From IMG/VR virus record IMGVR_UViG_3300043436_001419, positions 1 through 37,502 of that record: a stretch of 37,502 bases of DNA. The stretch is one strand, 5' to 3'. Numbering within the stretch: the stretch's first letter is position 1; the number at the start of each line of letters is the position of its first letter. Of this stretch, positions 1 to 37,502 are shown one piece after another. Source of the DNA: a virus. Position numbers and translations under genes: made by a program. Under the pieces are notes generated by a model. The model saw only the letters and a list, made by a program, of their open reading frames with translations. It made no database searches and had not been told where the DNA came from.

Positions 1-160
1 TTTCCCTGCCTTCCCTAGTGTAATCAAAGTTCTGTAATACTTCACGAAGGTTATCGCCGTCAATATGCACGTGCTTTGTGCCTAGTTTTTCAATAAGTGC
101 TTTTGCTAATGTTGTTTTGCCTGATGCTGGTTGTCCGCAGAACCAATAAATCATATTCAT
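1..160 (-). CDS. CysC-like kinase, 5' part only (repeat copy)
   Basis: This is the first 53 codons of the adenylylsulfate-kinase-like gene whose full copy is at 37024-37470. It starts with ATG at 158-160, includes the P-loop GQPASGKT and is cut by the window edge. Its start overlaps the stop of the DUF2061 gene as ATGA, so on the circular genome the two genes are directly coupled. It is not a second gene and not a pseudogene. Confidence 0.9.
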   Translation of the reverse strand, partial: MNMIYWFCGQPASGKTTLAKALIEKLGTKHVHIDGDNLREVLQNFDYTREGRE

Positions 161-192
161 TTTTTTAATCCGTACTTAATATATTTATACCA
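1..192. repeat. Left copy of 192-bp terminal direct repeat
   Basis: Bases 1-192 match 37311-37502 in the same orientation, offset 37310, with one difference: T at 128 versus G at 37438. The difference falls in the third base of a proline codon (CCA versus CCC) of the CysC-like kinase, so it is silent. The match runs to both window ends, which is what a circular or circularly permuted genome gives when the assembly overlaps itself. The mismatch suggests strain variation or a read error rather than an exact k-mer overlap. Confidence 0.95.
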
Positions 193-360
193 TATCCTTT
201 CGTGAATGTAATATTGTAGTGGCTTGTATAGTATTTCAGCAATGCTGAATGTTGCTCCTACCTTGATTGAACCGCTAACCATATACATAATCACAAACCC
301 TATTAATGTGCTTACTATTCTATACGATATTGTTTTCGCTATGTGCCTTTTCTTGTCCAT
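157..360 (-). CDS. DUF2061-like small membrane protein
   Basis: A 67-residue protein with a basic N-terminus (MDKKRHIAKTISYRIVST), a hydrophobic stretch at about residues 16-31, a second amphipathic segment and a C-terminal pattern ending in YYIHERIW. This matches the small inner-membrane family DUF2061. As I recall, DUF2061 proteins in Bacteroidota often sit next to sulfate-activation genes (cysC, cysD, cysN). Here the stop codon overlaps the ATG of the CysC-like kinase (ATGA), which fits that context, and its 5' end overlaps the dioxygenase gene by 41 bp. Its molecular role is unknown; a link to sulfate uptake or PAPS supply is inference from position. Confidence 0.75.
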   Translation of the reverse strand: MDKKRHIAKTISYRIVSTLIGFVIMYMVSGSIKVGATFSIAEILYKPLQYYIHERIWYKYIKYGLKK

Positions 361-1165
361 CTTCTTTATTGAGAAATGCTTTGAGTGGATAAAATATTAA
401 ACTATTCCTATATCCCCCCTCGTATGTTGGGATGATAGGGGTAACTCCATGAACATTCTTCCACGCAGGGTAAACGAGCATTGAATTGTCTTGTTGTCCG
501 AATGTGGCATTATAATCGGGAACGTGTAAGTCGCCACCTTTGGCATTGTGTTTCTTACATATAATTACATTGACCGCACCAACTATGTTTCCTGTATCAC
601 GATGGAATGGTGCTGATATATTATAATTTGAAATAGAACTTGTAAACATATTAGCGAATCGCCACTTCTCATCAACTCCTTCAAAGATTTTCATTTGTTT
701 AGCATATTGTTCCGGCATATATTCTTTGATAACCTGTTCGCTTTCTTTGGCTAACATTAGCATCGCCTTAATGAATGTCTGTGCTGATTCAACTCCATGA
801 ACGGATGATATAGTACCATAGTAACGCATGAATTGTGGTTTCGGTGGAACGCTTCCTAATATAACTGACATCTGTGTTGTGCCTACCTTCCTTGCCTGTT
901 CCCTTGTCATTCCTGGATTTTCTATCTGTGCTTTCAACACATCCGACCTATCAAGTTTTGTTTTCGGTACTCGCTTACTATTGAATTCGCTATTCGCTAT
1001 GTCGGCAAGTTTACACATCCTTTCTGGCATCTTGGTAATATAGAAGCCTATCGGTTCGCCATTCTCATATAAAATACAATCATCAACTACATTCGGTTCC
1101 CTGTATTCACATCGTGAACCTATCTTTGTAGTATGTTCAACCTTCTGTAAATCAATGCGTTTCAT
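320..1165 (-). CDS. TET/JBP-type 2-oxoglutarate/Fe(II) DNA-base dioxygenase
   Basis: A 281-residue protein whose C-terminal half carries a double-stranded beta-helix dioxygenase signature: H188-R-D190 (HxD, Fe ligands) in PFHRDTGN, a GGDLHVP turn at 210-216, a third Fe ligand H239 in VHGVTPI and R253 in GYRNSLIFYP for the 2-oxoglutarate carboxylate. This spacing and the HGV..R.S pattern are those of the TET/JBP family, which oxidises 5-methylcytosine or thymine in DNA. The N-terminal ~170 residues are alpha-rich and unrecognised. The gene lies 2 bp after a sulfotransferase and two genes after a TET-associated-type glycosyltransferase, the usual company of phage TET enzymes. The likely role is to create a hydroxymethyl handle on phage DNA. 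Another 2OG oxygenase (for instance a prolyl-hydroxylase type) is less likely given the neighbours. The substrate base cannot be told from sequence. Confidence 0.8.
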   Translation of the reverse strand: MKRIDLQKVEHTTKIGSRCEYREPNVVDDCILYENGEPIGFYITKMPERMCKLADIANSEFNSKRVPKTKLDRSDVLKAQIENPGMTREQARKVGTTQMSVILGSVPPKPQFMRYYGTISSVHGVESAQTFIKAMLMLAKESEQVIKEYMPEQYAKQMKIFEGVDEKWRFANMFTSSISNYNISAPFHRDTGNIVGAVNVIICKKHNAKGGDLHVPDYNATFGQQDNSMLVYPAWKNVHGVTPIIPTYEGGYRNSLIFYPLKAFLNKEDGQEKAHSENNIV

Positions 1166-1167
1166 AA

Positions 1168-1731
1168 TTAGTGTCTGTTTGGATAGTAGTTAAATCTAAT
1201 AAAGTCCTGCTTATAGAATTCATATGCCATATCTTTTGTTTCGGGAGTCCAAAAATTAATTGACTGACTAACATTCAATGGGTTCAATAACTTTAAGAAC
1301 AAATCATTTTCCATCTTATGAATATGAATGCCCTGTTGTAGCATTTGTGATTGTGGTAAATAGTGCCTTTCCTTTTCCTCAATGTTTATGATAGCGTGTA
1401 GGAACTCTTTGAATGGCATACCGATATAGAATATATCTTCATTCGGGAATACCTTTCTGTCCATTGACTTGTAAATCTTTTGGCTATACAAACTCATAAC
1501 CCTGTCAAAAGGATTACGAACATAAGCGAAGTTGTAATAATCGGGCAATACTTCTTCTGTGAATTTGAATCCAATGTCCTGTCCATGAATATCCATTTCG
1601 TTACCATTCTTGTATGGTATTGTTAGTCCTAACTCTTTGGCGAAATAAGTTTTCAAAGTAGTACAACAGGTTTTGGGCAGATACCAATATACTATCTTCT
1701 TATCTTCTAGGATAATGCCACGATTTTTCAT
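1168..1731 (-). CDS. PAPS-dependent sulfotransferase (Sulfotransfer_2 type)
   Basis: A 187-residue protein with both PAPS-binding signatures: the 5'-phosphosulfate loop YLPKTCCTTLKTY (residues 17-29) and the 3'-phosphate site YVRNPFDRVMSLY (70-82). The form PK..CTTLK resembles the carbohydrate sulfotransferase-2 family, which moves sulfate from PAPS to hydroxyls of sugars. It is compact, about the minimal size for the fold, with no signal peptide or membrane segment, so it acts in the cytoplasm. Its start overlaps the glycosyltransferase stop (ATGA) and the dioxygenase begins 2 bp after its stop. Downstream on the circle are a CysC-like kinase and a nucleotidylyltransferase that could supply PAPS. 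I infer that the acceptor is the sugar or hydroxyl placed on phage DNA by its neighbours. A host glycan or virion protein is the alternative. Confidence 0.85.
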   Translation of the reverse strand: MKNRGIILEDKKIVYWYLPKTCCTTLKTYFAKELGLTIPYKNGNEMDIHGQDIGFKFTEEVLPDYYNFAYVRNPFDRVMSLYSQKIYKSMDRKVFPNEDIFYIGMPFKEFLHAIINIEEKERHYLPQSQMLQQGIHIHKMENDLFLKLLNPLNVSQSINFWTPETKDMAYEFYKQDFIRFNYYPNRH

Positions 1732-2468
1732 TTCTTGTGTTTTAATTTGATTTCAAAAAACTCTTTATTCTTTTTAATATTATTGACTTGACAATGATTA
1801 GGGAATTTATTTAATAGGTATAATCCACTAGCCTTCACTCTTTCTTTTGTTCGTGTTATCTGCATACCACCTTTCATCTTGTAGTAATTAGTATCAATCG
1901 CTATGTTGTTGAATCTCAATACACTACCGAACTTGATGTAATATAATATGCTCCTTTCATAATCTCCCTTATCATCTATTGTCTGTGTCAGGAAGTTGTC
2001 ATGGTCTATGATTTGACCAAAACAAGCACCAACGATATATCTTAAATCAGCACTCGGCTTCTTATTGAACATGAATAAGCCATTCTTAACTGCTGATACA
2101 CCCCATAACTTTGTGCCTATCTTCTTGGATAAATCAAATCCCCTCAATATCAATTCGTGTAATTCTGTAACTAATACTAGGTCTTTGACAGATACGGCTT
2201 TATATATCCCTGCTATATCATCATCCAAACTGAATACCATCTCCCCATCTTGAAAGTAATGCCTAATATAGTTCCTTTGATTACGGATAGTTTCTACTCC
2301 AACGATTATGTTCTTTAATCCTAGAACAGAATAATCCTGCTTCTCCTGTTCGTTAGCCACGAATAGATAAACATTATCAAGGCTGATATTGGTTTTCTTT
2401 AAGTATGCTAGTGTTTTACTAGCGAATACATCAACTCTTTTGTAAGATGGTATGGCAATCTTATACAT
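1728..2468 (-). CDS. GT-A glycosyltransferase resembling TET-associated glycosyltransferases (TAGT)
   Basis: A 246-residue protein opening with MYKIAIPSYKR, a typical nucleotide-sugar-binding first strand, followed by IRNQRNYIRHYF (61-72) and the metal-binding acidic run LDDDIAGI (81-88), equivalent to the DxD of GT-A enzymes. This arrangement is that of the TET-associated glycosyltransferases predicted to add sugars to hydroxymethyl-pyrimidines in phage DNA. It overlaps the ParB-like gene by 8 bp and the sulfotransferase by 4 bp, so it is translated with them. No membrane segment is seen. The donor sugar is unknown, and no sugar-nucleotide biosynthesis gene is recognisable in the genome, so a host UDP-sugar is likely. 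Other GT-A families cannot be excluded from motifs alone. Confidence 0.75.
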   Translation of the reverse strand: MYKIAIPSYKRVDVFASKTLAYLKKTNISLDNVYLFVANEQEKQDYSVLGLKNIIVGVETIRNQRNYIRHYFQDGEMVFSLDDDIAGIYKAVSVKDLVLVTELHELILRGFDLSKKIGTKLWGVSAVKNGLFMFNKKPSADLRYIVGACFGQIIDHDNFLTQTIDDKGDYERSILYYIKFGSVLRFNNIAIDTNYYKMKGGMQITRTKERVKASGLYLLNKFPNHCQVNNIKKNKEFFEIKLKHKK

Positions 2469-3054
2469 TCTTTTCCTTTTCTTCTTTCAACTTTTCCATA
2501 AGGAAGCCACCAATATACAATCCCTGTTCTCTCCACCACTTTACCAATTCCTGTGCCGCTTCATAGTGTTCTAGTTCAAACTCAATCTGTATGGCTTTCT
2601 TAATGTTCTTGGTCATATCAGATAGGTCGCTAGATAAATCATCCTCGTTTAAGATAGATAAATCTATTTCTTCTGCCTTCTTCCATACATCCAATCCCCA
2701 ATCATTTAGTTCGCTATCATCCCAATCATTAGCCAACACATCCCAATCCCATTCACCGAATGATACGTTATCCTTGATGGTAAATTCTCTCTGTTCACTC
2801 TCTGTTAAATCTTTGGCAACGATAACAGGTATTTCTTTAAGTCCTGCTTCTTGACAGGCCCTTAAACGCATATTACCCCCTAGAATAACCATATCTGTAT
2901 TAACAACGATAGGTCGTATTTCAAGCATCTTTGGGAAGTCCTTAATAGATTTCACTAATGCTTTATACTTATGGTCTTTTATTACCCTAGGATTTTCAGG
3001 GTTCGGTAGTACTTTATTTATCTTCAAGTACTGGAAGTGCATCTGGGTTGCCAT
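2461..3054 (-). CDS. ParB-like nuclease-domain protein without methyltransferase
   Basis: A 197-residue protein with a ParB/Srx N-terminal domain: NPENPRVIKDHKY (18-30), RPIVVN (47-52) and the phosphate-binding motif LGGNMRLRA (58-66). The following stretch FTIKDNVSFGEWDWDVL (91-107) and the WGLD motif are typical of phage proteins in which ParB is fused to a DNA methyltransferase, but here the chain ends with a short charged helix and no methyltransferase motifs follow. ParB-like proteins recur in phage TET/glycosyltransferase clusters, possibly to direct modification to DNA or to act as a CTP/ATP-dependent clamp or nuclease. It heads the modification operon, overlapping the glycosyltransferase by 8 bp. 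Specific function unknown. Confidence 0.8.
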   Translation of the reverse strand: MATQMHFQYLKINKVLPNPENPRVIKDHKYKALVKSIKDFPKMLEIRPIVVNTDMVILGGNMRLRACQEAGLKEIPVIVAKDLTESEQREFTIKDNVSFGEWDWDVLANDWDDSELNDWGLDVWKKAEEIDLSILNEDDLSSDLSDMTKNIKKAIQIEFELEHYEAAQELVKWWREQGLYIGGFLMEKLKEEKEKNV

Positions 3055-3238
3055 AATCTTCGGATTGAGGTTCTAAAATAGGTTGTTCTGTTACTACGTT
3101 TTCAATACCATTTTCAGTTAGCCATTTGCTGAATGCTTCCGCTAGTTGAAAGATTGCCTCTTGTTGTGGCAGGGTTACACTTACTACCTTCTTGTCATTG
3201 TTGAAGTTAAGTGCAAAGGGTTTGTACTCTTGACTCAT
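3014..3238 (-). CDS. Hypothetical protein, 74 aa
   Basis: Start chosen at the ATG of MSQEYKPFALNFN. A longer TTG-started frame exists to 3334 but would run through the small basic gene at 3249-3371, which has a better case. The protein has a helical core (LPQQEAIFQLAEAFSKWLTE) and an acidic, proline-rich tail. It overlaps the ParB-like gene by 41 bp. I do not recognise a family; its position at the head of the modification operon is the only clue. Confidence 0.55.
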   Translation of the reverse strand: MSQEYKPFALNFNNDKKVVSVTLPQQEAIFQLAEAFSKWLTENGIENVVTEQPILEPQSEDYGNPDALPVLEDK

Positions 3239-3248
3239 GTGATTGTTT

Positions 3249-3371
3249 TTATCGCCCTTGACCTCTGTATCTTTTTGGTCTTGGACTATGTTTATTAAAA
3301 GATTTCTTTGCTCTACCTGTTTTTCTTTTCCCAAAAGATATTTTCTTACTTTCGTTTTTTGATTTTGCCAT
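3249..3371 (-). CDS. Small very basic protein ending RYRGQGR
   Basis: An ATG-started 40-codon frame encodes a lysine/arginine-rich peptide: MAKSKNESKK at the start, then SFGKRKTGRAKKSFNKH, ending in KRYRGQGR. I recognise the closing K/R-YRGQGR pattern as recurring in small proteins of Bacteroidota-infecting phages, including crAss-like phages; its function is not known to me. The charge suggests nucleic-acid binding. It overlaps the end of the HNH gene by 26 bp and fills what would otherwise be a gap before the next gene. Confidence 0.7.
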   Translation of the reverse strand: MAKSKNESKKISFGKRKTGRAKKSFNKHSPRPKRYRGQGR

Positions 3372-3603
3372 TGTGCCTTTCTATTAAATATTCTATATGA
3401 TGCTTCTTATCGCCGTATTCAATATGACAAGTCCTACACAATGCCATCAGGTTTTCTATCGTGTCCTTGCCTTTTGAGGAACCCATACCCCTTGCGTTTA
3501 TGTGGTGAATATCAACTGCTCTACTACCGCATAACTCACAAGGGATAAAGTCCTCTATACCATAACCGAAATGATTAAGATATACTTTTGTGTGGTTTTT
3601 CAT
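3346..3603 (-). CDS. HNH endonuclease
   Basis: An 85-residue single-domain HNH protein: zinc cysteines CELC (22-25) and CRTCH, the catalytic DIHHINARG (about 51-59) and the ENLMALC helix. It may nick or cleave DNA as a packaging partner of terminase, a common role when HNH genes lie near terS/terL; on the circle it is about ten genes upstream of them. A free-standing homing-type endonuclease is the alternative. It overlaps the preceding gene by one base. Confidence 0.85.
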   Translation of the reverse strand: MKNHTKVYLNHFGYGIEDFIPCELCGSRAVDIHHINARGMGSSKGKDTIENLMALCRTCHIEYGDKKHHIEYLIERHNGKIKKRK

Positions 3604-3845
3604 TAAAAAGGTAAGTCAGTTGTTTCGTTTGTGGCTTTCTTGTAATCATTCAATGTGATTGACACATCTTTGCCATAATCGTTGGGGGCATCTGCTATGT
3701 TAATATTGATACTAACATAATCCTTACCTTCATAATGATATGCGTGTTTGTGTGCTTCCGATAGGCATATTGAAGCAGTTAGCCATGTCGGGTTTCTTTT
3801 CTTTCCGCTACCTAGACGGATTTTTTTTGATTTGGTTTGTTCCAT
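3603..3845 (-). CDS. Small protein with SSB-like acidic tail
   Basis: An 80-residue protein with a basic N-terminus, a beta-rich middle (WLTASICLSEAHKHAYHYEG, YVSININIAD) and the C-terminus ETTDLPF. The ending resembles the DDxPF tip by which single-stranded-DNA-binding proteins recruit partners, and the phage otherwise has no SSB. A short OB-fold ssDNA-binding protein for replication or recombination is a reasonable guess from these features, but no clear OB signature is visible. Confidence 0.6.
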   Translation of the reverse strand: MEQTKSKKIRLGSGKKRNPTWLTASICLSEAHKHAYHYEGKDYVSININIADAPNDYGKDVSITLNDYKKATNETTDLPF

Positions 3846-3860
3846 TTGGTTTTGATTTGA

Positions 3861-4205
3861 TTATTGTTTAGGTTTTCTTTTTTTCTTTGGTTGTTCAACT
3901 GCTACATATTCTATGTCGGGTGCTGATTCTAGTGGTACATCAACTTGTACATCATCTTGTACAGGTAATGGTACATTCTGTGATACGTACCAATTATACA
4001 GGTGATTCACTAATTCTGCACGACAACTGCTACACCAATGCGAAAAGTTATGCTTATCGCTTACATATTTAGTGTATAAGTAAATTAGATTTGAGTAAAC
4101 ATCTTTTTCATAGTTCTTAACGAACTGATGCTTTTTCCACATTTCATATAAAGGATAATGTCTTTCAAACATTTCTTTGTCAATTTCGTTTATCATAATT
4201 CCCAT
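3861..4205 (-). CDS. Hypothetical protein, 114 aa
   Basis: A helical N-terminal part (ERHYPLYEMWKKHQ), a pair of cysteines in HWCSSCRAELVNHLYNWY (about 57-74), then an acidic linker and a lysine-rich end KKKRKPKQ. The CxxC could bind metal. Two possible ATGs lie three codons apart; the outer is used here. It overlaps the membrane-protein gene upstream by 13 bp. No family recognised. Confidence 0.65.
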   Translation of the reverse strand: MGIMINEIDKEMFERHYPLYEMWKKHQFVKNYEKDVYSNLIYLYTKYVSDKHNFSHWCSSCRAELVNHLYNWYVSQNVPLPVQDDVQVDVPLESAPDIEYVAVEQPKKKRKPKQ

Positions 4206-4459
4206 TTATTAGTTATTAAATCCTCTACGTAAAGATACATAAAGGGCGCTATACTACCTATAAATATAGCATCTATAAAGTTTGTTTTCAACCATAAAGA
4301 AAAAAATGTAATCCAAAATGCTAGACAGAAGCCGCAACTCAATGGCTTATCCATTTTCAACCCTGTCCATTTATTGAAGTAATATGGTGCTTTGAATATA
4401 TACAACCATATCATTGGTAGGAATATCCCACCTGTTAAACAAGTGATTGCTTGATACAT
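4193..4459 (-). CDS. Small membrane protein with CGFCLAFW motif
   Basis: An 88-residue protein with three hydrophobic segments (about 3-22, 42-59 and 62-78). The motif PLSCGFCLAFW between the first and second resembles the C..C..FW of the DUF1360 family. It lies in the early/replication region and overlaps the sigma-like gene by 25 bp. It could be a host-takeover or superinfection-exclusion protein; that is speculation. Confidence 0.6.
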   Translation of the reverse strand: MYQAITCLTGGIFLPMIWLYIFKAPYYFNKWTGLKMDKPLSCGFCLAFWITFFSLWLKTNFIDAIFIGSIAPFMYLYVEDLITNKWEL

Positions 4460-4929
4460 TTGCGTATGTTTTTAATTGTTATGAATATTGATGTATGTGG
4501 AATGCCTGTTACGGCTGATACTTTCCTTACGCTTCCTAGTTCTATATACATTTTTAGTATTTCTTTGTCGTACCAATATAGTTGTTCTATCCTGCGTTCA
4601 ATAGAATTGATTAGTGGTTGGTCATCAAATGTTTCATCTTCCTCACGCACGAACTTAACTATATCCTCAACAGGTAACAACTGATTATACAATCTCCACA
4701 TCTTACCATACTTACTATGAAGTTGATTACAACAAATCCTTACAATCCAAAACTTAAATACCTGTTTCCCTTTTTCCTCTAAATCTTTTATCTTATCCTT
4801 GTCATATTCAAGTACAATCAATGCCACCTCTTGACGCAAATCTTCCCACAGGTCACGACCTATATTTTTGAAGGCTAGTTCAAACTCATTGTCGTATAAC
4901 CATTTAATCGCTTTCAAAGTATTCGTCAA
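4435..4929 (-). CDS. Sigma-70-like protein with C-terminal HTH
   Basis: A 164-residue protein. The first half (DLWEDLRQEVALIVLEY, KFWIVRICCNQLHSKYG) resembles sigma region 2 of ECF-type factors, and the second half ends in a region-4-like helix-turn-helix (ILKMYIELGSVRKVSAVTGIPHTSIFITIKNIRK, described here by its ends at about 124-157). It may redirect host RNA polymerase to late or modification genes. The only usable start is TTG at 4929, inside the overlap with the VRR-NUC gene, so translation may depend on re-initiation. A non-sigma HTH regulator is the main alternative. Confidence 0.55.
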   Translation of the reverse strand: MTNTLKAIKWLYDNEFELAFKNIGRDLWEDLRQEVALIVLEYDKDKIKDLEEKGKQVFKFWIVRICCNQLHSKYGKMWRLYNQLLPVEDIVKFVREEDETFDDQPLINSIERRIEQLYWYDKEILKMYIELGSVRKVSAVTGIPHTSIFITIKNIRKCIKQSLV

Positions 4930-5284
4930 TCTTTTTTATTGTATCTTGATAGCCTTGACCGAATACGGCTTTATATCCTCTGACATATAATTTTGTTAGC
5001 ATAACTGCTTGTTCTTTATGATGTTCGTTCTGTCTTAATGTCCCATCCTTTTTGAATACTACGTTATCCTCTGTCTTTAATTCTATGAACATACCATAGT
5101 ATTGGCCTCGTGGTTCTGCGATAAATATATCAGGGAATGCTCGTGAAGATTGTAATGCCTTGTGCCTCTTGGCCATACCTATACTCATTCTCATACCACT
5201 AGCGAAATCACTACGGAATATAGCATTCGGGTACTTGGTTCTAATGTAATTGCAAACCATTATATGTATATCTTTTTCTAACAC
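4904..5284 (-). CDS. VRR-NUC domain nuclease
   Basis: A 126-residue PD-(D/E)xK nuclease of VRR-NUC type: an N-terminal acidic residue in LEKDIHIMV, FPDIFIAEP (45-53) and GMFIELKTED (59-68) form the active site, with a QAVMLTKLYVRGYKAVFGQG helix-strand end. Such stand-alone phage VRR-NUC proteins act on branched or flap DNA during replication or recombination. The longest frame starts with GTG at 5284 and keeps the conserved glutamate; an ATG at 5260 would remove it, so GTG is preferred. Confidence 0.8.
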   Translation of the reverse strand: MLEKDIHIMVCNYIRTKYPNAIFRSDFASGMRMSIGMAKRHKALQSSRAFPDIFIAEPRGQYYGMFIELKTEDNVVFKKDGTLRQNEHHKEQAVMLTKLYVRGYKAVFGQGYQDTIKKIDEYFESD

Positions 5285-5288
5285 AATA

Positions 5289-5296
5289 CAAAAGTA
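5289..5296 (-). promoter_or_regulatory. Possible Bacteroidota-type -7 box
   Basis: On the minus strand this reads TACTTTTG, an exact match to the TAnnTTTG -7 element of Bacteroidota primary-sigma promoters. It sits in the short gap after dnaB. I do not see a convincing TTTG -33 element at the expected distance, and the predicted start would fall almost on the GTG of the next gene, so this is weak. Confidence 0.25.
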
Positions 5297-5327
5297 AAAA
5301 CAAATTTTTGTTATTACCTAATAATTT

Positions 5328-6665
5328 TTAAAAAGGATTTTCATATTCCTCAAACTTCATTAACTCGCCTATGAAACGGAACGGAATATTTTTAAGACTG
5401 CCATGTCTGTTCTTGGCTACCTTAACAACGCATAGTCCGTTGCTTGGTATAGTGTTCCCACTTATTTCAATCTCGGGTATGTTATATGTTTCCGGCCGCA
5501 TCAAGAATATAACACTATCAGCATCCTGTTCAATCCCACCACTTTCACGCAGGTCGGATAGTTGTGGTAACTTGTCAGGCCTGTTTTCAACTGCCCTACT
5601 TAATTGTGATAAGGCAATAACAGGTATGTCTAGTTCCTTGGCAAGTATTTTACAACCCCTACTGATTTCTGCTATCTCACTTTCCCTGTTTCCTTTCCTA
5701 TCAACTCCGCTCATAAGTTGCAGATAATCTATACATAGTAATTGTATGTTGTACTTACGTTTCATAATGGTCGCTTTACTACGCAACTCACGAATGTTAA
5801 GGCTAGGACTATCATCAATATATAATGGATATTTAAGCATTTGGCTTTCTGTTTTATTGATAATAGATTGCTCGTGTTCTGTGATAATATTGTGTCGTAG
5901 ATTGTGGTGCTTAATCTTGGTTACTAAACTTAACAACCTATTGACTAACTGCGTTCCACTCATTTCTAAACTAAATACCCCTACGGCCTTGTCCTGTTGT
6001 AATACATTCAGTATCGTATTTAGCATGAAGGCAGTTTTACCCTGTGCTGGTCTAGCGGCAAGTATGATAAGGTCAGGATTAACCCATCCGCTGACTATCC
6101 TATTCAAACTCGGCCATCCTGTGTCTATACCTATCTGCCCATTCTCAAATATCTGCCCTCGTTGTTTGGCTAACTCAAACAGATAGTGAAACATATTTAG
6201 TTCTGTGGACTTGTATACTTTCTGTTGAGCATTGATAATTTCATTACTTGCACTATTTAATATGTTGCTAATCTCTGTGGTTGTATAGGAATTGTTGATA
6301 AGTGTATGGCCTATCAATATACCCTGTCGTTGTAAGTACAGATGTTGTAATATAACAACCCAATCTTGTATGTGAGCAGCACTTACTACATCATTAGTTA
6401 GTTTAACAATAGCATACGCACCCCCAATCTGTTCTATTTGATTTGTTTGTGTTAAGTGATTAACGACTGTCACTAAATCAACTGCGATTGTTTTATCGTA
6501 TAAGTGTACGATAGTAGTATAAATAATTTGATGGTGCTGATTGTAAAAGAAATCTACTGATAACTTGTTTACAACATCGGGAATACATCTAGGTTCTATA
6601 AGTAAAACACCTAGAATACTTTTTTCCACCGATATATCATTCGGCGGTGCTTTTGTTTCGTACAT
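5328..6665 (-). CDS. Replicative DNA helicase, DnaB family
   Basis: A 445-residue two-domain protein. The N-terminal DnaB domain covers about 10-115 (SVEKSILGVLL, VVNHL...GGAYAIVKL). The RecA-like domain has Walker A ARPAQGKTAF (204-213), EMSGTQLVNRLLS, Walker B LLCIDYLQLM and the arginine-finger region (DLRESGGIEQDADSVIFLMR, by its ends). Length is normal for DnaB. It unwinds the fork and loads host primase. It starts with ATG after a 200-bp G-rich spacer that is a candidate origin. No helicase loader or primase gene is recognised, so host DnaG is probably used. Confidence 0.95.
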   Translation of the reverse strand: MYETKAPPNDISVEKSILGVLLIEPRCIPDVVNKLSVDFFYNQHHQIIYTTIVHLYDKTIAVDLVTVVNHLTQTNQIEQIGGAYAIVKLTNDVVSAAHIQDWVVILQHLYLQRQGILIGHTLINNSYTTTEISNILNSASNEIINAQQKVYKSTELNMFHYLFELAKQRGQIFENGQIGIDTGWPSLNRIVSGWVNPDLIILAARPAQGKTAFMLNTILNVLQQDKAVGVFSLEMSGTQLVNRLLSLVTKIKHHNLRHNIITEHEQSIINKTESQMLKYPLYIDDSPSLNIRELRSKATIMKRKYNIQLLCIDYLQLMSGVDRKGNRESEIAEISRGCKILAKELDIPVIALSQLSRAVENRPDKLPQLSDLRESGGIEQDADSVIFLMRPETYNIPEIEISGNTIPSNGLCVVKVAKNRHGSLKNIPFRFIGELMKFEEYENPF

Positions 6666-6870
6666 TGGCCTGTTTTTTATGGTTATTTAATAGGGGTTAC
6701 CCTGTTATATGGTTTGCCTGTTTTGGCTAAAATTGGGGGGGGGTAGGTCTGTTTTAAGGTCATTTTAGGTCGTTTTTAGGGGGTTTTGGCCTAAAATAAG
6801 GGTTTGGGCTAGGTTAAGGGGTTAAAATGGCTATATGCGGCTAAAAACGGCATATAAACCGATTTATACC
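6666..6870. other. G-rich gene-free spacer, candidate origin
   Basis: Between DUF4373 and dnaB lie 205 bp with no plausible gene. The plus strand has G9 at 6735-6743, G5 at about 6779-6783, and spaced GGTC/TTTTAGG units (GGTCTGTTTTAAGGTCATTTTA within 6745-6785). It shares GCCTGTTTT..GGCTA followed by TTGGGGGG with 12754-12779. Direct short repeats next to replication genes and potential G-quadruplexes fit an origin or a regulatory leader of dnaB. No DnaA box was seen. Confidence 0.4.
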
Positions 6871-7296
6871 TTATATGCTTATTTTGGTCACAAATCCCTT
6901 TATTTCATTTGTTTCCTTTATTTCCTTTGCATTAGCACCCCTACTAGCCACCCCATTACCCCATCTACGATTTGCCCCTTCCTTACCTTTGTCAGATAGT
7001 GTCTTACGAAGTTTCAAATGTTCTGCCAAACGGATGCTGAAAAATGTTTCATCCTGTATGACAAACAAATTGAACTGCCGAATAACGCAATCAACTTTGG
7101 CTTCTGTTACTTGCATCTGCATAGCGAGGACAGGGGTAATATTCAAAGGCAATACTCCACCACTCAATGCCAGTGCCTCAACTAAATACCAATAGATACC
7201 ATAACCTTCCATACCTAATTGTTGGCGAAGGAATAACACCTTCACATCGTTAGCCGCATTATAATCGTGGCTAAAATAATAAGAGTTTGATTTCAT
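6871..7296 (-). CDS. DUF4373 (Lin1244/Lin1753-like) replication-associated protein
   Basis: Start set at the ATG of MKSNSYYFSHDYNA; a TTG five codons upstream (7311) is possible. The N-terminal ~90 residues (YYFSHDYNAANDVKVLF, LGMEGYGIYWYLVEAL) are typical of the DUF4373/Lin1244 domain, found in phage and plasmid replication-initiation proteins of Bacteroidota and Firmicutes. The C-terminus is short and basic (KGKEGANRRWGNG) and lacks the longer tail of many members. Immediately upstream of the G-rich spacer and dnaB, it is a good candidate initiator or helicase-loading factor. Confidence 0.75.
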   Translation of the reverse strand: MKSNSYYFSHDYNAANDVKVLFLRQQLGMEGYGIYWYLVEALALSGGVLPLNITPVLAMQMQVTEAKVDCVIRQFNLFVIQDETFFSIRLAEHLKLRKTLSDKGKEGANRRWGNGVASRGANAKEIKETNEIKGFVTKISI

Positions 7297-7309
7297 ACAG
7301 ATAGTTACC

Positions 7310-7344
7310 AAAACACGAAAGCACCTGATTAGGTGCCTCGTGCT
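7310..7344 (-). terminator. Hairpin terminator after wHTH gene
   Basis: The minus strand forms CACGA-GCACCT paired with AGGTGC-TCGTG around a loop AATC with a small internal bulge, followed by TTTT. It lies between the 7354-7590 gene and the DUF4373 gene. The stem is strong; the U-tract is short, so termination may be partial. Confidence 0.65.
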
Positions 7345-7353
7345 TGGATTTGT

Positions 7354-7590
7354 TTAGTTTAATAAATAAATCTTCCTTTCTTTTTTGTAATAATGAATCT
7401 TAATCAACTTGTGCTTTTCTAATGCGAATAACCAATTATTGATTGTCATAGTACTAACATCAAATTCTAGGGCATAAAAGTTGTTATTCTTTTCTAGGTT
7501 ATTGTTGTTTTCCTTCAACCATCCATAAAATAGTTTCGCTGCTGCCGTTAATTCTTTTTCATAAAACACATCACGTTCAATACATATCAT
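7354..7590 (-). CDS. Winged-helix DNA-binding protein, 78 aa
   Basis: A helix (ELTAAAKLFYGWLKE) is followed by a helix-turn-helix (FYALEFDVSTMTINNWLFALEKH) and a wing (KLIKIHYYKKERKIYLLN), the layout of HTH_36-like domains in replication initiators and regulators. It lies in the replication block, upstream of DUF4373. It could be part of an initiation complex or a repressor. Confidence 0.65.
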   Translation of the reverse strand: MICIERDVFYEKELTAAAKLFYGWLKENNNNLEKNNNFYALEFDVSTMTINNWLFALEKHKLIKIHYYKKERKIYLLN

Positions 7591-7593
7591 AAT

Positions 7594-7848
7594 CTACTTT
7601 GTTAAATTGTTATAAATCTTTACCGCTTCCCTTTTGTTGAGGACATTGAACTTACCGAACTTAATCATTCTGCCGAACTTATTTTTGTGTGGCTGATTAT
7701 CACAAACGATATTCACACCTGCTTTACGTAAATGTGTTATCGCTGATGTTGGGTTACATACTCCTAACTTAACTATGCTCATAGTTGTTTGCTCTCCTTG
7801 AAGTAATGAATACAATACTTCTGTTTTTTGATTGATTGGTTTTTTCAT
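7594..7848 (-). CDS. Winged-helix protein, 84 aa
   Basis: Start placed at ATG 7846-7848 (MKKPINQKTEVLYSLLQ), which overlaps the TGA of the small membrane gene as ATGA. A longer TTG-like extension to 7902 would overlay that gene and adds an atypical N-terminus. The sequence EVLYSLLQGEQTTMSIVKLG, then PTSAITHLRKAGVNIVCDN forms an HTH with a wing, a type common in mobile elements that switch on GC-poor phage operons. DNA target unknown. Confidence 0.65.
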   Translation of the reverse strand: MKKPINQKTEVLYSLLQGEQTTMSIVKLGVCNPTSAITHLRKAGVNIVCDNQPHKNKFGRMIKFGKFNVLNKREAVKIYNNLTK

Positions 7849-7955
7849 TTTTTTAAAATTGATTTGATTAAGAAATAGAATTCTAATGTTAGATATACGC
7901 ATATAAATACAGGTATACTAATTAATAAGAAATACAGAATTGATAATAGTTTCAT
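7845..7955 (-). CDS. Small single-span membrane peptide, 36 aa
   Basis: ATG at 7953-7955 overlaps the stop of the upstream gene (ATGA), and its own stop overlaps the ATG of the downstream gene (ATGA). The peptide begins MKLLSILYFLLISIPVFICV, almost wholly hydrophobic to about residue 30, then KSILKK. Coupling at both ends is good evidence that it is translated. Function unknown. Confidence 0.55.
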   Translation of the reverse strand: MKLLSILYFLLISIPVFICVYLTLEFYFLIKSILKK

Positions 7956-8344
7956 TTGTTTATCCTTTTGATTTTATGAATACAATGTAAAATGGTAGTA
8001 TGGTCACGTTTTAAATACCTGCCTATTTCACTTGCCCCATAACCTTCTTTATAGGCTTCTACACAAAATTTGTTACGCATAGTTATAACATCACGCTTTC
8101 TATTTTTTTCTGCTAGTTCTTTGTATGTTATATTATTCTGTAACATATACTGCTCTGCCCACTTCTTTAAACCTATTGCACTTTTTTTCTTGTGGATATA
8201 AACTTCTTTTGTTTCACGAACCACCTTAACAACCTCACGAGTTACTATCATGTTGTCAAGCAAAACTTTAATACGTTTCAAAGTATGGTCAGAGCAGTTA
8301 GTATATAACTTTATGTATTTCAAAACATTATTTACTTGTTCCAT
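7952..8344 (-). CDS. DnaA domain IV-like DNA-binding protein
   Basis: A 130-residue protein whose C-terminal ~40 residues (RNKFCVEAYKEGYGASEIG, then RYLKRDHTTILHCIHKI) match the DnaA domain IV helix-turn-helix with its signature DHTT. There is no AAA+ domain; the N-terminal half is a helical, basic region. Family knowledge says DHTT contacts DnaA boxes. It may bind a phage origin or compete with host DnaA. It overlaps the exonuclease gene by 13 bp. Confidence 0.75.
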   Translation of the reverse strand: MEQVNNVLKYIKLYTNCSDHTLKRIKVLLDNMIVTREVVKVVRETKEVYIHKKKSAIGLKKWAEQYMLQNNITYKELAEKNRKRDVITMRNKFCVEAYKEGYGASEIGRYLKRDHTTILHCIHKIKRINK

Positions 8345-8985
8345 TTATCATTAAGTAAGTCATATAGGTTATTTAAATATTTACCTGCCTTGTCTATCTT
8401 GGATAGTAGCAACTCGCAATCTTCCATATTGATTGGAATACGAAGCGTAAACATCTGCAACCCTTCTGGCATTTCTTTACAATACGAAACGAAATCACAA
8501 TACTGCCTGTTACTAACTAGCATATCACTTTGGCATTGCCAATAGTATTCACGATACTTTGCTTTAAAGAACTCAACATCATTGACTAGTCCATAGTGAA
8601 TATGGTTTTGATAGTTGTATGGGCATTTAACTTGAATGATACCATCATCATTAACGAACCCATCGGGAGTTCCACCATACAATCCCTCAATACATTCAAT
8701 GTAACCGCAGTCAGTTACAATGTTGCCTGTCTTTTTCATATAGAATTGTAAGGCTTCTGCTTCTAATTCTAGTCCATGAGTTGTGGCATCGCTTTTGAAA
8801 TCACGATACACACCTGTTAATTTCTCTGCTAGTTTACCCATAAGGTAATCTTTTGTTGTACTAGATAAATCGCCATTATCCTTTTTGGCTTTCTCCTTTG
8901 GTTCAACAATAAGATTCCAAATTGTGCTGCTTGTTATTTTTCCAAGTCGGGTTTTGAACCATTCTTGACTATACGTTTCTATCAT
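8332..8985 (-). CDS. YqaJ/lambda-exonuclease-like recombination nuclease
   Basis: A 217-residue protein with the YqaJ viral recombinase layout: SQEWFKTRLGKITSS (6-20), HGLELEAEALQFYMKKTG, GGTPDGFVNDDGIIQVKCPY and YYWQCQSDMLV. It would resect double-stranded ends for the ERF annealase next door, whose gene overlaps it by 17 bp. One oddity: the PD-(D/E)xK lysine motif reads QVK rather than EIK/EVK, so the acidic metal ligand is glutamine (codon CAA). Some nuclease families tolerate QxK, so activity is still possible. Confidence 0.85.
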   Translation of the reverse strand: MIETYSQEWFKTRLGKITSSTIWNLIVEPKEKAKKDNGDLSSTTKDYLMGKLAEKLTGVYRDFKSDATTHGLELEAEALQFYMKKTGNIVTDCGYIECIEGLYGGTPDGFVNDDGIIQVKCPYNYQNHIHYGLVNDVEFFKAKYREYYWQCQSDMLVSNRQYCDFVSYCKEMPEGLQMFTLRIPINMEDCELLLSKIDKAGKYLNNLYDLLNDKWNK

Positions 8986-9565
8986 CTTGTAGGGATTTTA
9001 TGGTTGATAAATCTTTTTCACGAAATACGAAGTGTCCTTTGGCCTTTTCAAATACATCTGTTTCGCCACCATTGAATCGTGCAACTAATTTAAGCATAGC
9101 CACATCATTCATAGTTGGTATTTCAAATATCTCTTGGAATTTTGTCTTTGGCTTTTCAACGACCTTCACTTGCTCACCTGCGGCATCTATATCCTTATCA
9201 GTTACTAATCCTAGTATACTAGACAGGGCATATCTGCGGAAGTATGTTATACCGCTACCGAATGATTGATATACATTCATCTTGGCTAGTTCAATGATAG
9301 GGATGTCAGTAATAGATTCAATGGATTCGCCTGTTTCTGTGTGATAGATAATCGTGCGGAGTTGTGTTCCTTCAAGTGGTTGAGAGAAACATAGTTTATG
9401 CTTCTTCATGATAGGCATAATTGTACCGATAATCTTTGGTAAATCAGCGTAAGTGTAGTTGAATCCGCTAGTGTCCTTATGGATAATAGGGCATTCATAC
9501 TGAAATTCGGCTAATGATTTGAGCAAAGATTGTTTGATTGGTTTGTCTACTTGTGCTTTTTGCAT
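8969..9565 (-). CDS. ERF-family single-strand annealing protein
   Basis: A 198-residue protein with ERF signatures: FNYTYADLPKIIGTIMPIMKKH (about 35-56), LRTIIYHTETGESIES and QSFGSGITYFRRYALSSILG followed by the acidic DKDID. It anneals complementary strands in homologous recombination and may help form replication concatemers for packaging. It pairs with the YqaJ nuclease as a two-component recombinase. Normal length for the family. Confidence 0.9.
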   Translation of the reverse strand: MQKAQVDKPIKQSLLKSLAEFQYECPIIHKDTSGFNYTYADLPKIIGTIMPIMKKHKLCFSQPLEGTQLRTIIYHTETGESIESITDIPIIELAKMNVYQSFGSGITYFRRYALSSILGLVTDKDIDAAGEQVKVVEKPKTKFQEIFEIPTMNDVAMLKLVARFNGGETDVFEKAKGHFVFREKDLSTIKSLQDDRNV

Positions 9566-9569
9566 TTGA

Positions 9570-9908
9570 TTATGGTTTTAAATTGTTTACAAAGGTTTCA
9601 AGAGCCTTGATTGTTATACTTTCAATAACATCTCGGCTGATATAGTTATTGATATAATCATTGACTTTAATGCCATGAGTGTTCATATGCGTTATTCCTT
9701 CATCATCCTCAACATATTCATCCCACAGAATAACACTATCTTGAACCTCAACAATATCGTGAACCTTTAAGAAGTCCAAGAATTGTTGCTCATTAAACAT
9801 AATTGTAAAATTACCAATTAATTTTGAATCAGCAACAATAATAATAAAATGATTATCATCAATGAAACGGAAATCAATTGTAGCATTGTTGATTGTGAAT
9901 GTTTGCAT
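9570..9908 (-). CDS. Hypothetical protein, 112 aa
   Basis: A beta-rich start (TFTINNATIDFRFIDDNHFIII), an acidic middle and a helical end (VIESITIKALETFVNNLK). It lies 4 bp upstream of the ERF gene and just after a strong hairpin, so it may begin the recombination transcript. No family recognised. Confidence 0.65.
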   Translation of the reverse strand: MQTFTINNATIDFRFIDDNHFIIIVADSKLIGNFTIMFNEQQFLDFLKVHDIVEVQDSVILWDEYVEDDEGITHMNTHGIKVNDYINNYISRDVIESITIKALETFVNNLKP

Positions 9909-9921
9909 AATAGAAATTTAA

Positions 9922-9942
9922 AGGGGGGTTGTTCGCCCCCCT
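9922..9942 (-). terminator. G/C-rich hairpin terminator after DUF932
   Basis: Minus strand AGGGGGG-CGAACAA-CCCCCCT, a 7-bp stem with a 7-nt loop followed by TTAAATTT. It lies between the DUF932 stop (9949) and the next ATG (9908), so it would end or attenuate the upstream transcript. Confidence 0.65.
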
Positions 9943-9948
9943 ATGTGA

Positions 9949-10893
9949 TTAATTTTTGTTGAGTGAATTGATAAGTGATAGCACTCGGTTATCAATTTTA
10001 GTAGCCTTACCGATATACTTACTTTCAAGCCTTGCCCCTTCACGCTTCGGTACAGGCATCTTGTGAGTTGTATAATTGGTAACACCACTAAATAATCCCC
10101 ACATTGTTTCTCCCTTCTGTTCCATTTCTACTGCGACACATTCCAACAATTCTTTGGAACGATTGATATTATAACCACTATACTTACCTTCGGCTTCGTA
10201 TTCATCCATCATAATATCAACACCTGTAACATTCTGCACAATTTTGGCAATATGTGTTTGCTTAACAGGTATTTCTGATAGTTTGATAAATCTTTCAAAT
10301 ATTGATTTCTCCTGTTCAATAGCGAACCCGATTTCTTTTAGGTACTCATCAACTTTTGAATGTAGGTTATTCGTATGGCGAATGCTATTGGATAACTCTT
10401 TACTAGCAGCGTTGAATGTGTTTTGGCAACTGATAGTTATATTAGTCGCACCCCAACGTAATGCTCGTGTGCCATCGTGTGAATTGATGCCAGTCGTATA
10501 ACCAACGACCTTATCTTTATTCTTACCGATGCTTTTGATAATGTTACCGCTTTCAAGTTGTGCGTATACTTTCGCACCACCCTTGAACATACCCCCGCCA
10601 TGAATCTTGTAGCCACCCTTGTCAGCGATACGGATTAGCAATTCTGCTAGTTCGCTATTTTGGTATGGCACATAACTATCTTTACAGGTTGTGAATACGG
10701 TTTGGGTATCATCCCTCACCACTCCAACGAATGGAGTTTCTGTACCATCTTGTAAAAATAGTGGTTGCTTACTGACAGTCCATCGTAAACCGAATTGGTC
10801 AAGTAAACTAGCCACTCGTTCTGCATTAGCATCATCTTGTAATTTAAGACCGCTGAATGCTTGTTCTAGGATTTGGTCTGCTTTCTTTTTCAT
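9949..10893 (-). CDS. DUF932 phage/plasmid-like protein
   Basis: A 314-residue protein, start set at the ATG of MKKKADQILEQAF (a GTG at 10920 adds nine residues). Signatures of the DUF932/TIGR03299 family: VGVVRDDTQTVFTTCKDSYVPYQNSE by its ends (about 60-85), GGYKIHGGGMFKGGAKVYAQLE, LRWGATNITISCQNTF and HTNNLHSKV. These proteins are frequent next to phage recombination genes; their biochemical role is not settled. Near-full family length. Confidence 0.85.
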   Translation of the reverse strand: MKKKADQILEQAFSGLKLQDDANAERVASLLDQFGLRWTVSKQPLFLQDGTETPFVGVVRDDTQTVFTTCKDSYVPYQNSELAELLIRIADKGGYKIHGGGMFKGGAKVYAQLESGNIIKSIGKNKDKVVGYTTGINSHDGTRALRWGATNITISCQNTFNAASKELSNSIRHTNNLHSKVDEYLKEIGFAIEQEKSIFERFIKLSEIPVKQTHIAKIVQNVTGVDIMMDEYEAEGKYSGYNINRSKELLECVAVEMEQKGETMWGLFSGVTNYTTHKMPVPKREGARLESKYIGKATKIDNRVLSLINSLNKN

Positions 10894-10930
10894 AACAATA
10901 CGCAGTGTAAGATGCTGCACCCTTTATGGT

Positions 10931-11113
10931 TTAATTGAAAAGTTTATTGACAATGTAGTTGTCAAATGTGGTTTGATTAAATTTAGTACCGAAGATTTTA
11001 AAGAATGTTACATAGTGAATGTAACAACTAGCAGATTGGAAGTCGGCTAGTTCATTGAAGCGGCATTCATCAATCACTGATTGTGCTGCCCATACATAAT
11101 GTTTCTTACTCAT
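10931..11113 (-). CDS. Hypothetical protein, 60 aa
   Basis: A short protein beginning MSKKHYVWAAQSVIDECRF. Its ATG overlaps the previous stop by 4 bp (11110-11113), which supports translation. Alpha-helical with aromatic residues; no family recognised. Part of a run of small early genes. Confidence 0.5.
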   Translation of the reverse strand: MSKKHYVWAAQSVIDECRFNELADFQSASCYIHYVTFFKIFGTKFNQTTFDNYIVNKLFN

Positions 11114-11298
11114 TTTTTAGGTTTTAAGAATTTAGACAATACATTGTTTTCTGCTTCTGTACGATGGTACATATCATACAATTTCTTGTTGATATATCGT
11201 GATGAAACATTTAATGCTTTACACCATTCGTTGAATGATAATTGTTCAGCAGGATAAGTTGATACACTTATCTTTTCTAGCCTTCTGTCTTTGCTCAT
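11110..11298 (-). CDS. Small protein with possible HTH, 62 aa
   Basis: The middle (LSFNEWCKALNVSSRYINKKLYD, by its ends at about 20-42) reads like a helix-turn-helix, with a basic end FLKPKK. It may be a small regulator of early genes. Coupled to the downstream gene by a 4-bp overlap. Confidence 0.5.
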   Translation of the reverse strand: MSKDRRLEKISVSTYPAEQLSFNEWCKALNVSSRYINKKLYDMYHRTEAENNVLSKFLKPKK

Positions 11299-11307
11299 AA
11301 AATTGAT

Positions 11308-11574
11308 TTAAAAGTTTTGTAATGAAATTGATTTGATTAACCTTTTTTCTTTTGTTACTTCATCATAAGCATACATTTCAACCATTGTACTCAATGCTGA
11401 AAAATCAATCAGCGATTGATGTTCAATTTCTGATTGTAATAGTTGAAGTAATACTTCCCTTCCGTTCTTATAATCTTCTGTTCTATGAACGCATTGGTTT
11501 GACCTGTGTGATACATCATAGCCACCTTCTGACTTGAATGTCTTGATTCGTTTTGTTAATTCAATTAAATACAT
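11308..11574 (-). CDS. Hypothetical protein, 88 aa
   Basis: Helical segments (REVLLQLLQSEIEHQSLIDF, then ALSTMVEMYAYDEVTKEKR). No family recognised. It starts 3 bp after a small membrane peptide gene and belongs to the same early run. Confidence 0.55.
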   Translation of the reverse strand: MYLIELTKRIKTFKSEGGYDVSHRSNQCVHRTEDYKNGREVLLQLLQSEIEHQSLIDFSALSTMVEMYAYDEVTKEKRLIKSISLQNF

Positions 11575-11577
11575 AAT

Positions 11578-11679
11578 TTAGTTTTTAAAATGTTGGTAAA
11601 TAGTTTTAATTAGCACCCAAGATAGGATGCTAACTAAACTGATGATTAAAAATTCTGCGATTGTAATGTGTGTTCCCAT
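11578..11679 (-). CDS. Small single-span membrane peptide, 33 aa
   Basis: An ATG frame fills the gap between two genes and encodes MGTHITIAEFLIISLVSIL followed by a few more hydrophobic residues and a short charged end (YQHFKN). One membrane span with an N-out or N-in orientation not decidable. Tight packing and composition support it, nothing else does. Confidence 0.45.
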   Translation of the reverse strand: MGTHITIAEFLIISLVSILSWVLIKTIYQHFKN

Positions 11680-11696
11680 TTGATTTGATTTTTTGA

Positions 11697-12146
11697 TTAG
11701 TCAATTATTGTTATTGTTTCTTCTTCTGTTGGTTGTGCTTCCCTTTGTTTTTCTTTAAGCATTTCATCTAACCCTCTTTCAATTTCATTATAGAAATCTT
11801 CGTGGTCAAATTCAACATCACATGAAGTTAATTCAACTTGATTGCGATAACTCAATTCAAATTCTGCTGAATCTAAATCGGGTTTCGTGTAATCGGAATA
11901 ATCAATGTTTTCTAAAACATTCATCACTTCTTCAAGTGTGAATCGTTGGTCGGTAAAGTTTTCAACGACAGGTGCGTTGTCAAATACTTGCCCTAATTCA
12001 TCATACAATTCGTTTTCTAAATTCGTTAATAAGGTACGCACATCATCTTTTGTGTGTAACGAACCTGTTGAATTTTGAACTCGTGTAAGTAAAAGGTTAA
12101 TTTTACTTGAAATTGTGTTGATTGTTTGGATTTTTAAAGTTTCCAT
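11697..12146 (-). CDS. Acidic hypothetical protein, 149 aa
   Basis: A strongly acidic, mostly helical protein with aspartate/glutamate clusters (DYTKPDLDSAEFELSY, EFDHEDFYNEIERGLDEML) and a polar tail. It is the first gene after the long gene-free stretch, so it is probably the first early protein translated. Acidic early proteins of phages often mimic DNA or inhibit host factors; that is only a thought here. No family recognised. Confidence 0.65.
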   Translation of the reverse strand: METLKIQTINTISSKINLLLTRVQNSTGSLHTKDDVRTLLTNLENELYDELGQVFDNAPVVENFTDQRFTLEEVMNVLENIDYSDYTKPDLDSAEFELSYRNQVELTSCDVEFDHEDFYNEIERGLDEMLKEKQREAQPTEEETITIID

Positions 12147-12149
12147 TTT

Positions 12150-12648
12150 GTTTTTTCAGAGATTATAGTGGTGACTCCACTTTTAGCGATGATGGAATGA
12201 CTTGAACATTCAGGCCGCCTGCGGCACATCACCAAACCTGTTATGAACAACTTCCATTGAAGGATTACCATTGTCCGACCTTCGCACACCCATACCACTT
12301 GCATTGATGGATTAACTTACCAAAGTGTTCCATTGTGTGGTTATACAACTAAATTGTTTATTCGTAGCAGTTTCTTGGTTATCGTCCCTGTGGTTCTACG
12401 ATTCATTGTATATCGCTAGACTGAGAATGTGTTACCTGTCCTATTCAAGTTTTCTATTGCCCTGTTCTTATTTCATTTTGTGTAGTGGCTTCTTGCCCTG
12501 TTGATGATGATTAGGCTAGTAGCGATAGAATTGACTGGATGGGATTCGCTTTAATTAGGTACTTCACTTATACTGAGTTTTTACAACTGATTGGGTGAAT
12601 TGTCAATTGGTTATGGTGGCCACAACCCGAATCCGTATTTCAAAGAAC
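12150..12648 (-). ncRNA. Candidate large structured non-coding RNA / leader
   Basis: About 500 nt without a plausible gene in an otherwise tightly packed genome, downstream of a promoter-like sequence and upstream of the first early gene. Minus-strand helices seen by eye: an 8-bp hairpin GGTTGTGG/CCATAACC at about 12609-12627; an 8-bp distant pairing TATCGCTA/TAGCGATA (12520-12527 with 12411-12418); TCGTAG/CTACGA around 12362-12403; and a tRNA-like three-way junction at 12188-12233. AACAGGGCA occurs at 12458-12466 and 12494-12502, and again at 12812-12820. Options include a large phage RNA, a cis-acting leader for early genes, or an origin region. It is not an obvious tmRNA or known riboswitch. 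Confidence 0.4.
12187..12233 (-). other. tRNA-like three-way junction
   Basis: Minus strand: GGTGATG (12233-12227) pairs over 7 bp (one G-U) with CATCATC (12194-12188). Inside are two hairpins: GCCG-CAGG-CGGC, and GAATG-TTCAAGT-CATTC, whose loop matches the tRNA T-loop consensus TTCRANY and whose stem abuts the closing helix exactly as a T-arm abuts an acceptor stem. There is no room for D and anticodon arms and no CCA. A second small hairpin AGTGG/CCACT follows at about 12165-12180. Confidence 0.5.
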
Positions 12649-12653
12649 TATGA

Positions 12654-12685
12654 CAATATTAATATATTTATTTAATATACCAAAA
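12654..12685 (-). promoter_or_regulatory. Probable Bacteroidota-type promoter for early transcript
   Basis: Minus strand TTTTG (12685-12681), 19-bp AT-only-like spacer, then TAATATTG (12661-12654), one mismatch from TAnnTTTG. The spacing suits the -33/-7 promoter architecture of Bacteroidota. It lies at the upstream edge of the long gene-free stretch, in the place where transcription of the early block should start; initiation would be near 12648. Confidence 0.45.
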
Positions 12686-12748
12686 TAAATTTAAGGTATA
12701 AATATAACTTATTGGTTATCAATCAGTTATATGACCAATTTTGGCTGG

Positions 12749-12834
12749 TTTTAGCCTGTTTTTAGGCTATTTTGGGGGGTTTTTAGGTGGTTTTTATGGG
12801 GGGTTAAATGCTGCCCTGTTGAGCATATATTCGT
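12749..12834. repeat. G-rich motif, second copy
   Basis: Plus strand GCCTGTTTTTAGGCTATTTT then G6 (12774-12779), GGTGG and G6 again (about 12798-12803). It is similar to the spacer before dnaB at 6716-6743, in the same orientation. Four G-runs within 30 nt could fold as a quadruplex on the plus strand. A 6-bp inverted repeat TGTTGA/TCAACA (12817-12822 and 12835-12840) borders the next gene's stop. Confidence 0.5.
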
Positions 12835-13134
12835 TCAACAGTCGTCCTCATCCATATCATTTTGTAAGTGTAAAATCTTATCCCGTAATGATTCATAATC
12901 GCCACGAATGTATATCGCAGAATTATCTTGTAATGTTAGAATTTGTATATCAGGTAACAATTCTTGTAAATAGTATATCTCATCAAGCCTTATCATCCTT
13001 CTAGCGAAATCGTATTGGATGTCAAAGCCTAATTCCTGCCAATTAATTGTTCTGTCTTTTAATAAGACCTCAATTTCTAGCCACATACTACGTTGAATAT
13101 ACTTTTGTTTGTATTTCAGTTTTTCTTTTGCCAT
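12835..13134 (-). CDS. Hypothetical protein, 99 aa
   Basis: A basic N-terminus (MAKEKLKYKQKYIQRSMW), a region rich in I/L/D (FARRMIRLDEIYYLQELLPD) and an acidic end DMDEDDC. It overlaps the phosphoesterase gene by 47 bp and is the last gene before the long gene-free stretch. No family recognised. Confidence 0.6.
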   Translation of the reverse strand: MAKEKLKYKQKYIQRSMWLEIEVLLKDRTINWQELGFDIQYDFARRMIRLDEIYYLQELLPDIQILTLQDNSAIYIRGDYESLRDKILHLQNDMDEDDC

Positions 13135-13945
13135 CTATTGTTACCCTACTATGTGATAATTCAACCCAATATCCACCAATTTCCGATGGGTTAAATCCTT
13201 TTTCAACTTCCCATCCATTTGCCTTATATCCTTGTTTCCAACAACCTGTACGGATATGGTATACCTTATGCAAATTTACATCATATACGTTACTGCTAGT
13301 TATCTTTTCTATCGTAGAATGAACGCAATATTGTGTATGTGTGTGTCCTAACCATATTAAATCAGCACCCTCAACATATGTACTCATCCTGTTATGTTCA
13401 ATAATACCTTTTGTAACCCTAGCATTACCACCGCTACCATGATGCATTTTAATATAAAAAGAAGCGGCACAACCTGATATATTGAATGATATTACTACCC
13501 AACCTTGATAGCCTGTGTGTTGTGTGTTACTGCCACCTTCTTTGCGTAACATATAACATAATCTTTCAAGTGGATTTGTTTCATAGTTCTTTGTGATAGC
13601 AGTTTCGTGGTTGCCATCTGCCATTACTAATATGTTTTTAGCGTATGGCTTCAAGAATTCGTAGGCATCTTCAATTACAAGGTCAAAATAGTTATCTCCT
13701 AGATATTCCTTTCTTATAGCACCCTTCATATGCCTTCTGTCGCTTTTACTTTGCATCATATCAAAGAAATCGCCATTAACTAGAATGATAGCATTTTTTT
13801 CAAGTGCTTTGTCAAGTGTGCTTTTTAGTAGTTCCCTTTCACAACTTTTGCTATCAAAGTGTACATCTGATAATAGAAGTAGTGTTACATCTTTTGTTCT
13901 AACATCAATTTTCGTGATATTGTTACCTAGTTTATTAATAACCAT
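13088..13945 (-). CDS. Calcineurin-like metallophosphoesterase
   Basis: A 285-residue protein with the full two-metal signature: SDVHFD (26-31), NGDFFDM (57-63), DGNHET, KMHHGSG and LGHTHTQY. It resembles phage DNA-repair-exonuclease/phosphoesterase proteins that hydrolyse phosphodiesters or nucleotides. It is placed at the end of the lysis cassette and overlaps the spanin gene by 19 bp, so it is expressed late or at the late/early junction. Substrate unknown; counter-defence against cyclic-nucleotide signalling is possible but unsupported. Confidence 0.85.
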   Translation of the reverse strand: MVINKLGNNITKIDVRTKDVTLLLLSDVHFDSKSCERELLKSTLDKALEKNAIILVNGDFFDMMQSKSDRRHMKGAIRKEYLGDNYFDLVIEDAYEFLKPYAKNILVMADGNHETAITKNYETNPLERLCYMLRKEGGSNTQHTGYQGWVVISFNISGCAASFYIKMHHGSGGNARVTKGIIEHNRMSTYVEGADLIWLGHTHTQYCVHSTIEKITSSNVYDVNLHKVYHIRTGCWKQGYKANGWEVEKGFNPSEIGGYWVELSHSRVTIDGKRKTEIQTKVYST

Positions 13946-14391
13946 CTTTTAAGCGTAATCTTTAAGACCCATAATAAAATAATTATTACTAAAATTATTA
14001 GTAATGTGTTCCTTTGATTTGTTCTGTTTTTTATAGTTTCTTGTAATTTCTTATTATCAGCATTCACTTTTGCCAATTTTTGACTCATATCTTTCATTTG
14101 TAAGTCAAATAATGCACTTTTCGCTGTATTTTCTTGATACACAATTTTCTCTTTTGATTTTGTAATCTTTGGTACTTTGATAGGTGGACAGATTGTGTCC
14201 TTATAAACTATATCTCCTTTTATATAGAATGGAACTTTAATGCTATCGCCTTTGATATATTCATAGGTTGTATCAATCTTTTCAATAATGATAGTGCTAT
14301 CCTTCACAGGATATTTTTCAGCACATATCTTTGCTATTTTTTTTTCAGAAGCACAACTAACAAACAATAAAAGTATTAACAGGTATCTCAT
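13927..14391 (-). CDS. Probable unimolecular spanin (lipoprotein with C-terminal anchor)
   Basis: With the start at the ATG of MRYLLILLLFVSCASE, the protein has a lipoprotein signal with cysteine at 13 (LFVSC), a beta-rich periplasmic part (TTYEYIKGDSIKVPFYI), a coiled coil (LQMKDMSQKLAKVNADNKKL) and a C-terminal membrane span (TLLIILVIIILLWVL) with a basic tip. An outer-membrane lipid anchor plus an inner-membrane anchor in one chain is the definition of a u-spanin, which fuses the two membranes at the last step of lysis. Its position right after the holin-like and endolysin genes supports this. It also tells us the host is Gram-negative. A longer non-ATG-supported frame to 14454 would spoil the signal peptide. 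Confidence 0.75.
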   Translation of the reverse strand: MRYLLILLLFVSCASEKKIAKICAEKYPVKDSTIIIEKIDTTYEYIKGDSIKVPFYIKGDIVYKDTICPPIKVPKITKSKEKIVYQENTAKSALFDLQMKDMSQKLAKVNADNKKLQETIKNRTNQRNTLLIILVIIILLWVLKITLKRWLLIN

Positions 14392-14458
14392 ATTTTCCCG
14401 AATGATTGATATTGCTGACATTTGTCGTATAAATAACAAAACTCTTTCCACCATTTTT

Positions 14459-14647
14459 TCATTTCATAAACTTTTTAAGGCTAGTGATAATCGTATCAGG
14501 ACTGAAAACCAGAACTAGACCAACTGCTATACCAAACGAAGCATCCGACCATTGTATTTCCTTGATGAATACACTCGTTATAGAAGCGACTATAATTATC
14601 ATCCCTAGTAATGTTGTTTTCCATTCCTTGTAGTTTTTTATTTTCAT
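14459..14647 (-). CDS. Small two-span membrane protein, probable holin
   Basis: A 62-residue protein with hydrophobic segments at about 11-28 and 38-49, a charged N-terminus MKIKNYKEWK and a basic end LKKFMK. Size, topology and position between endolysin (4-bp overlap) and spanin fit a class II holin that opens the inner membrane. Confidence 0.65.
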   Translation of the reverse strand: MKIKNYKEWKTTLLGMIIIVASITSVFIKEIQWSDASFGIAVGLVLVFSPDTIITSLKKFMK

Positions 14648-15129
14648 ATCAATACATAGTTATTTTTATCAACTTTACCCTTATTATACATATCTAACAG
14701 GGTTCTAACACTATATCCAAATGTTTTTTCAAAATGTGGAGCATCAACAAATTTCCAATCGCCACCCCAAGTCCAACCATATTGTTTGAAAATAGTAACT
14801 ACTTCAATCCAATCAGGTTTACCATCTCCATCAAAATCTTTTTTAGTTTCCCAACTAGCATTTTTACCATCAATCAAAACAATATCAAGTGCCAATCCGT
14901 AATTATGATAACTCATGCCACCTTTTGCATTAGTTACAATTTTGCCTTTGGTTGTTCTACCCTGTGCAAATAAAGAATCCTGTTCTGCAAATGTCCTCAA
15001 CGTATGAGAAAATCTACAAAATGCTTTACCTGTTAATGCTGCTGATATTTGAAAATAAATATCTCTAACTTCTTCACGAAGTTTAGGATGCATCAGTGCT
15101 ATCCTGTCTATTGTTTTTTCGTCTATCAT
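14644..15129 (-). CDS. Endolysin, M15-type L-alanyl-D-glutamate peptidase
   Basis: A 161-residue VanY/M15 peptidase with zinc ligands H75 (SYHNYGLALDI), D82 and H132 (DAPHFE), plus the GWTWGGDWK motif. It cleaves the peptide stem of peptidoglycan. Residues 98-109 (DFDGDGKPDWIE) form a perfect EF-hand calcium loop (D1, D3, D5, G6, D9, E12), as in the calcium-dependent endolysin of phage T5. No signal peptide, so it needs a holin, and the 62-residue membrane protein gene overlaps its 3' end. Confidence 0.92.
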   Translation of the reverse strand: MIDEKTIDRIALMHPKLREEVRDIYFQISAALTGKAFCRFSHTLRTFAEQDSLFAQGRTTKGKIVTNAKGGMSYHNYGLALDIVLIDGKNASWETKKDFDGDGKPDWIEVVTIFKQYGWTWGGDWKFVDAPHFEKTFGYSVRTLLDMYNKGKVDKNNYVLI

Positions 15130-15301
15130 AATTTTGCTTTTCGTTTTTAATTTTATACACTAAATACACGATAGATAGAATTGAAATTATCCAAGTGAAA
15201 ACTATATTCACTAATTCAACTCCCATCAGTTGCATAGCATTAAAGAAAATCGCACCTAGTGTTGATGGCACTCCTAATTCATCTCGTTCAAACATTGTCA
15301 T
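15083..15301 (-). CDS. Single-span membrane protein in lysis cassette
   Basis: A 72-residue protein with one strong membrane span (VNIVFTWIISILSIVYLVY, about 31-49) and a charged C-terminus (KNEKQNYDRRKNNRQ). It overlaps the endolysin gene by 47 bp. It could be the holin, with the 62-residue protein as antiholin, or vice versa. Confidence 0.6.
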   Translation of the reverse strand: MTMFERDELGVPSTLGAIFFNAMQLMGVELVNIVFTWIISILSIVYLVYKIKNEKQNYDRRKNNRQDSTDAS

Positions 15302-15311
15302 TGTGGTATTA

Positions 15312-15743
15312 TTAAGTTGGGAATTGACATAAATTTAAAGGGGTAGGGTCTATGATTTCAACACTAGCAGAAACACCTGCCGTAAAATCATCAAACCTTT
15401 CTTGAAAGAACTCTATATTTATATTTTGATTTACATTGAAGCCGTATGTGTTATCTAATTTTAATTTAGATATAACATCAATAGCAACTTGTAATTGGTC
15501 GCTTTGTAATTGTAGCCTATTGGATTTATCTTCTGCTAACAGGTCTGCGAATACTAATAATAATCTGTAACGCATTGTGCCTGTTACATAACTAGATGGT
15601 TGAGTAACAACCCATAATACAGGATATTCTATTTCACCGCCATTATCAACGTAGTCATAGATATCACCCTCTCCGAATGTTTTTAGCATTGGATGGCTTT
15701 GTTGTATTGCTTTTATTTTTGCTATCAGGTTGCTTAAACTCAT
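15312..15743 (-). CDS. Probable tail terminator / tail completion protein
   Basis: A 143-residue protein with an N-terminal helix, then EYPVLWVVTQPSSYV and MRYRLLLVFADLLAED, a pattern I associate with gpU-like tail terminator proteins of phages of Bacteroidota. It follows the connector gene in the head-to-tail joining region, which agrees. Assignment is by context and shape, not by a diagnostic motif. Confidence 0.5.
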   Translation of the reverse strand: MSLSNLIAKIKAIQQSHPMLKTFGEGDIYDYVDNGGEIEYPVLWVVTQPSSYVTGTMRYRLLLVFADLLAEDKSNRLQLQSDQLQVAIDVISKLKLDNTYGFNVNQNINIEFFQERFDDFTAGVSASVEIIDPTPLNLCQFPT

Positions 15744-15795
15744 CTTTCTTTTTTAAATAATCTTTTAGTTTTTTTTCATTTTTGGTATATGCCAT
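15664..15795 (-). CDS. Possible small lysine-rich protein, 43 aa
   Basis: An ATG frame starts 2 bp after the connector stop and encodes MAYTKNEKKLKDYLKKKDEF and a basic tail ending NIRRG. It overlaps the tail terminator gene by 80 bp in another frame, more than usual here, so it may be chance. The close spacing to the upstream gene is the only argument for it. Confidence 0.3.
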   Translation of the reverse strand: MAYTKNEKKLKDYLKKKDEFKQPDSKNKSNTTKPSNAKNIRRG

Positions 15796-15797
15796 TT

Positions 15798-16391
15798 CTA
15801 ATATGGTTTTTTATAACGATTACCTTGATACCTTTCGCTATATGGTCGTGTGTCCTCTAACTCTCCATTACCTAAATTGATAGCCACCCTATATTGATTG
15901 CTGATTGGCCATATTGCAGTTATATCACTTCCTGGATTTAAGTATTCAGGATATGTTTCACTATTCGCAGTAAGATAATTAATTGTTCGTTCAGCATACC
16001 ATTCTGCGTAACCTTGATAATATTTGCTAATACTTTGTAATTCAGCAAATGTAGGTTGCTCACTATTCTCACTTGTTTTCTTTAAAACACCTTTGTTCAC
16101 AAATTTATATTGCATAGCCATTGGCAACTCGCCTAATACATAGTTGAACAATGTGTCAGTCAAATAACTATCCAATAAAGTTTTGTATTTAGCGTTACCA
16201 ACCAAAGTAATATCGCCTGTGCTAATTAAATCTAATATCTTATTGTATAACGCACTACCAACCAAAGGATGTATAAATCTATCCTGTGTCATTTTGATAA
16301 TTTGCGTAAGATTTTTAAGGTCTATATTATTTGAAGCAATCGTAAAATCTTTAAAAGATTGCTCACTAATCATTAAAATATTTGCACTCAT
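15798..16391 (-). CDS. Head-tail connector protein (DUF6712-like)
   Basis: A 197-residue helical protein: TQIIKMTQDRFIHPLVGSAL (about 28-47), YKTLLDSYLTDTLFNYVLGEL and YYQGYAEWYAERTINYL. This helical pattern is that of the gp6/gp15-like adaptor family found directly after portal genes. It would form the ring beneath the portal. It overlaps the portal stop by 4 bp. Confidence 0.7.
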   Translation of the reverse strand: MSANILMISEQSFKDFTIASNNIDLKNLTQIIKMTQDRFIHPLVGSALYNKILDLISTGDITLVGNAKYKTLLDSYLTDTLFNYVLGELPMAMQYKFVNKGVLKKTSENSEQPTFAELQSISKYYQGYAEWYAERTINYLTANSETYPEYLNPGSDITAIWPISNQYRVAINLGNGELEDTRPYSERYQGNRYKKPY

Positions 16392-18376
16392 CGTGAAGTT
16401 TTTTCAATTACAACATTTCGTTTCCATTCGTGTCTGCAATATGGAGTTGTTACACCTGTATCTGGGTTTGTGTACCATCCACCGCATAATTGAAACACAG
16501 AATACCCTAATTGGTCGCTGATATTTTGTATTTCTTCTCTTGTAAAATATAACTTACCACCATAAAGTTTTTGACACAATGGTCTGCTCTGTGATAATGG
16601 CTTCGGTACATTAGGCCTTTCCTCATAACTATATAAAATCTTGTAAGAAGTGATAGGAGTTAATTTCCTAATCGCCGAATCACCAATTTTAGTTACTGAC
16701 CTTGTAATTGTACCATCTCTGCTAATTTTTTCTTTAATAACCCCATCATCTAACAAAGTATTCAACCTGTCTGTTACAACACTTTTGCTTACACCTGCCT
16801 TTTTTGCAATATCTTCTATTGTTGCATTTGGATTACCTTTGATAGCAGCCACAATGTTTTCTTGTACTGCGTTCAATGTGTATTCAGCAAAATCTTGGTT
16901 TCTAGTGAACTCATCCATATCGCTAAAAAACATTCTGTCTTGTTGTAATTGGATATAGTTTTCTTGTGGTAAACCTTTGCCTTCAAATAATGCTAGTATT
17001 TCGTGGTCATTTTTAGTATGGCTACATGAAATCGCCATTGTTTCTGTTGGAACAGGTGTAACAACCGCTTGTTCTTGTACTTGTGGAGTTAATCCAACTA
17101 AACTTCTCAACTCATCTTGGTTCATATTTTCTAACACTTTCTGTAATAGTGTAGGATTCAATGAATTAAGTGAATTAATAAGGTTTTGACTAGCATCAGT
17201 TTCTTGTTTTTCAATCATTGGTAAACTTAACTTCTCTCTAATTTCATCCTGTGTCATATTTTGACTAATGATAGCCTCACCGAATTGGAATGAAATAGGT
17301 TCAGTTTTGTTTAAAAGCATTTCAGCCGTAATATCATTGAAAGAATATAGATAGTTGATAACTTGTTCTATCTCCTTTTGCTTGGCATTGATGTATGTAT
17401 TTTGAAATAACTCACTAGCCTCACGTAATTCTGCCCTTCCACCTAATTGGCCTTCTGTTTTGATACCGAATAGCATAGGACTTGTAACCTTATGACCGCT
17501 AAATATCTCTTGTTGCACACTTTTGTTCAATAGGTCAAAGTGCTTGTCAAGTTCAGTACCGCTTAAATCAATTATAGATGGCTCATTTTCCTTGCTATCG
17601 TTGAAGGCTAACATAAACTTACCCGCATTCTTTGAGCCGCTAAATTTGTCTTTAAATAGTTTTTCAATCCTGTTTTCTTCTTCCTCACTAACCCTACCAC
17701 CATTAAGGTTTATAAGTTTAGAACTGAACATTCCATTGTTGATACTATTCAAATGGTATTCGCCTATACAAATATCAAGTTCTATATAAGAAATAGCACC
17801 ACGATAGTCAGGAAGCGAATAAATATTACAACCTGCTCTATATTCCTTAAAATATAGAATTTGACTGCCTTTTCTATTGTTTTCATCAAACTTTGGATAT
17901 TCTAGATAGTTCGGTCTAGGGTTTACCTGTCCATTTTTAATCCAATCATCAGCCACGAAATATGAATTATTGATAGAATTAGTTCTAACCTTGTAATAAT
18001 CCAAATGATATAGTTCAGCAATCTCTCCTGTGCCTTTGCTCCAAATAACTTGTAAGTAGTAACCACCGAATATAGATAAGTCAGTAGCCATTTTTTTAGT
18101 CAAGTCAGTTAGGCTTTCCCCTTTGGTATTAACCTTATCAACAACAGAATAGGCTTTCGCCTTTGCCATTTCATCTTCGGACTTAACTTCCCATCCATTA
18201 CCGCAGATATAATCCACCTTGCCTGTAATGATTGCATTGTGTTTAGCACTATTGTTGTATAAACGCAATAAATAATCTGGATAATCGTTTTTTTCTCCGT
18301 AATAAATCCAATCCTTGCCCTTCACTTCTTTATAAACTGGCAATGGCACTTGGTCAAACTTTAAGAATTTAATCAT
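16388..18376 (-). CDS. Portal protein with C-terminal winged-helix and CRHEW extension
   Basis: A 662-residue protein. Residues 1-390 are portal-like: YGEKNDYPDYLLRLYNNSAK, VDYICGNGW, IWSKGTGEIAELYHLDYYKV and the clip/stem region GIKTEGQLGGRAELREA. After a linker (391-500) comes a winged-helix domain at about 502-575 (NIVAAIKGNPNATIEDIAKK, then AGVSKSVVTDRLNTLLDDGV) and a terminal cysteine/histidine domain at 598-655 (LCQKLYGG, CGGWY, YCRHEWKRN). The CRHEW ending is like the end of Mu-F-type head morphogenesis proteins, so the gene may combine portal and head-completion functions. The winged helix is unusual in a portal. No stop or frameshift separates the parts. Confidence 0.82.
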   Translation of the reverse strand: MIKFLKFDQVPLPVYKEVKGKDWIYYGEKNDYPDYLLRLYNNSAKHNAIITGKVDYICGNGWEVKSEDEMAKAKAYSVVDKVNTKGESLTDLTKKMATDLSIFGGYYLQVIWSKGTGEIAELYHLDYYKVRTNSINNSYFVADDWIKNGQVNPRPNYLEYPKFDENNRKGSQILYFKEYRAGCNIYSLPDYRGAISYIELDICIGEYHLNSINNGMFSSKLINLNGGRVSEEEENRIEKLFKDKFSGSKNAGKFMLAFNDSKENEPSIIDLSGTELDKHFDLLNKSVQQEIFSGHKVTSPMLFGIKTEGQLGGRAELREASELFQNTYINAKQKEIEQVINYLYSFNDITAEMLLNKTEPISFQFGEAIISQNMTQDEIREKLSLPMIEKQETDASQNLINSLNSLNPTLLQKVLENMNQDELRSLVGLTPQVQEQAVVTPVPTETMAISCSHTKNDHEILALFEGKGLPQENYIQLQQDRMFFSDMDEFTRNQDFAEYTLNAVQENIVAAIKGNPNATIEDIAKKAGVSKSVVTDRLNTLLDDGVIKEKISRDGTITRSVTKIGDSAIRKLTPITSYKILYSYEERPNVPKPLSQSRPLCQKLYGGKLYFTREEIQNISDQLGYSVFQLCGGWYTNPDTGVTTPYCRHEWKRNVVIEKTSR

Positions 18377-18729
18377 ACTGTATATGTTTTATATGAGCCA
18401 TTATACCCATTGTATCTAATGACATCTGTATCACTTAAATTGGTATCTACTAATTCAAATTTACCTGTTGCTATAATCGTTGCACCGCTTCCTGCTTGTG
18501 TAACATAATATCTCCAAAACCCTATTGTCTTTGTATTGAACGCAGTATTCAATACTTGGAACTTTGAATATCTTGTTTTAAAGGCACTAACATCTGTCAA
18601 AGTCAAACTGACCTGTTCGTTAGTCACTTCGTTTACAAATAATATGGTATAGGAATCACTTGAAGTTAATCTTTTGTCCTGTAAACTCAAATATATGTAC
18701 CCTGTAACATTTTTTGTAAGTCTAATCAT
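18373..18729 (-). CDS. Hypothetical virion-associated protein, 118 aa
   Basis: Start set at the ATG of MIRLTKNVTGYIYLSLQDKR; a longer frame to 18828 would run across the terminator hairpin. A beta-rich protein (YTILFVNEVTNEQVSLTL, TIGFWRYYVTQAGSG), perhaps a small Ig-like or decoration-type fold. It sits between the tail tube candidate and the portal and couples to the portal (ATGA). Function unknown. Confidence 0.65.
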   Translation of the reverse strand: MIRLTKNVTGYIYLSLQDKRLTSSDSYTILFVNEVTNEQVSLTLTDVSAFKTRYSKFQVLNTAFNTKTIGFWRYYVTQAGSGATIIATGKFELVDTNLSDTDVIRYNGYNGSYKTYTV

Positions 18730-18760
18730 AATAGTAAATATAATAAATAAGTACTTGTAT

Positions 18761-18785
18761 AAAAAAAGGCACCCAAAAGAGTGCC
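18761..18785 (-). terminator. Rho-independent terminator
   Basis: Minus strand GGCACTC-TTTT-GGGTGCC followed by TTTTTTT: a 7-bp stem (one G-U), 4-nt loop and seven T. It is the clearest terminator in the window, placed after the probable tail tube gene. It would keep capsid and tube mRNA levels above those for the portal. Confidence 0.85.
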
Positions 18786-18820
18786 TAATTTCAAAAAACC
18801 ATATGTAAACAAACCAAATC

Positions 18821-19324
18821 CTAAACAATAGGTATAGCCGCAGTTACTTTCGGTGCTAATTCTTTCTCATTTCCTGTGAAAGTTAGTGTATAACCACTTC
18901 TGTCACCGAATGCAGTACCTGTCGCACTACCGCCACCTGTCAAATCCAAACCATACGCAACTCCCAAGAACCAATTATCTCCGTTGTTATCTGTTGCGAT
19001 TACTGCTAATCTATTTTTAGCCAAAAGCAAGATTTCATTTCTAGTGTTTACTTGCAATTTATTTAGAATTACTTCTAATGTTTGAGTGTAGAATACTGTA
19101 CCATTCTGTACATTGGTATTTACTGCTTCTGCAAAGTTAGAACTTTCTTTTACAAGTTCATATTTGTAGAATTTTTTACCTACATCCATAGTCAAAGTAG
19201 TAACTACACCACTCGCCTGAGTGACAGTCCCTAAATCTTCCCATGGAGCGAAGTAAACGGCAGTTAAACCTCCTACGCTATCTTTACAATCAAGGGTGTA
19301 ACCTTGTGTTAATGCACATGCCAT
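18821..19324 (-). CDS. Probable major tail tube protein
   Basis: A 167-residue beta-rich protein beginning MACALTQGYTLDCKDSVGG, a start I recall from phage structural proteins of Bacteroidota coded just after the capsid. Contains YKYELVKESSNFAEAVNTN and a C-terminal strand pair (GYTLTFTGNEKELAPKV). It is isolated between two hairpin terminators after the capsid gene, as expected for an abundant virion protein. Tail tube is the best guess; a head decoration protein is the alternative. Confidence 0.5.
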   Translation of the reverse strand: MACALTQGYTLDCKDSVGGLTAVYFAPWEDLGTVTQASGVVTTLTMDVGKKFYKYELVKESSNFAEAVNTNVQNGTVFYTQTLEVILNKLQVNTRNEILLLAKNRLAVIATDNNGDNWFLGVAYGLDLTGGGSATGTAFGDRSGYTLTFTGNEKELAPKVTAAIPIV

Positions 19325-19347
19325 ATTGATAAATTTATTTAGTTAAA

Positions 19348-19369
19348 GGGTGGAGTTTTATCCCCACCC
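19348..19369 (-). terminator. Hairpin after major capsid gene
   Basis: Minus strand GGGTGGGG-ATAAAA-CTCCACCC, an 8-bp stem (one G-U) then TTTAACT. The U-tract is poor, so it may attenuate or protect the 3' end of capsid mRNA rather than fully terminate. Confidence 0.6.
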
Positions 19370-19382
19370 ATATTTTTTTCTA

Positions 19383-20333
19383 CTATGCTGATTTCTTCCA
19401 GAATACAATCTCATCTGTGAATGCCACTTGACAACCTAATTTGAATTCTACTACGAATCTCATTTCGTCTGCCTCTTTTGCATAGAACAACTCAAACTTA
19501 TCTTGCTCATTCAACATATCTGTACCCAAGTACATATTGCTCATACAGATACCAACCATATAGTCAGTTCCGTTCAAACCATTCACACCAATCAATTTGA
19601 TGTTTGTACCTGCAATTACAATCTCCATATTTGCAGCATCAACAGAGTAGTGGAACAAGTTAGCCTCACGAAGTGCTACTACATATTCGCGGAATGTATC
19701 GTTACCACAGAAGATAACAAAATCATCCTTATCCAAAAGAGCAGCAGGGATTGACAAGAAAATGTCATCAAGTGCTTGTCTTACGTTAGATTTAGTCAAA
19801 GTAGTCAAAGCACTTACGTTTCCGTTGATTGGGTCGCCCGCACCACCGAAACCAAGAGCATTGATAATAGTTGCAAAACCATTGAATTTGTTCAATTGAC
19901 CATTAACACTAGTCGTGTCGCCTTGCCAAATCGCAGTTTCAAGAGCCGCACCAATTCTTTGAACTTTTTGATTAGTGAAATCAGTTGCGTATGCCATATA
20001 ATCATAAGTAGAACCAACTCTTAAAGCCTTTTGAGTATACTTCGCTTCAAAAGTTTTAGGGCAGATAGCCTCTTGTACTTTGATTTTACCTACTGTAATT
20101 TGTCTTTGTGTGATAGTAGTTGTACCACTAGCATTAAATCCGCAAGTTCCACCCGCTTGGAATACCGCATCGGTAGTCAATACGTTGATAGTTTCTGCTG
20201 ATTTGATACCTACTTGTACATTACCTTTCGCTTCAATCAAAGAAGCAGTTTTCGCACTGAAAATAGCAGCCGCAGTTAGTTGCTGGGCATTTTCTTCTAC
20301 GTAGTTCGTAAGTGCTGTTAAATCTAATGCCAT
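19383..20333 (-). CDS. Major capsid protein (HK97 fold)
   Basis: A 316-residue protein with an N-terminal helical arm, a QRQITVGKIKVQEAICPK strand-rich segment, a spine-type helix region (NVRQALDDIFLSIPAALLDK) and an end FKLGCQVAFTDEIVFWK typical of capsid proteins of phages of Bacteroidota. It lies directly after scaffold and protease genes. Size is near the mature HK97 core; the scaffold is a separate gene. Confidence 0.85.
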   Translation of the reverse strand: MALDLTALTNYVEENAQQLTAAAIFSAKTASLIEAKGNVQVGIKSAETINVLTTDAVFQAGGTCGFNASGTTTITQRQITVGKIKVQEAICPKTFEAKYTQKALRVGSTYDYMAYATDFTNQKVQRIGAALETAIWQGDTTSVNGQLNKFNGFATIINALGFGGAGDPINGNVSALTTLTKSNVRQALDDIFLSIPAALLDKDDFVIFCGNDTFREYVVALREANLFHYSVDAANMEIVIAGTNIKLIGVNGLNGTDYMVGICMSNMYLGTDMLNEQDKFELFYAKEADEMRFVVEFKLGCQVAFTDEIVFWKKSA

Positions 20334-20334
20334 A

Positions 20335-20934
20335 TTATTTTGTTTTTAAATTTTGAAATACTTGTTGTAATTTATTAAATTGTTGTTGTTTAGCGTCTTT
20401 AACTTCTTTATAAAAAGTATTAGGCTTTTGAATTGGGTCAGCCGATGGTTCAGTTGCCAAAGTTTCCAAAACTTGTGCAGACAATTTGATTGCCTCACTC
20501 ATTTTTTCTTCTTTATTACCCATTTCCTCTAATTTTTTAGCCATTTCCTCAACTTTCTTTTCAAGTGCTGCATATTTTTCTTCCATAGCAGACATTTGCT
20601 CGTCAATCTTTGGCTTTTCATCTTCGGCAGGAGCATCTTCTTTTGCAGCCTCAACCTCAACTTCTACTTTTGGTTCGCTTTCAGCCTTTTTAACTTCTGC
20701 GATTTTACCTTCTTCAACCACAACGATTACCTCGCCTGATTCAAGTTTGTGTTCGCCAACAGGTGCAGGCATATTCGCCCCATCTTGACCAACCACATAG
20801 ATTTCGCCACTCTCTAAATCGTATTTGACAGCAGTTCCATCTTCCAATTTGCCATCTGTTAAGGCAAACTTTTGTTTACTATTCTCTGTGAATAGCAAAT
20901 TTTTGATTTCTTGTAATGCTTCTTTTGCGTTCAT
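20335..20934 (-). CDS. Scaffold-like protein
   Basis: A 199-residue protein: an N-terminal helix and beta part (GEIYVVGQDGANMPAPVGEH), a glutamate/alanine/proline-rich stretch, and a long coiled coil (EEKYAALEKKVEEMAKKL) ending in a basic C-terminus (FNKLQQVFQNLKTK). Acidic, coiled-coil, with a basic tail and placed between protease and capsid genes: the classic scaffold profile. One base separates it from the capsid gene. Confidence 0.75.
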   Translation of the reverse strand: MNAKEALQEIKNLLFTENSKQKFALTDGKLEDGTAVKYDLESGEIYVVGQDGANMPAPVGEHKLESGEVIVVVEEGKIAEVKKAESEPKVEVEVEAAKEDAPAEDEKPKIDEQMSAMEEKYAALEKKVEEMAKKLEEMGNKEEKMSEAIKLSAQVLETLATEPSADPIQKPNTFYKEVKDAKQQQFNKLQQVFQNLKTK

Positions 20935-20956
20935 AATTGTAAATATTAAATTTTAA

Positions 20957-21889
20957 TTAGTGTTCAATTTGTGATAAAATATTTATGATTTTAGACATCA
21001 TAATTTCTTCTTCTGTTATTGTTTCATTTGTTTTTTCGTATCTAAACATCCCCTCAACACTAAATCCTTTGAATGTACCTTCCTTTACCATTTCCCAAAT
21101 CTTTTCATTATCCACCTTGAAAGTTCCAAACCAACTACCATCGGCCACATCTTCAAATCCCTTTGGTGGCATAACACCTTTTTCTCTATCAATGATATAA
21201 CTTTCGTACATATACACTCCCTCAACGGGTTTGCTATGCTCTAAATTAACTTTACCCTGATAGCCTTTCTTGAAAAACCTTTGTACAATCTTCATTATTT
21301 CTTCTGCACTAAATACAACATAGTATTCAGCATCTTCATCCCTACGATATATAGGTAAATCGGCAATCATCAATGGACCTGTAACAATTTTTTGTTCCTC
21401 ATCTTGTATAGCGAACCTATTATGGATGCTATTTCCCTGTAATTCTCCTAATTGTCTTAATTTATTTCTACTCCAACCCAATGCAGCCTTACCACCCCAT
21501 GCATCATACATCAACTTACCACACCCATCACCATAACTTTTAGATGAATTCAGGTCTGCTTCGTGTCTGCTCAAATAAGAATACATCCTTTTGATAGTTT
21601 CTAGGGATATGGCTTCGCCACTAGCGAGTTGATTTGCTCTTTGTTTCCCAACAGGAGTACCGCAAGAACCCCATCCATTCTTTTCTGCATACTCTAAAAC
21701 CCTTTTTGCGTTATTCTTAACACCATCTGGATAGTCAGCGTATGATTCAAAATCTTCTTTATCTTCCTTAAATGCTATAAAATTTTTCTGTATAGCAGGA
21801 TATTCCACCAATGCTACGTAATCAACTTCTTCCTCACCCTCAATAGTGTCGGAAATACGCATTTTATATATAGGTAATTTCACTTTCAT
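20957..21889 (-). CDS. Prohead protease (XkdF-like) with an inserted domain
   Basis: A 310-residue protein. Residues 1-45 form the XkdF-type start (DYVALVEYPAIQKNFIAF). Residues ~52-146 are an inserted module: YPDGVKNNAKRVLEYAEKNG, CGTPVGKQRANQLASGE, TIKRMYSYLSRH and DAWGGKAALGWSRNKL. The protease proper resumes at ~168: IVTGPLMIADLPIYR, VNLEHS (H218) and GFSVEG (S277), giving candidate His and Ser catalytic residues of the prohead protease fold. It would process scaffold and capsid. The inserted module is known in other phage proteins, with no function known to me. Confidence 0.82.
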   Translation of the reverse strand: MKVKLPIYKMRISDTIEGEEEVDYVALVEYPAIQKNFIAFKEDKEDFESYADYPDGVKNNAKRVLEYAEKNGWGSCGTPVGKQRANQLASGEAISLETIKRMYSYLSRHEADLNSSKSYGDGCGKLMYDAWGGKAALGWSRNKLRQLGELQGNSIHNRFAIQDEEQKIVTGPLMIADLPIYRRDEDAEYYVVFSAEEIMKIVQRFFKKGYQGKVNLEHSKPVEGVYMYESYIIDREKGVMPPKGFEDVADGSWFGTFKVDNEKIWEMVKEGTFKGFSVEGMFRYEKTNETITEEEIMMSKIINILSQIEH

Positions 21890-21900
21890 AGTTATAAATA

Positions 21901-24087
21901 TTAAAATCCTGCCCTACGTTCAATATCGGCTACCCTTCTTTGTGTTCCTGTTACCTCACTTTCTACTACAAATGCCCTAATTGGCTTTTGATTCTGCATA
22001 ACATTGGCTATTGCCGTTACAGGACTGCTTCCCAAAGTCGGTACTGCTGATGCAGTTGCAGGTGCAGTTGTGCTAATACTAGGTGCTGATGCTCCACCAC
22101 CACTCGGAACTTTTGTTTTGGCTATTTCACGAATAGATTTAATACCACTAGCAATAATTACACCTGCTTGTGCTATACGGATAATAGTTGCCAATGGTTC
22201 GGGAGCGGGAACTTTACTATTCAAAGCCTGTGTCGCACCTGTATATGTGTTAATTGTAGCAGCCGCAATCGCCAAACCCTTACCTGCTGCCGTATCTTTC
22301 CCTGCTAGGTCGGACATAGAACTTAAAATACCTGCTACTTGTTGAGCAACCTGCATTTTAGCCTGTACACTAGCCTCATCAATCTTTTTTTGTTCTTCTG
22401 CATTAGCACGTAAGAAATTGGTATATTCTGTTTGGCTCATTCTACCATTTTCAAACTCGGTTTTGGCTAGTGCTAACTTTTTAGCGGCTAAATCCTTTTG
22501 TATATTGAACTGAAATTCAGATTGTTTCATTTGATAATCCAAATCAGCAACATCTTGATTGAACTTTTGTGCTTTTCTTTGATTTTCAAGTAAATCTAAT
22601 TCAGTATTTTCCTTTTGTTGTAGTGCTTTTTTTAGTGCTAACTTCTGTTCAGCCGTATATTTTTCATTAGCATCAATATCTGCATATTGTTGTTGGTAGT
22701 TAGCCAATAATTCTTGCTTTGCTCTTTCGTTTTCATCCTTTATAGCGGACAATCTAGCCTCTGTTCGTGCCTTATTTAACTCTTTATCAAATGCTAATTG
22801 CTTTTCTGCTTCCTCTTTTGCATATTTTTCTCTAACATCTGACAATTCTTTTTGTCTAGCAGCCTCTAAACTACCATCATCCTTTATACCTGCCTCTTTT
22901 AATTTCTTAAATTTTTCTTTATAGGCTTCCTCAATAGCCGCTTCTTCTTGTTTTTGTTTGTCTAGTAGTTTATTTTTAGCCTCTTGAAGTATTTTTTGTG
23001 CTTCTAATTCTTTGGCATCTTGTTTTTCTTTATCTGCTTTTGTTTTATCTGCCGCAGTTTTATCAATTCCTTGTATTGCTAATTGAAATCCTGCTCTTTT
23101 TTCTTTTAGTTTATTCAAACTTGCTTCTGCTTCCTTAATTGTAGCATCCCCTTCTTTCGCAGTTTCTTCTGGGTCAAATACCATCTTCGCTATACCACCT
23201 GTGAAGCCTTCTGCTAATCCAAAGTTTTTACCTAATGCCTTACCAACTTGGTCAATCATTGCCAATACGGCAACCAAAGGTGCTGATAGGAAGGTAATAA
23301 TACCCTGTAATATTTCTTTGTTCCTTTGTGCTGCTTTTACCTGTGCATCTTTTGTGGCTTTTGCATTTTGCAAATTGATTTCAGCAGCCTTAATCGCCTC
23401 ATCACTTTGTTTAATCTTGATATTTAGAATATCCTTTTCACTTTTACCTTGCAGTTTCAGTTGATTAGATTGCCCATCTATCGCATCTAATTTATCTTCC
23501 TGTGTTTTTAAGTTTTCTTTGGAACTTTCATTTAGTTTTTTCTGCTCCTTACTAACACCGCCTACTGCTGCCTTTATATCATCCCAATAGGCAACAAGTA
23601 AACCAACGGCAACAACTAATGCACCTATCCCCGTAGAGATAAGTGCTTTCTTAAATCCTTCCGCACCTGCGGTAAGTCCTTTGAAAGAAATTTTTAGTTG
23701 TTCGCCTACTTTTCCAATGTCTTTTAATTGAGAAAGACCTTGTGATAATGCCATAGCACCTTGTACTTTCTGCAAAGTTTTGGCTACATCATCACTTTGA
23801 CTGCCAAACAATGCCATAGCACCTGATACCGCAGAAATACCTGCCGCAGCCGTACTCGCTGCCGTAGTTAATGCTTGAAAACGCTTTCCGGGGTCAAACA
23901 ATGCTGCTTGTTCACCTGCTGCTTCTATCTCATCTTTGATAGCCGCAACTTTTTCAGCAGCCTGTATCGCTTCCGTACTAAACTCACCGAACTTTTGTCT
24001 AGCAGCCTGTAATGAAACAGTCGCTTCTTTAAGTTGGGACTTTAAGGGTTTTACATCTACATCAAGTATTAAACTATTTTCTGCCAT
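21901..24087 (-). CDS. Tape measure protein
   Basis: A 728-residue, mostly helical protein with long charged coiled coils (about 180-240 and 350-570), two hydrophobic segments (IGALVVAVGLLVAYW and FLSAPLVAVLAMI) and a glycine/alanine/proline-rich C-terminus. This profile marks the siphovirus tape measure, which sets tail length. By the usual rule of about 1.5 Angstrom per residue, the tail should be around 100 nm. Unusually, the chaperone genes are not directly upstream of it. Confidence 0.85.
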   Translation of the reverse strand: MAENSLILDVDVKPLKSQLKEATVSLQAARQKFGEFSTEAIQAAEKVAAIKDEIEAAGEQAALFDPGKRFQALTTAASTAAAGISAVSGAMALFGSQSDDVAKTLQKVQGAMALSQGLSQLKDIGKVGEQLKISFKGLTAGAEGFKKALISTGIGALVVAVGLLVAYWDDIKAAVGGVSKEQKKLNESSKENLKTQEDKLDAIDGQSNQLKLQGKSEKDILNIKIKQSDEAIKAAEINLQNAKATKDAQVKAAQRNKEILQGIITFLSAPLVAVLAMIDQVGKALGKNFGLAEGFTGGIAKMVFDPEETAKEGDATIKEAEASLNKLKEKRAGFQLAIQGIDKTAADKTKADKEKQDAKELEAQKILQEAKNKLLDKQKQEEAAIEEAYKEKFKKLKEAGIKDDGSLEAARQKELSDVREKYAKEEAEKQLAFDKELNKARTEARLSAIKDENERAKQELLANYQQQYADIDANEKYTAEQKLALKKALQQKENTELDLLENQRKAQKFNQDVADLDYQMKQSEFQFNIQKDLAAKKLALAKTEFENGRMSQTEYTNFLRANAEEQKKIDEASVQAKMQVAQQVAGILSSMSDLAGKDTAAGKGLAIAAATINTYTGATQALNSKVPAPEPLATIIRIAQAGVIIASGIKSIREIAKTKVPSGGGASAPSISTTAPATASAVPTLGSSPVTAIANVMQNQKPIRAFVVESEVTGTQRRVADIERRAGF

Positions 24088-24359
24088 TAATCAAATAATT
24101 CAAGCAATTGTGCTTTCGCTAGAATAGTCAACTGCTCATTGTTTGTAATAAAATCTTTCAATGTTTGTTTGTCGGACTTGTCAATATCAAGTTCTTTACC
24201 TTCGTGCAATTTTAATGCCCATCCGTAGAACTTTACTGCATCTCCTTTACTTCCACTGACTAATTGTTGAGCAAGTATGTTTCCAAGTGTAATATCATTA
24301 CCTTGTCCATCTTTTGCTGAAACTCCATTTAACGCTTTCATTGGTTTGTTAAAATCCAT
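24087..24359 (-). CDS. Small protein before tape measure, 90 aa
   Basis: Begins MDFNKPMKALNGVSAKDG and contains ITLGNILAQQLVSGSKGDAV and QLTILAKAQLLELFD. I recall similar ~90-residue proteins in other phages, of unknown role. It overlaps the tape measure start by one base, the place where a tail chaperone is normally found, so a chaperone-like role is possible. Confidence 0.7.
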   Translation of the reverse strand: MDFNKPMKALNGVSAKDGQGNDITLGNILAQQLVSGSKGDAVKFYGWALKLHEGKELDIDKSDKQTLKDFITNNEQLTILAKAQLLELFD

Positions 24360-24380
24360 AGTTTTTGTTTTTTATGATTA

Positions 24381-24653
24381 TTAAATAATTACTAAATTCA
24401 ATTTATTAGTAACCCAATCCCATACATAATTATCATCAGAACCCCAATTAGAATAATCTTCTCCTTCCATTGTTAAACTACCATCAGTTAATTGAATAGC
24501 AGGATATGATGGGTCTGTTTCATGTGCGAAATACATTCTAAAACTAATCTGTGCAGAAATACCAAGATTAATTCTATTTACTGTAATATCCAATAACGTA
24601 GCATCTTTTAGGCTACCATCGTACCAAATTGATACTGCTTCTATTTGTTTCAT
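24381..24653 (-). CDS. Hypothetical tail-region protein, 90 aa
   Basis: A beta-rich protein (AVSIWYDGSLKDATLLDITV, AQISFRMYFAHE) ending in NYVWDWVTNKLNLVII. It lies in the tail module between the LamG-like protein and the tape measure region. No family recognised. Confidence 0.65.
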   Translation of the reverse strand: MKQIEAVSIWYDGSLKDATLLDITVNRINLGISAQISFRMYFAHETDPSYPAIQLTDGSLTMEGEDYSNWGSDDNYVWDWVTNKLNLVII

Positions 24654-24690
24654 TTTTTTTAATTTTTATAAAGTTATATATTATTTTTTA

Positions 24691-25602
24691 TTAAACGTAT
24701 CGTTTCTGTGTTCTATCCCAAATACTATTAAATTCTAATCCTGAAAATAAACTTGAATAAGTTGCTACATATCCTATATGCCCATCAATCCAATTATTAT
24801 ATCTCAATCCTGCGAAACAACTCCAACTTGCAGATGTTGATACACTCGTTGATACAAATCCACCATTAGTCCCATAGGTCGCATTCCAATCTGCACCCCT
24901 CAAATACATATGATAATATGTGCTGCTATAACTAATCATAGCCAAATACCATTTATTCAATTGAAAAGCAGGTGCACCGCCAGAGTTAAAAGGAAGAATG
25001 ATAGCATTAGATGACCCTGATGTTCCATTCCATCTTTCATACACTATATTATAGTTACCAATATTATTAATATATAGTGAATGACCTATTGGTGTTGAAC
25101 CACTTCTACCTTCACAAGCAACTATACCATTATAACTCGTAGAAAAACTTGTAACCTTAAACCATGCAATCCAAGTGAATGTTGTATTACCTGCATATTT
25201 TGTGTAATCATCTAATCTTATAGACCTTTGATTACTTGTTTGTGTCGCAATATTCCCAGGAAATGTACTCGTTAATCCTGTTATATTAGCAGGTGTGCCA
25301 TTATTTGTTCCTGTAACAAACGTAGCGTTTCTATTATTCCCGCTTGTATCTATAATATTACTTGAACCTGTTGAATATCTACTACTTAAACCAATATCAT
25401 ATAAAGTATCAGGACTTCCATATCTATACCCATATCCACCATAACTATAAAAATTACTTATTTTACTCCCAAAATTATATTGCAATCCTGCTAAAACATT
25501 TAATTGATATAATGAGTTTGGAGTAACTACACCAACAGCATTTGTGCCACCTGTTGATGCTATTGTTTGTATTCCTAGTGCTCCTGAACTTGGTAATGGC
25601 AT
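24691..25602 (-). CDS. LamG/concanavalin-like virion protein, probable receptor binding
   Basis: A 303-residue protein. The N-terminus MPLPSSGALGIQTIA plus QYNFGSKISNFYSYGG is a common attachment module of phage tail proteins. Residues ~75-300 look like a LamG jelly roll: DTSGNNRNATFV, FTWIAWFKVTSFS, GHSLYINNIG, NKWYLAMISY and GHIGYVATYSSLFSG. It probably binds a surface glycan. It overlaps the fibre gene by one base. Confidence 0.75.
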   Translation of the reverse strand: MPLPSSGALGIQTIASTGGTNAVGVVTPNSLYQLNVLAGLQYNFGSKISNFYSYGGYGYRYGSPDTLYDIGLSSRYSTGSSNIIDTSGNNRNATFVTGTNNGTPANITGLTSTFPGNIATQTSNQRSIRLDDYTKYAGNTTFTWIAWFKVTSFSTSYNGIVACEGRSGSTPIGHSLYINNIGNYNIVYERWNGTSGSSNAIILPFNSGGAPAFQLNKWYLAMISYSSTYYHMYLRGADWNATYGTNGGFVSTSVSTSASWSCFAGLRYNNWIDGHIGYVATYSSLFSGLEFNSIWDRTQKRYV

Positions 25603-28600
25603 TATGCTATCTGTTTTTTAAGTTCATCAATTTCTTTTTGTTGCTCTTTAATAGCCTCAACTAATAAACCAACCATATTACCATATGCAACATTGTACAT
25701 ACCTGTATCACTCATAGACACTACTTCTGGTAAAACATTTAGTACTTCTTGTGCTATAACTCCTGTATGTTTTCTACCTACATTGTGGTCAATCTCATCA
25801 TTTCTCTTGAAAGTTACACCTCTAATTTGTTTTACTTTTTCAATAGCATTATCAATAACTTGTACATCTGTTTTCAATCTAGCATCTGAAAATGCAGTTA
25901 CATCTCCTGAAAATGTTACATTACCTGATGTATCCATATCCATTCTCATACTTGGCCATGAATCTAATAAATATGTTGATTTATAACCAATACCAAATCT
26001 ATCACTGCTACCTGAAAATGCACCCATTCCTATTGCCCAATTTGGTCCACTTGCTCTACTGAATAAAATACTAGGTCTATCTCCTGTATCAACATTACTC
26101 ACTCTAAATTCTGCTACAATTCCGTAACTATGATTACCATTTACATTAATAACTTGTAGTGCAGGGAAATGAATACCATTACCACTTTGTGTATTTGTTA
26201 TTCTTACTAATCCTACTTCATCTCCTGCTACACCTGAAAATTCAGTTATTCCTGTAAATATACCACCACCGCTTCTTAGATATGGAACTACCAATCCTGT
26301 GCCAACTTTACCAATAGATACTGCACCACTTGATGTGCTACTTGCTTGTACTGTCCCTGTATATGGAGTCCATGTCAAACCATTTAATCCATGCACCAAT
26401 GATGATATATATATACTTTGACTACCACCAAAATAATAACTTACATATCCTTCTAAATATGAATAGTTTGAATCATATGTAATTCTGTAATCTTGAAATA
26501 TACTATTATTACCACATTCTATACTTGTAATTACTGCCGTAGTAGTCCAATCTTTAAATCCTGTGATAACATCTTGTGTAGGAGTTAAATAATTACCTGT
26601 TGCTGCTACTATTATTTTGAATCCACCCCTTAAACCTGCACCACCACCTGCTTCACTACTTCTTGCTATTTTGTACCAACCTGTATAAGAACCTGTTTGA
26701 AATTCAAATCCACCTTGTAATTGTGTCATATATCCACCACTATCTCTACCATCAAGTAAGTCAGCATCTAGACCACTACCACTTCCATCATTACCTGAAT
26801 GCCATACTGTATAACCATTCCAATTAATACCTGCCCTTGTTATTCTTGCTACTTCTGTATAGTTAGTTGTTGCAGATGTTTTGAAAAACCAACCTTCTGT
26901 ATCATTAGGCCCTGCGTATTCAACAAAACACATTTGATGTCCTGCTGAAAATGTTGGAGTTGCAGTTGGGCCTGTAATATCTGCCCTGCTTACCATCATA
27001 TGATTACTATTAGCACCATAACCACTAAACACACCATATGTATTATTACCACCTGTCTGTGCTAGAATTCTACCGCTATTTGCAATTATGTTACCACCTG
27101 TGGTTATACCACCAGATTGCTCAGTATTACCAACACCATCTAATCTCCATTGTATTTGACCACCTCTTGCACCAATTACAAACTGCCTAACTTCTGCACT
27201 ACCAGAATCTGTTAATCTACCTCTTTCAAGAAATATTCCATTTGCAGTTGCACCTGATGTGTTATTTTGATTAACATAAAGAGTAGTTTGATTATATGTT
27301 CCTGTTGCACCATTAGCAGTAAATGTAAATGGAGTCCCATTACTTAAAAATAAAGCATTTGTACTGCTACTACCACGATTGGTAACAGTCTGTAATGTAT
27401 CAGTTTCTGTGTATGATGTTAAATAAGTATTTGAATCAACAGAACCATCTGCTTTTAAAAATTGACTAGATGTACCACCTGATTTGATTAGAGATGATGC
27501 AGTAACACTATTTGAAAAAGTTGTAGCACCATTTGTATTCATTATAAATTCATCTCCTCCTGCACCATTATAATTAAATCTTAATGTTTTGTCAGGATTG
27601 TAATGATATAACAACCATTTGTCTGTTGTATCTGCTGCCTCTAAATACAAAGTACCACCAAATGAAGTATTCTTAATAGTTAAATCACCATTTTGTATGG
27701 TTACACTATTACTAAAAGCAGAGTTACCACTTGTATCAATTGTAAAATAAGTATTAGTTCCTACTTCTGCCCAACTTTTACCAATCTTAAATTTATCTCC
27801 ATCGGAGTTATCTACACCAACTGACCAACCTAATACTCCATTAATATCAAGTGAAATGAATGGGTCACCACCTGTTGGGCCTAATGTTCTCAATGATAAA
27901 ACTGCATGAGCGTTAGCATTAGAACTTGTATTGTGCATATAAATAACAGGAACATTTGTACTAGCAGGAGTACTATAAGTACTATTACCATTTTCAATTA
28001 CAAATCCTGTGTTTGTTGTACCATTTCTTAATATTACACTTTGTAAAGTATCTGTTTCTGAAAAAGAATAGTTTGGAATATTTAGTGTACTACCAACTAA
28101 TGTTGCAGCACCGCTTGAACCTGTTGTAGTTAGTGTTATAGGTGCTTGATAGTTTGTTGAAACACTTATAACACCATTGACATCTACGTTTACACCTGTA
28201 CCAATTTTAACTCCACCCAAAACAGATGCAGTTGCAACAGGTAATGTATATGTATTTGCACCAGATATTACACCGCTACCATTGATTGTAATTGTAGTTC
28301 CATCAACTTTTACACCACCTAATACACTTGTACTAGCAGTTGGTAATGTGTAAGTATAGTTAGGAATATTTAATGCTCCTGTGGTGCTATTATAAGTCGC
28401 TACACCGCTTGTTCCTGTGGTAGTCAAGGTAATGCTTGACCTAGACCTAGCATTAGTAAAGTAAAGGTTTGACGAACCTTCTGTTACTTGGTCTGTATTA
28501 TAATCTCCACTTGTTGCGACAACTGCTCCTGTTCTACCGAATACAGAACTAACCGCATCGGTATTTATATCTGTCCATGAAGCAGTAATTGTACCGCCAT

Positions 28601-30284
28601 CTTGTTGCGTTAATGTCAATGTCTTTGTCGTAGTACCTGATACTGCTGCACTATTTATTTTGTCATTATATGCCGCATCCCAATTTGTTTGACTAGCCGT
28701 AGTTGGTATAGCATATCCTGTTGTAGTAGATAGCACACCTGTTGAACTATTATAATCTAAACCTGTAACAGATTCGCTAATGGCTGCCCTTGACCTAGCA
28801 TCTGTATAGTATAGATTTGAACCTTCCGCTATATTAGATGTAGTTCCTGCCGTTTTAGTCCATAATCCTGTGGCAGTTTTATATTGAAGGATATCATTAT
28901 TGTTAGGACTTTGAGCAGATACATTATGGAGTTCATCCATTTCATATCCGTTCTGTATCTTAACTGCAATAATACCTTGCGTTGGATGGCTTCTAGTTAC
29001 AATTCCAACATATACTAAATGATTAGGAGCATATTGTTTTGTACTTGTATATTCACCTGCCGTAGTTGGACTTAAATATAATTGCGTTCCTTCAACGAAA
29101 GCCTGTGTGTCCATATCTATCAAATCGCCTACAACAACTATGTAGCCATTTGACATATTACCTATGCTATTCTGTACAACTCCGTATGTTTGTGCAGAAG
29201 TTGAATCACCTGTTGCTAATGCTTTCGCTATGGTTGGTAAATTACCTTGACCGCCATTTATATAAACGACAGTCCCTTTTGTCATTGTCGCTCCGCTATT
29301 ATTATAAACTTCACGAACTAAATTTGTAGCCTGTGCTATTAGTGATGGGAATGTTTGTAAAGCACCTGTTCCATCAATGTACTGACTGATAGTCCCTGCT
29401 CCTGTTATGGATATTGTTCCACTAGAAGTGATAGGACTATTGGCTACACTAAACGCTGATGGCATAGAAACACCAACAGAAGTGACAGTCCCTGTATCTA
29501 AATCAGTCCAAGTAGTTGTGATAGTTCCACCATCCTGTTGATTGAGTGTAAGTGTTTTAGTCGTTGTTCCTGTTACGGATGCACTATTAATCTTATCATT
29601 ATATGCTGAATCCCAATTACTTGTATTATCAGTTAGGTATGTAATTGTACCACCTGTACTTTTTACAATACCTGTTCCGCTTAATGCGTTTTGTTTATTA
29701 TTGAATGTTGTCCAATCTGCTGAATCTAAAAATCCATCTTGACTGCTAGTTGCTTGTTTAACTTGTATAGTTGTACCGCTACCAATTACAGAGCCTGTTC
29801 CACCTGTTATAGTTAATACAGAACTTGTATCTTCTGTTAAGTTACCGAAAGTTAATGCGTTCTGTTTGCTATTGAAAGTATTCCAATCGGTTGAACTTAA
29901 ATAACCATTACTTGAAGCACCTGATTGTGTGATAGATATAACATTACTAGCAATACCTAACGGAGCAGTAGCACTTGTAATTCTTAAATTATAGGCTGTG
30001 TCCCATTCTGTTTGTTTTGCATTTGTAGGTATAGAATAACCTGCCGTAAAGGTTACAACAAAAGTTCCTGTTGATGTTACGGGAGTTCCTGTTACACTTA
30101 AACCTGTTGGAACGGATATGGCTACCGAAGTAACTCCAAAATCCAAATTGGTTTGCATGTAATCATCAATAGTCTGTAATGTTACTTTGTTAGTTGTGGT
30201 TGCCCCCGAAGCAACGATAGGGAACACATCATTGTTTGCGAGTGTTACCCTTTCTACTAACTGACTTATCCTTTTATCTGCCAT
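25602..30284 (-). CDS. Tail fibre with peptidase S74 chaperone domain
   Basis: A 1560-residue protein, the largest in the genome. The N-terminus (MADKRISQLVERVTLANNDV) is an attachment module. The middle is built of repeated Ser/Thr/Gly-rich blocks, with recurring SSTDWNTFNSKQNAL, TTTKTLTLxQQDGGTIT and YFTNARSRSSI elements typical of trimeric fibres. The final 95 residues (from S1466) are the intramolecular chaperone S74: SDARLKTDV with the Ser-Lys dyad, GVIAQEVLNVLPEVV and a terminal coiled coil. The chaperone directs trimer folding and then cuts itself off. Confidence 0.92.
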   Translation of the reverse strand: MADKRISQLVERVTLANNDVFPIVASGATTTNKVTLQTIDDYMQTNLDFGVTSVAISVPTGLSVTGTPVTSTGTFVVTFTAGYSIPTNAKQTEWDTAYNLRITSATAPLGIASNVISITQSGASSNGYLSSTDWNTFNSKQNALTFGNLTEDTSSVLTITGGTGSVIGSGTTIQVKQATSSQDGFLDSADWTTFNNKQNALSGTGIVKSTGGTITYLTDNTSNWDSAYNDKINSASVTGTTTKTLTLNQQDGGTITTTWTDLDTGTVTSVGVSMPSAFSVANSPITSSGTISITGAGTISQYIDGTGALQTFPSLIAQATNLVREVYNNSGATMTKGTVVYINGGQGNLPTIAKALATGDSTSAQTYGVVQNSIGNMSNGYIVVVGDLIDMDTQAFVEGTQLYLSPTTAGEYTSTKQYAPNHLVYVGIVTRSHPTQGIIAVKIQNGYEMDELHNVSAQSPNNNDILQYKTATGLWTKTAGTTSNIAEGSNLYYTDARSRAAISESVTGLDYNSSTGVLSTTTGYAIPTTASQTNWDAAYNDKINSAAVSGTTTKTLTLTQQDGGTITASWTDINTDAVSSVFGRTGAVVATSGDYNTDQVTEGSSNLYFTNARSRSSITLTTTGTSGVATYNSTTGALNIPNYTYTLPTASTSVLGGVKVDGTTITINGSGVISGANTYTLPVATASVLGGVKIGTGVNVDVNGVISVSTNYQAPITLTTTGSSGAATLVGSTLNIPNYSFSETDTLQSVILRNGTTNTGFVIENGNSTYSTPASTNVPVIYMHNTSSNANAHAVLSLRTLGPTGGDPFISLDINGVLGWSVGVDNSDGDKFKIGKSWAEVGTNTYFTIDTSGNSAFSNSVTIQNGDLTIKNTSFGGTLYLEAADTTDKWLLYHYNPDKTLRFNYNGAGGDEFIMNTNGATTFSNSVTASSLIKSGGTSSQFLKADGSVDSNTYLTSYTETDTLQTVTNRGSSSTNALFLSNGTPFTFTANGATGTYNQTTLYVNQNNTSGATANGIFLERGRLTDSGSAEVRQFVIGARGGQIQWRLDGVGNTEQSGGITTGGNIIANSGRILAQTGGNNTYGVFSGYGANSNHMMVSRADITGPTATPTFSAGHQMCFVEYAGPNDTEGWFFKTSATTNYTEVARITRAGINWNGYTVWHSGNDGSGSGLDADLLDGRDSGGYMTQLQGGFEFQTGSYTGWYKIARSSEAGGGAGLRGGFKIIVAATGNYLTPTQDVITGFKDWTTTAVITSIECGNNSIFQDYRITYDSNYSYLEGYVSYYFGGSQSIYISSLVHGLNGLTWTPYTGTVQASSTSSGAVSIGKVGTGLVVPYLRSGGGIFTGITEFSGVAGDEVGLVRITNTQSGNGIHFPALQVINVNGNHSYGIVAEFRVSNVDTGDRPSILFSRASGPNWAIGMGAFSGSSDRFGIGYKSTYLLDSWPSMRMDMDTSGNVTFSGDVTAFSDARLKTDVQVIDNAIEKVKQIRGVTFKRNDEIDHNVGRKHTGVIAQEVLNVLPEVVSMSDTGMYNVAYGNMVGLLVEAIKEQQKEIDELKKQIA

Positions 30285-30288
30285 ATCT

Positions 30289-32469
30289 TTAAATATAAAA
30301 TCTACTTACCCCGTTTTCTTGTAACATATAGAAGTCAGTTTCAAGAAGTATGAAGTCGTAGTCTGTTGGTTGTAAATCTTTGAGTATTTTAAATAAAGAT
30401 ACATAAGAAGTAGTATTGGCTATTGGATTGAACCTATCTACCTTTTGTAATTGATAGAAATGCTTTCCTACTTTTATTATCTTTCTAAAATCTAAATCCA
30501 TAATATCCTGTGGAGTGAGATAGAAATTACCTTGAAGTACCCTACTATCTTTATCGCCAATCAATGATATAAGTGGTTCATAATAAGCACCATACAAGTT
30601 TGCTCCTGGATATACAGATATACTAAAATATACTTCCTTTGGAGTACCGAATAATAAATCTGCAACAGGGTCAGTCGGGTCGTTCAAGTGCCCTGCATAT
30701 GGATAGGCTGAATAGGATGATGAACCTGCATTGTATGACATAGTCCACATAGTAGGACATTGTACTTCTGGTTTCCAATATGCTATTCTAGGTTTGAAAT
30801 TATCTTTGACCTTAACTCCGTTTTCAACTTTGTATAAGTGAAGCATAATTCTACCCTGTACTTCCTCACGCATAACAGGTGCTCCAAATATTACTTTCAA
30901 TGTTTGTGTATCTAACTCAAAGTCATTATCTAATATTATTCTGCTTTCTCCATACCCCTCGTTATATTTTGCTTTATAAAACTGACCCCAATAATCATTG
31001 TCATCATCAAATTGTATTCTATATTCTTTGGCAGTTATTTCGCTTGTCGGTAAAATAGCCACATCTTGACTGACATCAAGTTTATTTGTCCAATCTAATG
31101 CTTCATCCTTATACGCTTTATAGAATAAAGGATAAGGTATAATTTCTAATACGTTGTCTTGTAATTTATCTTGTAGTATATACAAGTTGTGCATTGTGAT
31201 AATGCTTTTTAGAAAATCCCTTTGTTTCATTGACTTTGGCAACGTATAAGATATCTTCATAGTATCGCCTTCTGTCAAATCAACCGCAACAGGTACAGTA
31301 TTACCGATAACAAGGTTAGCATCCATACAGATTAGTAATGTGTCAATGTATGGATTTGTGTATGGGAAAATTAATGCACCAATTTGTTGTGCCTCTATTT
31401 GTACCTCAAAATAATCATTCTGTGCTATATCACCTGCCCAAGTCGCTGCCCAATCCCAATAATAACTTTGGTAACTACCGCTAAAATAGACAGTCCTAGA
31501 ATTTGAAATAATTGTTCCACCATTTTTCTTAACACGCATAACCCATACAACTGCCGTTCCGGGTTCTAGTGCAACTAGATGTATTCTGTGATTAAAGTTT
31601 ACACCTGTATTCAATGTCTGTGCTCTATTCCATGTAAATCTCGTTCCACCATTACTAATTGTAAACCCTTCTGCTGCTACACTTGTGAAACTGATTAACT
31701 GATTCCATAGGCTCACATTACCTATGCTTTCTTCAAAGCCTGATGTTTGATTAAGTAATGTGCTAACTTGTTTAGTAATTGACTTTTCAGCAGTTACTAG
31801 AATTAATTTCTTAAAGTATTGAGTATCAAAGAATGGTGCACGAATTTCAAAACCGCTTTCTGCAAATATTCTTTTCAATATCTCACGAATAAATACCGCA
31901 GGTTTGAAACTAACTAATGGGTATGTAACGCTATCTAATGTGTAACCATAATCAACCAAAGGATATACATAATTATTTGCACCATCTACCCATTCTGTTC
32001 TGTTCCAACTTTGTGCTATTGTATTGTTATTCCACGTATGGTCATAGTCCGTAAAGTTCAAATCGGCTAGTGTCTTGTCGCCTAATGTGTGTAATATATC
32101 CCTCAACCTGCCGAATACGTTTGTTTCATAGGTTATATCTCCGTTTTTGTTGTTAATCTTAATTAGCCTTAATACCCCATCAAATATCTTTACGTTGTCT
32201 AGGAATATTTGTGCCTTCGCCTGTTTGGATGGATTGAAGTTAGATAGTACGTTCCTATCATTCTCATCATAATCGTTTTCTACTGATATATCAAATATGT
32301 TACCGAATATCTTTTGATTTCTAGTTGTTGAAGGCAATACTATTGTTTTAGAATAGGATGTGCTTCTGCGTTCAATATCAGTAATATCGGCAATAGAATA
32401 TGTAAAATCTACATCTATATCGCCTAATGTATCAACTTCGTATGTTTCTAAATATAACTTTGCACCCAT
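30289..32469 (-). CDS. Tail hub / tail-associated (Tal-like) protein
   Basis: A 726-residue protein with a baseplate-type N-terminus (YEVDTLGDIDVDFTYSIADI, SYSKTIVLPSTTRNQKIF), then FKPAVFIREILKRIFAESGF and a beta-rich C-terminal half. I associate this pattern with tail proteins of phages of Bacteroidota that follow the Dit-like gene. It likely forms the tail-tip hub. No lytic domain is recognised. Confidence 0.65.
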   Translation of the reverse strand: MGAKLYLETYEVDTLGDIDVDFTYSIADITDIERRSTSYSKTIVLPSTTRNQKIFGNIFDISVENDYDENDRNVLSNFNPSKQAKAQIFLDNVKIFDGVLRLIKINNKNGDITYETNVFGRLRDILHTLGDKTLADLNFTDYDHTWNNNTIAQSWNRTEWVDGANNYVYPLVDYGYTLDSVTYPLVSFKPAVFIREILKRIFAESGFEIRAPFFDTQYFKKLILVTAEKSITKQVSTLLNQTSGFEESIGNVSLWNQLISFTSVAAEGFTISNGGTRFTWNRAQTLNTGVNFNHRIHLVALEPGTAVVWVMRVKKNGGTIISNSRTVYFSGSYQSYYWDWAATWAGDIAQNDYFEVQIEAQQIGALIFPYTNPYIDTLLICMDANLVIGNTVPVAVDLTEGDTMKISYTLPKSMKQRDFLKSIITMHNLYILQDKLQDNVLEIIPYPLFYKAYKDEALDWTNKLDVSQDVAILPTSEITAKEYRIQFDDDNDYWGQFYKAKYNEGYGESRIILDNDFELDTQTLKVIFGAPVMREEVQGRIMLHLYKVENGVKVKDNFKPRIAYWKPEVQCPTMWTMSYNAGSSSYSAYPYAGHLNDPTDPVADLLFGTPKEVYFSISVYPGANLYGAYYEPLISLIGDKDSRVLQGNFYLTPQDIMDLDFRKIIKVGKHFYQLQKVDRFNPIANTTSYVSLFKILKDLQPTDYDFILLETDFYMLQENGVSRFYI

Positions 32470-32470
32470 T

Positions 32471-33652
32471 CTATACAGATTGTCTTGTGTTTACTAAACC
32501 AAATTCAACATCTATTTCCAAATTAAATAACTTATCGCTAATGCTTTGCTTTAATTCATAACTATTGGCAATAGGCTTTACAGGAATCCACGATGGGGTA
32601 ATTTGTGTGTCATTCACTAGGTTCATATAAACTAGCGGTGAGTTATAAAGTTGTCTTATAAGGACGCTTTGTGCGTCTGTGAGGTAGTCGCTATTTAACT
32701 TATACTTTTGTGTTTCTTTGGTATAGTATATAGGATTTGTATTCTTAACTATTATATTGTCTGCATTGTAGATATCGCCTGAATAATCCTTTTGATACCC
32801 TTTCTTTTCTATATCAAAACTTGTCTTGCTAACTAAATCAAAGTTGAAAAAGTCATAAGTGCCATACTGATTCAGATAGGCTATCCTTATTGGTTCGTAT
32901 TTACCACAGGATTGCACATAGATAGTTCCTATTGCATATCTCCTTGCTCCACCATTCGCCCAATTCACAAAGATTTGGATGTTATCTGTTGTTCCACCAT
33001 AAGTCAATGGTGTAACTTTGAAATAAGAAATCATATTACCGACAGGTGCAGTTGGAGTGATATAGAAAGTTGATGTGCTTCCGTTGGCATATGTAACCAA
33101 CAATTCTAGGTTAGTAACCTTTCCATCATTGTAAAAGCCTATGATTTGTGAATCTGTGCTTCTACATTTCATTATTGTCCAATCTGTTAATGGTTTGTAT
33201 ATGGTTGTGCTACTGCCATTATATTGGCCAAAGTTAGCATACCAATTCTTTAATTCTAGTAATGGTAACGCAGCCGCAAGTCCGTATTTAGTTGTTGATA
33301 CAACTTCTGTGTTCAGTACAATTACATATTCATCATTCAGCATATAGTATTCATAACACTTGATATAGAATGGGAATATAATACCTGCACTATTTGATGA
33401 TGTTCCACTTTGGTAAAAGCCATTCGTAAAATTATAATATGCTGATACTAACTTACTTATATCAAATTCAACTTCATCAGCAGGATTCGCAGGACTATCA
33501 TAATAGGCAGTCGCTATCAATTCGTTGCTAATGTTATATACTTTCACAACATACTTAAAGCCTGTTTCGTTTGCATTCGTGCTTGATATCCTGTATAATA
33601 TCCTGTTGAATGTAGGCAGTATGCTTGGTGTAGGTTGTACTAATGTTATCAT
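32471..33652 (-). CDS. Probable distal tail protein
   Basis: A 393-residue beta-rich protein (VQPTPSILPTFNRILYRISS, FKYVVKVYNISNELIATAYY, VEFDISKLVSAYYNF). Placed between the gp10-like protein and the hub and ending one base before it, the order expected of a Dit-type protein. Identification is by order and fold style only. Confidence 0.55.
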   Translation of the reverse strand: MITLVQPTPSILPTFNRILYRISSTNANETGFKYVVKVYNISNELIATAYYDSPANPADEVEFDISKLVSAYYNFTNGFYQSGTSSNSAGIIFPFYIKCYEYYMLNDEYVIVLNTEVVSTTKYGLAAALPLLELKNWYANFGQYNGSSTTIYKPLTDWTIMKCRSTDSQIIGFYNDGKVTNLELLVTYANGSTSTFYITPTAPVGNMISYFKVTPLTYGGTTDNIQIFVNWANGGARRYAIGTIYVQSCGKYEPIRIAYLNQYGTYDFFNFDLVSKTSFDIEKKGYQKDYSGDIYNADNIIVKNTNPIYYTKETQKYKLNSDYLTDAQSVLIRQLYNSPLVYMNLVNDTQITPSWIPVKPIANSYELKQSISDKLFNLEIDVEFGLVNTRQSV

Positions 33653-34302
33653 TTTTTAGTTACTTTTAAAATCAATGAGTTAGCACCTACTTCTTCAAGT
33701 TCTGTTATATAGAATGGTGTAACATCATCAACTGCTCTTTGTTTAAAGTTCGTACCTTCAATACCATATTTCTTAATGTAATATGCTAATCTACTAGCAG
33801 GACTTGTAATCTGTTTTAATTTCTTTCTTCTTTTCCCTTCTGTGTTTTCAATTAGGTTAGTGGCTTTTAATTCTATGTTCTTTCTTTTTGCCCATCCTTC
33901 TAGGTTTGCTAGTGCCTCTGGCGGCATACCATAAGTTTTGAACTGATAATATTTACCATCAGCGTTCTTATAGAACATTTTATTTTTTGGGTTACCTGCT
34001 ACACCCTTCACACCCTTATCAATGAAATCTGTATAATTTGCATCACCGAATCCAATCTCTAATCTCCATACTCCACTCTTTTCTTTCGCACCGATAACTG
34101 CTATTGAACTAACCAATCTGCCCGAAGCCTGTGGAACTAATTGTTCAAGTCTAGCGACAAGGTCAATACCTAATCTATCCAATATAGATTTGACATTCTG
34201 TTGTAAAGCATTTTCTACTTCAACAATGTACTCATTTTCTTTGAGCCTTCTGCCACCTATATTGAATAAGGCATCTACTTGTTCCTGTGTCGCAACTCCC
34301 AT
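33649..34302 (-). CDS. HK97 gp10-like neck/tail completion protein
   Basis: A 217-residue protein whose N-terminal half has the gp10 pattern: helix (VKSILDRLGIDLVARLEQLV), PQASGRLVSSIAVIGA, then LEIGFGDANYTDFIDKGVKG. The C-terminal half (GKRRKKLKQITSPASRLAYY) is a basic extension. gp10-like proteins join head and tail. It overlaps the chaperone T extension by 28 bp. Confidence 0.72.
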   Translation of the reverse strand: MGVATQEQVDALFNIGGRRLKENEYIVEVENALQQNVKSILDRLGIDLVARLEQLVPQASGRLVSSIAVIGAKEKSGVWRLEIGFGDANYTDFIDKGVKGVAGNPKNKMFYKNADGKYYQFKTYGMPPEALANLEGWAKRKNIELKATNLIENTEGKRRKKLKQITSPASRLAYYIKKYGIEGTNFKQRAVDDVTPFYITELEEVGANSLILKVTKK

Positions 34303-34556
34303 TGTTTATATAATGCTTCTTTATGTTTATTATAATCTTTTAAATATGCTAGACTATTCAAATAGTGTATGACAGGTAACTTGTAGGCTTCTGTCAGCGT
34401 AATATTTTCAAAGTCCGCTATTTCTTTTGTGGAATGAACCCAACCCCATCGTTCCATAAACGAAGTAGTGCCGCTCTCGTTTCTTCCGTCAGGTTTGAAG
34501 AGGTTATGGTATCGCTTATTAATTCCTTGAATAATTGATAAAAAAAAAGCATACAA
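34275..34556 (-). CDS. Tail chaperone T extension, reached by -1 frameshift
   Basis: An open frame overlapping the end of the G-like gene by 139 bp. Its first possible start is a TTG embedded in the upstream gene, with no ATG near, so independent translation is unlikely. A -1 slip on the T9 run at 34540-34548 would join residue 154 of the G-like protein to 88 residues from this frame (LSIIQGINKRYHNLF ... ALYKQWELRHRNK), a product of about 242 residues. This is the gpG-gpGT design of siphovirus tail assembly chaperones, in which the longer form binds the tape measure. Confidence 0.82.
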   Translation of the reverse strand: MYAFFLSIIQGINKRYHNLFKPDGRNESGTTSFMERWGWVHSTKEIADFENITLTEAYKLPVIHYLNSLAYLKDYNKHKEALYKQWELRHRNK

Positions 34557-35002
34557 CCATAAACATCCACAAATCTAGCATCTAATAAATCTTCCGCTAC
34601 AACTTCGTGTGGTATAGTCCCGTACTCCATATACTTATCGCCTTTCATACGCAGAAAGAAACAGGCAGCAATTTTATTTAACTGCATAATCTGTCCGCTA
34701 AAATGGTTGATGTCAATATATTGTCCTGCGGTAATTTCAGTTAATTCAAAACAGAACTTATATCTGTTGCCATTTACCACTAGGTAATCAACAGGCTTAC
34801 ATTCCGGCACATTGTTAAAGAACTCTAACTTTGCAGCATAATCTTGAACTAATTGCCTATACTTTATTGTTTCGTATTCTTCCTCACTCTTTCCTTCCAC
34901 TACGGCTAACATCTTTTGCTGCTTTTCAACAATATTCAGTTGTTCGCTTAATTCAATATCATAAAGGCTTATGAATTGTCCGACTGTCAGTTTATCCCAC
35001 AT
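34418..35002 (-). CDS. Tail assembly chaperone, G-like
   Basis: A 194-residue protein (MWDKLTVGQFISLYDIEL ... WNDGVGFIPQKK), mostly helical with a central beta section (YLVVNGNRYKFCFELTEITA). The LTVGQFISLYDIE start is common among chaperones of phages of Bacteroidota. It contains the T9 slippery run at codons 152-155 and overlaps the T frame. It lies just after terL, far from the tape measure gene (24087), which is unusual. Confidence 0.78.
   Translation of the reverse strand: MWDKLTVGQFISLYDIELSEQLNIVEKQQKMLAVVEGKSEEEYETIKYRQLVQDYAAKLEFFNNVPECKPVDYLVVNGNRYKFCFELTEITAGQYIDINHFSGQIMQLNKIAACFFLRMKGDKYMEYGTIPHEVVAEDLLDARFVDVYGCMLFFYQLFKELISDTITSSNLTEETRAALLRLWNDGVGFIPQKK
34538..34549 (-). promoter_or_regulatory. 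Slippery sequence for -1 ribosomal frameshift
   Basis: Minus strand C-T9-AT. In the G frame this reads CTT TTT TTT TAT; slipping back one base gives TTT TTT TTA in the T frame. It contains the perfect X-XXY-YYZ heptamer T-TTT-TTT. It lies inside the overlap of the two frames, as required. Confidence 0.8.
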
Positions 35003-35031
35003 AATTGTAAATATATTTTTTAGGTTATCGT

Positions 35032-36231
35032 TTATCTAAAAGTGTATAGTCCTTTGTTACTAACCTTCAATTCGTTCAAGGCAAAGTAACGTAGGGCATC
35101 TATGGCATGGTTGTATAAATCTGTTGGCTGACCTGTTAATGTGCCATCTCGTTCAGTTCGGTACTTGTAAGTTAGCACTTCTTTGCCAATTATATCTTCT
35201 GCTACAAAATTAATTTTATATCGCTTCAATATATCTATGCTATTGTTAATACTATCCTTTCCTTTGTTCGCTCCCTTAATCATTCGCCATCCATCCCTGT
35301 ATAGTTCCTCAATGCTCTTTGGCTCGGCACTATCTGCTATGATTGTGGTATGTTGTTGGATATTAAGTTCACGCATACGTTTACTTATATCTTGATTTGT
35401 CAATCCACGTTCATAAATCAATGTTTGAACATAGAGTTGTCCTTCGTGTTTCCTTACTTCAACCAATGCAGTCGGGTCAATAGAATAACCAAAGTCAAGT
35501 CCATAGCCTAACAATTCGCCCTGTATGGATTCACAGGCATTGAAGTTATTGAATATCAAGCCTTCTATCGTTCCCCATTCGCCTATGCCATATACGTTCC
35601 ACAACGCAGGGTCTGTCTTTTTCAATAGTTCAATCTCCATAATCACAGAATCCTGTAAGAATGGGTTATCCCTATAATTACTTACAATTACCTCAACATC
35701 ATTTTCTGTGTACTGACGTACATCTTCTAATTCTGTTTTGATAAAATGGTTTGGTGATGATGGGTTTAAGGCTAGGAAGATAGTTCCTGTCGTTCTAAAT
35801 AGTAATTGTTGCCACTCTATTTTGTTTATTTCGTTTGCCTCATCAACGAATAGATGGGTTCGCTTACGGCCTCTTAACTTTGTTTCTTGGTCAACTGAAA
35901 AGAATTCAACAATCCTGTTATTGTATTTAAACTCAAAGTTTGATTTGTTGTAATCTATTGTATTTTGTAACCCTGTGGCTTCTAGTATTTCTATGAAGTC
36001 CCTCAATGTTGAACTCCTTAATGATGGTAGGAATTTACGAACTATGCTGAATGTACCTTTTTCATCAAAGGCATTACCTATCCTACCTGTCAGCAACCAT
36101 ACAACTGCTAACTGACAGATTGAATATGATTTTGTACTACGAGTACCGCCTCTGTTGATTCGTATTTTCTTCTTGGATAAGGCATTCTTTTCGTATACTT
36201 CACTTCCTTTTATTACAAGTTTATCGCTCAC
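35032..36231 (-). CDS. Terminase large subunit
   Basis: A 399-residue packaging motor with Walker A GGTRSTKSY (28-36), Walker B THLFVDEANE (125-134), coupling motif LALNPSSPNH and nuclease acidic residues in GYGLDFGYSIDPTA, IIADSAEPKSIEEL and YNHAIDALRYF. The P-loop is a diverged form with T in place of the usual G before KS, as in PBSX-type terminases. Start is GTG at 36231, overlapping terS by 11 bp. The type suggests cos or pac cutting cannot be decided here; the circular map is compatible with pac/headful or with assembly closure of cos ends. Confidence 0.93.
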   Translation of the reverse strand: MSDKLVIKGSEVYEKNALSKKKIRINRGGTRSTKSYSICQLAVVWLLTGRIGNAFDEKGTFSIVRKFLPSLRSSTLRDFIEILEATGLQNTIDYNKSNFEFKYNNRIVEFFSVDQETKLRGRKRTHLFVDEANEINKIEWQQLLFRTTGTIFLALNPSSPNHFIKTELEDVRQYTENDVEVIVSNYRDNPFLQDSVIMEIELLKKTDPALWNVYGIGEWGTIEGLIFNNFNACESIQGELLGYGLDFGYSIDPTALVEVRKHEGQLYVQTLIYERGLTNQDISKRMRELNIQQHTTIIADSAEPKSIEELYRDGWRMIKGANKGKDSINNSIDILKRYKINFVAEDIIGKEVLTYKYRTERDGTLTGQPTDLYNHAIDALRYFALNELKVSNKGLYTFR

Positions 36232-36586
36232 GTTTTATGATTTGGACTTCTACTCCTGTAAGGTTTAGACCCCCTTCTAATTGGATTTGTTCTTTTGGTT
36301 TACCATATACTCTTGTCAGTAGTGTGTCAATAGAATACAAACTACCTTTCCTAAATGAACGATATAGAGCATTGGCTATTGTCTTTTCTAGTATAGTCGT
36401 GTCATCGCTTTGAACTATATCTTTCAGTTGTTCCATATTCATACCTAACATATTCTGTATGGTATCATTGATTTCGGATTGCTTATACCCTATTTCTTTT
36501 AGTAAGGTTGTAAACTTCTTTGGTCTGCCATTCGGGTTACCGCTTTCCCCCTTCTTAAATGGTATTAGGTTTTCTTCGTTTGCCAT
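36221..36586 (-). CDS. Probable terminase small subunit
   Basis: A 121-residue protein starting with the FKKGESGNPNGRPKKF motif of DUF5681-like phage proteins, followed by helices (LLKEIGYKQSEINDTIQNML, IANALYRSFRKGSLYSIDTL) and KPKEQIQLEGG. This N-terminal motif and the position directly before terL are usual for small terminases. It would select phage DNA, possibly after its modification, since modification genes precede it in the same operon. Confidence 0.75.
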   Translation of the reverse strand: MANEENLIPFKKGESGNPNGRPKKFTTLLKEIGYKQSEINDTIQNMLGMNMEQLKDIVQSDDTTILEKTIANALYRSFRKGSLYSIDTLLTRVYGKPKEQIQLEGGLNLTGVEVQIIKRER

Positions 36587-36587
36587 A

Positions 36588-37037
36588 TTACATAATATTA
36601 CTAATGATGTCCTCTTGTAATTCTTCGGGAACTAGATGTCGCCAACTGCCATTCCCTGCTTTGATTGATTCACGAATATAGGTAGCCGATATGTTTGCTA
36701 TTTCTTCTGTCGGGGTATATTTGTTTACTTCATAGCCTACACCCCTGCCAAAGTTCACAGATTCAATGTCAGGGATAATCATAACCTCAACATCTTGTTT
36801 CCTTTCCCTGTGATATTTCAATATCATATTCTTTGTCTGTTGTGATGTGAACGGATTGCCAGCATCGGGTTCAATATCCCTTATAAGTATAAGAACAGGC
36901 ACTCCTTTGTGTAACTTCTGTTCAATCAATTGAATATGACCGAAATGATAAGGCTGATACCTTCCAATGAATATCGCTCTTTTCTTATCCTTGTTCTTAG
37001 TTGGTTGTCCACCATAGTTTCTTTTAACCCATGCCAT
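36588..37037 (-). CDS. HxGH nucleotidylyltransferase (NadM/ATP-sulfurylase-like superfamily)
   Basis: A 149-residue protein with the nucleotidylyltransferase signatures GRYQPYHFGH (25-34), AGNPFTSQQTKNMI (59-72), VNFGRGVGYEV and ISATYIRESI (116-125), then WRHLVPEEL. The end resembles NMN adenylyltransferase NadM; ATP sulfurylase belongs to the same superfamily. It overlaps the CysC-like gene by 14 bp. With that kinase it could form a minimal PAPS-making pair (ATP + sulfate to APS, APS to PAPS). Other options are NAD synthesis or activation of a sugar for the glycosyltransferase. The transferase class is secure, the substrate is not. Confidence 0.8.
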   Translation of the reverse strand: MAWVKRNYGGQPTKNKDKKRAIFIGRYQPYHFGHIQLIEQKLHKGVPVLILIRDIEPDAGNPFTSQQTKNMILKYHRERKQDVEVMIIPDIESVNFGRGVGYEVNKYTPTEEIANISATYIRESIKAGNGSWRHLVPEELQEDIISNIM

Positions 37038-37470
37038 TTGATTTGTTATTTAGTATTTTAATAATGCAGTTTTCTACTGATTCGTGTGTAGTATCAATAT
37101 CTATATAATCTTCTGTTGGAACTTCAAATTCTGCAACAAAAAACTTCTCTCTGCCACGAATTTCGCTAGTGTGGACATATACCTCAACCATTTGATTTGA
37201 AGCCTTTAATGCCCTCCTGTGTTCGTTATAGGGGGCAACTACACTAATGATAACATCATAGCCTTCGTTATCCATAAACCTTGCAATATCTAATACAGAT
37301 TGTATGTTCTTTTCCCTGCCTTCCCTAGTGTAATCAAAGTTCTGTAATACTTCACGAAGGTTATCGCCGTCAATATGCACGTGCTTTGTGCCTAGTTTTT
37401 CAATAAGTGCTTTTGCTAATGTTGTTTTGCCTGATGCGGGTTGTCCGCAGAACCAATAAATCATATTCAT
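37024..37470 (-). CDS. Adenylylsulfate kinase-like protein (CysC family)
   Basis: A 148-residue P-loop kinase: Walker A GQPASGKTT (9-17), HIDGDNLREV (32-41, the CysC DGDN-R motif), YTREGREKNIQSV, VIISVVAPYNEHRR and VEVYVHTSEIRGRE, ending DYIDIDTTHESVENC. These align in order with APS kinase, which phosphorylates APS to PAPS. It is ~50 residues shorter than E. coli CysC, mainly in the lid and C-terminus, as in short versions I recall from Bacteroidota. Downstream of DUF2061 (through the repeat) and upstream of an HxGH transferase. The main alternative is a kinase for hydroxymethyl bases in DNA, but the DGDN motif and the sulfotransferase favour PAPS. Confidence 0.82.
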   Translation of the reverse strand: MNMIYWFCGQPASGKTTLAKALIEKLGTKHVHIDGDNLREVLQNFDYTREGREKNIQSVLDIARFMDNEGYDVIISVVAPYNEHRRALKASNQMVEVYVHTSEIRGREKFFVAEFEVPTEDYIDIDTTHESVENCIIKILNNKSNGMG

Positions 37471-37502
37471 TTTTTTAATCCGTACTTAATATATTTATAC
37501 CA
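37311..37502. repeat. Right copy of 192-bp terminal direct repeat
   Basis: Same sequence as 1-192 apart from G at 37438. It holds the 5' third of the CysC-like gene (to 37470) and the end of the DUF2061 gene (from 37467). Joining the copies gives an uninterrupted operon across the junction. Confidence 0.95.

Follow-up and report, generated by a model that had tools for sequence, protein, structure and literature searches.

Results

Organisation of the locus

The window – the whole stretch of DNA analysed, 37,502 nucleotides in length – derives from an uncultivated virus whose hosts are bacteria. Toward its left end four open reading frames (ORFs), encoding a ParB-like protein, a TAGT-like glycosyltransferase (GT), a sulfotransferase (ST) and a TET dioxygenase, follow one another at spacings of -8, -4 and +2 bp (Table 1). 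ORF prediction and Pfam searches bore out the positions and identities that the first-pass annotation had given these four adjacent genes; the limits it had set for the operon, 157-3054, proved too narrow. The virus record is terminally redundant, the two copies of its repeat agreeing at 191 of 192 positions, and the 5′ part of the APS kinase gene is present again at 1-160 by way of the repeat. Because this 192-bp repeat joins the ends of the record, the two halves of the operon are a single operon of seven genes, which continues across the junction with DUF2061, an APS-kinase-family gene and the gene of a small nucleotidyltransferase (NTase) and runs up to the terminase genes. In two related records (L003 and L005) the same genes are uninterrupted. 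Ka/Ks is approximately 0.04-0.15 for operon genes, in comparisons with unsaturated Ks; the ORFs are therefore taken to be real proteins under purifying selection.

Table 1. Genes of the operon and the terminal repeat, with positions in the window
Feature	Position	Strand	Remark
ParB N-terminal-domain protein, 197 aa	2461..3054	-	Opens the operon; presumably binds DNA as a partner protein
TAGT-like GT-A glycosyltransferase, 246 aa	1728..2468	-	Predicted sugar transfer to hydroxymethylated base
PAPS-dependent sulfotransferase, 187 aa	1168..1731	-	Sulfotransfer_2 (carbohydrate-type) family
TET/JBP 2-oxoglutarate-Fe(II) dioxygenase, 281 aa	320..1165	-	PF12851 and iron ligands
DUF2061 predicted membrane protein, 67 aa	157..360	-	PF09834; partner of the APS kinase module
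APS-kinase-family kinase, 148 aa	37024..37470	-	PF01583; predicted PAPS maker
Small nucleotidyltransferase (NTase), 149 aa	36588..37037	-	NMNAT/CoaD fold; proposed sulfate adenylyltransferase
Terminal repeat, left copy	1..192	.	Right copy 37311-37502

Proteins of the predicted modification genes

The product of the first gene matches ParB_N in Pfam (3.5e-10) and phrog_17622 and phrog_498 among the PHROGs, and ParB lies 5′ of the GT or TET gene in all related TET loci that cover that side. The GT scores 23.3 bits against PF20691 TAGT (7e-5), under the 27.5-bit cut-off, a point against sulfation of DNA. Its profile aligns to the TAGT set with a probability of 99.3 (hhalign), its PHROG match is phrog_842, beta-glucosyl-HMC-alpha-glucosyltransferase (1.3e-8), and Mycobacterium phage Acadian encodes, next to its TET, a protein (gp3) with 31% identity to it (E 1e-33); residues 82-84 form the acidic metal motif DDD.

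The sulfotransferase belongs to Sulfotransfer_2 (PF03567; 3e-15, 57.5 bits, cut-off 22). Both PAPS motifs previously claimed for it were located – PKT of the PSB loop at 19-21, and the 3′-phosphate motif VRNPxDRxxS, with VRNP from 71, R72 and S80 – and both are conserved in relatives. A fold search of BFVD returned annotated viral sulfotransferases as best matches (E about 1e-5). The PDB gave no significant match by sequence or by fold, which counts against sulfation of DNA, and three cassette sulfotransferases found no match in INPHARED.

The dioxygenase matches PF12851 Tet_JBP at 35.0 bits, the cut-off being 34.9 (1.1e-8; 7.7e-11 in the genome search, where relatives reach 49.8 bits and the TET of L030 86-88 bits), and nothing in the profile searches places it outside TET/JBP. 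The iron ligands H188, D190 and H239 and the 2-oxoglutarate-binding R253 are exactly the residues named at first pass, and are invariant across 11 aligned TETs. Given the TET/JBP profile match and the iron-ligand motif, the label 'Queuine tRNA-ribosyltransferase', carried by phrog_6059 and several RefSeq entries for the dioxygenase, was judged a misnomer and dropped. As to the substrate of the TET, C5-cytosine methyltransferase (PF00145) is absent from the window and from the L003 and L005 records, being present solely in L012 and L015 among the related records searched, and the virus record holds no gene of the thymidylate synthase or dCMP/dUMP hydroxymethylase families; both absences tell against sulfation of DNA.

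A predicted module for making the sulfate donor

PAPS, the donor used by sulfotransferases, is made by APS kinase. The kinase of the operon matches PF01583 at 4.9e-19 (69.3 bits, cut-off 21.1). Against the function-level equivalog TIGR00455 it scores 71.4 bits, under the cut-off of 138.7, which its relatives in L054, L065, L066, L078, L093 and L126-L128 reach. In a PDB profile search the best 24 of 26 matches were either APS kinases themselves or bifunctional proteins that include one; on this ground the reading of the protein as a nicotinamide riboside kinase was rejected.

The NTase matches CTP_transf_like (1.4e-6), and the folds nearest its structure model (pLDDT 94) are archaeal NMNAT and CoaD. 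ATP sulfurylase, with no match in Pfam or among the best 50 fold matches, was set aside as its identity given those nearest folds. So was NMNAT: the protein scores 47.8 bits against TIGR01527 NMN adenylyltransferase (cut-off 181.2) and aligns chiefly to the N-terminal half of NMNATs. Likeness to NMNATs rather than to ATP sulfurylase is a point against sulfation of DNA. The closest bacterial NTases, 61-64% identical, adjoin canonical APS kinases (255-285 bits), and no canonical ATP sulfurylase was found in bacteria carrying the NTase family next to APS kinases. We propose that the NTase is a sulfate adenylyltransferase.

The DUF2061 protein (PF09834, 6.4e-15) has counterparts in 35 of the 73 viral NTase loci. 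In L065 DUF2061 forms one gene with a canonical APS kinase, which at 260.7 bits clears the TIGR00455 cut-off, and this fused gene, a sulfotransferase and the NTase are consecutive.

Linkage and replacement in related phages

An APS kinase relative accompanies the NTase in 141 of 158 related loci. Of the 35 places at which a sulfotransferase occurs in 50 viral records carrying the NTase, 25 are no more than 3 kb from it, against an expectation of 4.4. Two further phage backbones (L008 and L013) also keep GT, ST and TET as a group, making three in all.

Sister phages retain ParB and DUF2061-APSK-NTase (NTase 89-90%, APS kinase 93-97% identical), and the block between them has been swapped twice, for different genes. 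The replacement in L035 holds a Sulfotransfer_3 enzyme (1.3e-12), unrelated to that of the window, and a TAGT (1.6e-42); that in L030 holds a distant TET (1.7e-24) together with two less certain proteins, one perhaps a sulfotransferase and the other perhaps a glycosyltransferase. In the former, a 204-aa protein, GCGRSGTKY and VRCPLKQIESAY are reminiscent of the two PAPS motifs; it has no Pfam match, nothing useful came from searching PHROG and the PDB, and hhalign probabilities are 23 against Sulfotransfer_2 and 1.7 against Sulfotransfer_3, so we do not class it as a definite sulfotransferase.

Comparative support for the prediction is strong. Several loci point the other way where sulfation of DNA is concerned: L035 has no TET within its 18.7-kb record, despite its sulfotransferase, TAGT and APSK-NTase, and the link of the sulfotransferase to TET is therefore not a strict one; in L008, which carries the sulfotransferase, APSK-NTase is lacking between TET and terminase; and some kinase-NTase pairs, including those of Pelagibacter, occur in settings with no visible sulfotransferase.

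Discussion

Gene identity, active-site conservation, operon structure, purifying selection and the association of sulfotransferases with the kinase-NTase pair are observed; we infer the enzyme activities, the order in which they act, that the sugar is the acceptor, which base is modified and what the modification is for. The seven genes probably hypermodify phage DNA by way of TET, then a sugar, then sulfate from PAPS made by the phage itself. TET would start from thymine or 5-methylcytosine in DNA and convert the methyl group of this 5-methylpyrimidine to hydroxymethyl by oxidation. The TAGT-like enzyme would add a sugar to the hydroxyl so formed, and the sulfotransferase would then sulfate that sugar with PAPS as donor, so that the base ends up sulfoglycosylated and anionic. 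The donor could be supplied by the NTase, making APS from ATP and sulfate, and by the APS kinase, converting APS to PAPS. Hypermodification would precede packaging, and the sulfated DNA may be protected from host nucleases. A sulfate-bearing DNA modification had been suggested at first pass; as a prediction it is now supported by new evidence: the operon also encodes an APS-kinase-family protein and a partner NTase, such pairs are linked to sulfotransferases in other viruses, and the GT/sulfotransferase/TET block is replaced in sister phages.

In an alternative reading, TET and the TAGT-like enzyme glycosylate DNA, but the target of the sulfotransferase and PAPS module lies elsewhere, for example in a protein of the virion, a glycan on the host surface or a small molecule. 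Sulfotransferases are common in viruses, and the papers examined (PMC8290583, PMC11309003) describe them only as generic auxiliary metabolic genes; L040 carries APSK-NTase-sulfotransferase in a sugar-metabolism cluster without TET. We nonetheless regard a target other than DNA as unlikely: the sulfotransferase gene sits between GT and TET with ends overlapping or almost touching, the GT-ST-TET set remains together in three phage backbones, sister phages swap the sulfotransferase along with the GT (and TET), and no second glycosyltransferase turned up among the window ORFs scanned.

Decidedly improbable, in our judgement, is that kinase and NTase serve NAD salvage, as nicotinamide riboside kinase and NMN adenylyltransferase, with sulfation unrelated and host PAPS used. 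The NTase fold is indeed nearest archaeal NMNAT, and a phage relative, Stenotrophomonas phage Bhz60, carries a NADAR gene next to a fused kinase-NTase pair; but close by in Bhz60 there is also an ORF that weakly resembles sulfotransferases, the matches of the kinase are to APS kinases and not riboside kinases, the NTase falls far short of NMNAT cut-offs over an alignment mainly to their N-terminal half, its close bacterial relatives adjoin canonical APS kinases, and sulfotransferases cluster with the pair.

In phage thymidine hypermodification a pyrophosphate ester is thought to be displaced, and the 5-hydroxymethyl group might analogously be activated as a sulfate ester, sulfate being only a leaving group; the adjoining TET and sulfotransferase genes and the known reactivity of sulfate esters of hydroxymethyl aromatics would fit, but this is very improbable given that no amino-transferring or other displacing enzyme is seen in the operon, that the sulfotransferase is of the carbohydrate-type Sulfotransfer_2 family, and that the cassette has a glycosyltransferase.

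ParB, TAGT and TET beside terminase are a known setting for DNA hypermodification. Phage TET/5mYOX-TAGT hypermodification clusters, reportedly described by Burke et al. in 2021 and Pyle et al. in 2024, share with the window a TET, a TAGT-family GT and a ParB-like protein beside terminase genes; the window adds a sulfotransferase and a PAPS-making module, and no C5-methyltransferase was found in the genome. The cultured phage Acadian has the order ParB-TET-TAGT-TerS-TerL plus one more tailoring gene, and its gp1-gp4 resemble the window in ParB, TET and the homologous GT adjoining terminase; its tailoring gene, however, is PIG-L-type deacetylase-like (by inspection), whereas that of the window is a sulfotransferase. 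Prochlorococcus phage MED4-184 has ParB-TET-TerS-TerL, again with one more tailoring gene; in MED4-184 / P-HS2 a TET 46% identical to that of the window has ParB upstream and terminase downstream, but an FkbM-type methyltransferase (by inspection) fills the GT/ST slot. T-even phages obtain 5hmC from the nucleotide pathway, not through TET, and have no sulfotransferase step. The second glucosylation in T6 has been assigned to a TAGT (PMC13390438), and the T6-type beta-glucosyl-HMC alpha-glucosyltransferase is of the same broad family as the window GT (phrog_842). PAPS synthase (APS kinase plus ATP sulfurylase) likewise couples an APS-kinase-family protein to a nucleotidyltransferase, often by fusion, but the window NTase is small, NMNAT/CoaD-like and outside the ATP sulfurylase family.

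Known phage base modifications include glycosylated, aminated and deazaguanine bases, and we know of no sulfated DNA base. A full-text literature search, with the principal TET/TAGT studies outside its reach, returned neither a sulfated DNA base nor a TET-sulfotransferase operon. More tentatively, and with rather less than even confidence, we suggest the full combination: a sulfated glycosyl-pyrimidine whose donor is made from sulfate via a minimal NMNAT-like sulfate adenylyltransferase, not near known ATP sulfurylases and widespread in viruses and some bacteria.

If the prediction is right, the virus would carry a negatively charged DNA base modification known to us nowhere else. The major groove would gain a fixed negative charge from the sulfate, a new means to alter the recognition of DNA by nucleases and possibly its packaging. 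The comparison further yields a specific functional proposal for a nucleotidyltransferase family, so far uncharacterised, that adjoins APS kinases in many viruses and in bacteria.

Results

All four open reading frames from which the first-pass annotation predicted an operon placing sulfate on phage DNA are borne out (see table), and a Pfam search puts the dioxygenase in TET/JBP as proposed, at a score barely over the cut-off. The suggested catalytic residues H188, D190, H239 and R253 are invariant among 11 aligned TETs, two of which come from Prochlorococcus phage MED4-184 and Mycobacterium phage Acadian. Both PAPS motifs of the sulfotransferase are present: the 5′-phosphosulfate loop is PKT (residues 19-21) and the 3′-phosphate motif is VRNPxDRxxS, with R72 and S80. 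Ka/Ks between the window and its relatives is ~0.04-0.15 wherever Ks is unsaturated. PHROGs (phrog_6059) and several RefSeq phage records (NC_020847.1 and NC_023701.1 among them) label this TET family 'queuine tRNA-ribosyltransferase', a misnomer in view of its TET/JBP match and HxD...H...R motif.

The limits drawn for the operon proved too narrow. Since the first and last 192 bp of the 37,502-bp record are identical at 191/192 positions, the ends join, and the operon continues unbroken across them through DUF2061 (a predicted membrane protein), an APS-kinase-family kinase and a nucleotidyltransferase (NTase) to TerS and then TerL, with gaps from ParB to TerL of -8, -4, +2, -41, -4, -14, +1 and -11 bp. 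Two related records of similar size (L003 and L005) carry the same gene order uninterrupted. Searched against the PDB, the kinase profile has as its best 24 matches APS kinases and bifunctional proteins with an APS kinase domain. PAPS, the product of APS kinase, is required by every PAPS-dependent sulfotransferase; the position of these genes across the contig ends hid this link from the first-pass annotation.

Features of the operon in the window
Feature	Position	Strand	Evidence or setting
NTase (149 aa)	36588-37037		between kinase and TerS
Kinase (148 aa)	37024-37470		APS_kinase 4.9e-19
DUF2061	157-360		within unbroken operon across join
TET dioxygenase	320-1165	-	Tet_JBP 1.1e-8, 35.0 bits (cut-off 34.9)
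Sulfotransferase	1168-1731	-	Sulfotransfer_2 3e-15
TAGT-like glycosyltransferase	1728-2468	-	TAGT 7e-5, under cut-off
ParB-like protein	2461-3054	-	ParB_N 3.5e-10

Discussion

Three lines of evidence connect the sulfotransferase with the kinase-NTase pair. An APS-kinase relative, mostly adjacent or fused, is encoded in 141 of 158 loci found via the NTase. Across 50 NTase-bearing viral records, several of them close relatives and so not all independent, 25 of 35 Sulfotransfer_2/3 places lie <3 kb from the NTase (4.4 expected by random placement), and 31 records have such a sulfotransferase. Finally, sister phages keep the rest of the region and exchange only the block between ParB and DUF2061-kinase-NTase: glycosyltransferase-sulfotransferase (Sulfotransfer_2)-TET in the window, sulfotransferase (Sulfotransfer_3, 1.3e-12)-TAGT (1.6e-42) in L035, and TET (1.7e-24)-possible sulfotransferase-possible glycosyltransferase in L030. 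The predicted user enzymes vary and the putative PAPS module is constant. L035, an 18.7-kb fragment, has no TET in its record despite a sulfotransferase, TAGT and kinase-NTase module at 5628-8883.

In a further relative (L008:947-2247) the glycosyltransferase is 93% identical to that of the window and the sulfotransferase just 73-74%, with synonymous changes saturated; this discrepancy suggests that cassette genes recombined separately. The kinase module is absent at the corresponding place in L008, also a fragment.

The NTase is predicted to make APS, and is a candidate non-canonical sulfate adenylyltransferase. Its confidently predicted model (pLDDT 94) is nearest in fold to archaeal NMNAT and CoaD; its score is far under NMNAT cut-offs, and alignment is mainly to the N-terminal half of NMNATs. 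The closest bacterial copies (61-64% identical) stand in Bacteroidota genomes beside canonical APS kinases (255-285 bits, cut-off 138.7). Of 24 NTase-bearing bacterial genomes, 20 gave no hit to ATP-sulfurylase (PF01747) or to CysD; most are incomplete assemblies, which makes this absence a weak argument.

Small NMNAT/CoaD-like NTases paired with APS kinase, often with DUF2061, are widespread in viruses and occur in some Bacteroidota (L065:6032-8450; loci L053-L125 and L126-L128). Among the viral loci L053-L125, 73 in all, 35 encode DUF2061; L065 has it as a fusion with a canonical APS kinase, followed by sulfotransferase and NTase. In Stenotrophomonas phage Bhz60 (L041:4957-6720) a fused kinase-NTase gene adjoins a NADAR gene, and nearby Bhz60_00032 has a sulfotransferase-like motif (LPRSRSAW) and a weak Sulfotransfer_3 match (E 0.0077). 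Related pairs with a divergent NADE-type kinase occur in Pelagibacter ubique HTCC9565 (L174:7549-8351) and SAR86 (L175:7568-8345); this kinase is without the DGD motif, no sulfotransferase is evident near either pair, and its activity or substrate may differ.

As to the acceptor, a sugar is favoured, given that the Sulfotransfer_2 family comprises carbohydrate sulfotransferases and that the operon encodes a glycosyltransferase; the hydroxymethyl group could serve instead. Since neither a C5-methyltransferase nor a thymidylate-synthase-family enzyme was found in the window record, the TET may act on thymine, on host-made 5mC or via an unrecognised enzyme. A TET locus without sulfotransferase (L012:165-803) has a short C5-methyltransferase-like ORF (motif PPCP) upstream of ParB, with no homologue in the window or the other searched loci.

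Gene orders in cultured phages with relatives of the window TET, and glycosyltransferase homology, place the operon in a recognised class of DNA hypermodification loci with a varying tailoring enzyme. Acadian has ParB-TET-TAGT-PIG-L-TerS-TerL and MED4-184 ParB-FkbM-TET-TerS-TerL (PIG-L and FkbM assigned by inspection); whereas Acadian has PIG-L among its tailoring genes and MED4-184 has FkbM in the tailoring slot, in the window a sulfotransferase fills it. The window glycosyltransferase is 31% identical to that of Acadian (E 1e-33) and matches a TAGT set by hhalign (probability 99.3). The TAGT enzyme of T6 likely adds the second glucose on T6 hydroxymethylcytosine (PMC13390438).

The TET/TAGT/ParB cluster type is already known, and sulfotransferases in themselves are nothing new in phages, being annotated in cyanophages, for instance. 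A search of 50,697 phage records with the window sulfotransferase and the two cassette replacements returned no match to any of them. As far as we can tell, and allowing for a possible prior mention, such loci have not been described with a predicted sulfation branch that supplies its own PAPS.
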